Positions 1 through 64,000 of a stretch of DNA of 64,000 nucleotides are shown here, one piece after another; the stretch's first letter is position 1, and each line of letters begins with the position of its first letter. The position numbers were made by a program, and so were the translations under genes. The notes below the pieces were generated by a model that did no database searches, was not told the origin of the DNA, and was given only the letters and a program-made list of their open reading frames with translations. Location: assembly GCA_002787235.1 (NCBI GenBank), contig PCWG01000042.1:1-64000 (forward strand). The letters run 5' to 3'. The stretch is from Nitrospinae bacterium CG11_big_fil_rev_8_21_14_0_20_45_15 (GTDB lineage Bacteria; Nitrospinota; Nitrospinia; Nitrospinales; VA-1).

Positions 1-3000
1 GATTAAACAGGAGGAAATTCTTGCAGGTGAGCGCTGGTGTAGCGACAGCTATGGCGTTGACGAGTAAGAAAGTGGGAGCGCAGTTGAAGCCGGTAGTAAA
101 GGTAGGCAACCCGCTGGAAGCCTATCCAGACCGTCGTTGGGAAGAAGTATATCGAGATCAATATAAGTATGAGCGATCGTTTACGTATTGTTGTTCACCG
201 AATGACACCCATCAGTGTCGAGTTCGTGGATTCGTACGTAACGGCATTTTGATGCGTATCGAGCAGAACTACGACCATCACAAGGTTCGCGATTTGTACG
301 GCAACCAGGCAGATGCGGCGTGGAATCCTCGAATGTGTCTCCGTGGTATGACGTTCCCGCGTCGTGCATACGGTCCATATCGCAATAAGTACCCCATGAT
401 CCGCGTAGGCTGGAAGCAGTGGGCGGATGATGGTTTCCCGTATCTCGATAAAGAGAACCGAGAAAAATATAAGTTTACGAGCCGTGGTACGGACGAGTTC
501 GTTCGTATGACATGGGATCAAACGTTCACATACCTGGCTAAAGGCCATGTCGCTGTAGGTAAAGCTTACAGTGGAGCACGTGGTGCTCAGCGTTTGAAAA
601 ACGAAGGTTATCAACCAGAAATGATCGAAGCAATGGGTGGATCTGGATCACGCGTAATGAAGTATCGCGGTGGTATGGGTCTGTTGGGCGTTGTTGGTAA
701 GTATGGTATTTACCGATTGGCGAACATGGTAGCCCTGTTGGATGCGATCATTCGTGGTCGAGGCCCGGGCAAAGTGTTGGGCGGCCGAGCATGGTCGAAC
801 TACACCTGGCATGGCGATCAGGCCCCTGGTCACTCGTGGACACATGGTATGCAGACGTCAGACATTGACTTTGCAGATCATCGTTATGCGAAGTTGACGA
901 TTCAATGGGGTAAAAACCTCATCGAAAACAAAATGCCTGAAGCGCATTGGTATACAGAGATCATGGAGCGTGGTGGTACATTGGTATCGATTGCTCCAGA
1001 GTACAATCCTCCTGCAACGAAAGCAGACTACTGGGTTCCGGTACGAGCCGGTCTGTCTGACATCGCGTTGTTCCTGGGCTGTGCAAAAATCATCATGGAC
1101 GAAGGCTTGGTAGACGTGAACTTTGTTAAAGAGTACACGGATATGCCATTGCTGGTTCGAACGGATACGTTGATGCGTTTGCATCCCGATGATTTTATCC
1201 CTGGCTACCGCAATCAAGATCTTCCGAAAGATGGTTTCACGACCAAATGGATGAAGAACTTCAACCGCGACAAGATGCCCGACTTTGTAGTGTGGGACGC
1301 AAATACGGACAAACCTGTAGCGATCACGCGAGAAGACATCGGATCGAAGATGAAGAAGAAGAACATCGATCCAGTGTTGGACGGCGTATTTGATATTAAA
1401 TTAGTCAGCGGCAAGACGATTCCTGTAATGCCGTTGTACGAAATGTATAAAGTTCATCTGAAGGATTACGACATCGACACGACGAACCAGATCTGTCATG
1501 CGCCGAAGGACTTGATTGTCCGATTGGCTCGCGACATCGGTACGATCATGCCGGTAGAAATCCATTACGGTGAAGGTATCAACCATTACTTCCATGCAAC
1601 GATGCATAACCGAGCTTCTTATGTTCCTCTGATGTTGACGGGTAACGTAGGACCGAAGGGTTCTGGATCACACACATGGGCAGGAAACTACAAAGCAGGT
1701 AACTACCAGGGATCTCATTGGTCAGGACCCGGCTTTGCGGCAATGGTTGCAGAAGATCCGTTCAATCCGGTTATGGACATTGCAAAGAACACGGACTGGG
1801 CAAACGTTAAAGGTTACCTGAAGGGTGAAGAAGTAAGTTACTGGGCGCATCGTGATAAGGCGTTGATCGTTAATACGCCACGTTACGGTCGAAAAGTATT
1901 TACCGGCCGATCCCATATGCCATGTCCGACGAAGTTGGTATGGTTTGTTAACGTTAACGTAATCAACAACGCAAAATGGTTCTACGAGCTGGTGTTCAAC
2001 ACGAACAACAACGTAGACATGATCGTTGCACAGGACATCGAGTTCACGGGTTCCTGCGAGTATTCGGACATAGTATTGGCTCCGAACTGCTGGGCGGAAT
2101 TCGAGAGTTACGAGATCACGTCAGCATGTTCCAACCCCTTCCATCAGATTTGGGGCGGAACGGGCATTAAGCCGATCTTCGATACCATCGATGACAACTT
2201 GATCCATCGACAATTTGCACGTCGATTGGCAGAAGTGACGGGCGACAAGCGTTTCTCCGATTACATGAAAGTGTATGAAGGCGAAGCCCCTAACCGCACG
2301 AAAGCGATGATTCGTCGCTTGTTCACGACGTCAACGACGGGTATGGGTTATAACATTGATGACATCATCAATGGTAAATATGGTGAGCCCGGATGTTGTC
2401 TGTTGCTCTTCAGAACCTACCCTCGATCTCCCTTCTGGGAAATGTACACCGAGTCCAAACCTTACTACACGCCAAACGGCCGCATCCAGTTCTACAACGA
2501 TGAGCCTGAAGCGATTGAGTGGGGTGAGAACTTCATCGTACATCGAGAAGGTCCAGAAGCAACGCCTTATCTCCCGAACGTAATCGTATCGACGAATCCT
2601 TACATTCGCCCTGATGATTACGGTATTCCGGAAGACGAGCAAGATCCGGATCTTCGTCACGTACGAAACATCAAGAAACCTTGGTCGGCCGTACGAACCA
2701 CGAAGAACTTCCTTTGGGAAAAAGGTTATCGTTTCTACTGTGTTACTCCGAAGTCTCGCCACACGGCGCATTCTTCATGGGCAACAACAGACTGGAACAT
2801 GATCTGGAACAATAACTTTGGTGATCCATACCGAATGGACAAACGTTCACCCGGTGTAGGTGAGTGGCAGGTTCATATGAACCCGTTCCTCTGTAAAGAT
2901 TTGGGCATCAACGACGGTGACTACATTTATTGTGACGCGAATCCGGCAGATCGACCCTACATGGGTTGGAAGCCATCCGATCCACGTTACAAAGTAGCCC

Positions 3001-3458
3001 GATTGATGTTGCGTGCGAAGTATAACCCGGCCTATCCGTATCACACCACGATGATGAAACATGCAACGTGGGCATCTACGGAGCGAACGGTAAAAGCGCA
3101 TGAAGAGCGTCCAGACGGTCGCGCAATGTCGATGACGACTCCATATCAATCAAACTTCCGATATGGTGGACAGCAATCGATCACGCGTTCCTGGTTGATG
3201 CCGATGCATCAAACGGACAGCTTGTTCCACAAAGCTAAATCCAAAATGAAGTTCAAACATGGTTACGAAGCAGATAACCATGCAGTAAACGCCGTGCCAA
3301 AAGAAACGCTGGTTAAGTTTTCCAAGGCAGAGGATGGCGGACTTCACGGTAAGGGATTGTGGGAGCCAGTACGAACTGGTTATACCCCGGAGTCTCCGCT
3401 GAAGGATCGTTTTGCGGAAATGTATCTTGCGGGTCAGTACATCCGCGTGAAGATTTAA
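1..3458 (+). CDS. nxrA: Nitrite oxidoreductase alpha subunit NxrA, 5'-truncated by window edge
   Basis: Catalytic molybdopterin (bis-MGD) subunit of nitrite oxidoreductase, a DMSO-reductase-family enzyme that oxidises nitrite to nitrate. The frame is open to the left edge. A TTG at 21 looks like a start behind an AGGAGG box, but bases 9-23 read as the residues RRKFL, followed by QVSAGVATAMAL and a VGA cleavage-like site. This is a twin-arginine signal peptide, so the real start lies upstream of the window and the first complete codon is at 3. A CC-x3-NDTHQC cluster motif lies at 189-218, with a further Cys in MCLRGM. YTWHGDQAPGH at 801-833 matches the NarG segment that carries the molybdenum-ligating Asp (here the GAT at 816). 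About 1,150 residues is the usual length for Nitrospira/Nitrospina-type NxrA. nxrB follows 78 bases downstream. Confidence 0.96.
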   Translation, partial: LNRRKFLQVSAGVATAMALTSKKVGAQLKPVVKVGNPLEAYPDRRWEEVYRDQYKYERSFTYCCSPNDTHQCRVRGFVRNGILMRIEQNYDHHKVRDLYGNQADAAWNPRMCLRGMTFPRRAYGPYRNKYPMIRVGWKQWADDGFPYLDKENREKYKFTSRGTDEFVRMTWDQTFTYLAKGHVAVGKAYSGARGAQRLKNEGYQPEMIEAMGGSGSRVMKYRGGMGLLGVVGKYGIYRLANMVALLDAIIRGRGPGKVLGGRAWSNYTWHGDQAPGHSWTHGMQTSDIDFADHRYAKLTIQWGKNLIENKMPEAHWYTEIMERGGTLVSIAPEYNPPATKADYWVPVRAGLSDIALFLGCAKIIMDEGLVDVNFVKEYTDMPLLVRTDTLMRLHPDDFIPGYRNQDLPKDGFTTKWMKNFNRDKMPDFVVWDANTDKPVAITREDIGSKMKKKNIDPVLDGVFDIKLVSGKTIPVMPLYEMYKVHLKDYDIDTTNQICHAPKDLIVRLARDIGTIMPVEIHYGEGINHYFHATMHNRASYVPLMLTGNVGPKGSGSHTWAGNYKAGNYQGSHWSGPGFAAMVAEDPFNPVMDIAKNTDWANVKGYLKGEEVSYWAHRDKALIVNTPRYGRKVFTGRSHMPCPTKLVWFVNVNVINNAKWFYELVFNTNNNVDMIVAQDIEFTGSCEYSDIVLAPNCWAEFESYEITSACSNPFHQIWGGTGIKPIFDTIDDNLIHRQFARRLAEVTGDKRFSDYMKVYEGEAPNRTKAMIRRLFTTSTTGMGYNIDDIINGKYGEPGCCLLLFRTYPRSPFWEMYTESKPYYTPNGRIQFYNDEPEAIEWGENFIVHREGPEATPYLPNVIVSTNPYIRPDDYGIPEDEQDPDLRHVRNIKKPWSAVRTTKNFLWEKGYRFYCVTPKSRHTAHSSWATTDWNMIWNNNFGDPYRMDKRSPGVGEWQVHMNPFLCKDLGINDGDYIYCDANPADRPYMGWKPSDPRYKVARLMLRAKYNPAYPYHTTMMKHATWASTERTVKAHEERPDGRAMSMTTPYQSNFRYGGQQSITRSWLMPMHQTDSLFHKAKSKMKFKHGYEADNHAVNAVPKETLVKFSKAEDGGLHGKGLWEPVRTGYTPESPLKDRFAEMYLAGQYIRVKI

Positions 3459-3463
3459 GTGGG

Positions 3464-3494
3464 ACGGGGGTCCCCTGTGGGCCCCCCGTTTTGT
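3464..3494 (+). terminator. GC-rich hairpin plus T-run between nxrA and nxrB
   Basis: ACGGGGG at 3464-3470 pairs with CCCCCGT at 3483-3489. An inner CCC/GGG pair extends the stem and TTTTGTCTT follows. It looks like an intrinsic terminator, but it sits between two subunit genes that must both be made. It may be a partial terminator, an mRNA 3'-end stabiliser or a processing site. The hairpin is seen directly; its function is inferred. Confidence 0.6.
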
Positions 3495-3536
3495 CTTGAA
3501 TAACTAAACTTAAACCAAAATCAGGGAGGAAGTATA

Positions 3537-4814
3537 ATGCCTGAAGTTTATAACTGGCAGTTGGGCCGCAAAGCAACCTACGTGTACGAAGAGAAGCATC
3601 CGAAAGAGCAGTTCACCTTCGTCTTCAACACCAATCGTTGTATTGCTTGCCAAACATGTACGATGGCGCATAAGTCCACATGGACATTCTCAAAAGGCCA
3701 GGAGTATATGTGGTGGAATAACGTAGAGACCAAACCTTACGGTGGATACCCGCAATTTTGGGATTGGAAGATCCTGAAGATGTTGGAGCAATCCAACCCG
3801 GGTCAAAACGTATGGAACGTACGTAAGACGTCAAACAAGGCGATCCACGGCGTATACGAGGGTGTAACGATTTTCGAAGCACCTGCGAAGATTGGTCTGA
3901 ATCAACAAGCAATCGGTTATGTACCGACAGACGAAGAGTGGCGTTTCCCGAACTTCGGCGAAGACACAGCGCATGGACGAGAGTTCACGCAGTCTCGCGA
4001 AGGAACGTTCGGCGGCGACAACGGCACGAAGTCGGTATTGCCCGAGCACAAAATCTGGTTTTTCTATCTCCAGAGAATCTGTAACCACTGCACGTATCCG
4101 GGCTGTTTGGCAGCTTGTCCGCGAAAAGCGATCTACAAGCGTCAAGAAGACGGAATCGTTCTGATCGATCAGAGCCGATGCCGAGGATACAAGAAGTGTG
4201 TAGAGCAATGTCCTTACAAAAAGCCGATGTTCCGTGGAACAACACGGATTTCGGAGAAATGTATCGCATGTTATCCCCGAATTGAGGGATTGGATCCGTT
4301 GACAGAAGGCGATCAAATGGAGACACGTTGTATGGCGGCTTGCGTAGGCAAGATTCGTTTGCAAGGTCTCGTGAAAATCGGAAGCAACGGAGAGTGGGCA
4401 CATGATCCAGATAATCCACAGTATTATCTGATTCGAGATCGAAAAGTAGCACTTCCCCTGTACCCGCAATTGGGAACAGAGCCGAACGGTTACTATGTGC
4501 CATCCCGACATGTGCCGCGAGCCTATTCGCAGCAGATGTTTGGTCCAGGCGTGGATCATTCGATCGATCAATACATGGTCCCGGATCGAGACCTGTTGGG
4601 CGTCTTGCAGTTGTTCCGCACGACCCAGCGTATCATCTTCAAATGGAAACGTGAGCCCGGCCCGAAAATCTTCGAGACGAACATTCACGGCAAGAAGTTT
4701 GAGATGTTTAACGACACGATCATTGGTTTCAACAGAAAAGGCAAAGAGATCATCCGCGTGACGGTTGAAGAGCCTTTCTATGTAAGACCAGAAGAGAACG
4801 TCGGCGCAATCTAA
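3537..4814 (+). CDS. nxrB: Nitrite oxidoreductase beta subunit NxrB
   Basis: Iron-sulfur electron-transfer subunit that carries electrons from NxrA towards NxrC. At 425 residues it is normal for the family. ATG at 3537 has a GGGAGGA ribosome site at 3524-3531. Cluster motifs are C35-x2-C38-x2-C41, C182-x2-C185-x4-C190-x3-C194, C215-x2-Y218-x2-C221-x3-C225, and C242-x2-C245 with C265-x3-C269. Tyr218 stands where NarH has Trp, consistent with one [3Fe-4S] cluster. In the first motif the usual fourth Cys is His45 (codon CAT). There is no signal peptide, so export would rely on the Tat signal of NxrA. The C-terminal half carries the NarH-like scaffold. Confidence 0.96.
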   Translation: MPEVYNWQLGRKATYVYEEKHPKEQFTFVFNTNRCIACQTCTMAHKSTWTFSKGQEYMWWNNVETKPYGGYPQFWDWKILKMLEQSNPGQNVWNVRKTSNKAIHGVYEGVTIFEAPAKIGLNQQAIGYVPTDEEWRFPNFGEDTAHGREFTQSREGTFGGDNGTKSVLPEHKIWFFYLQRICNHCTYPGCLAACPRKAIYKRQEDGIVLIDQSRCRGYKKCVEQCPYKKPMFRGTTRISEKCIACYPRIEGLDPLTEGDQMETRCMAACVGKIRLQGLVKIGSNGEWAHDPDNPQYYLIRDRKVALPLYPQLGTEPNGYYVPSRHVPRAYSQQMFGPGVDHSIDQYMVPDRDLLGVLQLFRTTQRIIFKWKREPGPKIFETNIHGKKFEMFNDTIIGFNRKGKEIIRVTVEEPFYVRPEENVGAI

Positions 4815-4865
4815 GGAACAACCACGGCGCTTTTGGAGCGTAAACCAAGCAATCAGGCGTTGTCT

Positions 4866-4907
4866 GTGTGGGCTAATCCCCACACCGGCACGCCCGGTTT
4901 TTGCCGG
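4866..4907 (+). other. Two adjacent hairpins between nxrB and the chaperone gene
   Basis: GTGTGGG at 4866-4872 pairs with CCCACAC at 4879-4885. CCGGCA at 4885-4890 pairs with TGCCGG at 4902-4907. The two stems share base 4885, so they may compete, and the second ends four bases before the chaperone ribosome site (GGAG, 4911-4914). There is no T-run. They could stabilise the upstream nxrAB message or lower chaperone translation. Confidence 0.5.
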
Positions 4908-4921
4908 AATGGAGATATGGA

Positions 4922-5743
4922 ATGGGAGAAGCTACTCAAGTAACGGATCAGATGCTGGCTAAGTTGGGATCAACTGGAGCATTGGGAGATCTCAAGGAAG
5001 AAAGAATTTCGCTTAATTTGTCTCGTGGTCGTATTTACGATATTCTTTCGCATGGCTTTAGTTATCCGTGGAATCGTAAGTTTTTTAGGCCCAAGTCTTT
5101 GTTGGAGCCCATGGATGTTGTTCTTGTGGCAGAAGAAAGCTGGGAATCCTTGAGGACAATTGTAGACGGGTTTTCAGAGTACTTGCCACAAATGACCATT
5201 AAGCAAGTGCAGGGCGAGTATGTAAATGTTTTTGGTCACGCAGTGTCTATGGAATGTCCTCCTTACGAGATGCAGTATGGTACTGAAGGGGGTATTCAAT
5301 CACAGACAGACGTACTGATTCAATTGGGGGGCTTTTACGAGACGTTTGGATTTGAAATGCCGAGAAATCGTTCAAAGGAGAGAGTAGATCATATCTCCAA
5401 TGAATTGGCATTTATGTCTTATATGTGTTTTCGCATGGCTTTCGGTATTCAAAACGATCATGACGAAAGAAAGATTGCCGTGTTATTCAGCGGTATGAAA
5501 AAATTCATTCGCAATCACATTGGGCGTTGGCTCCCTCTATTTTGTATCTTTGCCGCAAGAAAAGCAGAGCGAGGGTTGTATCGAGATATGGTCGAGATTC
5601 TTTCTATTTTCGTGCAAAACGAAACCGCTTTATTGGATGTTAAGCCAGTGACAGTGGAAGAGCCAGAATACCGATCCATGTCCTACAGTATGGAAAATGA
5701 CCTTGTCGCAAACGCTCCTGCAGAATGCGAACCACGTACTTAG
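4922..5743 (+). CDS. TorD/DmsD-family molybdoenzyme maturation chaperone
   Basis: About 273 residues. The protein has the family signatures CPPYEMQYG, QLGGFYETFGFEM and the DHISNELAFMSY block. Such chaperones bind the Tat signal peptide and apo-form of a molybdoenzyme until cofactor is inserted. Its place between nxrB and nxrC makes NxrA the likely client. The frame is open from a TTG at 4901, but ATG at 4922 has GGAG at 4911-4914 with a 7-base spacer and is the better start. It is longer than typical TorD proteins (about 200 residues), mostly through the N-terminal 30 residues and the C-terminal tail. The end lies 46 bases before the nxrC start. Confidence 0.88.
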   Translation: MGEATQVTDQMLAKLGSTGALGDLKEERISLNLSRGRIYDILSHGFSYPWNRKFFRPKSLLEPMDVVLVAEESWESLRTIVDGFSEYLPQMTIKQVQGEYVNVFGHAVSMECPPYEMQYGTEGGIQSQTDVLIQLGGFYETFGFEMPRNRSKERVDHISNELAFMSYMCFRMAFGIQNDHDERKIAVLFSGMKKFIRNHIGRWLPLFCIFAARKAERGLYRDMVEILSIFVQNETALLDVKPVTVEEPEYRSMSYSMENDLVANAPAECEPRT

Positions 5744-5795
5744 CTCTAAACAGATATATTTAAGTGTTTTTAACCTTGAATCCGAGGAGATGAAA

Positions 5796-6794
5796 GTGAA
5801 AAGTAAATCAAAAATTGCAGTAGCTCTGGTATGTGCTGCGGCTCTCGGCATGAGTGTTGTGGGCAATGCAAGCGCAGCAGTGATTGAAGCATTGAAAATC
5901 ACTGGCGACATCCCATCCGATCCAGGCAATGCATTTTGGTCGAACTACGGTCCGACCAAAGGCAAGCATGTAACGGTGACGATGGATCCGCAAATGATCA
6001 CGAATCCAATGTGGCCCAATCCATCCACGAAGTGGGTGAATGTTAAGGCAGCAACGAACGGCAAGCAGATCGCAGTTCGATTGGAGTGGAGCGATCCGAC
6101 ACGAAATGACATCATGGTTCGATCTCAGCAGTATAAAGATCAAGCCGCGTTGATGTTCCCCGTGAATCAAGCTGGCGAAGAGCCTCCGTTTACAATGGGC
6201 GGCGACGGCGAGCGCGTGAACATTTGGCAATGGAAAGCAACCTGGAACAAAGAGGCAGCAGGAGCTGCTGGCAACGCAGGTATGCAAGATGTTGAAGATC
6301 AATACACGAACATGGCAATGGGATCAGGCAGTTACTACATGTTTGAACCCGATGGCAAGCTTTCCGGCTTGGACACGGCCCATGAGAGTGGAACGAAGGA
6401 AGCATCTCGAGCCAATCGAGGAGCAGGTGATCTTTCCAAACGAAGCACACACGTTGACTTTGGAATGGGTAAGAACGAAGGCGTATACAATCCCGGCCGA
6501 GCAACAGGCAACATTATGTCTGATGCAAGCATGAGAGTATCCGCAGTAGAAGACCTGAACGCAGAAGGATTCAGCACCTTGACGACCCAAGCACATCAAG
6601 ACGTGCAAGGCCAAGGCACCTGGGCAAACAACCGCTGGGCGGTAGTATTTGTTCGTGATTTGAAGACCTCCGATGAAAATGATACGCAATTCACCGGTAC
6701 GAAAGCACCGATGGCAATTGCTATCTGGAATGGTCAAAACAAAGAACGAAACGGCCAGAAGGCAGTAACCCAGTGGAATGAGCTGCAATACTAA
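5796..6794 (+). CDS. nxrC: Nitrite oxidoreductase gamma subunit candidate NxrC (periplasmic heme-b type)
   Basis: This is an exported protein of the ethylbenzene-dehydrogenase gamma/NxrC type, expected to bind heme b and pass electrons from NxrB on to cytochromes. A Sec signal peptide is clear: basic KSKSK, a hydrophobic stretch, then GNASA before the cleavage site. GTG at 5796 has GAGGAG (5784-5789) at a 6-base distance. The in-frame ATG at 5790 touches that box, so GTG is preferred, although ATG is possible. VRLEWSDPTRN and the C-terminal RWAVVFVRDL and MAIAIWNGQ blocks fit the family fold. Heme ligands cannot be assigned by eye. Arginine is mostly CGA (8 of 12). A strong terminator follows, making this the last gene of the operon. 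Confidence 0.85.
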   Translation: MKSKSKIAVALVCAAALGMSVVGNASAAVIEALKITGDIPSDPGNAFWSNYGPTKGKHVTVTMDPQMITNPMWPNPSTKWVNVKAATNGKQIAVRLEWSDPTRNDIMVRSQQYKDQAALMFPVNQAGEEPPFTMGGDGERVNIWQWKATWNKEAAGAAGNAGMQDVEDQYTNMAMGSGSYYMFEPDGKLSGLDTAHESGTKEASRANRGAGDLSKRSTHVDFGMGKNEGVYNPGRATGNIMSDASMRVSAVEDLNAEGFSTLTTQAHQDVQGQGTWANNRWAVVFVRDLKTSDENDTQFTGTKAPMAIAIWNGQNKERNGQKAVTQWNELQY

Positions 6795-6824
6795 GCTTTA
6801 CTGCTGACAATAAGTACTTAAAAG

Positions 6825-6867
6825 CCCAGGCAGAAGTCGCTAACGCGACCTCTGACCTGGGTTTTTT
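6825..6867 (+). terminator. Rho-independent terminator of the nxr operon
   Basis: CCCAGG at 6825 pairs with CCTGGG ending at 6861. Further inner pairs are AGA/TCT and GTCGC/GCGAC around a TAAC loop, and six T follow. This is a long, nearly perfect stem 30 bases after nxrC. Confidence 0.92.
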
Positions 6868-7496
6868 ATTTGCTTCATAATTCCCGAATAACTAATACGT
6901 ATCTGTAAATTATCCTTTCCTTAAAAGGATAATTTTGATTTACGACCTTGTCATACTTTTTTGAATATGCGAGTTGATATTTGAGTGTTGAAAGTACGTC
7001 GTTGAGAAGAATAAAATACTATTTGATAGCTAACAGATGGGCAAAGGGTTACCGATTTTTAAATCTCAATTCTAATTAAAAATTTTCTCGACATTGTATC
7101 CTTATATAATGTATTTACATCATTTGTAGGAATCATATATCTTGAGAAATAGTCTTGTTCCTATCAATTTTGTTGAATTACTAGAATATTTTATTACCAA
7201 TTTTCTGCGGGGCTGTTTGTTTCGCACGAGTTTTTAGGTATGAAACTGCTCCTCTATCAAATTTTGATGTCTCTTGACTGAGCTATTTTTGAAATAAGAG
7301 TTAGCGGAGGCAGGTTCTGATGCAGTGTGCTGTTTATAATTTATTCTTTTGTTTTAATTTTAACACTGTATAGTTTGAATCTTTGAGGGTGATTTTCTGT
7401 ATATTTCCGAAATGAATCCTGAAAGAAGTATGATTCAGATGAATTTGTGGTCTTTTTGTTTTCATTCGCTAATAATATTTTGCTGTAACCTTTCTC
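6868..7496. other. AT-rich intergenic region, no gene recognised
   Basis: About 630 bases between the nxr terminator and the next gene. No convincing reading frame was found. A second hairpin lies at 6908-6934 (AATTATCCTT pairs with AAGGATAATT) and is followed by TTTTG, possibly a backup terminator. A TATAAT hexamer is at 7105-7110 without a good -35 partner. A weak minus-strand frame near 7341-7547 has no homology signal and no ribosome site, and was left out. Confidence 0.5.
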
Positions 7497-9455
7497 ATGA
7501 TTAAGGGCTTTAAACCAATGTCTAGTGCTACTCCTAATAATCAGCAACCCGTAAGTTCAAAATCTGCTTCTCGTAAGAAAGAAAAGAATTCTTCTAATAA
7601 AACATTGGGACCCGTCTCGGATTTGGAACGCCATCTGCCCGCTGAATGGTGGAAGGATTTGTTTAATTCTTTTTATCTCAAGACAGATGGCGATGTGGTT
7701 GAGAACAGTTTGAATACGGTTCGTGATGTTGATTTGATCATTGAGTCTACTGGAATCTCATCTGAAGATCATATTTTGGACTTGTGTTGTGGTCAAGGGA
7801 GGCATTCTATGGAATTGACGTCCCGTGGGTATCAAAATGTTACTGGCATTGATCGGTCTAGATATCTTGTCCGCCTGGCTCGAAAACGTGCCAAAAGCCG
7901 TGGTTTGAAAACGAGTTTCTCGCAAGGGGATGCGCGCAAATTTCGGATTCCAGATGATTCTAAGGATTGTGTACTGTTGATGGGTAATTCCTTTGGATAT
8001 TTTGAACGAGAAGAAGATGATACCAATGTGCTGGAGTCTGTCAAACGTGTCTTAAAATCAAAGGGAAAATTGGTTTTGGATATTGTGGATGGTGTATGGA
8101 TGTCTCAGAATTTTGAACCCCGGTCTTGGGAATGGATCGATCAGGTTCATTTTGTGAATAGGGAGCGATCACTTTCTACAGATGGAAAGCGTATCATTTC
8201 ACGTGAAGTCATTACCAATTCAGAAATAGGTGTTTTGGCAGATCAGTTTTATGCGGAACGGCTCTATTCTTTGGACGAAATCACTAGTTTACTCAATAAG
8301 TTAGGTTTTACGGATGTTAAGGTTTTCACCAAGCTGACTTCTGAATCCACCCGTAATCAGGACCTTGGTATGATGGCTCATAGGTTATTTATGACGGCTG
8401 TGAGCCCCGTAAAAAAGGTTACCAAACCAACGCCAAAGGTTAAAACCATTCAGGTTGCAGTGTTGATGGGTGATAGCAACCTCCCCGACACGGTCAAGAT
8501 GGGAGGTAAGTTCAATGAAGAGGATTTTGAAACCATCAAAATTCTGAAAAAAAATCTTGAAAGCCTCACTGACTATAAATTCCAATATTTGGAAGACCAT
8601 AAAACATTTTTCAATCGATTATCCACAAAAGCACCCGATTTGGTGTTCAATCTTTGTGACGAGGGTTTTAAGAATCAGGCGACGATGGAGTTGCACATCC
8701 CGGCCTATCTTGAGTTATTAAATATACCCTATACGGGTGCCGGACCGGGGTGTCTGTGGTTGTGCTATAACAAATCCAATGTCCGATCGATCGCGGCGAG
8801 TTTGGATGTGGATGTCCCGACTGAAACTTATTTTGATCCGGCAGATCAGGCCGCAAACCTGCCATCTTTATTTCCTGCACTCATCAAACCAAATTGTGGG
8901 GATAGTTCCATCGGTATCACTCAACATGCAGTGGTACACAATGCGATGGAATTGATGAGTTATCTCGATCATCTGCGTGAAATTCTGCCGGGGATTCCTT
9001 TGCTCATTCAGGAATTTTTGGAAGGGACTGAATACAGCGTTGGGCTCATTGGGAATGCTGATAAGTTTGAGGTTCTCCCCATTCTGGAAGTTGATTACAG
9101 TAAGCTCCCTCCAGAGTTGCCACAAGTACTTTCCTATGAATCAAAGTGGGATCCGGACTCTCCCTACTGGTCTGACATTCGATATAAGGAAGCGGTTTTG
9201 GATGATGAAACGCATCGAAAATTAATTCATTTTTCAAGCCGATTGTTTGAACGACTGGAGTGTCGGGATTATGCCAGGTTTGATTTTCGTACCGATGCGA
9301 CGGGGCGAGTTAAATTATTAGAAGTGAATCCAAATCCAGGTTGGTGCTGGGATGGTAAATTGAATCTTATGGCAGGATTTGCAGGCTATGATTACTCAGA
9401 TCTTTTGAAGATGATTTTGCAAGCAGCAAAGGAAAGAATCTGGGGGAATTATTGA
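7497..9455 (+). CDS. Fusion: SAM-dependent methyltransferase plus D-Ala-D-Ala-ligase-like ATP-grasp enzyme
   Basis: A 652-residue two-domain protein. Residues about 60-300 form a class I methyltransferase with the SAM loop DLCCGQGRH (from residue 95), an acidic TGIDRS strand and GNSFGYFE. Residues about 315-650 resemble D-Ala-D-Ala ligase: NIPYTGAG, IKPNCGDSSIGI (ATP loop), QEFLEGTEYSVGL, a YESKWD omega-loop-like block and LLEVNPNPGW (metal ligands). The N-terminal GGxSxE signature with the catalytic Glu of true Ddl is not visible, so the substrate is probably not plain D-Ala. ATG at 7497 lacks a clear ribosome site; ATG at 7518 has AAGG about 10 bases upstream and may be the start. An M32 peptidase follows 37 bases later. 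Domains are secure; the product is unknown. Confidence 0.8.
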   Translation: MIKGFKPMSSATPNNQQPVSSKSASRKKEKNSSNKTLGPVSDLERHLPAEWWKDLFNSFYLKTDGDVVENSLNTVRDVDLIIESTGISSEDHILDLCCGQGRHSMELTSRGYQNVTGIDRSRYLVRLARKRAKSRGLKTSFSQGDARKFRIPDDSKDCVLLMGNSFGYFEREEDDTNVLESVKRVLKSKGKLVLDIVDGVWMSQNFEPRSWEWIDQVHFVNRERSLSTDGKRIISREVITNSEIGVLADQFYAERLYSLDEITSLLNKLGFTDVKVFTKLTSESTRNQDLGMMAHRLFMTAVSPVKKVTKPTPKVKTIQVAVLMGDSNLPDTVKMGGKFNEEDFETIKILKKNLESLTDYKFQYLEDHKTFFNRLSTKAPDLVFNLCDEGFKNQATMELHIPAYLELLNIPYTGAGPGCLWLCYNKSNVRSIAASLDVDVPTETYFDPADQAANLPSLFPALIKPNCGDSSIGITQHAVVHNAMELMSYLDHLREILPGIPLLIQEFLEGTEYSVGLIGNADKFEVLPILEVDYSKLPPELPQVLSYESKWDPDSPYWSDIRYKEAVLDDETHRKLIHFSSRLFERLECRDYARFDFRTDATGRVKLLEVNPNPGWCWDGKLNLMAGFAGYDYSDLLKMILQAAKERIWGNY

Positions 9456-9492
9456 TCGTCAGGAATTTTAGCCTGAACGATTTTAACTCAAT

Positions 9493-11004
9493 ATGAGCTT
9501 AAGTCCTTATCAGCATCTTGAAAAACGTTTCAAACGTGTTCAGGTGCTACGTAGTATTACCCATTTGTTACGGTGGGATTCGGAAGTTTTAATGCCGTTG
9601 GGCAGTTCCCGTATACGTTCGGAACAGTTAGCTCTTTTGGATACAGAATGCAGTGCCATTCTTCTTTCAAAAAAAACTGCGGTGCTGTTGGATCGGGTTG
9701 AGTCATCGTCCTATTCTCTGGACGAATGGGAGGAAGCCAATGTAAGGGAAATGCGCCGACATTGGTTGTATGCCAAGGCTATCCCAAAATATTTGATGAA
9801 TTCTTTGCATCGGGCCACTACAAAAGCGGAAGTGGTTTGGAGGCGTGCTTGTGAAGAAAATAATTTCAAAATATTATCTCCACATCTTGAAAAAGTAGTT
9901 GATGTCGTCCGCGACAAAGCCCAATTTCTTGGGAATGCTTTTGGTTGTTCATCCTACGATGCCTTGCTTGACGAGCATGATCCGGGAAGAAAATCGGCTG
10001 AAATTGATCCAATTTTTCAGAAGCTGGATTTGCATCTCCCCCCGTTGATCGAAAAAATAATTGATAAACAGTCAGCAAACCTTCCTGTAAAAATTTCGGA
10101 AAAGATTCCAAAGTCAAAACAAAAAGACCTGGGAAGGTTTATCATGAAAAAAATTGGCTTCCCGTTCAACAAGGGACGGTTGGATGAAAGCCTGCATCCC
10201 TTCACAGAAGGTACTTCGGAAGATCTTCGTATCACTTCATTGTTCGCTGAATCCGATTTTCTGTCGGGTCTAATGGGAATTCTTCACGAAACCGGACATG
10301 CAATGTATGACTTTGGATTACCCCCTGACAGGTTTTTCCAGCCCGTGGGTCGTGATCGTGGCATGACGGTTCATGAATCTCAGGCACTTTTTCTGGAAAT
10401 GATGATCGGACGCACTCCTGAATTTATGAACTTCGCAGGTCCGATCGTATCTAGAATTTTTGGAGTTTCCGGACCGGCATGGCAACCTGAAAATTTATAT
10501 CGAATGGCAACACAGGTTCGCAAAAGTTTTAATCGAATGAATGCAGACGAAGTCACCTATCCCATGCATATCCTGGTCAGGTATGAGTTGGAAAAGGATA
10601 TTTTTTCAGGTTCCCTTCGCGTTAAGGATTTGCCTGACGCCTGGAATGAAAAATTCCATAAACGTATGGGGATATTCCCCGAGAATGTTAATCAAGGCTG
10701 TTTGCAGGATTCGCACTGGCCACAAGGTTATTTCGGTTATTTTTCAACGTATGCCTTGGGGGCTATCATGGCAGCTCAGTTGCATAGAGCATTGAAAGTG
10801 GAAATACCCGGCTTTATGCAGGAAATTCAGCAAGGTGATTTTTCGAATTTGTTTGACTGGCTCGGAAAGAAAATCTTTCAGCACGGTGCAAAATTATCCA
10901 GCCAGGAACTTTTACGCCAAGCCACGGGCGATAGTTTAAATTCGGATTTTTATTTGGACTATTTGAAGGAAAAATACTTTGTTGATACGGACATTCATTC
11001 GTGA
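9493..11004 (+). CDS. M32-family metallocarboxypeptidase (carboxypeptidase Taq type)
   Basis: A zinc carboxypeptidase of 503 residues, the normal family length. The zinc motif HETGH occurs in GILHETGHAMYDFG, and the third-ligand region HESQALFLEMMIGRT follows. The blocks NADEVTYPMHILVRYELE and STYALGAIMAAQL are typical of M32. There is no signal peptide, so it should be cytoplasmic. It starts at ATG 9493, close behind the methyltransferase/ligase fusion, and is probably cotranscribed with it. This hints that it trims or recycles a small peptide related to the ligase product, which is an inference only. Confidence 0.93.
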   Translation: MSLSPYQHLEKRFKRVQVLRSITHLLRWDSEVLMPLGSSRIRSEQLALLDTECSAILLSKKTAVLLDRVESSSYSLDEWEEANVREMRRHWLYAKAIPKYLMNSLHRATTKAEVVWRRACEENNFKILSPHLEKVVDVVRDKAQFLGNAFGCSSYDALLDEHDPGRKSAEIDPIFQKLDLHLPPLIEKIIDKQSANLPVKISEKIPKSKQKDLGRFIMKKIGFPFNKGRLDESLHPFTEGTSEDLRITSLFAESDFLSGLMGILHETGHAMYDFGLPPDRFFQPVGRDRGMTVHESQALFLEMMIGRTPEFMNFAGPIVSRIFGVSGPAWQPENLYRMATQVRKSFNRMNADEVTYPMHILVRYELEKDIFSGSLRVKDLPDAWNEKFHKRMGIFPENVNQGCLQDSHWPQGYFGYFSTYALGAIMAAQLHRALKVEIPGFMQEIQQGDFSNLFDWLGKKIFQHGAKLSSQELLRQATGDSLNSDFYLDYLKEKYFVDTDIHS

Positions 11005-11071
11005 GATGGGAGATTTTTTTGTTTAAGAGCTTGTAAAGATAATGAAAATGTTTTTCTTTCGTCCAATACAA

Positions 11072-12106
11072 CTAAAACCTGTACGCTAGACTTGCGGCTC
11101 CAAAAAGCTCTTGAAGCTTTTGTGTTTCAAATTCTTTGGAACGAAGGGTCAGTGTGTAGCTCAGATTTACTCGACCGTGTATGATACCTATTCCTAAGTT
11201 TGTATCTCCCACTATTGGTAATTTATCGACGTTGTGGCTACCTTCAAAGGTGTTGCCATCGAGAAAAATATTGCGTCCTATCAAACGTCCTTCAAATCCA
11301 CCAAATAAGTACCAGCCCCATCCTTTAGTTACTTCAAAAAAGCCCGTCCCCGGTAGTGCAGGTCTTACTCTAATAGGTGCGTCGCTCAATCTGGCTTTGT
11401 TTGAACTGATCCGAAAGGACAATCCAGAATTCGCATAGGTATAAATATTTCCCAGACTGATTCCAAAATGAGGGGCAATTTTAAGCGTTAGTAGCGACGT
11501 TTCATAAAGGAAAGCTCTTGGCCAACGGCGTTGCCATGACAATATAACTCCCAATTCATTTTCAAGCTGGTTGGACCAGCCATTGGGTGTTGGGCTATTG
11601 GTAACACTCTTGTGTACAAATTTTTGTATTGGTTCTCCCAAAGCCATCGGTCCGATAAAGCCGATTGTTGCTTCCAATTCGTCAACATGATTATCGGTCA
11701 GAGTGGCCATTCCTATAGAACCATATAAAAAAGCCGCCCATGGTCTGTCGTTTGGGTCCTGAACAGGACTGCTTATATCATTGGGAGTATAAAGATTCTG
11801 CCCAATGGAGTAATAGATGCTTGATGTGCTATTAATACTAAAGGTTGGAACGTAATCAGCTATTTTATGGGCGATACTTGGGAATTCGGCATTGATGTCA
11901 AAGTAAGTGAGTCGGACGCCATTGGTATAGTTATTGTCAGTACCGCCCCCGATAGAATCATTTTCAAAGGCAAATGTAATAAAGTTTGTATGTGAGCTAT
12001 CTTCAATTTTCTTTGATACATCTTTTTCTAATGACTCGGTTTCTCCTTGCGCATATGAAGTGGTGGCGCAGGACAAAAAAAATATTAGAATTATCAGACA
12101 TTTCAT
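11072..12106 (-). CDS. LpxR-like outer-membrane lipid A deacylase family protein (DUF2219)
   Basis: A beta-barrel outer-membrane protein of about 344 residues. FAFENDSIGG, a TNGVRLTYFD block, DRPWAAFLYG, ELEATIGFIGPMALGE and the PTPNGWSNQLENELG block match the LpxR family, which removes 3'-acyl chains from lipid A. The Asn-Asp pair in FENDS corresponds to catalytic or calcium-site residues of Salmonella LpxR. A signal peptide (MKCLIILIFFLSCATTSYA) fixes the start at 12106 rather than an upstream ATG at 12142. The C-terminal residue is Phe, as in many barrels. It stands alone on the minus strand. Lipid A activity is inferred from the family. Confidence 0.85.
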   Translation of the reverse strand: MKCLIILIFFLSCATTSYAQGETESLEKDVSKKIEDSSHTNFITFAFENDSIGGGTDNNYTNGVRLTYFDINAEFPSIAHKIADYVPTFSINSTSSIYYSIGQNLYTPNDISSPVQDPNDRPWAAFLYGSIGMATLTDNHVDELEATIGFIGPMALGEPIQKFVHKSVTNSPTPNGWSNQLENELGVILSWQRRWPRAFLYETSLLTLKIAPHFGISLGNIYTYANSGLSFRISSNKARLSDAPIRVRPALPGTGFFEVTKGWGWYLFGGFEGRLIGRNIFLDGNTFEGSHNVDKLPIVGDTNLGIGIIHGRVNLSYTLTLRSKEFETQKLQELFGAASLAYRF

Positions 12107-12274
12107 ACTGTTTCTTTGAAGCCTAGAGTGGAGAAAAACCATTAAGAGTCATTTGAACTTTTTAAATAGTGATTATCCTTATTACCTGCTAATCAGCAAG
12201 GGCATTTGTCCTCTATAATAATTTTGATTACAATTGTATAGCAATTTGATTTTTTTTTGGGGTATTTGGGCAAA

Positions 12275-12304
12275 AAAAAACCTCCCAATAAATGGGAGGT
12301 TTTT
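12275..12304 (-). terminator. Terminator downstream of the redoxin-like gene
   Basis: ACCTCCCA (12280-12287) pairs with TGGGAGGT (12293-12300). It is flanked by A-runs on the left and T-runs on the right, so it can act in both directions. On the minus strand it lies 20 bases after the redoxin-like stop. Confidence 0.85.
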
Positions 12305-12323
12305 CGTCTTAGAGCTTGAAAAA

Positions 12324-12797
12324 TTATGAGAAGGCTTTTTTCGCCACATCCAGCAAGGAATTCAAAGGTCGGCATGCCAAGAGCTCTGCATCTTCTCGTG
12401 CTACTTGCTCACCGTCTGCGTTGACAGCAATAGCGGAGCGTGTCAGATATCGGCTACGCACACCGTCGAGAACCAAATTGTTGGCTTTTCCAAATTCCAT
12501 GTCTACGTCTTGAAGTAAATTGGGCATCCCATGTCCCGCATTGGTCAGGATATCGGTTCCGACAATGACGACCACTTCATCAGCCCCAGCGGCTTTGAAT
12601 TGTTCGGTATTTTCTTTTACAAGATCCAACTCCTTGTTGCAAAAACCACCAGCTCCAGGAAGGGTGATGATCAGTCGGTTGCCTTTAATATCATTTACGG
12701 ACAGGTTTTGTTCGATCGGTACAGTAGCTGCTTTATCTACGCTCCAGTCCGGGTTGAGTTTGATTAATTTTGCATCGCTTCCAGAGAGTTTTGCCAT
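12324..12797 (-). CDS. Redoxin/peroxiredoxin-like protein
   Basis: About 157 residues. LIITLPGAGGFCNKELDLVKEN followed by ADEVVVIVGTD resembles the peroxiredoxin-5/redoxin core, where a PGAFTPTC motif precedes a helix and then a strand. Here the loop is one residue shorter and lacks the Thr that normally lies three before the peroxidatic Cys. Peroxidase activity is therefore doubtful, and a thiol-binding or sensory role is possible. ATG at 12797 has an AAAGGAAG box; the longer frame up to 12905 has no support. The terminator downstream shows that it is a single-gene unit. Confidence 0.6.
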   Translation of the reverse strand: MAKLSGSDAKLIKLNPDWSVDKAATVPIEQNLSVNDIKGNRLIITLPGAGGFCNKELDLVKENTEQFKAAGADEVVVIVGTDILTNAGHGMPNLLQDVDMEFGKANNLVLDGVRSRYLTRSAIAVNADGEQVAREDAELLACRPLNSLLDVAKKAFS

Positions 12798-13003
12798 ATC
12801 ATTCTTCCTTTCGTTAAGAAAATATACAACCAGGGTAACTTGTACTTCATAAGATGGAGGAAATTTCAAAAAGATGCAAATCTTATGTATTTTAGATGTC
12901 GCCAAAATGCCAAATAAATCATATTTTCAGATAAATTTCACGCCTTTTGGATTGAGGTTTTGTTATCCTGAATGCAACGATAAATTTTTTTCGAGGTCTC
13001 AGA

Positions 13004-14602
13004 ATGAAACCGTCATTACATATTTTTACTTCTCTGCTTTTACTTCTGATTCTAACGGAGGTGCCCCTTCTTGCAGAAGAAGAGAAGCCTAGGATTAGAA
13101 AATATTATGAATATTCGGGCAATTACCGTGACCAGACAAATGTCTTAAAAGAAGCATTCCAAAAGAAATTTGGTTATGAGTTGATTGATGGCGATAAGGA
13201 ATGGACGCCCAACGAGATCAATGAGATGGAGAGAACACTCGATGGACTTCCCGCAGATTTCTTTAATTTGAAAGGATTTGAGGGTTTTTTGAGGATGGCA
13301 CAAATCGACCTTGGCCCAGAGGCTAAAGGGGGAGATGATGTTCCTGCAGGTACTTTCCCAACCTTCAGTACGGTTCACAATGTACAGACGGGAAACTATG
13401 TATTGCGTGTGGGTGATGGGCCATTGCGGATTGAAATTTACAATCCCCTGTTTTACGAAGAGAAGGAACTGTTGTCTCAAATTGTGCAACATGAAATGGG
13501 CCATGTGTTCGATATGACTCATGGCTTTGTGTCAATGACGGATGAATGGATTGCACTTTCAAATTTTAAAATTTTGAACTTGCCGCCTTTGGATGCCAAA
13601 CCCGATGCGAGTTTTATTTTTACCCTCGTGGATGATCCCGATCGGGCGAATTATGCTCCGGTTTCTACGCGCCAATTGCCGACTTACTCAAGGGCAAGTA
13701 TTCAGGAAGATTTTGCCAATTCAGTTTCTGCTTATATCAATTATCCCTATTTCCGTATTACAAATCCTGAAAGATATCGTTATTTAAAAGATCATATTTT
13801 TAAGGGTAAAGAATATTTTGAAACCGAAGGCAATGGTGAAAATACATTGGAAACTCTTGTGCTTCGAGATTTCAAAAAAGCACTTGATTCGTTGAATTGG
13901 AAATCAGTGAAAGACATTGCGATAGAAATAAATCGTTCACATTTCCCGGCACTGGATAAAAAGCTAACCGATCTTTTGAAAGAAAAAATGGAGGGCTTGA
14001 ATCCAGGTCCCGATGATATGTTCATCGCTAAAGCCAGTTGTTATTTGAAAGATCCTTCTGCGTTGCTTATTCGACAATCATTGGCTAGGCAAAATCGGAT
14101 CACATCAGATGATTTATTCAGGGAAGCTCGTTGTGTTCAGATAGGGCGGGATAATTTTGAAAAAAACATGGCCAAATGGCCACCTATGGGTTTGTATTAT
14201 TACAAGGACGAAGCTAAAAAAGATATTTTGCAGTTCATGGATTCCGCAATACAGGTTGCAGACTCACGAAATTTTTCAACCTCTTACTTTTGGAAATTGT
14301 ACAAGGAAGGTGCAAAAGAACCTTTTGCAAAAGGCAGTATGGGGGTCATGGATGCCAATGCCGGATCATTGCAGATTGATTTAAGGGCAACCGCTTTGAG
14401 CGAATTTTCCTGGCCGGCAGAAGGTAATGTGATTCTGGAGTTGAATGCAAAAAGAATTCATCGGAAAAATATGAATGCTCTGGATTCGGACCCTGCGAAA
14501 ATCAGGTTCAAACCTTTAGATTGGTTCACATATACAGGGCCGAAAAATCCTGGTATTTTTGTTCGTTTCCCATTGGCCTTGTCTTATCTCGATCGGCCTT
14601 GA
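13004..14602 (+). CDS. Secreted putative zinc metalloprotease (HEMGH motif), function unknown
   Basis: 532 residues. The N-terminus is a Sec signal peptide (hydrophobic LLLLLILTEVPLLA, then EEEKP). QIVQHEMGHVFDMTHGF near residue 165 contains HExxH, the zinc-protease signature, within an N-terminal domain of about 300 residues. The remainder is Lys-rich and not recognised. The start ATG at 13004 is preceded only by a weak GAGG. No partner gene is evident. The enzyme class is inferred from one motif; the protein could also be a non-catalytic zinc protein. Confidence 0.6.
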   Translation: MKPSLHIFTSLLLLLILTEVPLLAEEEKPRIRKYYEYSGNYRDQTNVLKEAFQKKFGYELIDGDKEWTPNEINEMERTLDGLPADFFNLKGFEGFLRMAQIDLGPEAKGGDDVPAGTFPTFSTVHNVQTGNYVLRVGDGPLRIEIYNPLFYEEKELLSQIVQHEMGHVFDMTHGFVSMTDEWIALSNFKILNLPPLDAKPDASFIFTLVDDPDRANYAPVSTRQLPTYSRASIQEDFANSVSAYINYPYFRITNPERYRYLKDHIFKGKEYFETEGNGENTLETLVLRDFKKALDSLNWKSVKDIAIEINRSHFPALDKKLTDLLKEKMEGLNPGPDDMFIAKASCYLKDPSALLIRQSLARQNRITSDDLFREARCVQIGRDNFEKNMAKWPPMGLYYYKDEAKKDILQFMDSAIQVADSRNFSTSYFWKLYKEGAKEPFAKGSMGVMDANAGSLQIDLRATALSEFSWPAEGNVILELNAKRIHRKNMNALDSDPAKIRFKPLDWFTYTGPKNPGIFVRFPLALSYLDRP

Positions 14603-14618
14603 TTGGAAGGTGTATGAA

Positions 14619-15041
14619 TCATTTCAAGGGGCGGACCATACGAACGGCCATATTCATATTTGCGTATTTTGAGGGCCAGACTTTTTGTCCGTCTTCGTAT
14701 TGAACGATCAATGCCGCAGAACCTTTGTCATCCATACACCATGTCGTTCCACCGCTTCCCGGTTCAAAGATCGGGCTCAAGTAAATTGAATCACCGTATT
14801 TATCAGTATTTGTTTCTTTGAGATCGAACAAGCCCCAAGCTTCGCTTTCTGTTGGGTAACGCCAGTTGTCGAAACCTGCAAACCTTTCCAGATTTGAAAT
14901 CTCAACGTAATCCTGACATTTGAACCAGTTCATCCATTTCTTTGTATCCTGAAATGAATCCGTCTTCTTCCACATGACATTGGACTTCAGATCAGTAATT
15001 GTTCCGTTGCCGTTATCGATCAAATATTTTTCTTCTGACAT
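14619..15041 (-). CDS. DUF1566-type (Lcl C-terminal domain) protein
   Basis: 140 residues. The opening YLIDNGNGTITDLKSNVMWKK, then FAGFDNWRYPTESEAW and the final MAVRMVRP, are the signature of DUF1566 domains. These small domains are related to lectin/FGE-like folds and occur in secreted or surface proteins. No signal peptide is visible in this copy. Its function is unknown. It lies downstream of the NtrY-type kinase and a small hypothetical gene on the same strand and converges with the HEMGH gene. Confidence 0.75.
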   Translation of the reverse strand: MSEEKYLIDNGNGTITDLKSNVMWKKTDSFQDTKKWMNWFKCQDYVEISNLERFAGFDNWRYPTESEAWGLFDLKETNTDKYGDSIYLSPIFEPGSGGTTWCMDDKGSAALIVQYEDGQKVWPSKYANMNMAVRMVRPLK

Positions 15042-15065
15042 TGTATTCTCTTCTCTGAATGTGAG

Positions 15066-15293
15066 TTACCAACCTTGACCCTTTAGGCCATAAGCCCGAC
15101 TTCCTTTTGAACCAGATTTTAAATAGTCTTCCAGACTTTCGGGAGTGGGTGGGTCGGTATTTATAGATTCGGCAAGACTTTGTTCGATGCAATGATGAAC
15201 AAATTTCTCAATGTCTTCTTGATTGCCGTTAAATTTCTGTATCAGGTCGGCCGTAATTTTTTGATTTAATTTTATACTCAATTCATTAGCCAT
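15066..15293 (-). CDS. Small hypothetical protein
   Basis: 75 residues, hydrophilic and without recognised motifs. It has a central acidic helix-like stretch (NQEDIEKFVHHCIEQSL) and a Gly-rich end. It starts with ATG but has no clear ribosome site, and sits between the NtrY-type kinase and the DUF1566 gene on the same strand with short gaps. Gene status is moderately likely from composition and spacing. Confidence 0.45.
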   Translation of the reverse strand: MANELSIKLNQKITADLIQKFNGNQEDIEKFVHHCIEQSLAESINTDPPTPESLEDYLKSGSKGSRAYGLKGQGW

Positions 15294-15316
15294 AGTTTTT
15301 TAAACACTTAATTATG

Positions 15317-17626
15317 TTAAAAAGACAGGGTTTCTGATTTGTTTTCTTCAAAGAGACTTTCTGCTTTTGATGCAAGTTGCATGGGTAATTCTATAATAAA
15401 AGTGGTGCCTTGAGGCGGATTATCTTTGACTCGTATTTCGCCACCGTGATCGGCTACGATTCGGGTAACGATTGCCAGTCCGAGACCTGTCCCGCGTTTT
15501 TTCGTCGTGAAGTGAGGAAGAAATAATTTGTCCCGATCTTTTGGGGAAATGCCTTGCCCTGTGTCTGAAAATTCGATCTGGACCGTTGATGAATCCGGTT
15601 TCAACTGAGTGGAAATTGTGATGCTTCCCTCTCCATCTATGGCATCAATGGCATTTTCAAAAAGGTTGATGAATACTCTGCGAATTTGCTCTGAATCGAG
15701 AGGCAATATTGCAACCTTGGGTGACAAATTTTTGTGTAAATTCTTTAGCTTTTCATGTCCCGTATAAATCTTTGATACGTCTTCAATCACTTGATTGAGA
15801 TTGGTTGGTTGGGGATTGGGAGTAGGCATTCTGGAGAACCGTAAAAATTCGTTGAGAAGTTCTTTCATACCCTCTACCTCTTGCGAAATGATGTCCATAC
15901 TCTCGTCAAATATTTTATCAAAGTCCTCTTTATTCTCATGGTATTTTTTTCGCAAACGCTGAGTATTGAGCTGGATGGGTGTCAGAGGATTCTTGATCTC
16001 ATGCGCGATGCCCTGAGCCACTTCCTTCCATGCGGCAACTTTTTGGGATTTGATCATTTGGGTTAAATCTTCAAAAACGATGACGACCCCCATGTATTTT
16101 CCCGCAGGGTCTCGTTGTACCTGGATATTGACTAATAAAGACAGGTTGGTTCCACCCAGATGAATGTCAGCCTGTTCTTCCCAAAACTCTTTATTGTTCT
16201 GATTCATATTGAGAATCATGCTGCGAATGGGTTCCTGGAAAGAGGGCGGTAGATGGTCTTTATAGTTAAATCCAAAAACTTGTTGAGTTGGGATTTGTAA
16301 AATCTGCTCCGCGGCTTTATTGAATGTGGCAACACGCCCGCCTTTGTCGATAGAGACCACACCGGCCCCAATATTCTCAAGAATGGAGGCAATATAAGCC
16401 CGCCTTTTTTCCAGTTCAATGTTGCTGTCCTGAAGATTTTTATTCGCTTGTTGCACCTTTTTCCGACTCTCGTTCAGTTCGTCGGTCATGGAGTTGAACG
16501 ACTCAACGAGCGTTCCGATTTCGTCGGTGGCCTGAACGTCGATTTTAAAATTCAAGTCACCTTCCGCTATTTTCCTTGTCGCAAAAGCCAATTGCTGGAT
16601 GGGTATCGTGATTCCCCGCGCAATATAGATCCCCAGCCAAATGGCGGAAAACAAAATGAGCAGGGTGATCATTAAGAACGTAGTGTAATAGTTTGCGCTG
16701 ACGGGGAGTTTGAGAAAACTTTGCCGCTTGTAGTCTTCATAAGTATTTTGAATGGACGTTATCTTTTCAAGCGCACTTTCTGGAAAATGATTCAAGGTTA
16801 CAATGAATCCCCAGACTCTCAGTTTATCTTCCACGATTTGAGTGAGAGGTACGGCGATGGCGAGATAATTCCCCATTGTTGTGGATTGATATTCTGGAGC
16901 CATATCTTCCTTGGGGTTTTTACGGATCATTTCCAGAAACTCGGGTTCCATATTCAACTGCGCAAGATTTGGATGAACTGCAGATACCACGACCTGTGAC
17001 TGGTGGTCGTAAATGATGATGGTGCCCAGATCGTATTCATCGAGCTTTTGAGCGATCAGATTTTGCAGTTGCTCACGGTTATCTTTCAGATACAACTGAT
17101 CCCGAGTGATAAAATTTTCTATTTTTCGAGTTTTGAGAAGGGCATTGCTCTCCATGTACGCGTAATGTTCTCGCGCGATTTCCATGGAGGATTGCAGAGT
17201 TTGTTCAACTTGAAGATTGAACCAGCTCCCAATGCTGTAGCTGAATAATTTACTGGCTACGAAAAACAGCAGGGTAGAGGGGACCAGAGCCAGTATAAGA
17301 AATGCGACAATCAACTTTGTTCTGAACTGTGCGCCCTGGGTTTTACTCTTGCGTTCGCTGTACAGCTTGATGAGATTTTTGATGATGAGCACAATCATCA
17401 AAACAAGCAGGATCAGAATGATGTTGAAAAGGGCGAGAACAGCGATGTTGTCAGAAACCGGACCAGCACCACCGGTTTTGATGAAGTAGATTTCCAGCAC
17501 CGTGAGGCCTGCCAAAGCGGACAAAATGATCAGCAGTGTCCTGCGTGCACGTTTTTTCTTAAGTGCGGCAGTTTCTTCGGAAAATGGAACGCCTAAATTA
17601 TTACCTGTTGAAGGTGCGTATGACAT
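15317..17626 (-). CDS. ntrY: NtrY-type transmembrane sensor histidine kinase
   Basis: 769 residues. Three N-terminal membrane helices (about residues 27-125) are followed by an extracytoplasmic region, a fourth helix near 330, HAMP (ITIPIQQLAFATRKIAEGD), a coiled coil and PAS. HisKA has GIAHEIKNPLTPIQ with phospho-acceptor His542, and HATPase has NLFENAIDAI, DTGQGIS and GTGLGLAIV. Architecture and the H-box match NtrY of the NtrY/NtrX nitrogen-sensing system. The ATG overlaps the end of the DUF4390 gene by 26 bases, which suggests translational coupling. No ntrX-like response regulator follows here, so the partner is elsewhere or different. Confidence 0.9.
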   Translation of the reverse strand: MSYAPSTGNNLGVPFSEETAALKKKRARRTLLIILSALAGLTVLEIYFIKTGGAGPVSDNIAVLALFNIILILLVLMIVLIIKNLIKLYSERKSKTQGAQFRTKLIVAFLILALVPSTLLFFVASKLFSYSIGSWFNLQVEQTLQSSMEIAREHYAYMESNALLKTRKIENFITRDQLYLKDNREQLQNLIAQKLDEYDLGTIIIYDHQSQVVVSAVHPNLAQLNMEPEFLEMIRKNPKEDMAPEYQSTTMGNYLAIAVPLTQIVEDKLRVWGFIVTLNHFPESALEKITSIQNTYEDYKRQSFLKLPVSANYYTTFLMITLLILFSAIWLGIYIARGITIPIQQLAFATRKIAEGDLNFKIDVQATDEIGTLVESFNSMTDELNESRKKVQQANKNLQDSNIELEKRRAYIASILENIGAGVVSIDKGGRVATFNKAAEQILQIPTQQVFGFNYKDHLPPSFQEPIRSMILNMNQNNKEFWEEQADIHLGGTNLSLLVNIQVQRDPAGKYMGVVIVFEDLTQMIKSQKVAAWKEVAQGIAHEIKNPLTPIQLNTQRLRKKYHENKEDFDKIFDESMDIISQEVEGMKELLNEFLRFSRMPTPNPQPTNLNQVIEDVSKIYTGHEKLKNLHKNLSPKVAILPLDSEQIRRVFINLFENAIDAIDGEGSITISTQLKPDSSTVQIEFSDTGQGISPKDRDKLFLPHFTTKKRGTGLGLAIVTRIVADHGGEIRVKDNPPQGTTFIIELPMQLASKAESLFEENKSETLSF

Positions 17627-18269
17627 GTTTTAAAGCCTTTGATTTTCCCGCCGTGTCATTGGCTTTAGGTTCGAATGCCTGCTGTTGCTCTGCCAGATTG
17701 GGTTCGATAGAAAGCAGAGAAGAGCTGGCCCAGTCGGTCTCCATATCGTTGAGGGGAACAAAAAACAAGATATAGTTGAAGGGAAACCAAAACCTGTCAA
17801 TTTGCAAATCGGCTTTGACGCGAATGTAGTATTTGTCGTTTGGATTGAGTTTGTATAATGGAGTGAGCGGAATGCTTTCCAGGGAAGCCATCATTTGTTG
17901 ATAGCGTTCACGCTTTCGCGTCATCAACTTGCGTGTGATGTTTTTACCGTTCTCTGTGAAGCGATAGACTTTCTTCAGGGAATCATAATGAACGGTATGC
18001 TCTACTGTATTTGAACTCACGAGACTGTCCACCCACAGGGATTTGTCTTTGCGAAGTTCTATATGGAATGTGTAAGTCATCGGCACGCCGGACTCGACAG
18101 CTTCAAGAACTTCCTCTGGAAAACCATCGGTCATTTGCGCGCTCATGGCAATGTGATTGTCTTCAGCGGAAACACCCACGTTAACGAGAGTAGGGGAGGA
18201 GGCATACGCAGTTCCTGATATAAGCAGGAAAAACATAGATGCGATTGCCAGTCCCTTCAATCTTGCCAT
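17601..18269 (-). CDS. DUF4390 exported protein
   Basis: About 222 residues. A signal peptide (LKGLAIASMFFLLISGTAYA) begins at ATG 18269; the upstream in-frame extension would run into the epimerase gene and was rejected. The mature part is a beta-rich domain with a SLWVDSLVSSNTVEHTV block, typical of DUF4390, which is commonly found immediately before NtrY-type kinases. Its end overlaps the kinase start by 26 bases. This suggests a periplasmic accessory for signal input, as an inference. Confidence 0.8.
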   Translation of the reverse strand: MARLKGLAIASMFFLLISGTAYASSPTLVNVGVSAEDNHIAMSAQMTDGFPEEVLEAVESGVPMTYTFHIELRKDKSLWVDSLVSSNTVEHTVHYDSLKKVYRFTENGKNITRKLMTRKRERYQQMMASLESIPLTPLYKLNPNDKYYIRVKADLQIDRFWFPFNYILFFVPLNDMETDWASSSLLSIEPNLAEQQQAFEPKANDTAGKSKALKHVIRTFNR

Positions 18270-18273
18270 GAAA

Positions 18274-19197
18274 TTAATTTCCCAGGGTTTTAAAATATTC
18301 AAGTGTTTCAAAAAGTCCTTTTTCCAGAGTGACGTTTGCACGCCAGCCAAATGCGGTATTGAATTTTTCAGGATCAATACAACTTCTTTTTTGTTCGCCG
18401 GCTCGCGCCTCTGCGTACTCTATTCCTGCAGTAGCACCTGCCAGATGGGCCAATGATTCTGCCAAATGATTGACTGTAGTTTCTTCCCCTCGTCCCACAT
18501 TGTAAATGCCATGACATTGGGGTGATAACGCGATTTCATTTGCCGCCACGATATCGCGCACCGAAATAAAATCCCGGGTTTGTTCTCCATCCCCGTAAAT
18601 AATCAGGGGTTTGCCTTCAAGAATTCGTTTGCAAAAAATAGCAACCACACCCGCTTCGCCATCAGGGTCCTGTCTCGGTCCGTAAACATTGCTGTACCGC
18701 AACACAGTCCCGCTCAAATTGTAAGTTTTAATGAAAAACCTTATGTAGTGCTCAGCACTGTATTTTGCGATGCCATAAGGGCTGTAGGGATTGCAGGAAT
18801 GAGTTTCGTTTGCAGGAAATCGTTCCTGATCTCCATAAATCGCACCCCCGGTCGATGCAAAAATGAATTTTTCAACTCCAGATTCTACCGCTTTTTGAAG
18901 CAGATGTAAAGTCCCTAAAATATTGGTTTTAGCGTCGTTAAGAGGATTTCTTACAGAGCCGGTGACTGAAATTTGCGCGGCATGGTGATTGATTGCATCA
19001 AATTTTTCTTTTTGAAGCAATTTCTCAACTTCGGGATCAAGAATATCCATCTCGATAAATTGGGCATCTGTGGGTACAAAATCCCGATGTCCTGAAGACA
19101 AGTTATCTAGCACGAAGACCTGATGTCCTTGACCTAAATATGCCTGTGCAATTTGCGACGCTATAAAACCGGCTCCCCCGGTCACTAATATTTTCAT
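18274..19197 (-). CDS. NAD-dependent nucleotide-sugar epimerase/dehydratase (GalE-like)
   Basis: 307 residues, extended short-chain dehydrogenase family. The Rossmann motif GGAGFIAS is at the N-terminus, followed by DNLSSGH, NHHAAQISV and a catalytic SPYGIAKYSAEHY (YxxxK). RYSNVYGPRQDP and the DFISVRDIV block are typical of UDP-glucose 4-epimerases and related enzymes. It probably interconverts UDP-sugars for surface polysaccharide. The ATG shares the bases ATGA with the stop of mutS. The exact substrate cannot be read from sequence. Confidence 0.88.
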   Translation of the reverse strand: MKILVTGGAGFIASQIAQAYLGQGHQVFVLDNLSSGHRDFVPTDAQFIEMDILDPEVEKLLQKEKFDAINHHAAQISVTGSVRNPLNDAKTNILGTLHLLQKAVESGVEKFIFASTGGAIYGDQERFPANETHSCNPYSPYGIAKYSAEHYIRFFIKTYNLSGTVLRYSNVYGPRQDPDGEAGVVAIFCKRILEGKPLIIYGDGEQTRDFISVRDIVAANEIALSPQCHGIYNVGRGEETTVNHLAESLAHLAGATAGIEYAEARAGEQKRSCIDPEKFNTAFGWRANVTLEKGLFETLEYFKTLGN

Positions 19198-21848
19198 TGA
19201 TTGTGTTCTCTTGCCTGTTCGACCAGTTGATAGAGGATATCCAGTGCTTGACGCGGGCTGAATTCATCGGGTTTCAGTTGATTCAATTGTTCGACGACAG
19301 GGTGCAGGGAAGGGGCAAACAAACCCATTTGTTTGGGAGTTTCGTCCGGCACCGACTTTTCCATGTGGCCGATTCTGGAAGCATCCGGTTCTTGAAATTC
19401 AGCACTTTCCAGATTGTTCAAAACTTCTCTTGCGCGTTCCAGAACTTGTTTGGGAAGACCCGCAAGTCTGGCGACCTGAATCCCATAACTTTTATCTGCA
19501 CCTCCCGGAGCAATTTTCCGGAGGAAAATAATTTCGTCGTTCCATTCCTTGACTTGCACGTTGAAGTTTCTAACTCCAGGCAGTTCAGCAGACAGTTGAG
19601 TCAGTTCGTGATAATGCGTTGCAAAAAGAGTTTTGGGTCCGAAACTGTTTTTCCCTTTATGCAAATATTCGACGATGGACCAGGCGATGCTGATTCCATC
19701 ATAGGTACTGGTGCCACGACCGATTTCATCAAGAATGATCAAACTTTTTTCAGTGGCATGGTTGAGAATGTTTGCCGTTTCATTCATCTCGACCATGAAT
19801 GTGGATTGTCCTTTTTGCAGATGATCCTGTGCGCCCACTCGTGAAAAAATTCGATCCACGATTCCCATTTCGACTTCATCTGCGGGAACGAAACTGCCTA
19901 TTTGCGCCATCAATACGATGAGTGCCACTTGCCGGAGATAGGTGGATTTACCAGCCATATTCGGGCCGGTTATTATCATGATCTGATTGTCGGCTCCGTC
20001 GAGATCAATGTCGTTAGAGACAAAGAGATGGCTTGTGTCGATTCTTTCTATTAAGGGATGGCGTCCATTGGTTATTTTTAAAATTGAATCATCGCGCAAA
20101 ACAGGACGGCAATAATTGTTCTGGCTCGCGGTTTGAGCAAAGCCACACATGCCGTCCACATCGGCGATGAGAGAAGCCATCTTTTGAATCCGTTGGCCAT
20201 GGCTGAGGACATCTTTTTTTACTTTTTCAAACAGCTCGTTTTCGAGTTCGGCGATCTTTTCTTCAGCCCCACTGATTTCAGTTTCAAAATCTTTTAACTC
20301 CGGGGAGATATAGCGTTCGGCGTTGACAAGTGACTGCTTGCGAATGTATTCGACCGGAACGCGATCAACATTCTTTTTGGTGACCTCGATGAAGTACCCG
20401 TAAATTTTATTGTAACCGACTTTGAGGATAGGGATTCCGGTGCGTTTTCTTTCACGAGTTTCCAGTTCGACTATCCATTGTCGAGTGGTTTGTTTGATTT
20501 TTTTCAATCGATCGAGTTCTTCCGAACATCCCGCTTTGATAACATGCCCGTCTTTGATGGATTGCGGCGGATCGTCTTCGATCCACTGTTCAATGAGATC
20601 GAATAGATCTTCCATGCTGTCCCACTCTTGAAGCCATTGAGAAAAAAAATCGGAGCCGATGGACTGGAGTTGATTGTGTATCGAAGGCAGAACAGCAAGA
20701 GAACTTTTTAACGCGATCAAATCCCTTGGCGAGCCTGCAACAGCAAGCGTCAAGCGGCCCAACAGTCGTTCCAGATCGTACATGTTTTTGAGGGACTGAC
20801 GGATTTCATCACGGTGCAAAGGGTGCTTGAGAAGAGACTCAACGCGGTCGAGTCGGTTGCAAATGACATTTTTATCTAACAGAGGTTTCAAAATCCATTC
20901 ACGAATACGCCGCGCACCCATGGGTGTCTGGCTTTGATCGAGAGCGTCGAGCAAAGAACCCTTTCGGTTCCCATCGCTGGATTGCACGAGTTCCAAACTG
21001 CGGATCGCACTCTGATCCAGTAGCATGTCAGCATTTAAATTGTAAGTGGATAAGGATCGAATATGTGGAAGAGCGTTCTTTTGGGTTTCCTGCAAGTACC
21101 GCAACAAGCCACCGGCAGAACTGACAGCCAGGCGCAGGGTTTCACATCCAAAGCCTTCGAGCGAATGAGAACCGAAATGTTCCGTCAATCTTTGATGCGC
21201 GTCAGAGAATGAGAAGGCCCAGTCTTCTTCAGTTTGCAGTCGATCGGCATGCATTTTCATCCAGGCACTGTGGTTTCTTTCCGCACTGGTTTTAGGGATC
21301 AGGACTTCACGAGGACTTAGTTTTTCCAATTCATCTATCAGCAGATCCTCAGCCGAAGGTCCTGTCAACTCAGCGGTTTTGAAATGACCTGTAGAAATAT
21401 CAAGGGTTGCAAGGCCGTAGCCGTTTTGATCTGCAAAAACAGCGACCAGATTGTGTGGACACTTGGGGTCCATGTGTGAATCGTCGAGAAAGGTACCGGG
21501 GGTGACGATGCGAACGACATCTCTTTTAACCAGTCCCTTAGCCAGTTTGGCGTCTTCGACCTGCTCGCAGATGGCGACATTTTTTCCAGCCTGAATGAGC
21601 TTCGATATGTAGCCATTGGCAGAATGGTAAGGGATGCCGCACATGGGTGTTGGATTGGGACGATTCTTGTTGCGAGCGGTGAGAGCGATTTGAAGGATAC
21701 GCGAAGCTGTCTGAGCGTCTTCGTTGAACATCTCATAAAAATCGCCCATCCGGTAGAACAGGATCGCTCCGGGATACGATCGTTTGATGCTTTGATACTG
21801 TTGCATCATTGGAGTATCGGGATCGACCGCTGTGCTGTTTTTTGTCAT
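19194..21848 (-). CDS. mutS: DNA mismatch repair protein MutS
   Basis: Mismatch-recognition ATPase of about 884 residues. The N-terminus has GDFYEMF, whose Phe-x-Glu wedge contacts the mismatch. The ATPase domain has GPNMAGKSTYLRQ (Walker A), the signature TFMVEMNETANIL, DEIGRGTSTYDG (Walker B) and ATHYHELTQL. ATG at 21848 is preferred to an in-frame TTG at 21860. It follows the HIT gene with about 10 bases between them and shares ATGA with the epimerase. A MutL gene is not in this window. Confidence 0.97.
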   Translation of the reverse strand: MTKNSTAVDPDTPMMQQYQSIKRSYPGAILFYRMGDFYEMFNEDAQTASRILQIALTARNKNRPNPTPMCGIPYHSANGYISKLIQAGKNVAICEQVEDAKLAKGLVKRDVVRIVTPGTFLDDSHMDPKCPHNLVAVFADQNGYGLATLDISTGHFKTAELTGPSAEDLLIDELEKLSPREVLIPKTSAERNHSAWMKMHADRLQTEEDWAFSFSDAHQRLTEHFGSHSLEGFGCETLRLAVSSAGGLLRYLQETQKNALPHIRSLSTYNLNADMLLDQSAIRSLELVQSSDGNRKGSLLDALDQSQTPMGARRIREWILKPLLDKNVICNRLDRVESLLKHPLHRDEIRQSLKNMYDLERLLGRLTLAVAGSPRDLIALKSSLAVLPSIHNQLQSIGSDFFSQWLQEWDSMEDLFDLIEQWIEDDPPQSIKDGHVIKAGCSEELDRLKKIKQTTRQWIVELETRERKRTGIPILKVGYNKIYGYFIEVTKKNVDRVPVEYIRKQSLVNAERYISPELKDFETEISGAEEKIAELENELFEKVKKDVLSHGQRIQKMASLIADVDGMCGFAQTASQNNYCRPVLRDDSILKITNGRHPLIERIDTSHLFVSNDIDLDGADNQIMIITGPNMAGKSTYLRQVALIVLMAQIGSFVPADEVEMGIVDRIFSRVGAQDHLQKGQSTFMVEMNETANILNHATEKSLIILDEIGRGTSTYDGISIAWSIVEYLHKGKNSFGPKTLFATHYHELTQLSAELPGVRNFNVQVKEWNDEIIFLRKIAPGGADKSYGIQVARLAGLPKQVLERAREVLNNLESAEFQEPDASRIGHMEKSVPDETPKQMGLFAPSLHPVVEQLNQLKPDEFSPRQALDILYQLVEQAREHNQ

Positions 21849-21856
21849 CGTGCAGG

Positions 21857-22354
21857 TCAAGGATAGAGAGGTGCAATTTCGAGAAAATGGGGGAGCAATT
21901 TATTGTAGGTCGCTTTTAAATGTTCGGGATGGACTTTGGTCTCACTCAATACCGGCATAAAATTTGTGTCACCCAGCCAGCGCGGAACGATATGACAATG
22001 AATGTGTTCGTCAAACCCCGCTCCTCCCGCCTTGCCCAGATTGATGCCGATATTGAAGCCTTCAGGAGAATGGACGGATCGGCTGATGGTCACACATTGC
22101 CCCACGAGGTAGTCCAGTTCGCGGCGTTCTTCCTCAGTCATTTTAGTGATACAGTTTTTATGACTGTAAGGGGAGACCATGAGATGACCTGAATTGTAGG
22201 GGAAAAGATTCATGATAACGAAACAGTACTTCCCACGATAAAGAATGTTGTGCTTGAAATCGTCGTTGATCTTTGGAAGTTCGCAAAAAATGCAGTCGTC
22301 ACTTTTATTTTCAGCAATGTATTCCATTCTCCAGGGAGCCCATAGTTGTTTCAT
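21857..22354 (-). CDS. HIT-family hydrolase/nucleotidyltransferase
   Basis: 165 residues. Two CxxC-like ends (CIFCELP) near residue 22 and the histidine triad HIHCHIVPRW near residue 117 place it in the HIT superfamily, closest in layout to AP4A-phosphorylase/hydrolase-like HIT proteins (start LWAPWRMEYI, then NLFPYNSGHLMV). It would cleave dinucleoside polyphosphates or similar. It sits between ybeY and mutS on the same strand. Confidence 0.9.
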   Translation of the reverse strand: MKQLWAPWRMEYIAENKSDDCIFCELPKINDDFKHNILYRGKYCFVIMNLFPYNSGHLMVSPYSHKNCITKMTEEERRELDYLVGQCVTISRSVHSPEGFNIGINLGKAGGAGFDEHIHCHIVPRWLGDTNFMPVLSETKVHPEHLKATYNKLLPHFLEIAPLYP

Positions 22355-22377
22355 TTCTTTTTACCTTATTTCCGACT

Positions 22378-22857
22378 TTAATAATCGCAATTGAGGGAGG
22401 GACTTCGACCGGGAAAAATTTTCTGAAACAACTCCCGCGTTTTGCATTGCATGATCTCAGCGTCTTCTTCAGAGCGTTCGTGATCGTAACCCAGTAGATG
22501 CAAAGTTCCGTGAATGAGCAGAAGCATGATTTCTTCATCCAGATTGAGCTCGTGTTCTACCGCTTGTTGTTTCGCCGTTTCAACGGAAACCACGACATCG
22601 CCGAGCAGGTTCATTTCCAGCAGGCCTGTCGGGTCCTCAACCTCATCTTCATCTTGAGGAAAGGCCAGAACATCCGTTGGACTGTCTTTTCCTCTGTAAT
22701 CACGGTTGAGGCTGTGAATGCCTTTGTCATCGGTCAACAGAATGCTGAGTTCCTTGTCGAATATTTCCAGTTCCTGAAAAATAATACGCAGTTGAAATTC
22801 TATTTGTTTGGCATCTATTTTACAAATTTTTTGCTTATTTTGAAGGAGGATTTCCAT
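22378..22857 (-). CDS. ybeY: Endoribonuclease YbeY (rRNA maturation)
   Basis: 159 residues. HGTLHLLGYDHE gives the three zinc-binding His residues (HGxLHLxGYDH) that define YbeY. LNRDYRGKDSPTDVLAFP is the other family block. It is a metal-dependent RNase in 16S rRNA 3'-end processing and ribosome quality control. phoH-like is directly upstream, the usual pairing in bacteria. The gap to phoH-like is about 33 bases. Confidence 0.95.
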   Translation of the reverse strand: MEILLQNKQKICKIDAKQIEFQLRIIFQELEIFDKELSILLTDDKGIHSLNRDYRGKDSPTDVLAFPQDEDEVEDPTGLLEMNLLGDVVVSVETAKQQAVEHELNLDEEIMLLLIHGTLHLLGYDHERSEEDAEIMQCKTRELFQKIFPGRSPSLNCDY

Positions 22858-22890
22858 ATCGCCGAAACCAGATTGGGTGAAAAACTGTGT

Positions 22891-23856
22891 TTAGTTCTCT
22901 AGACTTTCGGCTTCGTAAGCGGAGATGATTTTCTTGACCAGTTCGTGGCGTACAACGTCTTTTTCCAGAAAAGTCACGAAGCGAATGCCTTCTACTGATG
23001 ATAATAATCGCTTTGCGTGCAAAAGACCAGAATCGGTTTGGTGGGGAAGGTCGATTTGGGTTATGTCGCCTGTTACGATCATTTTTGCGCGGAAACCGAG
23101 CCGAGTCAAAAACATTTTCATTTGTTGACGGGTCGAGTTTTGCGCTTCGTCCAATATGATGAATGCGTCGTTCAGTGTACGGCCTCGCATATAGGCCAGC
23201 GGGGCAATTTCGATCACGCCTTCTTCAATGAGGCCACGCACTTGACCGGGTTCCATCATATCGTTCAATGCATCGTAAAGGGGCATGATGTAGGGATTTA
23301 TTTTCTCAATCATATCCCCAGGGAGGAAACCGAGCTTTTCTCCTGCTTCGACGGCAGGTCTTACGAGGATGATTTTTTTATATTTACGTTTGAGCAGGCC
23401 CTCCACAGCCAGGGCAACGGCCAAATAGGTTTTGCCTGTACCTGCAGGACCGATGGCCATGACGATGTCGGCTTCTTTCACAGCCAGGATCAATTCCTTC
23501 TGGGTCGATCCTTTGGCGTAAATGAATCCTTTGGCGGGGGCAACATGCACGCGCTCAGAAAAGATGGCATCCAGATTGACTTCAGGTTCTTCCCAAGCCA
23601 GACGGACGGCATACTTGACATCATCGCTTTTAAGCGTGGCTCCAGAAGCAATGAGCCCTTGTAAATCCTGTAGCAATTTGGCAACTCGTTCTGAGACTTT
23701 GGGATCACCGTGGATTTGGACTTTTGTTCCGCGTGCGTTGATTCGAGTATTGAATTTCTTTTCAATCAGTTTGATATTGACGTCTTGAGGACCGAAAATT
23801 TCAGGGATAAATTCGGGGCGGTCTAGCTCGATCTCTATAGAGGAGGAGTTGTTCAA
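22891..23856 (-). CDS. PhoH-like ATPase
   Basis: 321 residues. Walker A is GPAGTGKTYLAVA and Walker B is AFIILDEAQNSTRQQ, with a VTGDITQIDLP block. The N-terminal region has a KH-like stretch (NTRINARGTKVQIHG). PhoH-like proteins next to ybeY are linked to RNA metabolism. The start is TTG at 23856, read as MNNSSS, with a distant GAAG box; other in-frame starts are too far inside. It is followed by ybeY on the same strand. Confidence 0.92.
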   Translation of the reverse strand: MNNSSSIEIELDRPEFIPEIFGPQDVNIKLIEKKFNTRINARGTKVQIHGDPKVSERVAKLLQDLQGLIASGATLKSDDVKYAVRLAWEEPEVNLDAIFSERVHVAPAKGFIYAKGSTQKELILAVKEADIVMAIGPAGTGKTYLAVALAVEGLLKRKYKKIILVRPAVEAGEKLGFLPGDMIEKINPYIMPLYDALNDMMEPGQVRGLIEEGVIEIAPLAYMRGRTLNDAFIILDEAQNSTRQQMKMFLTRLGFRAKMIVTGDITQIDLPHQTDSGLLHAKRLLSSVEGIRFVTFLEKDVVRHELVKKIISAYEAESLEN

Positions 23857-23904
23857 AAGAGATTCTTCAGGTTAAAGGTTTCTATCCAAAAGAAAATAGG
23901 TTTG

Positions 23905-24459
23905 TTAACCATTGTTTCTACTTCGTATCAGGCTTAAAAACTCTGATCGGGTACGAGCATCGTCTTTGAAACATCCTAACATGGCACTGCTGGTGGTAAA
24001 GGAATTTTGTTTCTCAACACCACGCATGGCCATGCATAGGTGCATGGCTTCAATAACAACCGCAACGCCCTGTGGTTTCAGAACATCATTGAGACATTGG
24101 GCGATTTGTGTTGTCAATCTTTCTTGTACTTGCAAACGGCGTGCAAAGACGTCAACCAGCCTAGGGATTTTGCTAAGCCCTATTATTTTCCCTTTTGGAA
24201 TGTACGCAACATGAGCTTTGCCTATGAACGGAAGCATATGATGTTCGCACATGCTGAAAAGGTCAATGTCCTTTACAATCACCATCTCATCATAGGATTC
24301 GGAAAAGAGCGCATCGTTGACCAATTGGTCTATGTCGGCAGTGTAGCCACTTGTGAGAAATTTAAGAGATTTTTCTACACGTTTTGGAGTGTCTTTCAAG
24401 CCTTCCCGTTCGGAGTCCTCTCCTAATCCCTGGAGTATTTTTTTAATCGACTCTTGCAT
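23905..24459 (-). CDS. folE: GTP cyclohydrolase I (FolE)
   Basis: 184 residues. The protein converts GTP to 7,8-dihydroneopterin triphosphate. CEHHMLPF and the [10 protein letters not shown] block carry the zinc Cys ligands and active-site residues, with [12 protein letters not shown] between them. ATG at 24459 has AAGGAAG upstream. It overlaps the PTPS-like gene by 17 bases, so the two are cotranscribed and supply consecutive pterin steps. Confidence 0.96.
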
Positions 24460-24868
24460 GTGCGCTTCCTTTATAGGTAACGAAATTTCTTTCGGACTCG
24501 TATAATTTCAGTTTGTGTAAGGTACCATTTTCTATTTTGGGTTCAATGATGTCCCAAAATTTGATGGCAATGTTCTCTGCTGTAGGGATGATACCTTGCA
24601 GAAAACCCACATCGATGTTCAGGTTCTTGTGGTCCACTTGGTCGATGATCTCTGTGGTGATTAAATGTTTCAAAGCCTTCAGGTCCAGGACCATTCCGGT
24701 ATCGGGGTCAACTTCGCCACGGACGGTTACTTCGAGAACATAGTTGTGCCCATGACCGTTCGGGTTGTTGCAAAGCCCAAAGGTTTCAGCATTTTTCTCA
24801 TCGGAAAAATTTGGGTTGTACAATCGATGGCTGGCACAAAATTCAAGCTTGCGAGTGATATAGATCAT
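24443..24868 (-). CDS. 6-pyruvoyltetrahydropterin synthase/QueD-family protein, PTPS-like motif
   Basis: 141 residues. The zinc site is formed by ASHRL and GHGHNY, and the catalytic block is [14 protein letters not shown]. This Cys-x5-His spacing and the [10 protein letters not shown] stretch resemble the animal-type 6-pyruvoyl-tetrahydropterin synthase rather than short QueD or the Cys-less [16 protein letters not shown] supplies Asp-His. It acts on the FolE product and could serve biopterin, queuosine or folate formation. The close coupling to folE is consistent with all three. Confidence 0.85.
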
Positions 24869-24880
24869 GCTGTTTTGGTG

Positions 24881-25072
24881 TTATTTGAGATATTTCTTTT
24901 TGTTATCGGTCGAATAAAATCCGGGACCGTACAAATGGAAATTCATAGAAGTGAATGCTTTGCTTATTTTACCGCCGCACTTTTCACAGGTTTCTAATGC
25001 GGGATCGCTGACTTTTTGTAAGTATTCAAAAGTTTCTTTGCATTTTTCGCATTGGTATTCATAAACGGGCAT
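24881..25072 (-). CDS. FmdB-family zinc-ribbon protein
   Basis: 63 residues. MPVYEYQCEKCKETFE and a second CEKCGGKI form a four-Cys zinc ribbon, the FmdB/regulatory zinc-ribbon family. Its function is unknown; such small proteins often regulate or assist neighbouring enzymes. It stands directly upstream of PTPS on the same strand (12-base gap). Confidence 0.9.
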   Translation of the reverse strand: MPVYEYQCEKCKETFEYLQKVSDPALETCEKCGGKISKAFTSMNFHLYGPGFYSTDNKKKYLK

Positions 25073-25087
25073 GATTCTGGCGACTCC

Positions 25088-25654
25088 TTATATGCGTTTC
25101 AGATTTAGGCCGCTTTGATTGTGCGGTAATACCAACTGAATGTTTTTGATGGAAAATAATCTTCTAGGTTGCTCATATCCGCGAATTTTTTTTGCGGGAT
25201 TGCTCCCCCTGAATACATTCAGAGTTTTTTCGATTTTTTCTTTGATTTCTGGTAGCTCAAAGATCGTTGTTGGCAGTGTCAGCTCCCAGTCAGGGTGATA
25301 TATACCGACCAATAATTTTTCATGTACAAGTGCCTGTAATATAATAAACATTTTCATGGAATGTTTTTCCTGAATCTCCAGAGGCATCATATAGGTCTGG
25401 TTTTCTTTGCGGGGGCCGAAACGCATCACAGCCTGTCCTGTTTCGACCGATTTGAAATTGAGAGTATGGAAATAGCTCTTCAAATCTTCGCTTTGATTCT
25501 CTGGAGGAAAAACGACGATGCCAAAATTTTCAGCATTCTTGTAAAGCTGATACTCCATTCCCCACGAAAGAACAGGGGTGAGAATGCTTAACATCCCCGC
25601 CACTGCCAAGTATAAAAAGAAGGATGAAATGGATTTCGTAGATTTTACTTTCAT
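25088..25654 (-). CDS. Exported hypothetical protein
   Basis: About 188 residues. An N-terminal signal or anchor (KSTKSISSFFLYLAVAGMLSIL) begins at ATG 25654; the frame is open to 25687. The mature part has no recognised domain. It lies between ndk and the FmdB gene on the minus strand, with 15-60 base gaps. Confidence 0.6.
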   Translation of the reverse strand: MKVKSTKSISSFFLYLAVAGMLSILTPVLSWGMEYQLYKNAENFGIVVFPPENQSEDLKSYFHTLNFKSVETGQAVMRFGPRKENQTYMMPLEIQEKHSMKMFIILQALVHEKLLVGIYHPDWELTLPTTIFELPEIKEKIEKTLNVFRGSNPAKKIRGYEQPRRLFSIKNIQLVLPHNQSGLNLKRI

Positions 25655-25715
25655 CGTAAATACTCCAGAGAGTTCATCGGATATCAAACATTAGACACCT
25701 TCAGTTTAGCACGCC

Positions 25716-26132
25716 TCAGGAGATAATCTCCAGTTGGTTGAAGAAATATGAAATTTCAAATGCCGCTGTTTCAGGAGCATCGGAGCCGTGAGCTGAGTTT
25801 CTGCCCAGATCGATAGCAAAATCTTTTCGAATTGTTCCGGGTGCGGCATCTTTGGGGTTCGTAGCACCCATCAGATCTCGCCAGGCTGAAATTGCATTTT
25901 CTTTTTCAAGGACCAATAAAACGACTGGGCCCGTGCTCATGGAGTCGGTTAACTCACCAAAAAACGGTCGTTCTTTGTGGACTGCGTAAAATCCTTCTGC
26001 ATTTTCTTTGGTCAATAAAGTGCGTTTCATTGCGACGATTCTGAATCCCGCGCTTTCAATTCGTTCGAGGATTTTACCGATTAGATTGCGTTCGACGGCA
26101 TCTGGTTTGATAATGGCGAAAGTTTTTTCCAT
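25716..26132 (-). CDS. ndk: Nucleoside diphosphate kinase
   Basis: 138 residues. It transfers the gamma phosphate from ATP to NDPs through a phospho-histidine in the NSAHGSD motif. [13 protein letters not shown] and [13 protein letters not shown] are the family blocks. It appears to be the first gene of the minus-strand housekeeping run that continues to mutS, with a terminator hairpin separating it from the upstream oxidoreductase cluster. Confidence 0.97.
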
Positions 26133-26197
26133 TGTTATAATCTTTACGTTAAGGGTTTATAAGGGGGAATAGATTGCTGATGTTTTTACGAAAAAAG

Positions 26198-26242
26198 AAA
26201 AAGGCATCCACCGGGCTTTAGAGCCCGACGCAATGCCTTTTT
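26198..26242 (-). terminator. Terminator after the oxidoreductase cluster
   Basis: GGCAT (26203-26207) pairs with ATGCC (26233-26237), and an inner CGGGCT (26212-26217) pairs with AGCCCG (26222-26227). A- and T-tracts flank it, so it can terminate in both directions. On the minus strand it lies 17 bases after the delta-subunit stop. Confidence 0.9.
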
Positions 26243-26258
26243 CAATAAACTTATAGAC

Positions 26259-26522
26259 TTATCTTAAAACGATGCCCGTTCGTTTGATAACGAAACCGTC
26301 TTCAAGATCTTCAATCCACTTCATTTCGATGGCGTTGTTTTTTGCTACGTCATTGCAGATGTAGACGCAAATCTCGCAGGCTTTACAGCGGTCAACCGAA
26401 ATAAAAGCAGACTTATCAGCTTCACTGTAATTGATACAGTTGGATTCTGGACAGAAAGTAGTGCAAAGATGACAGTTCTTCGCTGAACAGATTTCCTTAT
26501 TTACTTCAGCTACGTAATACAT
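26259..26522 (-). CDS. 2-oxoacid:ferredoxin oxidoreductase, delta (ferredoxin-type) subunit
   Basis: 87 residues with two [4Fe-4S] motifs: C-x4-C-x2-C-x3-CP near the N-terminus (CSAKNCHLCTTFCP) and C-x2-C-x2-C-x3-C (CKACEICVYIC), the latter without the usual Pro. It is the electron-transfer subunit that relays electrons between the TPP subunit and soluble ferredoxin. GGAG precedes the ATG. It is the last gene of the alpha-beta-gamma-delta group and is followed by a terminator. Confidence 0.88.
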   Translation of the reverse strand: MYYVAEVNKEICSAKNCHLCTTFCPESNCINYSEADKSAFISVDRCKACEICVYICNDVAKNNAIEMKWIEDLEDGFVIKRTGIVLR

Positions 26523-26544
26523 TTTTTCTCCAGGTCAATAAAGG

Positions 26545-27255
26545 TTATACCGTCGCAGATTCTTTTTTGGAGCCGGCACCTTCATTTGCCCAGCCTTGTT
26601 CAACGGCGTATTGATAAGACGCTTTCAGCGTATCATGATTGGCTTCAAGAAGTTTTTGCTTTTTGGCAAACTTTTTCTCGATAGCACTATCCAGAGCTGC
26701 GGTACCACCGGAAGTAACAATGCCCTTTCCGATGAAGCGGTCTTTAACGGATTCAGCAAGGGATTCCAGATCTGGCAGACCGAAGATTGCTGATATGGCA
26801 CCACACATTGCCATATTGGTCGCAAGATCTGTCTTTGCGACTTCATTAGCGATTTCGGTAGCAGGCAGATACCACAGTTTTGCTTCGGTATCATCTAACT
26901 CTTTTTGCTCATCGCGTGAAAATTTAAGAGGAGTTTTGTTGTTGATCAGGATGATTCCGCCTTTTTTCAACCCTGTATAGAAGGGCATCGTGTAAGACTT
27001 GCCCAAGGTAATTACCGAGGGATGGAATATCATGAGAACGTTAGGGAAAATGATTTCTCCAATCTCGAAAATTTCCTGATTGGATATCCTAACGTAACTT
27101 TCAACAGGTGCATTCCTCTTTTCCGAGCCGAAGAAAGGCACAAGCGAGCTGAAGCCGCCTGATATGACCACTCCATTCGAGATGATGTGGGATGCGGTTA
27201 CGACGCCTTGACCGCCGATCCCCGCCATTCGAACATTGTATCTTTTGACTGCCAT
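26545..27255 (-). CDS. 2-oxoacid:ferredoxin oxidoreductase, gamma subunit
   Basis: 236 residues. The start VRMAGIGGQGVVTASHII is the standard gamma-subunit signature, followed by SYVRIS and LMIFHPSVI. This subunit completes the CoA/substrate-binding part of pyruvate or 2-oxoglutarate:ferredoxin oxidoreductases. It lies 22 bases after the beta subunit and 22 bases before delta. A short Lys/Glu-rich C-terminal tail is present. Confidence 0.93.
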   Translation of the reverse strand: MAVKRYNVRMAGIGGQGVVTASHIISNGVVISGGFSSLVPFFGSEKRNAPVESYVRISNQEIFEIGEIIFPNVLMIFHPSVITLGKSYTMPFYTGLKKGGIILINNKTPLKFSRDEQKELDDTEAKLWYLPATEIANEVAKTDLATNMAMCGAISAIFGLPDLESLAESVKDRFIGKGIVTSGGTAALDSAIEKKFAKKQKLLEANHDTLKASYQYAVEQGWANEGAGSKKESATV

Positions 27256-27277
27256 GAAGTTTCCCCTATTATTAAGA

Positions 27278-28132
27278 TTATTTCTTTTTCTTTTCGACTT
27301 CGTCTAAGAACTTTTGGGCTCGTTCAGAAATAATTTCTTCGAATCCGTAACGTTCTTTTTCAATTGCAAAGGCGTCTTTCATTACTTCTGGAGTGGGTAT
27401 TGAATATTCAATGTTGCAAGAAGTGTAGGCTTGAATATAGGTGGACCCAATTTCTCGGCCAATGAGGATTGCTCTACGTACTGTTCGTAAAACTCGACCT
27501 GGATTCGTTGGCGCAATACGTGCAATGTAGTCTACGCCTGCTACTTTAGCGAGGCCCACTACATCCATTTTTTCATCAACTTTACCACGGGGAGCCATTT
27601 TGAGAACTTTGCCCTTCATGGTCATACCGCTTTCCTGACCGCCGGTGTTTCCGTAAACTTCGTTGTCGAGCATGATCGTTGTGAACTTCTCGTTACGGAA
27701 CCAGCTGTGCATCAAGCCTTGGAACCCGATATCAACCAGACCGCCGTCTCCACACATTGTGATGACGTCTTTTTTCTGGTTGGGGAAGCGCAATTCCAAG
27801 CCTCTTTTCAATCCTGATGCTGTGGAGTTGGTATCGCCATAGTTACCGTAGATAAAGGGAACGTTGCCCTGGCTGATTGCCAAACGACCACAACCGGCTG
27901 TGCCTACAATAACGGTGTGCTCTGGTCTAGGCAGGCCAATGAATACCAAGCGGATGAACAGGGTCATCGCACAACCGGCACACATGGGATGCTCTTCAAC
28001 CAATTCTTTAAATTTGCCCATATCACTGGCTTTGTACTGTTTGCCGTACTGGCCGTGATTGACAAGATCTTGATACTCAATGGGTAGGTGCTCAAGAAAA
28101 CCTGGTGAAGGTCTAACTGTGTCTAGAGACAT
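27278..28132 (-). CDS. 2-oxoacid:ferredoxin oxidoreductase, beta (TPP-binding) subunit
   Basis: 284 residues. MCAGCAMTLF, GTAGCGR and TSCN give the cluster cysteines. MCGDGGLVDIGFQG and DNEVYGNTGGQ bind the thiamine diphosphate and magnesium. The subunit fixes CO2 onto an acyl-CoA in the reductive TCA cycle (or runs oxidatively). AAGGA precedes the ATG. The alpha gene upstream is separated by 126 non-coding bases. The family does not distinguish pyruvate from 2-oxoglutarate by eye. Confidence 0.95.
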   Translation of the reverse strand: MSLDTVRPSPGFLEHLPIEYQDLVNHGQYGKQYKASDMGKFKELVEEHPMCAGCAMTLFIRLVFIGLPRPEHTVIVGTAGCGRLAISQGNVPFIYGNYGDTNSTASGLKRGLELRFPNQKKDVITMCGDGGLVDIGFQGLMHSWFRNEKFTTIMLDNEVYGNTGGQESGMTMKGKVLKMAPRGKVDEKMDVVGLAKVAGVDYIARIAPTNPGRVLRTVRRAILIGREIGSTYIQAYTSCNIEYSIPTPEVMKDAFAIEKERYGFEEIISERAQKFLDEVEKKKK

Positions 28133-28258
28133 AATATTTGTCCTTATATATTTAAGTTTTTTCTTAGTTATTGTGAGTGAGAAATGGAGCCAATGACGTC
28201 ACAACCATCTCTCTAACTTTACTACGTACTGCTTTCATATCCTAATATTCCTGCAAAA

Positions 28259-29458
28259 TCAGGCAAAATCTTTTCGTGTTTTTTGCAACCATTCGAGAAT
28301 CATTTCCGTTGGCATGGTCATACCACCGTACACTCTGGGTCCGTTAACGATCTCTGCTTTACATTTGCCATACAGTGCAGAACAAACTTCTTTATGCAAC
28401 CAACCGGCCTGATTGAACTCGGGTATCAAAATGCGCTTGGCATTTTTAACGGCCGCGATGATCTGGGCTGATGGGAAAGGTCGGATGGTTTTAACTTTGA
28501 CCAAACCAACGGTGCGACCATTTTCGCCTTCTTGTCGTATTGCTTCGCGTGCCTGGGATACGGCCGATCCAGAGGCAATGATGAATTCTTCTGCCTCAGG
28601 ATTGATGACCTCGACGCGACCTTTGAGCAGTACGTCAAAATATTTTGCGGAGCGCTCCACTGCGGCAAATACTTCCTGTTGCCAGCTGGCATGCATATGG
28701 TAACTGATGAAGTTACTTTTCTGGATTGGCGCGTCGCGGGAAATACGTGCAGGCGGATTTTCATTGTCCATTGCAGGAACTGCATTTTTCCAGCCATCTC
28801 GACGATTGAGCTTGTATTCGTCTGAAGGTATGGATACAGGGCCACGTGCATGTGTTACAAAAAAACCATCTACCGAAACCATTGCAGGTAAGGTAACGTC
28901 TACATGTTCTGTAACTTCACAGGCGGCTATGGTGTAGTCAAAAAAGTCTTGTTGGTTTTCTGCGTGCAACATGATCATTCCCGTATTCAAAATGAATGAC
29001 ATTTCGATGTTATCGGGCTGAATGGCGAGTGGGGTGTTGATGACTCGACACATATTGAGCAGTACAGGAGTAACACGTGCGCCAGGCCAAGAGCTGATGG
29101 CTTCCATTCCGCGCATGAGGCCCGGGCCAGATGTTGCGGTCAATGCACGTACGCCAGCGCGTGAAGCCCCTGCAATAGCAGACATAACGCCGATCTCTTC
29201 CTCACCACGATAATATTCTTTAATGTAGCCTTCATCGAAAAGGTAACCTGCTTGTTGCATGGTTTCACTTTGCGGTGTGATGGGATACGATATTGCGCAG
29301 TCGATGTTTGCACGTTTGATAGCTTCTCGGGCGGCTTCACTACCCGTAATGAACTGAAGTTCGCGAGGAAGTTCCAATAACATTTTTTCTGCTGAAATTT
29401 CTTTTTGAAGGTCGCCTTTGGGAACCCAGCTTGCGGGTTTAGCTACTGCATTAGACAT
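28259..29458 (-). CDS. 2-oxoacid:ferredoxin oxidoreductase, alpha subunit
   Basis: 399 residues. SEAAREAIKRANIDCAISYPITPQSET, then GVRALTATSGPGL and PVLLNMCRVINTPLAIQ, are the alpha-subunit (pyrimidine-binding) blocks. AGGAG lies 7 bases before the ATG. With beta, gamma and delta downstream on the same strand it forms a complete heterotetramer-type enzyme. Such enzymes carry out the reductive carboxylations of the rTCA cycle reported for Nitrospina, which fits a chemolithoautotroph. Confidence 0.93.
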   Translation of the reverse strand: MSNAVAKPASWVPKGDLQKEISAEKMLLELPRELQFITGSEAAREAIKRANIDCAISYPITPQSETMQQAGYLFDEGYIKEYYRGEEEIGVMSAIAGASRAGVRALTATSGPGLMRGMEAISSWPGARVTPVLLNMCRVINTPLAIQPDNIEMSFILNTGMIMLHAENQQDFFDYTIAACEVTEHVDVTLPAMVSVDGFFVTHARGPVSIPSDEYKLNRRDGWKNAVPAMDNENPPARISRDAPIQKSNFISYHMHASWQQEVFAAVERSAKYFDVLLKGRVEVINPEAEEFIIASGSAVSQAREAIRQEGENGRTVGLVKVKTIRPFPSAQIIAAVKNAKRILIPEFNQAGWLHKEVCSALYGKCKAEIVNGPRVYGGMTMPTEMILEWLQKTRKDFA

Positions 29459-29472
29459 AAACTGCTCCTGTT

Positions 29473-29516
29473 TATAGTAATTATAAGTATATTTTTTATA
29501 GTAAGTATATTTTTTG
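29473..29516. repeat. Short imperfect tandem repeat upstream of the alpha subunit
   Basis: Two units of the form TATAGTAA...GTATATTTTTT (29473-29497 and 29497-29515). They lie just upstream of the alpha gene on the minus strand, within its likely leader or promoter. Confidence 0.45.
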
Positions 29517-29710
29517 GAGGTCCCTTCAATAACGTTAGTGCGGAACCTGAATAATTGTCTTTTTGAAACTGATTCAGATCAGTGTTGTCCAAATGATACG
29601 GGGTAATTCCTTTCAGATTGTCACATTGTACAACTTTTTTGTCTCGAATAGGCAATTCTAATGAAAATCCTTACAATGTCAAGCTTTTCTGGCATTTCAA
29701 ATTGACAGAT

Positions 29711-30031
29711 TTATTCTTCTGGTAGCATTTTCTCTAATGATCCCAATTCCTTGAAATATTCAAATGCTTTCTCAAGAAATTCATTCAGGGTCGAATCATT
29801 TAAAAATTTAAGGGTTTTGCTTGCGAGTTCGGTTGTGTGACAAACTTCGTATGTTAAGGGAGTTTCACTGGTGTAGCGTATAACATCTGCTTCCCAATGA
29901 ATTTGTTGTATTTCTTCCTGTGGTTTGCTTCCCAGAGAAACTCCATAGTGACCTATTTTGTATAGAAATTGATAACCGCCTTGACCGCAGGGGTTGCTTC
30001 GAGTCAGTATTAGATTTTTTTGTGTGAACAT
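29711..30031 (-). CDS. Hypothetical protein
   Basis: 106 residues, without signal peptide or recognised domain. The N-terminus has a beta-rich GYQFLYKIGHYGVSLG stretch and the C-terminus is a helical Leu/Glu-rich region. It is isolated between the oxidoreductase cluster and a plus-strand small gene. Length and composition support a gene, but no function is evident. Confidence 0.5.
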   Translation of the reverse strand: MFTQKNLILTRSNPCGQGGYQFLYKIGHYGVSLGSKPQEEIQQIHWEADVIRYTSETPLTYEVCHTTELASKTLKFLNDSTLNEFLEKAFEYFKELGSLEKMLPEE

Positions 30032-30164
30032 TTTTTATTAGTATTTTTTAGAAGATTTTGTTTGTCTCTCTATTGCATTACATAATTGCGACTATGATAC
30101 TATATTTTTGGTTTGAAGAAAAATTATCAATTTAAATTTTATCTTTAATTTGGGAAATGAATCA

Positions 30165-30446
30165 ATGCAAGCTATCGAGTTGAATGACCCTGCGGAAATA
30201 TGTGAGTTCTTACAAAATATTGCACTTTCGGGCAATGGTTTTAATACAGAGTGTCTTTTGTTGGAGGTTCTTGAAGCGGGGTTGGATTATCCGGATTTTT
30301 TAAAAGCTGAAGGGGAAGATGCCAACGCAAGTTATAAGGGAAAAATGCCCGCTTGGGAAAAATATCATGTGCGACAGGGGAAGAGGGTTTTTATGGTTTA
30401 TGGTGGGAGTGGGGCGCGTCGGACGCATTTTTCGGAAACACCTTGA
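30165..30446 (+). CDS. Small hypothetical protein
   Basis: 93 residues from ATG 30165, with GGGA at 30152-30155. It is acidic and helical (EICEFLQNI, LLLEVLEAGLDY) and then has a basic Gly-rich end. No family was recognised. A TTG at 30150 gives five more residues. Divergent from the 106-residue gene. A +1 shift near residue 80 would continue as a different frame, so a frameshift is possible but not shown. Confidence 0.4.
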   Translation: MQAIELNDPAEICEFLQNIALSGNGFNTECLLLEVLEAGLDYPDFLKAEGEDANASYKGKMPAWEKYHVRQGKRVFMVYGGSGARRTHFSETP

Positions 30447-30587
30447 GGGAATTTTTGAATTTGAGATTTTTCAGTTGAATGAAGGTTTTTTTTGGAATCG
30501 GGTTTGATTAGATATCATCTTAGATATTGATTCGTGTTTTTAAAATAGTCTGATTGAAAATAATTTAAATCTAACACACAAAATAAA

Positions 30588-31019
30588 ATGCAATTTGATA
30601 AAGAAACGCAGGTAAGAATTTTACGTGTTGCGGCCGACCGCATTGACGGTCGCCCGATCGGGGAAGTCGATGCTCGTATCGCGCATATTATGGACATGCA
30701 TCCTGAATTCGAAGAGTCATGGCAATTGGGAGAAATGGCGGTTTATCCTCAAGAGATCAATGGTCAGATTGTGAATCCGTTTGTTCATACCGTTTTGCAT
30801 GTGATCATTGACACGCAACTCAATGACGGAAATCCTGAAATAGTTCCCTCTACGTTTAAGAAGTTGATGGACCAAGGTATGACGGAGCATGAATGTCTTC
30901 ACGGTATCATTCATTCTTATGCAGACATTCATTTTTCGAGCTTCCGTAGTGGCAAGCCTTTTGATCATCTTGATTATCAGAGTCGCCTGAAGGCTTTGAG
31001 TTATGATGACGTAGAATAG
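30588..31019 (+). CDS. DUF1841-like protein
   Basis: 143 residues. NPFVHTVLHVIIDTQL followed by TEHECLHGIIHSYADIHFSSF resembles DUF1841 domain proteins, with several conserved His that could bind a metal. Its function is unknown. It starts at ATG 30588 without a strong ribosome site and stands alone. Confidence 0.65.
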   Translation: MQFDKETQVRILRVAADRIDGRPIGEVDARIAHIMDMHPEFEESWQLGEMAVYPQEINGQIVNPFVHTVLHVIIDTQLNDGNPEIVPSTFKKLMDQGMTEHECLHGIIHSYADIHFSSFRSGKPFDHLDYQSRLKALSYDDVE

Positions 31020-31449
31020 ATCTGATTTCTTCTTTCCACCTTATGACCGGAGTCTTTTCCCCACCGCGTTGGGGTTCGCAAACGCGGTGCTCACAATTTG
31101 TGGATGCTGTGAATTGAGTGCTCCAATTCTCTCGGGATGCTGGGGAGGTGGGAAGATCGCTCAGCTCCAGAGTTTTTAAGGGAATATCCGCATTTCTTTT
31201 GCGATGCCTGACATCCTCGATTTCCAGACGAGGTAGTTTTCCTGTCTTGCATCGTCCCTCCTGTTTTCCTATTCGTTAGTCTGTTCTAAAATGTTTAAAA
31301 ACTTCGATTCGGGCTGTTTTTAAAGCCTCGGCGGATGTGTGGTGTGTCCCGATTCCATCGGACGGTGTTTTTTTATATTGTTCTCTTTAAAATGGAAAAC
31401 TGAGGTTGACTGCTGGGGGAGGGCAACTATTTTTAGGGAAGGGTGGTGA
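31020..31449. other. 430-base intergenic region with candidate RNA and a possible terminator
   Basis: Besides the candidate RNA, a short hairpin at 31346-31363 (GTCCCGAT with ATCGGAC, one bulge) is followed by seven T at 31368-31374. It could be an intrinsic terminator for a plus-strand transcript. CCTCG/CGAGG at about 31213-31231 is a second small hairpin. No reading frame is convincing. Confidence 0.45.
31031..31156 (+). ncRNA. Candidate structured RNA (unassigned)
   Basis: TCTTTCCACC (31031-31040) can pair with GGTGGGAAGA (31147-31156), closing a 126-base region with one G-U pair. Inside are CACCGCGTT (31062-31070) pairing with AACGCGGTG (31081-31089), and GAATTG/CAATTC near 31110-31128. 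The pattern of a closing stem, bulged arms and an inner hairpin is like 6S-type RNAs, but no known motif was matched. It could be on either strand. This is a hypothesis only. Confidence 0.25.
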
Positions 31450-31665
31450 TTATTCCCATTGCCCGGGTTTCAGGGGCTCGTGGCAGGCTTCGCAATAATC
31501 ATCGAGATAGCTGTTGACATGGAAACATTCGGGGCATCGAATTTCCTTATCGCTGCCATAAGGAGCGGGGGCCGGGGGAGGTGTGAAAATTGCCAGACAG
31601 TTTTTACACCAGGAGGCGTTGTCTGTATTTTGGGTACCACATTTGGGACAGGTTTCTATGCTCAT
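31450..31665 (-). CDS. Double zinc-ribbon small protein
   Basis: 71 residues with two CxxC pairs in each half: CPKCGTQN and WCKNC in the first, CPECFHVN and YCEACHEP in the second, separated by a Pro-rich linker. These look like two zinc ribbons, as seen in small RNA/protein-binding adaptor proteins. No target is known. It lies 130 bases beyond the fliN stop on the same strand. Confidence 0.8.
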   Translation of the reverse strand: MSIETCPKCGTQNTDNASWCKNCLAIFTPPPAPAPYGSDKEIRCPECFHVNSYLDDYCEACHEPLKPGQWE

Positions 31666-31796
31666 AGTTGGGTTAGATGAAATGCAGGGCTGTAAGATTC
31701 AAATGGAAAAACTTTTTTTAAAGGTGTGCTTGTTGACTGTTCACGAGGCAATGCTCGCAAACGATTGTCTGGAATCACCATTGCACAGGTCGCAGG

Positions 31797-32174
31797 TTAA
31801 GAGAGGGATTGAACGCGCTCCATGGGTGATATGATGTCTGTCAGACGTACTCCAAATTTTTCGTTTACTACGACGACTTCGCCACGCGCTACGAGTTTTT
31901 GGTTGACCAGTACTTCAAGAGGCTCGCCAACAAGTTTGGTCAATTCCACCACGGAGCCTTGACCCAGTTGGAGCAGGTCGTTGATCAGCATTTTTGTGCG
32001 CCCCAGTTCTACGGTAACTGTCAGGGGAATATCCAGAATCAGATCGAGGTCGCGGCTTTCTGTTGGTTCGTGGGTTCTGCTGTCCATCTCCCCGATATTT
32101 CCGCCACCTTCGTCTCCTCCGAGGTCGTCAATATCTTCAAGAGAATCAAAATCTTCCGTTGCGTCTTCAGCCAT
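31797..32174 (-). CDS. fliN: Flagellar motor switch protein FliN
   Basis: 125 residues. The C-terminal 85 residues (DLILDIPLTVTVELGRTKM, LGQGSVVELTKLVGEPLEVLVN, ARGEVVVVNEKFGVRLTDI) are the SpoA/FliN domain forming the C-ring of the flagellar switch. An acidic N-terminal 35 residues is extra. It follows fliM by 4 bases and is cotranscribed with it. Confidence 0.96.
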   Translation of the reverse strand: MAEDATEDFDSLEDIDDLGGDEGGGNIGEMDSRTHEPTESRDLDLILDIPLTVTVELGRTKMLINDLLQLGQGSVVELTKLVGEPLEVLVNQKLVARGEVVVVNEKFGVRLTDIISPMERVQSLS

Positions 32175-32178
32175 AACG

Positions 32179-33159
32179 CTATCCTTCCCTTTTGATGGTT
32201 TCTGTTATTTGAATACTTTTGCTTCCTCTGGAAACACCTGGGAATCCTTTGAATTTAGGGATTCCTTCAACTTTCATGATGAGTGGATCGGTCACGTCGT
32301 TTCCCAACATCAAGGTGTCACCGGGTTTCCATTTCAGTATTTGATCGGGGTGTACGACTTTGGTTCCCAATTCGACGACGATTTTTGCTTCGGTACTCAT
32401 CAGCTCGGATCGTAGCCGCCGTACCCAGACTTGATCCACTTCCATTTCTTCGGATTGGAACTGGGCCTTCAATTTTGGGATCACGGGTTCGATGGCGGCG
32501 TAGGGCAAACAAATGGTGATAGAGCCGGATATGGTTTCCATTTCTATTTCAAACAGAATGACCAGAACAATGTCGGTTGGCGGCACGATAGCCGCGAACT
32601 GGGGGTTTACTTCGGATCGAACATAGTTGGTTGAGACGGGGTGTACGGGCTTCCAGGCCTTTTCCCAATCTTCCAGAGCGTTCAGTACCACGTTTTTGGT
32701 CATTCGTATTTCAATGGAGCTGAAGTCGCGCCCTGTTATTTTTGCTTCCTGTGCGCCGCTTCCACCGAAAAAAGTATCGACGATGGCAAAGACGAGTTTG
32801 CTTTCGATGATCATCAGTCCGTGTCCGCGCAATGGTTCCATTCGGAAAATGTGCAGACTGGAGGGGACTGGTAGAGATCGCAGAAATTCGCCGAATTTTA
32901 CGGTATCGGTTGATACTGTGCTGACATCGGCGGACCGTCTCATCAAGGTAGAAAATGTATTCCTGAATAAGCGGGAAAACATCTGGTTGATGATGTCCAG
33001 AGTGGGCAGTCGCCCGCGGATGATTTTTTCCTGACTTGTAAGGTCGTAGGGAACGACACCAGAGACCTCTTCAGGCTCGTCGGTTTGGGTGTCGACATCA
33101 CCTTCATTGACGCCTCTTAACAGTGCGTCTACTTCGGACTGGGATAGTACTTCACTCAT
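32179..33159 (-). CDS. fliM: Flagellar motor switch protein FliM
   Basis: 326 residues. The N-terminal LSQSEVDALLRGV is the CheY-binding peptide. The middle domain (GVVPYDLTSQEKIIRGRLPTLDIINQMFSRLF) and the C-terminal SpoA-like part complete the switch protein. With FliN and FliL it forms the cytoplasmic C-ring. 147 non-coding bases separate it from fliL, including a hairpin at 33225-33255. Confidence 0.97.
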   Translation of the reverse strand: MSEVLSQSEVDALLRGVNEGDVDTQTDEPEEVSGVVPYDLTSQEKIIRGRLPTLDIINQMFSRLFRNTFSTLMRRSADVSTVSTDTVKFGEFLRSLPVPSSLHIFRMEPLRGHGLMIIESKLVFAIVDTFFGGSGAQEAKITGRDFSSIEIRMTKNVVLNALEDWEKAWKPVHPVSTNYVRSEVNPQFAAIVPPTDIVLVILFEIEMETISGSITICLPYAAIEPVIPKLKAQFQSEEMEVDQVWVRRLRSELMSTEAKIVVELGTKVVHPDQILKWKPGDTLMLGNDVTDPLIMKVEGIPKFKGFPGVSRGSKSIQITETIKREG

Positions 33160-33224
33160 GGCGGCTTGATCTTGTTATGGATCTCCAGCAAGTTTCTGCT
33201 GACAGGTAAATTACATGCGGTGCT

Positions 33225-33255
33225 CTCAATGAGGGGAAGGTAACCCTGCGTTGAG
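33225..33255 (-). other. Hairpin in the fliL-fliM spacer
   Basis: CTCAATG (33225-33231) pairs with CGTTGAG (33249-33255), one G-U, extended by AGGG/CCCT. No T-run follows on the minus strand, so a processing or stabilising element in the operon message is more likely than a terminator. Confidence 0.4.
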
Positions 33256-33306
33256 GACCCCTTTTAAAATAATCCAAATAGAGTTCGATTTTAAAAGATT
33301 GTTAGT

Positions 33307-33873
33307 TTATTGAATAATAAATTCTGTGAAATAAGCGTCTTTAATATGCCCCAAAGCCAGAAATCTGTTGACTCGGGTTGTGATCTCATCTTTAAGCCGA
33401 AATTTCCCCTGGACGGAGTACACGTCTTCAAAGGTTTTACTGCTTAGAAGCACCAGAATCGAATCGGTTATTTTTTGTGCATTCTGTTTGATTTCTGTAT
33501 GCACCGTAGGCGCACTGAGTTCCAGAGAAATGGTTACTTTTAGAAAACGTTTGCCACCACTCCCGGCCAGATTGACAATGAAAGGGTCTAGAGAATACAT
33601 GACACCCAGATTGGGTGAGATATCTTCCTCTTTACCACCGGATGTCACAATTCCACCTTCTTTAGGGGTTTCCCCTGCAGGGACGGCCGCTTGATCTGCG
33701 GGCTTTTCTTCACTTGGGGCCGCTTGAAAAAAATTGGTATAAGCGTACCAGCCACCACCTGCCAAAACAGCAATGGCTACAATGCCTCCCAAAATTTTCA
33801 TCATGGGAGATTTAGCCGCGGCGGCTTCTTCTGCGGCTTCTAGTTCATCTATTATTTCTTGGTCTTCTGCCAT
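33307..33873 (-). CDS. fliL: Flagellar basal-body associated protein FliL
   Basis: 188 residues. An acidic cytoplasmic start is followed by a single membrane helix (GGIVAIAVLAGGGWYAYTNFF) near residue 30, an Ala/Pro/Glu linker and a periplasmic domain with LGVMYSLDPFIVNLAGSGGKRFLKVTISLEL and an IKDAYFTEFIIQ end. It associates with MotAB and supports torque. It is the first of three flagellar genes on this strand. Confidence 0.93.
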   Translation of the reverse strand: MAEDQEIIDELEAAEEAAAAKSPMMKILGGIVAIAVLAGGGWYAYTNFFQAAPSEEKPADQAAVPAGETPKEGGIVTSGGKEEDISPNLGVMYSLDPFIVNLAGSGGKRFLKVTISLELSAPTVHTEIKQNAQKITDSILVLLSSKTFEDVYSVQGKFRLKDEITTRVNRFLALGHIKDAYFTEFIIQ

Positions 33874-34458
33874 TTTTTCCTCTTCTCAACTAAATATTAG
33901 AGGTAAAGCAAGCTCTGTGCCAATATCTACAATTTGTTCTGTCAAAGATATAAATACCCTTAAATTAAGAACTATTGGAGAGCTTCTCTTCCTAACTGGA
34001 TAATTGAGATGGATGCGTACGTCAACGTTTAACAATTAATTGACGACATATTTTAACACAGTCAATAACTAAAAACTATTCAATTACTTAACGTCAATTG
34101 GGAGGGTTTTCTGAATAAAATTATAGTTTTGTTTTATTTTAAGGCATTTACCAGTCACGTTGCCCTTTTAAGTCGCATTAATGGCCAATGGAGAATGTTG
34201 CACTGTGTTCGTGTTTGCACAATTTAAATTTTATAAAATGTTTAAATATATATAGTTATGAGTTTTATTGCTGAAAAAAATATTTTTGGAGTCCTGTTGG
34301 TACGGGCCTTGTAAAGGTTGAACTGAGTGCCTGATTTTTTAGGCGATGTGTTGTCGATTATAAAATCATCGGCGAATTCAATGAGATGCTGAAGTTTCTC
34401 TTTGGAGGCGTCAGAATGCAATGCAGTTCAATCATTATATTCAGGAATGAGGTTTCGT
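33874..34458. promoter_or_regulatory. AT-rich divergent intergenic region between fliL and amt
   Basis: About 580 bases with no gene. The inverted repeat CGTCAA/TTGACG lies at 34020-34045. A site resembling a sigma-54 promoter is at 34297-34313: TTGG at 34297-34300, ten bases, then GT at 34311-34312 (the strict -12 would be GC). This would suit an ammonium transporter gene. The sigma-54 assignment is uncertain. Confidence 0.4.
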
Positions 34459-35748
34459 ATGCTATTCGGGAAACGTTTTAAAAAGATTTCTTTGATGGTT
34501 ATTTTTTTAATTTCTTTAGCGATTCCGGTACATGCTGAAGAGACAGCAAAGATCAATTTTGCAGACACGGCCTGGATCATGGTCTCCTCGGCATTGGTCA
34601 TGCTTATGCTTCCTGGGCTGGCTTTGTTTTATGGTGGCATGGTGCGTCGAAAGAATGTGCTTTCTACAATCATGCAAAGTTTTGTCCCGTTAGGAGTCAT
34701 CACAATTCAATGGGTATTTTTTGGCTATTCGCTGGCATTTGGTGAGGATATCGGTAACTTCATTGGTGGATTGGACAAGGCCTTTTTATCCGGCATGGAT
34801 ATGCACACCGTCAATGGTACCATTCCAGCTTTTCTTTTCTGTATGTTTCAGTTGATGTTTGCCATCATCACGGTGGCTTTGATCAGTGGAGGGATTGCAG
34901 AACGCATCGAATTCAAGGCATACATTGTCTTTATAGTGGTTTGGTCCACTGTGGTTTATGACCCTATTTGCCATTGGGTCTGGGGTGGTGGGTGGTTAGG
35001 GGATATGGGTGCACTTGATTTTGCAGGGGGTACGGTGGTGCATATTTCCTCGGGTGTTGCCGCTTTGGCTGCGGCTTTAGCTCTGAAAACGCGTAAAGGT
35101 TTTCCCGGTAGATTGATGATTCCACACAGTTTGCCATTCACATTATTGGGGGCGGGTCTTTTGTGGTTTGGTTGGTTTGGTTTCAATGCAGGTAGCGCAT
35201 TGGGTGCTAACGAATCGGCGGTTCTTGCATTCACAAATACTCAGATCGCATCGGGAGCGGGTATGTTGGGATGGATGGGTATGGAGTATTTTAAAATGGG
35301 TAAAGCCAGTGCTTTAGGTGCGGCTTCGGGTGTAATCGCTGGGCTGGTCGGTATCACGCCTGCGGCTGGTTTTGTTGAACCTTTATGGGCAATGGTCATA
35401 GGCGTGGTTGCGGGTGTTGTGTGTTACCTTGCCGTGATTGTTAAAATGAGAATGGGCTACGACGATTCTCTTGATGCGTTTGGTATCCATGGCGTGGGTG
35501 GTATCTGGGGAGCTCTGGCTACGGGATTGTTTGTTACTGTTGGCGGTTCAGGAATGTTGGCCGGAAATTTCAAACAAGTGGGTATTCAGCTTGTTGGGAT
35601 AGCCGCCGCGGCTATTTACTCTTTTGTAGTTACTTATGCCCTTGTTGTGTTGATTGAAAAAACGATGGGATTCCGGGTAAATGCTGAGTCGGAGGAAGTA
35701 GGGCTGGATAATTCTCAGCATGGAGAAACTGGTTACAATCTCGTTTGA
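34459..35748 (+). CDS. amt: Ammonium transporter Amt
   Basis: About 429 residues. ATG at 34459 has GAGG at 34449-34452. A signal-peptide-like N-terminus (LMVIFLISLAIPVHA) precedes the first of about eleven membrane segments. DTAWIMVSSALVMLMLPGLALFYGGMVR, FGYSLAFGEDIGNF and FGIHGVGGIWGAL are diagnostic Amt/MEP/Rh blocks, and the pore His residues lie in FGIHG and GTVVHI. It takes up ammonium, which nitrite oxidisers need for assimilation. No glnK is adjacent. Confidence 0.96.
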   Translation: MLFGKRFKKISLMVIFLISLAIPVHAEETAKINFADTAWIMVSSALVMLMLPGLALFYGGMVRRKNVLSTIMQSFVPLGVITIQWVFFGYSLAFGEDIGNFIGGLDKAFLSGMDMHTVNGTIPAFLFCMFQLMFAIITVALISGGIAERIEFKAYIVFIVVWSTVVYDPICHWVWGGGWLGDMGALDFAGGTVVHISSGVAALAAALALKTRKGFPGRLMIPHSLPFTLLGAGLLWFGWFGFNAGSALGANESAVLAFTNTQIASGAGMLGWMGMEYFKMGKASALGAASGVIAGLVGITPAAGFVEPLWAMVIGVVAGVVCYLAVIVKMRMGYDDSLDAFGIHGVGGIWGALATGLFVTVGGSGMLAGNFKQVGIQLVGIAAAAIYSFVVTYALVVLIEKTMGFRVNAESEEVGLDNSQHGETGYNLV

Positions 35749-35961
35749 TCGTTTTAATTCATGCTGGCTTTCAGGGTTTTGTCTTAAAGCGAGAACCGAA
35801 TGTTTAGGACTTGACCCAATTATTATGAATGTGAAATTTACACATGAGTTTGTTTTTTAGGTTGACAGATTATTTCTTTCTAATAGACTCCGCAGTCATC
35901 AATCAAATTTGAATTTTTTTTCACATAACAGAAGTTAATACTTTGTAATGGAGGAGGGTCC

Positions 35962-37131
35962 ATGAAGAAGTTTTTTATTTTTAGTTCACTGGCGGTACTT
36001 TTACTGGTTTCTAACAGGACAAGCTTGGTTTGGGCGGAGTCTCTGCCGGATATTTTTAAAGGCATGGAGATTCATGGTTTTGCATCGACATCCTATAATT
36101 ACAATTTCAATAATCCGGTAACAATTGCCAATGGCAACACGACAAACCGGGTTTATGATCGGGATTCCAATACCTTTAAATTTGACAGTGGCGAACTTGT
36201 TTTTTTAAAGGACACTCCCAACATTGGTGATATTGGTTTCAGGACCGACTTGAATTATGGCAACAGTGTTCCTACCGTCAATGCCGCAAATGGCCTGACA
36301 GGTGCCGGAGTGGGATTGCGGGATGATTTCGATGTTCAGCAGGGTTATGTCTCCTACAATGCACCCGTTGGCAACGGATTACAAATCGACATGGGAAAAT
36401 TTGTTACTCACGTCGGTGCTGAGGTGATCCAGGGTCACGATGGTTTCAACTACAATTTTTCCAGATCTTTTATGTTTGGTCTGGGCGGGCCTTTTGTACA
36501 TACGGGGATTCGCACCCGTTATGCACCGAGCGAAAATCTATCTCTTTTGCTCATGATTTCAAATGATCCACTCGGAGATGATGTGGATAACAACAATGAC
36601 AAAGCCTATGGTGCTCAAGTGGGCTATAAGTGTGACGAGAATGTTTCCGTCTTGTTGAACTGGGTGGGAGGAAACAGAAGCATCGGTGTCAATAACAATT
36701 CCTGGATGAGTCTATGGGATATGGTTGTTGATATCAGTTTGACAGATAAAACCCTGCTACAGGTAGATGTCGATTATGCTGTTCAGGACGCTGTTTCCAA
36801 TGTTGTATTGGGTCGTGATTCAAATTGGTGGGGAATTTCTACCATTGTGCGTCACGATTACAACAAATGGTTTTCGATCAATGCCAGAGCCGAATATTTC
36901 AGTGATGTGGATGGCACACAAACGAGTCTGGGAACAGTGAACAATCGTACCGCAGGGCAACAGTTATGGGAATTCACACTCACTCCCGAACTCAGAATCC
37001 AGCAGAATCTTGTGGTCCGATTTGAGTACCGTCACGACCAGTCCACACGTTTTGCTTTTAGGGATACAAATAACAACGTGCTGAATTCTTCGCAAGACAC
37101 GGTAGCGGCAAATGCGTTGTTTTACTTTTAA
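35962..37131 (+). CDS. Outer-membrane beta-barrel porin (BBP2/OmpL-like)
   Basis: 389 residues. A signal peptide (FFIFSSLAVLLLVSNRTSLVWA) is followed by IHGFASTSYNYNFNNP, DSGELVFLKDTP and repeated beta-strand segments such as DVQQGYVSYNAPVG and DMGKFVTHVGAEVIQG, and a C-terminal Phe. This fits the BBP2 porin family. GGAGGAGGG precedes the ATG. It lies directly after amt, so it may let ammonium or other solutes through the outer membrane (inference). Confidence 0.88.
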   Translation: MKKFFIFSSLAVLLLVSNRTSLVWAESLPDIFKGMEIHGFASTSYNYNFNNPVTIANGNTTNRVYDRDSNTFKFDSGELVFLKDTPNIGDIGFRTDLNYGNSVPTVNAANGLTGAGVGLRDDFDVQQGYVSYNAPVGNGLQIDMGKFVTHVGAEVIQGHDGFNYNFSRSFMFGLGGPFVHTGIRTRYAPSENLSLLLMISNDPLGDDVDNNNDKAYGAQVGYKCDENVSVLLNWVGGNRSIGVNNNSWMSLWDMVVDISLTDKTLLQVDVDYAVQDAVSNVVLGRDSNWWGISTIVRHDYNKWFSINARAEYFSDVDGTQTSLGTVNNRTAGQQLWEFTLTPELRIQQNLVVRFEYRHDQSTRFAFRDTNNNVLNSSQDTVAANALFYF

Positions 37132-37156
37132 CGATTAGGATTATTGTCTTCAAAAA

Positions 37157-37191
37157 AACAGCGGGGCGATGATTCGTCCCGCTGTTGTTGT
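37157..37191 (+). terminator. Terminator after the porin gene
   Basis: AACAGCGGG (37157-37165) pairs with CCCGCTGTT (37178-37186), with a T-rich tail GTTGTTTT. It starts 26 bases after the porin stop. Confidence 0.8.
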
Positions 37192-37292
37192 TTTCAATCC
37201 CACCATCCTCATTTACTCTTCTTCAAATACCACGTACAATAATCAGCCTGACAAGCCATTCATTTTTTTTTGTTGTAACTCTTGGATCCCTG

Positions 37293-37646
37293 ATGTTGAC
37301 TTTGGAACAAAACGCGACGATTTATCTGATGTTTTTGAATGGGCTTCTTTTTATGGGACTCAATTTCATTGCCAGATCGATCCTGTATCCCGGACCAAGA
37401 GGGTCGAAAAGAATAGGCTATGTATTGATCATTTCTGCCTTGTTGGTGTTTTTGCTACAGGAAGAATACACCACCTTGCTGAGCCTGCATTTCCCGCCTG
37501 AAAAAATCAGGGAAGTTTTGTTGGCAGGATTTTGCGTCCCGGTGTTTTTTCTTTCCCTTTTGTTCTACCGATTGCGACGCGGCATTCGCGAAAAGAAATC
37601 TGCAGAAAAACTTTGCAAAGATGAGGACGTTAATGGAGATCGTTGA
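37293..37646 (+). CDS. Small membrane protein, hypothetical
   Basis: 117 residues from ATG 37293. Three hydrophobic segments are visible (IYLMFLNGLLFMGLNFIARSIL, IGYVLIISALLVFLLQ, VLLAGFCVPVFFLSLLFY) before a basic tail (RLRRGIREKK). The upstream part of the frame is in the porin terminator zone and was excluded. Its end overlaps the threonine aldolase start by 14 bases. Confidence 0.5.
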   Translation: MLTLEQNATIYLMFLNGLLFMGLNFIARSILYPGPRGSKRIGYVLIISALLVFLLQEEYTTLLSLHFPPEKIREVLLAGFCVPVFFLSLLFYRLRRGIREKKSAEKLCKDEDVNGDR

Positions 37647-38667
37647 TTTGAGAAGTGACACCATCACCCACCCAACGGATAAAATGCGCTACGCAATGGC
37701 GAACGCAAAAGTGGGGGACGATGTTTTTGGAGAGGATTCTACTGTTAATGAGCTGGAAAAAAAATCAGCCGAATGTACAGGAAAAGAGGCGGGATTATTC
37801 GTTCCCAGCGGAACGATGGGAAACCTTGTGAGTTTGCTGACCCATTGTCCACGCGGAGGTGAGATGATTGTTGGTGATCAAAGCCACATTTTGTTGAACG
37901 AAGTAGGCGGCGCTTCCGCATTGGGCGGGATTCACCCGCGCACGGTCGCCAACAATCCCGATGGGACCATTGATATCAGCGTATTGGAACAAGCCATCCG
38001 ACCCAAGGATTTGCATTATCCACCGACATCCCTGATCGCGTTGGAGAACACCCACAATTATTGTCAGGGAACGCCGTTGACCGTGGAGTACAGCCAAAGT
38101 GTCGGCGACCTGGCCCGAGCACACGGATTGGCTCTTCATCTCGATGGAGCCCGGTTGTTCAATGCGGCAATTGCCTTGAAGGTGTCGGCAAAAGACTTGT
38201 CCACCCCGTTCGATTCGGTCATGTTTTGTCTTTCCAAAGGTTTGTCTGCGCCCGTAGGGTCGTTGGTTTGTGGCAGCGGCGCATTTATCAGGCAGGCGAG
38301 AAAATATAGGAAAATGGTGGGTGGCGGGATGCGTCAGTCCGGCATATTGGCGGCCGCAGGGCTTGTCGCGCTAGAGACCATGAGCGAACGTTTGATCGAC
38401 GATCATTCCAACGCCCAGACATTTGCTTTGGGAATCAGTCAAATTTCTGAAATCGAAATCGATCCGACATCCATAAAAACCAATATCGTATTTTTCAAAC
38501 TTCGAACGTCCGACCTCAAACCAGAAATCTTCTTGCGCAAAGTGGAAGAACAGGGACTGCGAATTTTGATGATGGCAGAAGGAGTCTTTCGTGCCGTTTT
38601 TCATCGGGGAATTTCCAAAGAACAAGCAGAGGAAGCTATTCTCGCGATAAAGAACTCTTTTGTTTGA
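37633..38667 (+). CDS. ltaE: Low-specificity L-threonine aldolase
   Basis: 344 residues, PLP-dependent. VDLRSDTITHPT opens the typical family start, and CLSKGLSAPVGSLV contains the PLP-binding Lys. LHLDGARLFNAAIAL is the Asp-Ala-Arg block. It cleaves threonine or allo-threonine to glycine and acetaldehyde. ATG at 37633 has GAGG at 37623-37626; an ATG at 37621 is also in frame. It overlaps the preceding membrane-protein gene by 14 bases. Confidence 0.93.
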   Translation: MEIVDLRSDTITHPTDKMRYAMANAKVGDDVFGEDSTVNELEKKSAECTGKEAGLFVPSGTMGNLVSLLTHCPRGGEMIVGDQSHILLNEVGGASALGGIHPRTVANNPDGTIDISVLEQAIRPKDLHYPPTSLIALENTHNYCQGTPLTVEYSQSVGDLARAHGLALHLDGARLFNAAIALKVSAKDLSTPFDSVMFCLSKGLSAPVGSLVCGSGAFIRQARKYRKMVGGGMRQSGILAAAGLVALETMSERLIDDHSNAQTFALGISQISEIEIDPTSIKTNIVFFKLRTSDLKPEIFLRKVEEQGLRILMMAEGVFRAVFHRGISKEQAEEAILAIKNSFV

Positions 38668-38693
38668 CAGATTCGACACGTTAAGGATAGAAT
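38664..38693 (+). promoter_or_regulatory. Sigma-70 promoter of rpoZ
   Basis: TTGACA (38664-38669), 18-base spacer, TAGAAT (38688-38693). The -35 overlaps the stop of the aldolase gene. It lies 40 bases upstream of the rpoZ ATG. Confidence 0.7.
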
Positions 38694-38732
38694 AAAGTTT
38701 TTATCACTCATTCGTTAACATAAGGCATCACC

Positions 38733-38963
38733 ATGAAAATGCAAGAAACCCTTGAGTTGGTTAAAGACGCTCAGGATGTTGTTAAAAGCCGTTATCTGCT
38801 TTGTATTTTGGTTGCACAGAGAATTCATCAACTCGAAAAAGGTGCAGAGCCGACCATTGAAGTTGACGAGACAGAATACTCATCCCCAAAAACGTTCTTT
38901 GAATTGTCATTGCGCGAAATCAATGAAGGCAATATGGATTTGGAGCAGGTGGAAGAAGCGTAA
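38733..38963 (+). CDS. rpoZ: RNA polymerase omega subunit
   Basis: 76 residues. RYLLCILVAQRIHQLEKGAEPTIE and LREINEGNMD match the conserved core of the omega subunit, which helps assemble and stabilise RNA polymerase. It starts at ATG 38733 behind AAGG and has its own promoter and terminator. Confidence 0.85.
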   Translation: MKMQETLELVKDAQDVVKSRYLLCILVAQRIHQLEKGAEPTIEVDETEYSSPKTFFELSLREINEGNMDLEQVEEA

Positions 38964-39004
38964 AGATTTCTTTCAGCTTGAATCCCATCGTTATATTGAT
39001 GCAG

Positions 39005-39028
39005 AAAGGGCTTGAAATAAGCCCTTTT
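39005..39028 (+). terminator. rpoZ terminator
   Basis: AAAGGGCTT (39005-39013) pairs with AAGCCCTTT (39019-39027) around GAAAT. The T-rich end reads TTTTCT. It lies 42 bases after the stop. Confidence 0.85.
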
Positions 39029-39190
39029 CTCCCCTGCCAAAGCTAGCACATACCTGTTTTTTAAACACAGACAGATTTGTTTCTTCAGATACTCCCCCAC
39101 CTTTTTTTTGCGGTAATACTTCTTCAATAAGTGCTAGACAAAATTAATTGGTTTTGCGACGATTCTCCCGGTCCAGGCGACGGCAGGATA

Positions 39191-39199
39191 TGCTAGAAT
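39191..39199 (+). promoter_or_regulatory. Extended -10 promoter, leaderless start for the NACHT gene
   Basis: TGCTAGAAT at 39191-39199 is an extended -10 box. The ATG is at 39209, so a start about 7 bases after the -10 gives an mRNA starting only 2-3 bases before the ATG. No ribosome site lies upstream and no -35 was found. Confidence 0.45.
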
Positions 39200-39208
39200 A
39201 CGCCTACC

Positions 39209-41590
39209 ATGGATGAATCAAACGAAAGTAAAAATCTGATATCTCGCCCTTCAATGGAGTCGCCCGTTGTTCGACCCCTTTTGGAAGAATCACAAGAATG
39301 GGTGATTGAAGTCTATCGAAGAAGATTGCAGGTTAAAATTACTGCCTGGCTGGATGCCCATTTAGGTCCGGGAAGAGGGCGAAAATCGCTCCTTCCACGT
39401 GTGCTTTTGGATGCCAATCCCGTTGCATTCAGACAAAGCCTGCAAGAGATGGTTTTCCCCACGCCTCGCGCAATCAATGAAGCTATTTGGGATTTGGGTA
39501 ATGGAAAAATTATTCTGGAATCCCCTTCTGGAACAGGAAAAACGACTTATCTGCATCGTTTGATTGAGTCATTTTTGCAAGAAGAACCGCATCCCCTTTT
39601 TCCCGTTCCGGTGTATTTCCATTTAGGTGCCCTGCCCGAAGGAGAGGGCTTTGGCCCTTTATTTGAAGAAATTTTTAAGAGCATTCGAGACATCGTCTTG
39701 TCTGAAGTTGAGGACGACCCCAGTCTGGATTTGGATGAAGCGATCCTTTTGGAAACCATTCGCTCATTAGGACGGCAAAGTAAGCTGATGTTGGCGTTGG
39801 ATGGTTTGGACCAGCTTCAATCGGAGGATCGCTTCAGAATTTATTTTGAGACATTTGTTGAAGATCAATCCTACCGAAGTAATTTTGTGATCGTTACCGC
39901 ACGCAGGCTGGATCTGGGTGCTTTGGCTACCGATTCCATTGTGCAAAGAGGAAAAGACGGTGGCTTTCAGGTTACATTTCAACCCTTGGAAGAGGGGGAC
40001 TGGAGTGCATTTGTTGGCGAACACGCTGTCAAGAATAAAAATTTACCGGCTCTTGCCAATTATTCGCCGGAATTTCTGGGAACTCCCCTGATTTTGAAAA
40101 TGATCAAAGATTTGGGAGAAGAAATTGTCGATGTAGAAACCCGGGGGCAAGTTTACCGTAAGTGGAACGATCTTCAGCGCACTGTGGACAACGAAAGCTC
40201 AAGCGACCATGAGTTTCAGCAATTGAAAGAAGTGGCCTACGAACAAGCCATTGCCTGCGAGTTTCAACGCTATGAAGAAGGGGAGTCGGGTTACCGTAGA
40301 GCGGACTCCAGACTGCCTGCAATAGTCAATAAAGAAGTGCAGTGCTCTGACTATCTGAGAGCCTTCCTGCACCAGACGCCTTACCGTTGGGAATATCGTC
40401 ACCCCTCTTTTCAAGAATATTTTTCGGCATTGCAACTTGCGGATGACCCAGAATGGCAGAAGATCGTTCGCGAACGATGTCGAGATTTTAAATGGGAAGA
40501 GACGATCAAATTTTTAGCAGGGATGGTTCCCGCGAACGAATTGTTCGATATTCTTTTGGAAGAAGGCGCGATTTTTCTTGCCGGAAATTCCATTCGTGAG
40601 GCTCCTGAACTGAGCGAAGACCGGGCACTGCTCATCGGTCAATTATTGAAATACCAATGCAAAGAAGAATTTCCGCAATTTACCAAGTGCCGTTTGATTT
40701 CGGTAGAGAATGTTTTGGAAAAACACGATCCCTCTGCATTGAAGACATTGACCCAGCGATTGCTCAAACGCGAGCATCGTGACAGCCGGATTTTATATGC
40801 CGTCATCGAGCTCTTACTGGCACTGCATAAAATGGACTGGCTTGAAATCGTAGATAGCCAGAATTTCGCAAAACTCAAAACCATTCCAGAAATGGCAGAG
40901 TTTCTTTCCGAATGCACCCAGTCGCAAAATGTCGATGCAAAAGTTATTCGTCGCTGGGCGGAGATGGTCACCATCCCCGAAGGGAAGTTCATTTATCAGG
41001 ACGAGAAAGATCCGGAAGACCAGATTCATTTGAGCGAATATTCCATAATGAAATTTCCCGTTACCAACGCACTGTACAAGGAATTTGATCCCAACAGTCG
41101 ACTGCGATTCCCAAAATATTCTTATGAGCCCGATCAACCCGTCATCGGAGTCAATTATTATGAGTCCGTTGTTTTTGCACTTTGGTCGGGAAAACGACTG
41201 CCTCTGGAGCTGGAATGGGAGAAAGCCGCCCGTGGGGTAGATGGCCGGGATTACCCTTGGGGAGAAGCCGGGGGCTATCAGACGGGTTATACGAACACTT
41301 GTGATTTTACCGTTGGGCACACCACTTCGGCGACAGAATTTGAGCGTGGGATATCTCCTTATGGTTGTTATGATATGTCTGGAAATGTTTGGGAATGGTG
41401 TGCACAAAGAGGGTCTTCCCGCCACACGACCCAAAAAACGGTGCGCGGTGGTTCCTGGTTTAATTATATGGTTTATTCCAAGTGTACTTTCAGGAATACC
41501 TTCAGTCCGGAAGAACGCCATCTGTCTGTGGGTTTTCGTTGTGTTTCCCAGCCACAGACAGAAATAGACGAAGGCGATGAAGATGAATAG
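39209..41590 (+). CDS. NACHT (STAND) NTPase with C-terminal FGE/C-type-lectin-like sensor domain
   Basis: 793 residues. The NTPase has Walker A SGTGKTTYLH (K111), Walker B LMLALDGLD (D198, D201) and a NACHT-type winged-helix end YRHPSFQEYFSALQLAD (H398). A helical linker (about 430-585) follows, then an FGE-sulfatase/SUMF1-type lectin fold: MVTIPEGKFIY, PVTNALYKEF, RLPLELEWEKAARG, GNVWEWC and a C-terminal RGGSWFN...GFRC. The end aligns without gaps to the variable surface of C-type-lectin proteins diversified by retroelements; active-site Cys of true FGE are not matched. No signal peptide, so cytoplasmic. It probably senses a ligand by the lectin end, as in conflict systems (inference). It is alone, with rpoZ before and a REC protein after. 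Confidence 0.85.
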   Translation: MDESNESKNLISRPSMESPVVRPLLEESQEWVIEVYRRRLQVKITAWLDAHLGPGRGRKSLLPRVLLDANPVAFRQSLQEMVFPTPRAINEAIWDLGNGKIILESPSGTGKTTYLHRLIESFLQEEPHPLFPVPVYFHLGALPEGEGFGPLFEEIFKSIRDIVLSEVEDDPSLDLDEAILLETIRSLGRQSKLMLALDGLDQLQSEDRFRIYFETFVEDQSYRSNFVIVTARRLDLGALATDSIVQRGKDGGFQVTFQPLEEGDWSAFVGEHAVKNKNLPALANYSPEFLGTPLILKMIKDLGEEIVDVETRGQVYRKWNDLQRTVDNESSSDHEFQQLKEVAYEQAIACEFQRYEEGESGYRRADSRLPAIVNKEVQCSDYLRAFLHQTPYRWEYRHPSFQEYFSALQLADDPEWQKIVRERCRDFKWEETIKFLAGMVPANELFDILLEEGAIFLAGNSIREAPELSEDRALLIGQLLKYQCKEEFPQFTKCRLISVENVLEKHDPSALKTLTQRLLKREHRDSRILYAVIELLLALHKMDWLEIVDSQNFAKLKTIPEMAEFLSECTQSQNVDAKVIRRWAEMVTIPEGKFIYQDEKDPEDQIHLSEYSIMKFPVTNALYKEFDPNSRLRFPKYSYEPDQPVIGVNYYESVVFALWSGKRLPLELEWEKAARGVDGRDYPWGEAGGYQTGYTNTCDFTVGHTTSATEFERGISPYGCYDMSGNVWEWCAQRGSSRHTTQKTVRGGSWFNYMVYSKCTFRNTFSPEERHLSVGFRCVSQPQTEIDEGDEDE

Positions 41591-41795
41591 GAAATAGGGA
41601 TACGAATCATTGTATTTTAAAGACTTGTGTTTTTTCAAGGTAGTTGGATTGTCTCCCTATTGAAATCTTTTATAAAATCATTATCATTAAAGCTTTAAAC
41701 TAAAGATTCCAGTTTGAATTCCGTTATGAAGAGTTGGTATCCTCTCTTTAAATTTTTTACCAGTACGTCAATAGAAACAAGAGGAGTTGTGATTC

Positions 41796-43142
41796 TTGGA
41801 CATCGCTAAAAACGCAAAAAAATTTCTTTGTATTGACGATGATCGAACGCTTCAATTGATCGTCAAACAAATATTGAACAAAGCTTTCGGCCCCCAGATA
41901 CTGGAATGCTACCAAGCCGTAACGGGTGAGGAAGGGATTGCGATGATTCAGGACATCTTGCCGGATATCATTCTTTGTGATATCCAAATGCCAGGAATCG
42001 ATGGATTCGAAGTTTGCAAAAAAATTCGGCAGATACAACCTCATTGCGCGGTAATTTTGATGTCGGCATACGATGCCGAAAGTGACAATGCCATCAAAGC
42101 CAGTGAAGTCGGTGCCGATGCCTACCTGTCAAAGCCATTAAAAAAGGGAGAATTGCTGTTCATTACCAATTTTGTAATGCGCGTTGCTCATCTGAACGAC
42201 GCGCTTTACGAGAAAAATTGTCAAATGGAGCATTCTCTGGATCAGCTCAAGAAATTCCATCAAAAACTGGCCACTCTGAATGATGAATTGATTTCCGACA
42301 AGCGCAGGTTGGGTGCCAGCCTCAGAGACATGACGGAATTGAACAAACAGATGGAAGAAAAAAATGCGCAAATTTCTTCGATGGTAGATGAGCTGGCGGA
42401 TCGATCCGAGTCTACAGTGGGTTTATTGGCGAGTATTATTGAACTCAACCAATCGGGGCATCGGGGTCATTCCGAGAGAGTAGCAAATTCGTCGGGGTAT
42501 ATTGCCGAGAAGATGGGATTGACCGATTACCAAATTCGCAACATCAAAACCGCCGCAAGATTGCACGAATTGGGCATCGTCGCGCTTCCCTCAGTGGAAA
42601 AAAAAGAGGAAGCGGCAGACGAAGCAAAAGGCCGAATTTTTTCCAATCATCCACTGGTAGGGGAAATGCTGCTGAAAGGATTTCCTGGATTTGAACTGAT
42701 AGCAGACATCATACGTCATTTGCATGAAAATGTAGACGGCTCCGGCTCTCCCGATGGTTTGTATGGAGACAGAATCCCTGTAGGAGCGCGAATTATTTCC
42801 GCCGCAAGTTATTACGATCACGTCAATGTGAGTAATCCCGAACTGTCTCCAGCGCAAGTATTGGAGAAGATGGAACAGAAAGCCGGGATTATTTTTGATG
42901 AAACAGCCTTGGCGCATCTCAGTCAATATGCTCTTTCTCAGGACGATTCGGGTGAAGAAAAGACTTTGGATTGCACCGTATTCACCCTCGCGGATGGGAT
43001 GGAACTTGCTTCAGATATTTTCTCAAAATCAGGGATCAATTTGCTTCGCAAGGGAACGATTGTAAATTCAGAAATTTTGACCAAACTTTTAAAGTTTCAC
43101 AATGTAGACCCGATCGCAGGGACCATTAAAGTCAAACAATAG
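41796..43142 (+). CDS. Response regulator with degenerate HD-GYP output domain
   Basis: 448 residues. REC domain (about 9-125) with DDD acidic cluster and phospho-acceptor D62 in ILCDIQMPG, followed by a coiled coil (about 140-205) and an HD-GYP domain. Key changes are seen: the HD pair is HE (H257-E258, RLHELG), and GYP reads GSP in HENVDGSGSPDGL; the RGHSERVA helix is kept. Normal HD-GYP proteins degrade cyclic-di-GMP. This one may be inactive or altered. Its start is TTG at 41796 with GAGGAG at 41781-41786. No kinase is adjacent. Confidence 0.85.
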   Translation: MDIAKNAKKFLCIDDDRTLQLIVKQILNKAFGPQILECYQAVTGEEGIAMIQDILPDIILCDIQMPGIDGFEVCKKIRQIQPHCAVILMSAYDAESDNAIKASEVGADAYLSKPLKKGELLFITNFVMRVAHLNDALYEKNCQMEHSLDQLKKFHQKLATLNDELISDKRRLGASLRDMTELNKQMEEKNAQISSMVDELADRSESTVGLLASIIELNQSGHRGHSERVANSSGYIAEKMGLTDYQIRNIKTAARLHELGIVALPSVEKKEEAADEAKGRIFSNHPLVGEMLLKGFPGFELIADIIRHLHENVDGSGSPDGLYGDRIPVGARIISAASYYDHVNVSNPELSPAQVLEKMEQKAGIIFDETALAHLSQYALSQDDSGEEKTLDCTVFTLADGMELASDIFSKSGINLLRKGTIVNSEILTKLLKFHNVDPIAGTIKVKQ

Positions 43143-43247
43143 TTTTTTAGAATTTTTCAAGTAGTGGATTGAACTGATCTTGTAGCGGATTTTAATTTTG
43201 CACAGTGAAGTTACCAAATCAATCGAGGCACTCAATAGTATAGGCTT

Positions 43248-44060
43248 ATGGATTTAGCAACACTTATAGGAATTATTTCAGGTATCGGACTGGTTATCGG
43301 TTCGATCCTGATGAATAGCGGCCTGGATCTCTTTTGGTCTGCACCCTCTGCGGCAATCGTTATCGGGGGCACCGGAGCGGCTATTATGATTGCCTTCCCC
43401 TTACAGGAAATTCTTCGAGTTATCGCCTTGGCGACCCGCGTTTTCAGGATGAAAAAATCAGACAACTATCAGTTGATCGAAATGATGGTTTCTATCTGTA
43501 ACGTGGCCAGAAAAGGCGGAGTGTTGGCCATCGAGTCCAAATTGAAAGAAGTGGATAACGAATTTTTGAAAAAAGGTTTGGAACTGACGGTAGATGGTAA
43601 GGACGAAGCGACTGTAAATGCCCTGTTAAAAAGAGAAATCAAACAAATTCTGAAATCACATAAAGATGGTTGGGAGATCTTCAATCAGGCCGGGGCTTTC
43701 GCACCCGCATTCGGTATGATCGGTACCCTGATCGGTCTGATTCAGATGTTATCCGATCTTGCTGACGTTGGTTCCGTTGGACCCAAAATGGCTATCGCCC
43801 TGATCACCACATTTTACGGCGCGGTCATGGCGAATCTTTTCTTCATCCCGATGACTGTAAAGTTGAAAAGACGAAGTGCCTCCGATACTTTGGAAATGAA
43901 CCTGGTGCTTGAAGGCATCAGTTATATTCGAAAAGGCGTGAATCCCCGATTCATGCAAGAAATTTTGGAAAATTATATCGATTCTGCAGTAGGAAAAACT
44001 GAGAAGAAAGACGAAAAGGGTGACGGCGAAAAGAAACCCGCCAAAGGTAAGAAGAAATAA
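43248..44060 (+). CDS. motA: Flagellar motor stator protein MotA
   Basis: 270 residues. Four membrane segments: two near the N-terminus (TLIGIISGIGLVIGSILM, AAIVIGGTGAAIMIAFPL) and two at about 145-200 (FGMIGTLIGLIQML, MAIALITTFYGAVMANLFFIP). The cytoplasmic middle part and a basic tail fit MotA. It makes the ion channel with MotB. AGG lies just before the ATG. motB follows by 2 bases. Confidence 0.96.
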   Translation: MDLATLIGIISGIGLVIGSILMNSGLDLFWSAPSAAIVIGGTGAAIMIAFPLQEILRVIALATRVFRMKKSDNYQLIEMMVSICNVARKGGVLAIESKLKEVDNEFLKKGLELTVDGKDEATVNALLKREIKQILKSHKDGWEIFNQAGAFAPAFGMIGTLIGLIQMLSDLADVGSVGPKMAIALITTFYGAVMANLFFIPMTVKLKRRSASDTLEMNLVLEGISYIRKGVNPRFMQEILENYIDSAVGKTEKKDEKGDGEKKPAKGKKK

Positions 44061-44062
44061 TC

Positions 44063-44875
44063 ATGGCTGAAGCTAAAGGACAAAAAGAGCCTCCTCCAGA
44101 AGAAGAAGAGGATGAAGAAGAGGAGCCGGATGAAGTAACCGAAGGTGCCCCTATGTGGATGGCGACGTTCGCCGACCTCGTTACACTTCTGATGGTTTTT
44201 TTCATTCTTCTATTTGCTATGGGAACGATTGAGGAACAAAAATGGAAACTCATCAAGGAATCCCTCAAAGACGCATTGGGGCAGGATGAGGTTCCCAAGG
44301 CCGGTACTCGCGAAGGACTGGATGTTCTGAAAGAAGCGGTGCTTGAAGAAAAAACCATTCACGCTGTCGATGAAGTCGGTGCAATGGTGGCCAAAGAGGT
44401 TTCTGACATCGCTTCCGAAGTTGAAGAATTTGTTTATAAGAACAAACTGGCCGGTCAGGTAGAAGTTTCCTCCGACGAGCGAGGCGCGATCATTACCCTT
44501 TCCGATACCGTTTTGTTCCCAGCCGGAAAAGCGCGTATGACTTTTACCGGATCAGAAATCATCAAAGAAGTTTTCAGTCTTCTGAAACAATTTGATTACG
44601 ACGTTAAAATTGAAGGACACACCGATAATATAGCGATCAGTACCGCACAGTTTCCTTCCAACTGGGAGCTTTCCGCAGGTCGTGCGGCAGATGTTGCACG
44701 TATGTTGGTGCAAGCCGGTTTCCCTCCTGAAAAATTATCCATCGAAGGTTTTGCCCAATACCGTCCTAAAGTTCCCAACGACAGTGTGAAAAATCGGGGG
44801 ATCAACCGGCGGATTGAGATCGTTTACCAGCGTGGCAGTATCCGCAAAAAAATGGTGGACGTGTTGCGAAGATAG
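44063..44875 (+). CDS. motB: Flagellar motor stator protein MotB
   Basis: 270 residues. An acidic start leads into a single membrane helix MATFADLVTLLMVFFILLFAM, in which Asp38 is the conserved proton-binding residue. The C-terminal OmpA/MotB peptidoglycan domain has GHTDNIAISTAQFPSNWELSAGRA and NRRIEIVYQR. It anchors the stator. It is directly downstream of motA, while fliLMN is on the opposite strand 10 kb away. Confidence 0.96.
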   Translation: MAEAKGQKEPPPEEEEDEEEEPDEVTEGAPMWMATFADLVTLLMVFFILLFAMGTIEEQKWKLIKESLKDALGQDEVPKAGTREGLDVLKEAVLEEKTIHAVDEVGAMVAKEVSDIASEVEEFVYKNKLAGQVEVSSDERGAIITLSDTVLFPAGKARMTFTGSEIIKEVFSLLKQFDYDVKIEGHTDNIAISTAQFPSNWELSAGRAADVARMLVQAGFPPEKLSIEGFAQYRPKVPNDSVKNRGINRRIEIVYQRGSIRKKMVDVLRR

Positions 44876-44912
44876 TGTTCTTGTTGCAAATCCAGAAAGT
44901 TTTCCATACCGA

Positions 44913-46022
44913 ATGGCTCCAATGAATGCAGAGACAGACCACGACTGGATGAAGAGGGTTTTACTTCTGGCTCAAAAAGCACGTGGGAAAACCAGCCCCA
45001 ATCCTATGGTGGGGGCCGTAGCGGTTCAAAACGGGAAGGTGGTGGGAGAGGGCTATCATCATCGTGCCGGCGGACCACACGCCGAAGTCATCGCTCTGAA
45101 AAAAGCCGGTCAATCCGCAAAAGGCTGTGACTTGTACGTCAATCTGGAACCTTGTTGCCATCACGGACGAACCCCTCCTTGCGTGGATCTCATCATTGCC
45201 AGTGGTGTACGCAGGGTGATTGTCGGTATGAGAGATCCCAACCCGTTGGTTGCCGGTGGCGGAATCCGTCGATTGAAATCTGCGGGAATTGAAGTTCTCA
45301 GCGGCGTGATGAAAAAGCAATGCAACGCATTGAATGAGGTCTTCATCAAATACATTCAGACCTCCATGCCTTTTGTGATTCTGAAAGCGGCGATGAGTCT
45401 GGATGGGAAAATTGCCACCTCAAAAGGTGAGTCGCAATGGATCACAGGCACTCACGCACGTGCCATCGTTCATGAAATAAGGGCCGAAGTGGACGCTATT
45501 TTGATCGGTGCCGGTTCGGTTGTCAAAGACAATCCAAGCTTGACTGCGCGCCCTAAAAAAGGAAAAGTCTGTTTCCCGACCCGGGTTATTCTGGACAATG
45601 AAGAACGGGTATCACTAACTTCAAAGGTTTTTAACAACGCTCAGGAAGAAAAAGTGATTTATGTAGCGGGGTTGAATCTCAAACCCATTCGCGAACAAAA
45701 ATTGATCGCCAAAGGCGTTGATGTTCTGAAATTGAGGGAACGGCGCGGTTTGCTTCCCATGAAAGCAGTCATGAAGGAATTAGCTCAACGTGAGATCAGC
45801 TCCGTATTGATTGAAGGCGGTGGCGAGGTCTATGCCAGTGCCTTGAAAGAGGCCGTTGTGGATCGAGTGGTTTTCTTTTATGCACCCAAGATCATAGGCG
45901 GAAGAAAGGCACCGAGTGCTGTTGGCGGTGACGGAGTGGCTCGATTACAGGATGCCTTGAAACTGAAGGACACCTCGATCCGTCAGGTTGGAGACGACTG
46001 GATGGTGGATGGTCGTTTGTGA
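44913..46022 (+). CDS. ribD: RibD: bifunctional riboflavin deaminase/reductase
   Basis: About 369 residues. Deaminase half: KTSPNPMVGAV, GGPHAEVIALKKAG and LEPCCHHGRTPPCVDLI with the zinc His/Cys. Reductase half: ILKAAMSLDGKIAT, GESQWITG and a SVLIEGGGEVYAS block. It converts the pyrimidine product of RibA through deamination and reduction. ATG at 44913 is chosen; an alternative is 44922. The upstream extension overlaps motB. Confidence 0.95.
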   Translation: MAPMNAETDHDWMKRVLLLAQKARGKTSPNPMVGAVAVQNGKVVGEGYHHRAGGPHAEVIALKKAGQSAKGCDLYVNLEPCCHHGRTPPCVDLIIASGVRRVIVGMRDPNPLVAGGGIRRLKSAGIEVLSGVMKKQCNALNEVFIKYIQTSMPFVILKAAMSLDGKIATSKGESQWITGTHARAIVHEIRAEVDAILIGAGSVVKDNPSLTARPKKGKVCFPTRVILDNEERVSLTSKVFNNAQEEKVIYVAGLNLKPIREQKLIAKGVDVLKLRERRGLLPMKAVMKELAQREISSVLIEGGGEVYASALKEAVVDRVVFFYAPKIIGGRKAPSAVGGDGVARLQDALKLKDTSIRQVGDDWMVDGRL

Positions 46023-46249
46023 ATTTTTGATTCCTCGTTGTTTGCATGTCTTACCCTGAAGAATTCTGAGAGCTTTTATAATATAGAAAAAAATATTATA
46101 ATCATTGTCCCACCCGTCATTTAAGTTGTGGGAAAATACGCTGTCTTTATAATTTGCCCCCAGACAAATTGCGGCTTCAACCTCAACAGCCGTTCATTAG
46201 TATAAATCATTTTTTAAAATACTCTGTAAATTGCAGAGAGGAGTCTGTC

Positions 46250-46918
46250 TTGTTCAGCGGAATTGTGCAGCAACTGGGAGAAATTGAACGTTTCGTTCGA
46301 AAAAAAGATTTTGTTGAAATGACCGTCAAAACAAAAGGCGATTTCGAACGATTTGATTTGGGAGAAAGTATCGCAGTGAATGGCGTGTGCCTCACCGTGA
46401 GATCTGAAGGCAAATTCTCGTTCATAGCGGATTTGAGTTCCGAGACGCTCGACCGAACTTCTTTTAAAAACGCAAAACAAGGTGATATTGTCAATCTGGA
46501 GAGAGCGTTGACTCCCTCGCAATCCATCAGCGGACACTTTGTTTCCGGGCATGTGGATCGCGTTGGGACCATTGAAAAGATTGATAAAAAGCCAGGTGAA
46601 ATAGAATTCTGGTTTTCCTATCCCGAGGATTTGGCACCTTTTCTGATAGAAAAAGGTTCCGTTGCTGTAGATGGTATCAGTTTGACTGTTGTGGCATGCA
46701 AGCCAAAAAGCTTTTCAGTGTCTCTGATCCCATTCACTCTGGAGCATACCAATCTGGGAAAACGAAAAATAGGAGAACTCGTTAATATCGAGTGTGATAT
46801 GATTGGGAAATACGTTTATAAAGCCTGCGAGACCCTGCTAGGAGGGCGACAAAAGGCCCCCGGGGTGACTCTGGATATACTGCGTCGGACTGGATTCATG
46901 GATAACGATGTATCCTGA
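46250..46918 (+). CDS. ribE: RibE: riboflavin synthase alpha chain
   Basis: About 222 residues. The start is TTG at 46250 with AGGAG at 46239-46243, giving the family start FSGIVQQLGEI. Two lumazine-binding barrels: VNGVCLTV with a SGHFVSGHVD block, and VAVDGISLTVV. It dismutates two lumazines to riboflavin. About 225 bases separate it from ribD; no FMN riboswitch motif was seen there. Confidence 0.93.
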   Translation: MFSGIVQQLGEIERFVRKKDFVEMTVKTKGDFERFDLGESIAVNGVCLTVRSEGKFSFIADLSSETLDRTSFKNAKQGDIVNLERALTPSQSISGHFVSGHVDRVGTIEKIDKKPGEIEFWFSYPEDLAPFLIEKGSVAVDGISLTVVACKPKSFSVSLIPFTLEHTNLGKRKIGELVNIECDMIGKYVYKACETLLGGRQKAPGVTLDILRRTGFMDNDVS

Positions 46919-46971
46919 AAGCCGTGGATTGAAATCATAATATAATAGCTAGCTGACACAGGAAAAATTGA

Positions 46972-48180
46972 ATGGAACCTTTTAGCACCATAGAAGAAGC
47001 CCTGGAAGATGTGCGCCTGGGGAAAATGATTGTCATCGTTGACGATGAGGACAGAGAAAATGAAGGCGACCTGATGGTCGCCGCAGAAAAAGTGACCCCC
47101 GAAGCTGTGAATTTCATGGCCAAATTTGGGCGTGGCTTGATTTGTCTTGCCCTTACGGAAAGTAGGACACGGGAGTTGGGCTTGAATATGATGGCGGAAG
47201 AAAACGAATCGCAATTCCAGACACCGTTCACAGTATCCATAGATGCGCGTCGAAACATCACGACAGGTATCTCAGCCGCAGATCGAGCGCATACGATTAA
47301 AGTTGCCATCGATCCCAAAATGACAAAACTCGATCTGGTTTGCCCGGGCCATATTTTTCCGTTGCGAGCCCGCGATGGTGGCGCATTGGTGAGAATGGGA
47401 CAGACCGAAGCTTCTGTCGATATGTCGAGACTGGCCGGCCTGGATCCTTCGGGTGTGATTTGCGAAATTATGAACGATGATGGAACCATGTCGCGTGTGC
47501 CCGATTTGACGAAATTCATCAAAGAGCATGATCTGAAAATGATCACGATCAAAGACCTTGCCGAATATCGTTTGCAAAGAGAAGCACTGGTCGAAGAAGC
47601 GGCGTCCACTGTATTGCCGACGGAGTTCGGAGAATTTAAAGCTGTTGTCTTTAAAAATTTATTGATAGATCAAATTCACATTGCATTGGTCAAAGGTGAA
47701 ATCGATCCTTCAACACCCACTTTGGTACGCGTGCATTCGCAATGTCTGACCGGCGATGTCTTTGGATCTTATCGTTGTGATTGTGGCGAACAACTGCAAA
47801 AATCACTCGAAATCATCAACGAGGAAGGCAACGGGATTTTGCTGTATTTGTTTCAAGAAGGGCGCGGCATAGGTATTATCAATAAATTGAAAGCTTATTC
47901 CCTGCAAGATGAAGGTCGAGATACCGTGCAGGCCAATGAGGATTTGGGGTTCAAGCCAGACCTTCGCGAATACGGGATAGGCGCACAGATTTTGCAAAAA
48001 TTGAACGTGAAAGAGATTCGTCTGTTGACGAACAATCCTAGAAAAATTGTTGGTTTGGAAGGCTATGGTCTGCAAATAGTGGAAAGAGTTCCTATTGAAA
48101 TCCAAGCCAAGAAAGACAACCTGAAATATCTGCGTACCAAACAGGAGAAGCTCGGTCATCTTTTTAAAAATATTTCCTGA
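46972..48180 (+). CDS. ribBA: RibBA: 3,4-dihydroxy-2-butanone-4-P synthase/GTP cyclohydrolase II
   Basis: 402 residues. The N-terminal RibB half has [17 protein letters not shown] and the conserved acidic residues; the C-terminal RibA half has [22 protein letters not shown] (zinc Cys), EGRGIGI and [14 protein letters not shown]. It supplies both precursors of riboflavin. It starts at ATG 46972 and ribH follows 38 bases later. Confidence 0.97.
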
Positions 48181-48218
48181 AAATAAAAAACTCGTAGCAC
48201 ATAACACGAAGGATAAAA

Positions 48219-48683
48219 ATGGTTCAATACATCTCAGCAGGATTGAATGCAGACGGTTTGAAGTTTGGTATCATTGTCAGCCGATTCAATGACGTGATCA
48301 CTCGCTCTCTCGAACAGGGAGCCATCGATGCTTTAGTGAGGCACGGTGCGAAAGAAGACGACATTCATATTGCCAAAACCCCCGGCGCATTTGAAATACC
48401 AATGGCCGCCCAGCGTCTTTGTGCTTCAGGAAAATATGACGCCGTTATTTGTCTCGGTGCTGTTATCAGAGGCTCTACCCCGCATTTTGAGTATGTCGCA
48501 GGAGAAGCCGCTCGCGGAGTTGGTGCCTTATCTCGAACTGCCAATATCCCTGTATTGTTTGGTGTTCTGACAACCGATAATCTGGAACAAGCATTGGAAA
48601 GAGCTGGCGGAAAATCTGGCAATAAAGGATGGGATACCGCCATGGCAGCTATCGAAATGGCCAATCTTTACAAAAAACTTTAA
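48219..48683 (+). CDS. ribH: RibH: 6,7-dimethyl-8-ribityllumazine synthase
   Basis: 154 residues. [17 protein letters not shown] opens the protein, then [15 protein letters not shown] and [22 protein letters not shown] with the catalytic His. Together with RibD, RibE and RibBA the riboflavin pathway is complete here, apart from the unknown phosphatase. nusB follows. Confidence 0.97.
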
Positions 48684-48745
48684 AGGAGAGTTTTGTTTGT
48701 ATTTCTTTCCATTTTTTTTAATACAATTTAAATCTAAGGGATCAA

Positions 48746-49171
48746 ATGGGTAAAAGGCGGACCGGTAGAGAAATGGCTTTGAAATATCTTTATCAAAATG
48801 AATTTCGTCCCATAGAATTGGCAGAAGGCTGGGCTTTGTTTCAGGAAAATGTAACGATGGATAAAGACGTTGAGCTTTTTTCCCGAGACCTGGTCAAAAC
48901 CTGCATGGTAAAAAGAGATTCTGTAGATGTGTTGTTAAAGGAATTTAGCAAACACTGGACTCTGGCAAGGATGACAGTGATAGATCGCAACATTCTTAGA
49001 CTGGGGGCATGCGAGTTGTTGTATATGAAACAAACCCCACCCAAAGTTGTCATCAATGAATGGGTTGAAGTGTCCAAAAAATTCAGTAATGCCGATTCCC
49101 CGCCTTTTATTAATGGAATTCTCGACAAGCTGTTCAAATCTTCCGAAGCAGAAAATAAAATGTCATCGTAG
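48746..49171 (+). CDS. nusB: Transcription antitermination factor NusB
   Basis: 141 residues. RREMALKYLYQ-type start (here GREMALKYLYQ) and a C-terminal MKQTPPKVVINEWVEVSKKFSNADSPPFINGILDK block, typical of NusB. The ribH-nusB order is common in bacteria. The start ATG at 48746 has no strong box. The phosphoesterase gene follows by 12 bases. Confidence 0.93.
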   Translation: MGKRRTGREMALKYLYQNEFRPIELAEGWALFQENVTMDKDVELFSRDLVKTCMVKRDSVDVLLKEFSKHWTLARMTVIDRNILRLGACELLYMKQTPPKVVINEWVEVSKKFSNADSPPFINGILDKLFKSSEAENKMSS

Positions 49172-49183
49172 CAGGCATTCCCA

Positions 49184-49912
49184 ATGAAATACGTAATTTT
49201 TTCAGATGTGCACTCCAACTTGGAAGCCATACGGGCATTTCAAAATGAGATTCAAAATCTGGAATACGATCGCATTGTATTTTTGGGAGACAGTGTGGGA
49301 TATGGTCCCGATCCCATCCCAGTATTGCAATGGTTGCGAAAACACGTTGATATATTTCTTGCAGGAAACCATGACTACGCAGTATTGGGGAGGATATCCA
49401 CTATCAAATTCAGTCCATATGCGCATCAGTCTACAATGTGGACCCGGAAACAGATCAATGATGAGAATAAAATATTTTTGGTAGAGCATCCCATTCAAAT
49501 TTCTCAAGATGAAATTTTTTGGGTTCATTCATCACCTTTCCAACCCGAAAAGTGGCATTACTTGACATCTGTAGAAGACGGACCTAAAAATTTTTCTGCC
49601 TTTACCGAGCCCCTTTGTTTTATTGGACACAGTCACCATGCTTTTGTTATGAGTCAAGACCCAGACTCAAAAGTCACTATGACACGCGACTCAGAAGTTC
49701 GATTGGAACTCGATCATCGCTATATCGTTTCTGTTGGAAGTCTTGGACAGCCCCGAGATGGGGACCCCAGGCCCTGCTTTGTCACTTACGACAGTGTCGA
49801 GAAAATAGTTGGCTTCCACCGCTTCAACTATGACAGGGAACTCACACAAAAAAAAATAGAACAAACCGATTTGCCCTCCTTTTTCGGTGAAAGACTGGAA
49901 TACGGTAGATGA
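49184..49912 (+). CDS. Metallophosphoesterase (YfcE/MPP family)
   Basis: 242 residues. FSDVHSNLEAI, FLGDSVGYG, GNHDYAV and GHSHHAF are the metal-binding motifs of calcineurin-like phosphoesterases in the correct order. The substrate is unknown. It lies 12 bases after nusB and is probably cotranscribed. Confidence 0.92.
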   Translation: MKYVIFSDVHSNLEAIRAFQNEIQNLEYDRIVFLGDSVGYGPDPIPVLQWLRKHVDIFLAGNHDYAVLGRISTIKFSPYAHQSTMWTRKQINDENKIFLVEHPIQISQDEIFWVHSSPFQPEKWHYLTSVEDGPKNFSAFTEPLCFIGHSHHAFVMSQDPDSKVTMTRDSEVRLELDHRYIVSVGSLGQPRDGDPRPCFVTYDSVEKIVGFHRFNYDRELTQKKIEQTDLPSFFGERLEYGR

Positions 49913-50083
49913 AACGAGTTTTTTGAGCGATGAAGTTTTCCAGGTAACTCATCATTTTTTTCTCCAAAAGTGTCAGACCTTCCCGTATCCCTCTAAAACG
50001 ATCGAGTGTGTGTGGCGATTTTTGCCCTGAAAGAATCACTTTCAAAGGGGTTGCTATGCCGAATTTGTAGTTGTCTCGAGTTG

Positions 50084-50112
50084 TTGACGCAATTTTTTAA
50101 AAATGATAAAAT
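50084..50112 (+). promoter_or_regulatory. Sigma-70 promoter of the amidase-der unit
   Basis: TTGACG (50084-50089), 17-base spacer, TAAAAT (50107-50112). It lies 95 bases upstream of the amidase ATG in a 294-base gap that otherwise holds nothing recognised. Confidence 0.75.
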
Positions 50113-50206
50113 GTTAGTTTGTAACTGTAATAAAAATAAATAGTTATAGGGACTTTCGTTGCCTGATGGATTGTTTTTATCTTGAAAACGTTATCAAAGT
50201 AAATCT

Positions 50207-51682
50207 ATGTCAGAAAATAGCAGGAAAATAGGATTTTTCAAGGTTCTCTTTATCTTCATATTTTTATGGGGTAGTTCGGTTGCGCTTGCGCCAGCGAAGG
50301 CAAAGGCAGAATCGGCTGAAAGCCTGTACACAAAGGCCAAGCATTCGTTTTATCAGCTAAAAGGTTCACCTGATAAAATGGCTCGGAGAGACCAATGGAT
50401 CAATACTGTCGACGATTTCCTCAAGGTGTACCATTCGAATCCAAAGAGTTATCCCGCTTACAAAGCAATTTTTACGATTGGAAAACTTTACGAAGGTTTG
50501 TATCAAATTTCCAAGAATCCCAAAGATTCGGATCTGGCTTTGGGGTATTACGGGAAGCTTCTACAGGAATTTGAATCGGACCGATTGAAGGACGATGCGT
50601 TGTTTCGGCGGGGTGAGATATATTTTGATCGAGGGCATTACACTCTGGCTGAAAAAGAGTTTGAGAAAATTGTTCGTGAGTACTCCAGAGGGGATCGATC
50701 TTCAGAGGCTAGACAGCGTTTAAAACAAATCGTTGCATTATCCCCCAATCCTTCGCAGATTGAAGTGGCTCAAACACCACTCCAGGCAACAGCCCCTGTA
50801 GCACCACCCGCCGTAGAGAAGAAGGTCGCTAAAAAAGAAGAAGTGAAAACGAAAGCAGATTCGGAATTATTGCTTGCTCAATTGGAGCAATTGTCTCCCG
50901 TTGCCGGGGTGGGTATCGAAGCAAAGCCATCCGCTCCGGTTTCTTCAACTCCCGTGGAAAAAGTAGAACCTGCTGAAAAAAAAGTTGCGGAAAAGAAAGT
51001 TCCGCTTGTAATTCTCGATCCCGGACATGGCGGGAAGGATTTAGGCGCAAAAGGGAAGCATGGCGTGGTTGAAAAGGAGTTGAATTTAAACCTGGCCAAA
51101 AAGGTTAAAGCGATACTGGAAAAGGAATACAAAATACGAGTGCACTTAACGCGGAGTGACGACACATTCATTCCATTAAAAGAGCGAGGTCCTATTGCCA
51201 ATGGGATGAAGGCCGATCTGTTTGTTTCCCTGCATGCCAATGCCGCCAATCGCGAAGCCGCGCACGGCATTGAAACGTATTATCTTGGACGTGGGTTGAG
51301 CGAACAAGCCAAGGAAACAGCGGCGAGAGAAAATGGGGATCTTGTGTATTCTATTCCCGACGATCAAACCCAACAGATCCTTGCTGACCTGATAAGCAAT
51401 AACAAGATGAACGATTCCTCACGTCTGGCAGGGCGTGTGCAACGTTACCTGTACCAGAAGGCAAAGAAGCGTTTCAAAAAAGTCAAAAACCTTGGTGTCA
51501 AGGAAGGCCCGTTTTGGGTTTTGCATGACACCAATATGCCCAGCATCCTCGTGGAAGTGGGTTTTGTTACAAATGCCAAAGAGGAGGCGCGTCTCAAAGA
51601 CGAAAAATATTTAGACTTACTCTCCGAGGCGGTCGCAAAAGGAATTCGTGACTTTTTACACGAAAATGGACCCATGATTTGA
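50207..51682 (+). CDS. N-acetylmuramoyl-L-alanine amidase (Amidase_3)
   Basis: 491 residues. Signal peptide (LFIFIFLWGSSVALA), then TPR-like repeats (about 40-180), a Pro/Ala/Glu/Lys-rich linker and the Amidase_3 domain: LDPGHGGKDLGAKG, VVEKELNLNLA, SLHANAAN and SILVEVGFVTN. It cleaves the amide bond of peptidoglycan stem peptides for cell separation. The N-terminal TPRs replace the usual AMIN domain. The stop TGA at 51680-51682 abuts the der leader. Confidence 0.94.
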   Translation: MSENSRKIGFFKVLFIFIFLWGSSVALAPAKAKAESAESLYTKAKHSFYQLKGSPDKMARRDQWINTVDDFLKVYHSNPKSYPAYKAIFTIGKLYEGLYQISKNPKDSDLALGYYGKLLQEFESDRLKDDALFRRGEIYFDRGHYTLAEKEFEKIVREYSRGDRSSEARQRLKQIVALSPNPSQIEVAQTPLQATAPVAPPAVEKKVAKKEEVKTKADSELLLAQLEQLSPVAGVGIEAKPSAPVSSTPVEKVEPAEKKVAEKKVPLVILDPGHGGKDLGAKGKHGVVEKELNLNLAKKVKAILEKEYKIRVHLTRSDDTFIPLKERGPIANGMKADLFVSLHANAANREAAHGIETYYLGRGLSEQAKETAARENGDLVYSIPDDQTQQILADLISNNKMNDSSRLAGRVQRYLYQKAKKRFKKVKNLGVKEGPFWVLHDTNMPSILVEVGFVTNAKEEARLKDEKYLDLLSEAVAKGIRDFLHENGPMI

Positions 51683-51696
51683 AGGAGAATAAACGG

Positions 51697-53019
51697 ATGA
51701 ATCTTCCTGTTGTAGCGATAGTTGGGCGGGCGAATGTTGGAAAGTCCACGCTTTATAACAGGCTCATAGGACAAAGAAGTGCCATTGTGAATGATTTTGC
51801 AGGTGTGACACGGGACCGCTTGTACGGGGAAGCCGAGTGGCAAGGCAAGGCGTTCACCTTGATCGATACCGGTGGATTTGATTTTGAGGGTGTCGATGAT
51901 ATTGAGTTGCAAATGGTTCAGCAGGCTCGTATCGCAGAAGAAGAAGCAGATGTGGTTCTTGTCATTGTTGACCTTATGGCAGGGTTGGTTGAAGCGGATA
52001 GAGAAGTGATCAGGCGCTTGAGAAAAACGGGAAAAGCAATGCTTCTTGTACCTAATAAAAGCGATTGTGCACGTGGGATGGACAATCTGGGGCAATTTGC
52101 AGAAATGGGCATTGAAACTTTATTTCCCATTTCCGCAGAGCATGGCATCGGAGTCGCAGAACTGCTCGATGAAATTACGTCACGACTTCCTGAAGTGGAA
52201 GAAGTCGAAGAAGATCCCAACTTGATCAAGATTGCGGTCGTTGGGAAACCCAATGCCGGGAAATCTTCATTGGTGAATCAATTGCTGGGTTCCTCGCGTT
52301 GTATTGTTTCTGAGATTCCTGGTGCCACCAGGGACGCTATTGATACGCAAATGGAATTCGATGGACGACCTTTCATGCTCGTAGACACAGCCGGAATCAG
52401 AAGGAAAGGTCGAACTCAAAGTGCATTGCAAAAATTTTCCGTAATCATGGCCCTGAAGGCTCTGGATCGTTGTGACATTGCGCTGTTAATCGTGGACGGA
52501 GATACGGGTGTCACCGACCAGGATGCCCGGATAGCGGGATATGCCGCGGAAAAAGGGAGAGGTTGTATCATTGTCCTCAATAAATGGGACACCTTGAAAA
52601 AATCAGGTGAAGCTTTTGATGACTATGTAAAACAAATCAAAGGGAATTTAAAATTTCTTGAATACGCTCCCGTAGTGGCACTGTCGGCTCTTACCGGAGA
52701 GGGCGTTCACAAACTGCTTCCCAAAGTGTTAGAGGTGTATGAACAATACGCCAGAAAAATTCCCACATCGCAATTGAATATTTGTTTTGAAGCGGCCATC
52801 GCGAAAAATCCCATGAGCAGTTATCGTGGCAAGTTTATAAAAATGTTTTACGTCACACAAGTGCGGAGCTCTCCACCTTTGATCCGTTGCTTTGTTAATT
52901 TTCCAGCAGGCATTCATTTCTCGTATAAAAGGTATCTTACGAACAGTCTGAGAAAACAGTTTGGATTGGTCGGGACTCCGGTGCGTCTGATTTTTTCAGG
53001 AAAAGAAGAGGAAGGATGA
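51697..53019 (+). CDS. der: Ribosome-assembly GTPase Der (EngA)
   Basis: About 440 residues with two GTPase domains: GRANVGKSTLYNRL with DTGGFD, and GKPNAGKSSLVNQLL with DTAGIRRKG. The KH-like C-terminal domain follows. ATG at 51697 has AGGAG at 51683-51687. It acts in 50S subunit assembly. The GTPase signature for the second domain includes NKWD. Confidence 0.96.
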   Translation: MNLPVVAIVGRANVGKSTLYNRLIGQRSAIVNDFAGVTRDRLYGEAEWQGKAFTLIDTGGFDFEGVDDIELQMVQQARIAEEEADVVLVIVDLMAGLVEADREVIRRLRKTGKAMLLVPNKSDCARGMDNLGQFAEMGIETLFPISAEHGIGVAELLDEITSRLPEVEEVEEDPNLIKIAVVGKPNAGKSSLVNQLLGSSRCIVSEIPGATRDAIDTQMEFDGRPFMLVDTAGIRRKGRTQSALQKFSVIMALKALDRCDIALLIVDGDTGVTDQDARIAGYAAEKGRGCIIVLNKWDTLKKSGEAFDDYVKQIKGNLKFLEYAPVVALSALTGEGVHKLLPKVLEVYEQYARKIPTSQLNICFEAAIAKNPMSSYRGKFIKMFYVTQVRSSPPLIRCFVNFPAGIHFSYKRYLTNSLRKQFGLVGTPVRLIFSGKEEEG

Positions 53020-53025
53020 AATCCG

Positions 53026-55416
53026 GTGGAAAAGGAAAAAGCATTTAAAATTTTTAAAGGCCAGAATTTCAGGATACTGAGTATCCCGGGATTCCCCGAT
53101 ATTGCTTTTGGATGTCCACCTGGTTTGCTCAAGGAGGTCAAAGCGAGAAAACAGGCTTTGCCTTCACATTATGTGATACCGCTCAGAACTTTTGTGAAGG
53201 GGCGAAATCACTTTGACTTTGAGTTTATTATTTACACCTTTCTTTTTTTTAAGGACAAAAAAGAAAAAGTCACTATCTATTGCAATGAAGATCAGCACAA
53301 TCGTTTTAAAATTATTTTAAGCGAAACCCTTTTTGGTCCCACCTTTTCAAACCTTCTCAACGCCTATTTCCGAAAGTTTTCTTCAAAGCATTTTGAAGAT
53401 TCTGAATCTGCGAAATCCTTTTCAAATTTTACAAAGAAACTGGGTGCCAATAAAAAATTATTTCGAATTTTGGTAAATTCTCTAAAAAATCATGATACCG
53501 AAAAAGTTCGCACTCAAAAGATTCGGGAGCAAATCAGTTTAGAGATTAAAAAATCTCCAGGGCTTACTAAAAAAAAGATTGCCCGTTTGGAATTTATTTT
53601 GACGCGGGGCTACCTGACTTGCGCAAAACTGAAAAGAGAGTTTGATCTCTTTTCGTTGACGGAAGAGAAAAATAGAGAACAGTTCATTGAGGACATCACT
53701 GATTTTCATATTTTTGATAATGATGGATATGTTGCGATTGTTTCTCCATTGGACAGACGGAAAAAAATTAAAATCAGGCAACCTCAAGCTTCTGTTTTTG
53801 AATTTTGGCAGTATGGAAAAGTAATTGGCGTCATTGATATGGGAGGGCTTGATAAACCTAAATCAAGGACTACCGTTTTTCCTTCCTCAAAGCCCTATAT
53901 GGGCATAACCTACATGGGGGTCGGGTCTGGATTTTCAGAAGACAAAAATAACAGCTGTTTGATTGTCTGGAGTGAAGGCAAGGGTATCATGGTTGATGCC
54001 TTTTCTGGCATTGAGCAATTGTCCTGGAATTACGGTATCGCAGAGCAAGATATTGTCTACTACTTGCTCAGCCACGTGCACTCAGATCATGACGCAGGAT
54101 TGGTTGAAAAAGTACTGTCAGGGATTCGTATTAAAATCATTTCTACCCGAATTATTTTTGAAGGTTTTCTACGCAAGCTGGAAGCTATCATCTGTTTCCC
54201 CAAAGAAATGATTGAAAGCTTCATCGATTTTTTTGAAGTCGAGCCGGGCAAAGAGTTTTTATTGCCGGGATTCAATCGAACCTACTTTACCTTTGACTAC
54301 TCCTTGCATTCAATTCCGGCAGGCCGTTTTCGTCTTCGTTACGAAACTACTGAAGGAGAAAAGAAGGTAATCAGTCATTCGGGGGATACCAAGTACAACG
54401 TCGAGCAGATTCAATCCTGGTATCAACAGGGTTACTTTACAGCCTCCAGACGCGACGATTTATTGGGGTTCATTTGGGATGCAGATCTCATTGTTCATGA
54501 TGTCGGGGGAGGGCTTCTTCATACCGATGTGGATGCCTTGGACACCATTCCCCGGGAGGTTGCAGAAAAAGTGGTTTTAGTTCATCAACACTATGCCCCG
54601 AAACCTGGCACCCCTTATTGTTATGCCAATGAAGGGGACGTCAGCGTTCTCATTTCTAACTACGAGGGTGATAAAGAAAGAAGTGTCGAACAAGTAAAAT
54701 CCATCCCGATTTATGAAGATCTGGACGAAGGACATTTGCAGAAAATTTTTAAAAATTCAGATATGCAGAACTTTGATACGGATGACATCATCTTTTCCCA
54801 GAATGAACTTGGAAATGATTTTTACGTCATTCTTGAAGGGCTCGCGCAAATCATGATAGACGAGCAACCGTTTGCGATTTATGAAGCCGGGAAGTTTTTC
54901 GGTGAGTTGGCAATCACCACCGATAATCCTCATCGCCGGGCGACGGTTTTTGCAAAATCTTCACTTTCAGTTTTAAGAATACCCAAAAATTATTATAAAG
55001 CGTTCAGTCTGCCCGCAATTCAGGACAGGTTCAATCGCATACGCAATTATTTCTGCGATTATTTGCATCCCCGTCTCATTGCTTCGTTGACCTTTGGAAG
55101 GATGGAGCATTGGACGGAAATTAAAAAATTGACCCTTCCGAATGATGGAAAAACACTTTATATTATTATTTCAGGGGAGCTAAAAGTTAAGTCTCCGGGT
55201 AGAAAAAAAGTGGTAAACCTTGGTGTGGGTGACGTCGTCGGAGGGGTAGAGATTAATAATGATAAAGTCAAATCCCTGCAGATCAATACATCAAGTGAAG
55301 ATGTCTGTGTCATCCATTTGAAACAGTCTGAGATGAAGAGACTTTTTAAGCTTTTCCCGTCATTTTATGTTACCGTGTGCCAACGTATGAAAAAACTGGA
55401 GGGGTTGTTGACTTAA
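53026..55416 (+). CDS. Metallo-beta-lactamase-fold protein with C-terminal cNMP-binding domains
   Basis: 796 residues. An N-terminal unassigned region (about 1-270) is followed by a metallo-beta-lactamase domain with HVHSDHDAG (H350-D356), VISHSGDTKYN and VLVHQHY. C-terminal cNMP-binding domains follow: the first with FVPE-type strand DDIIFSQNELGNDFYVILEGL, GKFFGELAITTDNPHRRATV and the phosphate-binding Arg, the second degenerate (about 700-796). It could be a cyclic-nucleotide-activated hydrolase or nuclease. Starts at GTG 53026 directly after der. The function is unknown. Confidence 0.75.
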   Translation: MEKEKAFKIFKGQNFRILSIPGFPDIAFGCPPGLLKEVKARKQALPSHYVIPLRTFVKGRNHFDFEFIIYTFLFFKDKKEKVTIYCNEDQHNRFKIILSETLFGPTFSNLLNAYFRKFSSKHFEDSESAKSFSNFTKKLGANKKLFRILVNSLKNHDTEKVRTQKIREQISLEIKKSPGLTKKKIARLEFILTRGYLTCAKLKREFDLFSLTEEKNREQFIEDITDFHIFDNDGYVAIVSPLDRRKKIKIRQPQASVFEFWQYGKVIGVIDMGGLDKPKSRTTVFPSSKPYMGITYMGVGSGFSEDKNNSCLIVWSEGKGIMVDAFSGIEQLSWNYGIAEQDIVYYLLSHVHSDHDAGLVEKVLSGIRIKIISTRIIFEGFLRKLEAIICFPKEMIESFIDFFEVEPGKEFLLPGFNRTYFTFDYSLHSIPAGRFRLRYETTEGEKKVISHSGDTKYNVEQIQSWYQQGYFTASRRDDLLGFIWDADLIVHDVGGGLLHTDVDALDTIPREVAEKVVLVHQHYAPKPGTPYCYANEGDVSVLISNYEGDKERSVEQVKSIPIYEDLDEGHLQKIFKNSDMQNFDTDDIIFSQNELGNDFYVILEGLAQIMIDEQPFAIYEAGKFFGELAITTDNPHRRATVFAKSSLSVLRIPKNYYKAFSLPAIQDRFNRIRNYFCDYLHPRLIASLTFGRMEHWTEIKKLTLPNDGKTLYIIISGELKVKSPGRKKVVNLGVGDVVGGVEINNDKVKSLQINTSSEDVCVIHLKQSEMKRLFKLFPSFYVTVCQRMKKLEGLLT

Positions 55417-55569
55417 TTGTGGATAATGAAAGTGGCGCACAGTGGCGTCCTGTTATAAGTATTTAATAATGTGATGTTACCAGGCACCCTTTAAAACCAA
55501 TGAAGTCCCCTAAGCTCTGTCTTTTCTCGATTGTCCTGACAGATTTTGGGAATTTAGCGGGGGGGAATT

Positions 55570-57660
55570 GTGAAAACATACAAACTTCAGGATATTAGAA
55601 ATGTAGCTCTCATCGGGCATGGAGCCAGTGGTAAGACCTCATTGGCAGAAGCCATATTATTCAATGCCGGTGTGTCCGACCGACTGGGAAAAGTCGGCGA
55701 CTCGACATCGGTGATGGATTACAACCCTGACGAAATAAAGAGAGGTCATTCCAGCAATGCTTCTCTGGCCTTTTACGAATGGGATTCCAGAAAAGTCAAC
55801 CTTGTTGATTCCCCAGGCAACGACAATTTCATAGCAGACACACCCGCTTGCATTCAAGTCGTGGATAGCGCAGTTGTCGTCATCAGTTCCGACGATGGTA
55901 TTCAATATTTTACTGAAAAAACCTGGGAATGGGCAGATGACCGAAACTTGTCCCGCCTTATTTTTGTCAATAAAGTAGATCATGAGCGGTTCGATCTCCC
56001 CGGTCTACTCCAAAATCTGAAAAATAAATTCAACGTATCTCCCGCCCTGTTGTTCGCCCCTGTATACAATAAAGAGGGCTTGGTTGGAATCGCAGACCTG
56101 TTGAGCCGAAAACTTTACACCTATGGTACGGATGGAGGAAAAGGAACGGCAGAAGAATGGCCAGTCGAAGTGAAGGACGAGTTGGAAGCCTACCGGGCAG
56201 AGTTGATAGAGTCCGTCGCTGAAACCGACGATGATCTGCTCGAAAATTATTTTGAAACCGGTGAGTTAGAGGAAGCGCAGTTTGCAGAAGGTTTGGCCAA
56301 GGGAATAAAAAATGGAAGTTTGATTCCAGTGATTTGTGGTTCGGCAACTCATAATCAGGGTGTTGATCATCTGATGAAGGCGATCGGCAATTACCTGCCA
56401 TCCCCTGCTGAGTTACCTGCTGTATCAGGAAAAGATCCTAAAGAAGAAAAGGTAGTTTCTCTGGCTCCCGATTCCTCAGAGCCCCTATCCGCACTGGTTT
56501 TTAAAACCGTAGCCGATCCTTATGCCGGAAAATTAACGATGTTTCGGGTATTTTCAGGTTCAGTGAAGGCCGACTCCAGTATTTTAAACGCAACACAAAA
56601 TTCATCCGAAAGAGTCGGACAGCTTTACGCAATGCAGGGGAAAAAGCAAATAGCCGTTTCCGAAATTTCAGCAGGCGATTTGGGAGTGGTTGCGAAACTC
56701 AAAGTCACCACGACAGGAGACACTCTGTCTGATGCCAATCGGCCCATTATTTTTGATGCGATAAATTTCCCATCGCCCGTTTATTCGCGCGCTTTGATTC
56801 CGAAAACGCGCGCCGACGAAGAGAAAATCAGTTCTGCTTTAAAGCGGATTTGCGAGGAGGACCCCAGCCTGAAAGTAGAGCGCAATCCGGAAACTCATGA
56901 ATTATTGGTTTCGGGAATGGGGCAAGTGCATTTAGAAGTGGTACTGGAGAAAATGAGCCAGCGGTTCGGAGTTGATGTCGATGCTCAGCCTCCCAAGATT
57001 CCCTATCGCGAAACCATTCGCGGAACGACCAAGGTGCAGGGCAAATACAAAAAACAGACGGGTGGAAGAGGGCAGTTTGGTGATACCTGGATCGAAATAT
57101 CCCCATTGCCCAAAGGGGGCGGTTTTGAATTTGAAAATAATATTGTAGGTGGCGCGATTCCTAAACAATACATCCCCGCTGTCGAAAAAGGCATCCAAGA
57201 AGCTATGGCTGAAGGTGTGCTGGCCCATTACCCCATGGTGGATGTGAAAATATCACTTTACGACGGCTCCTTTCATAACGTAGATTCCTCTGAGATGGCT
57301 TTTAAAATAGCGGGCTCACTGGGATTCAAAAAAGGGGTTATGGAATGTCATCCTATTTTGCTGGAACCTATAATGACGATGAAAATCATTGTTCCTGCAG
57401 ACCATGTTGGTGATATTATGGGTGACTTGAATTCCAAGAGAGGGAAGATACTTGGAATAGAATCAAAAGGCGAAAGTCAGATCATCAAGGCACATGTTCC
57501 CATGGCTGAGATTTTAAATTATGTGGCAGATTTGAGATCCATGACCAGTGGTCGAGGTGTTTTTACAGTTGAGTTTGATTATTATGATGATGTCCCCGAA
57601 CATTTGATGCAAAAAATAGTCGACGAGGCCAAAGCAAGGTATGAAAAAGAGCATGCCTGA
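55570..57660 (+). CDS. EF-G-like translational GTPase (FusA2-type)
   Basis: 696 residues, the length of EF-G. G1 is GHGASGKTS, G3 is DSPGNDNF and G4 is NKVD. In EF-G, G3 is DTPGHVDF; here the catalytic His is Asn84. This loss, and the altered G1, match the FusA2-like branch of EF-G-like proteins. Domains IV-V are present (TGGRGQFGDTWIEI, DVKISLYDGSFH, and MTSGRGVFTVEF). GTG at 55570 follows GGGGGGGAA. The role is unknown but may be in ribosome or stress control. Confidence 0.9.
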   Translation: MKTYKLQDIRNVALIGHGASGKTSLAEAILFNAGVSDRLGKVGDSTSVMDYNPDEIKRGHSSNASLAFYEWDSRKVNLVDSPGNDNFIADTPACIQVVDSAVVVISSDDGIQYFTEKTWEWADDRNLSRLIFVNKVDHERFDLPGLLQNLKNKFNVSPALLFAPVYNKEGLVGIADLLSRKLYTYGTDGGKGTAEEWPVEVKDELEAYRAELIESVAETDDDLLENYFETGELEEAQFAEGLAKGIKNGSLIPVICGSATHNQGVDHLMKAIGNYLPSPAELPAVSGKDPKEEKVVSLAPDSSEPLSALVFKTVADPYAGKLTMFRVFSGSVKADSSILNATQNSSERVGQLYAMQGKKQIAVSEISAGDLGVVAKLKVTTTGDTLSDANRPIIFDAINFPSPVYSRALIPKTRADEEKISSALKRICEEDPSLKVERNPETHELLVSGMGQVHLEVVLEKMSQRFGVDVDAQPPKIPYRETIRGTTKVQGKYKKQTGGRGQFGDTWIEISPLPKGGGFEFENNIVGGAIPKQYIPAVEKGIQEAMAEGVLAHYPMVDVKISLYDGSFHNVDSSEMAFKIAGSLGFKKGVMECHPILLEPIMTMKIIVPADHVGDIMGDLNSKRGKILGIESKGESQIIKAHVPMAEILNYVADLRSMTSGRGVFTVEFDYYDDVPEHLMQKIVDEAKARYEKEHA

Positions 57661-57728
57661 ATTTTGTCCTGAAACATTTAACTCAATGGAATTCATTTAT
57701 TTTGGTTAAAAAAATAACATCCCATACC

Positions 57729-58031
57729 ATGGTTAAGTCGGACCTGGTTGACCGTGTTTACGAAAAAGTAGGTTTCACGAGAAGAGAGGCTGTCGAGGCA
57801 GTCGAAGCCTTGTTCAATGAGATCAAGGCAGGGCTTGCTCGCGGTGAGAATGTCCGTATTTCAAATTTTGCGAGTTTTTATCTGCGCGAAAAAAAGCTTC
57901 GCAATGCACGGAATCCAAAAACGGGAAAACCCATCTGCATACGTCCGGGGAAATCCCTTACCTTTAAACCCAGTAAGCAACTTTTGCTTTCGACAGACCG
58001 GTCTTCGCATGACTCGTCCGATTCCCGATAA
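57729..58031 (+). CDS. ihfA: Integration host factor alpha-like DNA-binding protein
   Basis: About 100 residues. [20 protein letters not shown] is the family start, and [23 protein letters not shown] the DNA-binding beta-ribbon arm. It bends DNA. The frame is open from TTG 57702. ATG at 57729 gives the standard N-terminus and is preferred. It overlaps the merR gene by 23 bases, the common ihfA-merR pairing. Confidence 0.9.
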
Positions 58032-58362
58032 ATTATTCTTCAAAATTGGCGAAGTTGCTGAGCTTGTAGAAATTGAACAACATGTCCTGAGGTATTGGGA
58101 AGAGGAGTTCGACGTCCTCAATCCCACTAAAAATCGATCGGGACAGCGTTTGTATCAACGCAAGGATGTGGATATTGTTATCGAGATCCAAAAGCTCTTG
58201 TACGAAGATAAGTACACCATTGCCGGAGCCAAACAGCGTCTTAAAAGTGGCAAGAAAGCGACCGCTCAATTGGATTTTGCTTTTGATCGAGAAAAATTTT
58301 TAGTCTGGCGAAAAGAAATGAAGTCAGAACTTGAATCACTCATAAAAATCATCGATTCCTGA
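58009..58362 (+). CDS. MerR-family transcriptional regulator
   Basis: 117 residues. [44 protein letters not shown] is the winged helix of MerR. The C-terminal helix is short and has no Cys cluster, as in the ihfA-linked YcgE/HspR-like MerR proteins. Start ATG 58009 overlaps ihfA by 23 bases. Confidence 0.9.
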
Positions 58363-58584
58363 TTCCCCGCCGTAGCAGGTCTGATCCGCTTCCAAGAAAC
58401 ACATTGCAATAAAATGAGAATCCCGGTAGCGTTTATCTAGGCTCAATACTGGAAATTTTCTGGAATATCATTTGAATCACGAAGCCAAAGCCAGATGGTC
58501 CGTGGATACAAAGGAATATCTTCTATGTATTCACAGCGGATTGAATCTATTGCATAATTTCCCATACTCAGTGGATTGAAGATA

Positions 58585-59202
58585 ATGAAGTTGAAGAGAG
58601 GTTATTTATTTGTTCTCGAGGGAATCGATGGGTCGGGAAAATCAACCCATTGCAAAATGCTGGAGAACTGGTTTGCTGAACAGGGGATTACTGTTTTGCG
58701 ATTGCGCGAACCCACCGACGGTTTCTGGGGAAAAAAAATACGGGTGCTATTGACAGAAGGACGAAAGGGTGTGTCCCGCGAAGAAGAACTGGAATGGTTT
58801 ATCAATGATCGCAGAGAAGATGTGGAATTGAATATCCTTCCTGCTTTGAAAGAAAAAAAAGTGGTTGTTCTTGATCGATACTATTTTTCCACCGCCGCTT
58901 ATCAGGGTGCCTTGGGGCTGGATCCTCAACGTATCATCATTGACAACGAGTCCTTTGCACCCAAACCAGACCGTGCATTTTTTTTTAAAACACCGATTGA
59001 GGAGTGCCTTCGCAGAATTCATTCTACGAGGAATGCCGTTTCCTCTTTTGAGAAAAAAGATTACCTCGAAAAAGTTCAGAGTTTGCTGGATTCCTTTGAT
59101 GACCCCATCATTCGATCGATAGACAGTTTTCGTGACAGAGAAGAAGTTCATCATCAGCTCATAAATGAAATCAGGGAATGCTTCAATGAGGGGGAGTCGT
59201 GA
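58585..59202 (+). CDS. tmk: Thymidylate kinase
   Basis: About 205 residues. LEGIDGSGKSTHCKML is the P-loop, DRYYFSTAAYQGA is the DRY-type block and REPTDG is the base-binding motif. It phosphorylates dTMP. ATG at 58585; a TTG at 58576 is in frame. It shares GTGA with the ubiX start. Confidence 0.92.
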   Translation: MKLKRGYLFVLEGIDGSGKSTHCKMLENWFAEQGITVLRLREPTDGFWGKKIRVLLTEGRKGVSREEELEWFINDRREDVELNILPALKEKKVVVLDRYYFSTAAYQGALGLDPQRIIIDNESFAPKPDRAFFFKTPIEECLRRIHSTRNAVSSFEKKDYLEKVQSLLDSFDDPIIRSIDSFRDREEVHHQLINEIRECFNEGES

Positions 59203-59759
59203 ACCGGTTTATCATTGCCGTGACAGGCGCGAGTGGGATCATTTATGCCAAGAGGTTGTTCGATTACCTTAAAAATAAGGCCGAGCTGCATGTCATTGTT
59301 TCCGAGCGTGGAGCGGAGCTGATCCGCCTTGAATTGTCCAGTGGCATTTCCTGTTTTTCAGGCGATAATGTTACTCTTCACAAAAATTCGAAGGTCAACG
59401 CCTCCATAGCCAGCGGATCATTCAAAACAGGAGGGATGGTCATTGTGCCTGCGAGCATGGGAACATTGGGGCGCATCGCAGGAGGAATTTCATCCAGTCT
59501 AATAGAACGCGTGGCGGATGTGACACTTAAAGAAAAACGCAAGTTGATCGTCGTCCCCAGAGAAGCTCCTTTGAGCACCATTCATTTAAAAAATCTGCTC
59601 GCATTAGATCAGGCAGGAGCCCTCATACTCCCCGCATCGCCAGGATTTTACAACCACCCGAAATCGATCGATGATCTGGCAGATTTTGTGGTCGCACGAA
59701 TTTTGGATCATCTGGACGTAGACCAGGATTTGGTCCCGCCTTATCAGCCTAAAAATTAG
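59199..59759 (+). CDS. ubiX: UbiX flavin prenyltransferase
   Basis: 186 residues. IIAVTGASGIIYAKRL and VPASMGTLGRIAGGISSSLIERVADVTLKEKRKLIVVPREAPLS are the UbiX blocks. It makes prenylated FMN for UbiD decarboxylases. The start is GTG 59199, sharing GTGA with the tmk stop. No ubiD is in the window. Confidence 0.94.
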   Translation: MNRFIIAVTGASGIIYAKRLFDYLKNKAELHVIVSERGAELIRLELSSGISCFSGDNVTLHKNSKVNASIASGSFKTGGMVIVPASMGTLGRIAGGISSSLIERVADVTLKEKRKLIVVPREAPLSTIHLKNLLALDQAGALILPASPGFYNHPKSIDDLADFVVARILDHLDVDQDLVPPYQPKN

Positions 59760-59768
59760 AAAGACCTA

Positions 59769-60956
59769 GTGATTTATTTAGATAATTCAGCAACGACTCC
59801 AATGTATCCAGAAGTTGTGCGTATCGTTCAGGAATCTTTTGAGAAAGATTATGCCAATTCAGGAGCCGTGTATCAATTAGGGTTGGAGAGCAAAAACCGT
59901 ATCGATACGGCGACGGGAGAGTTGCGTGAATTATTGAATGTTCCCAACACGCATCGGATGATTTTCACCAGCGGAGGGAGCGAATCCAATAATTTGTTTA
60001 TCAAAGGGATGCTCGCATCAGGCAAACACCCTGCCAGTCTGGGCCTGGAGCATCCCAGTATCCGCGAAAGCCTGCAGGCACTGAAATCGGAGAATGTCGA
60101 ACCGCTCACTCTGCTGGCCCATCAGGAAGAGGGCAGGTTGAATCCCCAAAGCTTATCCAACATGCAAGACACACGACTGTTGTGCTTGTCGCATGTGAAC
60201 CATGAACTGGGCGCAGTGAACGATCCCGCAAAAATCGGGCCCCGACTTAAAACCATTTCTCCACGAACCCGATTGTTTTACGATGGCGTGCAGGCACCCG
60301 GAAAGATTCCCCTGTCGTCACCAGAATGGAAGTACATCTCAGGCTATTCTTTATCCGCTCATAAATTTGGCGGCCCCAAGGGAATTGGTTTATTGATTTA
60401 TAATGCAACGCTGGATTTGAAAACGCAAATTCACGGCGGCGGACAGCAATACGGTGTTCGCTCAGGAACGCTTCCTGTGCCTTTGATCGTGGGTTTGGCC
60501 AAAGCACTGCAATTGACATTTTTAAATTGGGGCGAGACTAAAAACCGATTGATTGAACTGCGTCGCTTGTTGATCGACGGATTGAAAAATCTCGAAGCAG
60601 AAAATTCAGATCTTAAAATCAAATTCAATTCATCCGAGAGTGAAGACATAGAGCAACAAACACCTGCGATTGTTAATTTCAGCTTTCCTCCAGTGCAAGG
60701 TGAAATCATGTTGCATCATCTGGAAGAGAAAGAAATTTACGTTGGATTGGGCTCAGCCTGTAGTGCGAAAAGTAAAGAGCCGTCAAAAATATTGACGGGA
60801 ATAGGACGAACAAAAACCGAAGCCTTATGCAGTTTGCGCATATCCTTCGGACCTCAAAACACTAAAGAAGATGTCGAACAATTTGTAGAAGCTTTTGGGC
60901 TGGCTTACAAAAAATTGTTCCCCTCATATACGAGTAAAAAAAATGAACGAAGCTAG
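59769..60956 (+). CDS. Cysteine desulfurase (NifS/IscS-like)
   Basis: 395 residues, PLP enzyme. YLDNSATTPMYPEV, FTSGGSESNNLFIKG, SLSAHKFGGPKGIG (PLP Lys), GGGQQYGVRSGT and GLGSACSAKS (persulfide Cys). It extracts sulfur from cysteine. It starts at GTG 59769 and overlaps thiI, which is the probable sulfur acceptor for tRNA 4-thiouridine. Iron-sulfur assembly use is also possible. Confidence 0.93.
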   Translation: MIYLDNSATTPMYPEVVRIVQESFEKDYANSGAVYQLGLESKNRIDTATGELRELLNVPNTHRMIFTSGGSESNNLFIKGMLASGKHPASLGLEHPSIRESLQALKSENVEPLTLLAHQEEGRLNPQSLSNMQDTRLLCLSHVNHELGAVNDPAKIGPRLKTISPRTRLFYDGVQAPGKIPLSSPEWKYISGYSLSAHKFGGPKGIGLLIYNATLDLKTQIHGGGQQYGVRSGTLPVPLIVGLAKALQLTFLNWGETKNRLIELRRLLIDGLKNLEAENSDLKIKFNSSESEDIEQQTPAIVNFSFPPVQGEIMLHHLEEKEIYVGLGSACSAKSKEPSKILTGIGRTKTEALCSLRISFGPQNTKEDVEQFVEAFGLAYKKLFPSYTSKKNERS

Positions 60957-62121
60957 AACCATCCTTGTGCGTTACGATGAAATCGGACTCAAGGGCAAGA
61001 ACCGCGGTGTTTTTGAACAGAAATTAGTGAGTAATATTCGCCAGAAATTTGGTGAAGCTAGTGACTGCGTGATTTATACGCCGCGCGGCAGAATACTAAT
61101 AGAAACAAATTCAAGCCTGGCTCCAGAACTGGCAGAGAAATTGGCGTATGTGCCCGGTATCGCCTCCTACAGTGTCGGCGAACCGGTCCATACAGACCTT
61201 GATAGCATGGTTAAGTGCGGAATTGAAAAGGTAGCCGCCCATATGAAAGGTCTGACTTCACTGAGATTTTGCGTGCGTTCCAGGCGTTCAGACAAACGAT
61301 TTGAACTCACCTCACCTGAAATTGATTTTGAGGTCGGGTCAAGAATCATGGAAGCTCTCGCGGATCAAGGTTTGAAAGTCGATTTGCATACGCCGGAATA
61401 TATGTTGGAAATCGAAGTCGGATCGACCGCCACTTTTCTTTATGATCACAGGCGTCCAGGCATTGGCGGCTTGCCCGTAGGATCTGCGGGGAATGTGCTG
61501 TGCCTGCTATCAGGCGGAATAGACAGTCCCGTTTCGGCCTTTCAATTGATGCGGCGAGGTTGTCAGGTGCATTTCGTTTTCTTTGATAACCGGCCTTTTC
61601 TTGGTGGCGGTGGTAACGATAAGGTGCGCCGTCTGACAAAACTATTGAATCTTTATCAAGGATGCGGTGACTTGCATATCGTCCCTTTCGAAGACATACA
61701 AGTCTCCATTCGCGATAAATGCCATCCCAAAAACCGCATCGTATTGTATCGCAGGATGATGTATCGCATTGCAGAACGTCTTGCCAAAAGAATCGACTGC
61801 CTCGGTCTTGTCAACGGCGAGTCCTTAGGCCAAGTGGCTTCGCAAACATTGGAAAATATTCACGCGGTTTCTCAAACGGTATCGCTTTCTGTCTTTCGCC
61901 CCTTGATTGGCATGGATAAAAGAGACATTGTCAATCGTGCCAAACAAATTGGGACCTTTAATGTCAGCATTGAGACGCAACCCGATTGTTGTTCCGTCTT
62001 CATGCCTCAGCGTCCCGCCACTCGTGCAAAAATAAAAGACTTGGAATACGACGAAACCCGTTTCCCCATGGAAGAACTCATGGAAAAAGCCCTGAATAAT
62101 ATTGAAACGGTTGTCCCTTAA
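60943..62121 (+). CDS. thiI: tRNA 4-thiouridine synthase ThiI
   Basis: About 392 residues. RYDEIGLKGKNRGVFEQKL opens the ferredoxin-like/THUMP part, and CLLSGGIDSPVSAFQLM is the PP-loop ATP site. LGQVASQTLENIHAVSQ is a further ThiI block. There is no rhodanese domain, so sulfur transfer depends on a partner. The ATG 60943 overlaps the desulfurase end by 14 bases, supporting coupling. Confidence 0.93.
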   Translation: MNEARTILVRYDEIGLKGKNRGVFEQKLVSNIRQKFGEASDCVIYTPRGRILIETNSSLAPELAEKLAYVPGIASYSVGEPVHTDLDSMVKCGIEKVAAHMKGLTSLRFCVRSRRSDKRFELTSPEIDFEVGSRIMEALADQGLKVDLHTPEYMLEIEVGSTATFLYDHRRPGIGGLPVGSAGNVLCLLSGGIDSPVSAFQLMRRGCQVHFVFFDNRPFLGGGGNDKVRRLTKLLNLYQGCGDLHIVPFEDIQVSIRDKCHPKNRIVLYRRMMYRIAERLAKRIDCLGLVNGESLGQVASQTLENIHAVSQTVSLSVFRPLIGMDKRDIVNRAKQIGTFNVSIETQPDCCSVFMPQRPATRAKIKDLEYDETRFPMEELMEKALNNIETVVP

Positions 62122-62231
62122 TATCAGGATAAAACTTTAAGTTATGTTATGAAAAGGTAAATCCAAAAATAACAGGGATCAAATCTTGAATTCATATAAA
62201 TATATAATTTAAAGTACTGAAATAAACTGGT

Positions 62232-64000
62232 TTAAAAAACAAGCAATCTTTGATGGAGTGGATAATAAAGGGCTTTTCTTATAGGTAAGGTTTCGCCTTT
62301 TTTACGAAACAATTCCTCATAGGCATCGAGTTGTGGCTTGTAACGTATTTTTTCTTCACTGAAAAATTTTTCCAATCCCGCGCCTTCATGTTCTCCCGTT
62401 TTAAAATCAATGATCCATCGTTTTCCGTCCTCTATAAAAGTCCGGTCGATGACTCGATTTTCAAAGCGGTGTCTGGAGTATGAGGTCAGTGAGTATTCGG
62501 ACTTTGCAGAACCGTGATGGGAAAGTACCCATTTCCCGTTGGGGTCTTCAAGCGCGAGATTCAAAGCTTTAAGACCCTTTTCAGTTTGAATTTTAGCCAT
62601 TTCACGGGAAAGTCCCTGTGCTTCCAGACTTGCAGTTATGCGGGGTTGCAGAGCTTGAACGCGCTCATTGTTCCACTTTTCCGCACCTTCGGAAGCAATG
62701 CTCTGCAGACATTGATGAAGCACGACACCGAGTGAGCGGGCAGTGACACCGGCCCAGTAAAATAGCGGAGACTCTTCTTTCTCCTCGGTTATCTCTTCGG
62801 TATCACCCGACTCGATGTTGGGCGCGGGAGAAGGCATGCTAAAGTTTGAAACCAGTCTTTTAATGGAAAGCATTTCTTCTTTTGGTTCTGCGGAAGATTC
62901 TTCAGAAGAGTTGCCTTCGAGATTTTTTCCCCAATCGGCTTTTAGAAAATGCCATAAAAAATCCAAGGGTGATCTTTTTCTAGGTTTGGGTTCATCGTCT
63001 TTTATTTCAATGTGACCGAGAAGATGCAAACGTTTTCTGGCACGTGTGGCGGCGACGTAGAGCAGACGAACGGCTTCATAATCATATTTTGAACGGTTGA
63101 TTTCTTTGATGAATTCATAAATGGGAGAAGGCTCACCGCCTTTTTCCTCAATCGGCGCGATGAGAACGCGGTCATTGTGTGGCATCCAATAGGCCAATCG
63201 TTTGCCCTCTGCTTTAGAGGATTTTCCCAATCCTGGCAAAATCACATAATCGAATTCCAAACCTTTCGCTTTGTGCATGGTCATGATTTGCACAGCCGCT
63301 TCCCCTTGGGGAGCGGCGTAGAGGGAATCGAGACGCCTGTGAAAATTCTGGAGTTGGGAGATGTCACCGCTTTCTGTTGCGCTTTCAATTTCATCAAAAA
63401 ATACATCCGTGTCTTCTGATGAACAATTGCCAAGACAGGCGGGGCCGCCCAGACAAATCCATAAGCTTTCTAAAAGATCACGAAAATTCAGAGAGGCGCT
63501 TGCAGATGCCATAGCGGGTTCCATGATGCTTACAAAACGTTGCAGTCGCTGTCTTCCGTCGGAACTGATGCGGTTGGTTACTTCTATATTGCGAATGACT
63601 TCCCACAATGTGAGTTTGTTATCTCCCTCGCGCAGAATTCTTAGATCCGCGATAGACAGACCGCAGAATGGTGCACGCAGGAGTGAAGCCCAGGCGATGT
63701 TGTTATTAGTGGACAACAATGCGCGCGTCAATGCCAGTAAATCGAGTATTGCGGAGCGTGAAGTGAGTGGATCGATTTCTTCGGCGACAAAAGGGATGCC
63801 CTGATTTCTGAATTGACGCACGATTGCGGGCAAGTGATTGCGTGCACGGACGAGGATGGCAACGGAACTGCCGCTTTGATTTTTTAAATAATTTTGTGCA
63901 ATGTTTGCAACCCGTTGAGCTTCGTCAACGGCGGCGGAACGATCTTCGGGTGATCCTTCAAATAGATGTAATTCGACTTCTGAACCGGACTCTTCGGGCA
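62232..64000 (-). CDS. UvrD-family helicase with C-terminal nuclease (AddA/RecB-like), 5' part beyond window
   Basis: The last about 590 residues are in the window. The frame stays open to base 64000, and SVAILVRARNHLPAIV upstream of the TTG at 63831-63833 is helicase sequence, so the TTG is not the start. TMHKAKGLEFDYVILPGLG and RLLYVAATRARKRLHLLG are UvrD motifs V-VI. The C-terminus has WIIDFKTGEH, the PD-(D/E)XK nuclease core. It probably acts in double-strand break repair. The ATP site is outside the window. Confidence 0.88.
   Translation of the reverse strand, partial: PEESGSEVELHLFEGSPEDRSAAVDEAQRVANIAQNYLKNQSGSSVAILVRARNHLPAIVRQFRNQGIPFVAEEIDPLTSRSAILDLLALTRALLSTNNNIAWASLLRAPFCGLSIADLRILREGDNKLTLWEVIRNIEVTNRISSDGRQRLQRFVSIMEPAMASASASLNFRDLLESLWICLGGPACLGNCSSEDTDVFFDEIESATESGDISQLQNFHRRLDSLYAAPQGEAAVQIMTMHKAKGLEFDYVILPGLGKSSKAEGKRLAYWMPHNDRVLIAPIEEKGGEPSPIYEFIKEINRSKYDYEAVRLLYVAATRARKRLHLLGHIEIKDDEPKPRKRSPLDFLWHFLKADWGKNLEGNSSEESSAEPKEEMLSIKRLVSNFSMPSPAPNIESGDTEEITEEKEESPLFYWAGVTARSLGVVLHQCLQSIASEGAEKWNNERVQALQPRITASLEAQGLSREMAKIQTEKGLKALNLALEDPNGKWVLSHHGSAKSEYSLTSYSRHRFENRVIDRTFIEDGKRWIIDFKTGEHEGAGLEKFFSEEKIRYKPQLDAYEELFRKKGETLPIRKALYYPLHQRLLVF

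Follow-up and report, generated by a model that had tools for sequence, protein, structure and literature searches.

A single-copy, vertically inherited NACHT-FGE gene with a conserved lectin-type C-terminus in the order Nitrospinales

The analysis of a 64,000-nucleotide stretch of the genome of Nitrospinae bacterium CG11_big_fil_rev_8_21_14_0_20_45_15 (contig PCWG01000042.1, positions 1 to 64,000; hereafter, the window) established that the coding sequence at 39209..41590 on the forward strand, which encodes a 793-residue NACHT-FGE protein and has 52 intact orthologues, is a single-copy, vertically inherited and syntenic core gene of the order Nitrospinales. The GGSW...GFRC stretch that closes its FGE domain, once proposed as a variable surface, is more conserved across the 52 orthologues than any other part of the protein and is under strong purifying selection. 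We judge it reasonably likely that the protein is an NLR-like ATP switch of this order that couples a lectin-type sensor for a fixed ligand to signaling via a partner.

Distribution, domain architecture and proposed function

Homology searches with residues 1-577 of the protein identified the gene in 57 of the 77 Nitrospinota genomes, all of them among the 64 Nitrospinales genomes, and returned no NACHT-FGE gene in 13 Nitrospinota genomes of other families. Completeness of 90% or more and contamination of 5% or less apply to 28 genomes of the order, all of which carry the gene. The order genomes lacking it are MAGs with completeness values between 57 and 84%, and in two of these a 65% identical FGE fragment lies at the end of a contig. 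Each genome harbors one copy, in one case split across two contigs, and nearly all order-wide NACHT matches (≤1e-6) correspond to this gene, with three other NACHT proteins detected in the 64 genomes. The source assembly (3.37 Mb, 97.5% complete) encodes a single NACHT and 23 FGE domains; it also contains a fusion of a caspase (Peptidase_C14) with FGE (L119 2309-4162; G000:C15, near 120.8 kb). The reading frame is open in each of the 52 orthologues and, except for one interrupted by an assembly gap, essentially full length. In their tree every genus is resolved, the 14 genus labels requiring 13 changes, the smallest number possible, and the two larger families (f1 and f2) are likewise recovered. 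The N-terminal and NACHT part has no relatives among the plasmid and phage collections searched, and matches on viral contigs are mainly to the FGE domain. Distribution, tree and synteny rule out a mobile or accessory defence gene.

The protein combines a NACHT NTPase domain (residues 101-234; 39509..39910, forward strand; PF05729, E 2.1e-7) with a C-terminal FGE/SUMF1-like domain of C-type-lectin fold (residues 584-779; 40958..41545, forward strand; PF03781, E 7.5e-39). Both matches exceed the curated Pfam cut-offs (31.4 bits against 26.7 for NACHT) and both families are matched by all 30 aligned orthologues, confirming the architecture that had been read from the sequence alone. Within the NACHT domain, Walker A (G108-x-G110-K111-T112; 39530..39544, forward strand) retains both glycines and the lysine in 52/52 orthologues, with T or S at position 112, and Walker B (39791..39811, forward strand) retains D198 in 52/52, with D201 present in 51 and replaced by E in one. 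Given intact Walker residues throughout the 52 sequences, ATP binding and hydrolysis by the NACHT module are likely. Further downstream lies an RHPSFQEYF motif (residues 397-405; 40397..40423, forward strand; Q402 in 52/52, E403 in 51/52), which we take to be characteristic of the winged helix in NACHT modules. A profile built on the 30 orthologues matches NLRC4 (8fvu, 8fw2, 8fw9) over positions 185-418 (E 4e-6), and its C-terminal part matches SUMF2, CalU17 and FGE. The winged-helix part and the RHPSFQEY motif thus mark the module, as judged by sequence comparison, as NLR-like; it shares the NACHT and winged-helix part with NLRC4, but the protein has neither a CARD nor leucine-rich repeats. 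Region 261-415 evolves faster, with approximately 40% identity between genera.

No Pfam, NCBIfam or PADLOC family matches the region N-terminal of residue 98 in the protein or its orthologues, and the searches revealed no recognizable effector domain. The pre-NACHT segment (residues 26-95; 39284..39493, forward strand) comprises one long helix, predicted by a low-confidence AF2 model only, and a conserved linker (W31, LLD..NP..RQS) evident in the alignment. AF2 was run on the full protein and on residues 403-793, with 6 and 5 sequences respectively, and yielded low-confidence models (mean pLDDT of 43 for NACHT and 53 for FGE). In the partial model, the region linking the two domains (residues 416-583; 40454..40957, forward strand) is predicted to be all-helical, with short, repeat-like helical hairpins and a pLDDT mostly of 70-88; Foldseek searches with the AF2 model that includes it returned nothing significant. 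The protein ends in a short acidic tail (41561..41587, forward strand), in which a nearly invariant E785 is followed by a D/E-rich sequence in nearly all orthologues.

By analogy with STAND NTPases, the NACHT/winged-helix module would hold ADP in the resting state, as a closed monomer, and the C-terminal FGE-fold domain would serve as a non-catalytic, lectin-type domain binding one fixed ligand, candidates for which are a conserved component of the cell or its envelope and a non-varying product of stress or invasion. Ligand binding would open the module, ATP would be loaded and the protein would oligomerize. The oligomer may then recruit a partner via the conserved pre-NACHT segment, the helical region or the acidic tail and, since no effector domain is recognizable, it would act through that recruited partner. 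The status of the gene as a single-copy, vertically inherited core gene whose sensor is its most conserved part points to a constant ligand and to a cellular or stress-surveillance role, and we infer that the gene more probably serves regulation or stress surveillance than an arms-race conflict. The fuller reading of the protein as a fixed housekeeping receptor of an order, in which a NACHT-lectin protein senses a constant self-derived or envelope ligand and acts through a recruited partner in a non-immune role, is put forward tentatively, at a little short of even chances.

A resident anti-phage NLR, vertically kept as a core innate immune gene, constitutes an alternative that we regard as less likely but plausible. 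Under this alternative, the FGE domain would recognize a conserved phage feature, and the NACHT module would oligomerize and, through a recruited host factor, bring about dormancy or death. The NACHT module is the same as in bNACHT/Avs proteins, fusions of STAND and FGS domains have been proposed as conflict systems and immune sensors (PMC8195603), and 4 of the 30 orthologues show weak NCBIfam similarity to DS8_antiphage (best E 1.4e-4). The defence proteins described in PADLOC gave marginal matches only, in one or two members. Moreover, bNACHT clade 14 (bNACHT02/12), like the Nitrospinales protein, lacks a discernible effector domain and has an established function in phage defence (PMC12169576), which makes a conserved immune receptor conceivable here; clade 14 proteins, however, carry a short SNaCT C-terminal domain in place of a helical region and an FGE domain, and differ from the Nitrospinales protein in its inheritance as a core gene. 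Against an anti-phage role, the gene is single-copy and syntenic among housekeeping neighbors, its sensor is the most conserved part, the plasmid and phage collections searched do not contain it and other NACHT proteins are rare in the order. The sequence-only reading had classed the gene as a candidate conflict gene. Its membership in a fusion class known from conflict-system surveys holds, as STAND-NTPase-FGS proteins are described there (PMC8195603), but its role in conflict is weakened by single-copy, vertical and syntenic inheritance across the order.

Genomic context and its bearing on motility

The gene occupies a fixed locus. Upstream, a divergent rhomboid-protease gene is found in 43 of the 49 loci with enough sequence, followed in most by cinA. 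Downstream, a response regulator with an HD-GYP domain is directly next in 39/52 loci and within two genes in 41/52, and is usually followed by motA, motB and ribD. In the window, the response regulator, with its HD-GYP-type domain, is located at 41796..43142 and motA and motB at 43248..44875, all on the forward strand. The upstream position is taken by a gene for an RNA polymerase omega (Rpb6-like) subunit (38733..38963, forward strand; PF01192, E 2.7e-8). The window's genus, which has lost the rhomboid neighbor, is represented by three genomes, and two of them show this arrangement. All three lack the rhomboid gene at the locus (38964-39208 in the window, and orthologous loci). The rhomboid was rejected as an obligatory partner because, in spite of its prevalence as a divergent neighbor, no rhomboid domain was detected anywhere in the window's own genome.

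The recurrent downstream arrangement could reflect a regulator tied to motility or cyclic-di-GMP signaling, with which the HD-GYP response regulator and MotAB would make up a functional unit, but we deem this improbable. The NACHT-FGE gene stays at the locus after loss of the response regulator, motA and motB; it is kept in four genomes in which MotA was not found (G007, G015, G009, G006), in one of which (G015) FliM was not found either; and the distance to the following gene is usually 150-560 bp. Retention of the gene in genomes without motility genes, or without the rhomboid, indicates that it depends on neither neighbor. Loss or decay of the response regulator, motA and motB downstream was observed at loci L072, L075, L077, L084, L087, L090, L116 and L118, and some of the lineages concerned retain FliM.

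Inspection of the start region (39190-39211) revealed an extended -10-like sequence, TGcTAGAAT, that ends 9 bases 5' of the ATG, and no Shine-Dalgarno motif. Most orthologues likewise have no such motif, which is present in 4/52, and no -10-like box common to the orthologues could be demonstrated. The -10-like box and the missing Shine-Dalgarno motif make a leaderless transcript possible.

The FGE domain, its conserved terminus and the retroelements of the order

The positions of the catalytic cysteines of FGE were taken from the human enzyme. The first of them is occupied by N752 in 51/51 sequences, in line with the sequence-only reading, which had seen no FGE-like active cysteine. C759 is invariant but, in an ungapped comparison, falls 7 rather than 5 residues after the first position, two too far. 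The FGE domain therefore probably lacks the two-cysteine RGGS(Y/W)xC....C catalytic set and, with it, FGE catalysis. The nearest solved sequences are CalU17 and SUMF2, a non-catalytic FGE paralogue, and such relatives fit a binding domain. SUMF2 (1y4j) and CalU17 (7ml6, 6vqp) share the FGE fold and the RGGSW/RGASW...GFRC segment with the Nitrospinales domain, but they are stand-alone proteins, unfused to an NTPase. The possibility that the NACHT module gates a formylglycine-generating or EgtB-like enzyme activity of the domain draws on the strong family match, on invariant C759 and C778 and on NCBIfam similarity to EgtB/SenA that lies far below the cut-offs; with N752 at the first catalytic position, SUMF2 and CalU17 as the nearest solved relatives and no iron-binding partner domain of the EgtB type, we consider it very unlikely.

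Conservation within the protein peaks in the GGSW...GFRC stretch (residues 747-779; 41447..41545, forward strand). Its mean column entropy of 0.60 bits is the lowest in the protein, compared with 0.80 for the FGE domain overall and 1.29-1.90 for the non-FGE regions, and in the 12 closest pairs dN/dS is 0-0.12 for the stretch and 0.05-0.32 for the whole protein. RGG, W750, N752, Y753, K758, C759, R762, N763, F765, P767, R777 and C778 are fixed in all covering sequences, and the between-species comparison revealed no hypervariable codons. The richness in F, Y and N that had suggested a variable surface is therefore present, but the variability is not: N752, Y753, N763 and F765 are fixed in the 51 sequences that cover these positions. 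Identity between genera amounts to 72% for the FGE domain, close to the value for MotB (73%) and higher than that for RibD (55%).

No reverse transcriptase (RVT_1) was detected in the 97.5% complete assembly, whereas control genomes were positive, and the DNA encoding the C-terminus has no template-like second copy there, the next best match spanning 20 bp. The sequence-only reading had reported neither element in the window, and the same holds for the whole assembly. Reverse transcriptases occur in 9 of the 64 order genomes, with a DGR-like motif in three of them (G008, G027 and G033), the reverse transcriptase loci of which show no match beyond approximately 22 bp to the 3' end of the NACHT-FGE gene.

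Genuine diversity-generating retroelements were identified in two of these relatives. In G008 (contig C47; locus L148, 4340-7083), a reverse transcriptase with a GNLTSQ motif (4463-5830, reverse strand) is adjacent to a template (4340-4451). The variable repeat at 5986-6100, in which 20 of 21 substitutions fall at template A, encodes the GGSW...GFRC terminus of a free-standing FGE protein. This is the same C-terminal FGE segment that had been aligned to retroelement-varied surfaces in the NACHT-FGE protein, so the positional match holds. In G027 (contig C5; locus L147, 151-1893), a second retroelement of the family comprises a variable repeat at the contig edge (151-274), a reverse transcriptase (686-1747) and a template (1770-1893), and 19 of the 20 substitutions fall at template A. 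In both genomes, the template locus shows no match to the resident NACHT-FGE gene. These elements serve as a positive control for detection, and they diversify other FGE proteins; the suspected mechanism therefore exists in the family but acts on other genes. A third reverse transcriptase, fragmentary but bearing the GNLTSQ motif, lies amid runs of N at locus L149 (G033:C212); no repeat pair was found for it. Fusions of a KAP NTPase with FGE, with dissimilar GGSW...GFRC ends, are present in deep-branching Nitrospinales (L124 2799-4823 in G038; L125 327-2375 in G043), and the G038 fusion has a reverse transcriptase on its contig at a distance of approximately 6 kb (C20:85941).

Together, the missing reverse transcriptase and template, the surface invariant across the order and the lack of a match to the template loci of relatives rule out, at the species level and as far as sequence comparison reaches, the gene as a retroelement target and, with it, the retroelement-linked variable sensor suspected in the earlier reading. 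That the gene is the target of a classical or orphan element, with its lectin surface varying as an antigen sensor as in Thiohalocapsa PB-PSB1, is thus extremely unlikely, even though its architecture and the position of its GGSW...GFRC stretch match known targets (PMC10907252) and retroelements with A-specific substitution operate in two genomes of the family.

Relation to known NTPase-FGE systems and significance

The closest described proteins are the STAND NTPase-FGS proteins of a bDLD/TRADD-N survey, proposed as conflict systems and including some from nitrospinae (PMC8195603), which is the only source in the literature searched where Nitrospina and NACHT appear together. They share with the Nitrospinales protein a central STAND NTPase, NACHT among others, and a C-terminal FGS/FGE domain, but many of them have a bDLD3/EAD or an effector at the N-terminus, genomes encode several such proteins, and an association with retroelements is frequent (PMC8195603). 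The Nitrospinales gene, by contrast, is a single-copy core gene with an invariant sensor and no retroelement in its own genome, and no effector or adaptor was recognized in it with Pfam, NCBIfam or PADLOC. Multiple copies and an adjoining effector partner gene, both frequent in STAND-FGS fusions, were not found, the genome encoding one NACHT and the neighbors being housekeeping genes. Similarly, the retroelement-diversified NACHT-CLec sensors of Thiohalocapsa PB-PSB1 resemble it in joining NACHT to a C-terminal lectin-type/FGE domain, in some cases behind an uncharacterized N-terminus (PMC10907252), but differ in that here there is neither template nor reverse transcriptase and the C-terminal stretch is under the strongest purifying selection. 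The STAND-NTPase-FGE class was thus already known (PMC8195603), and what is new is a member that is vertically fixed, syntenic and invariant and has no recognizable effector.

NACHT proteins of bacteria, like NTPase-FGE fusions, tend to be treated as patchy, diversifying immune receptors, and the Nitrospinales gene provides a counter-example. It also cautions against reading a GGSW...GFRC terminus without a template as a retroelement target. The order that harbors it comprises important marine nitrite oxidizers and their relatives, and the sensor is the slowest-evolving part of the protein, which turns the fixed ligand watched by an NLR-like switch in Nitrospina into a tractable question. If the housekeeping reading is true, a bacterial NACHT-lectin receptor would have a non-immune role.
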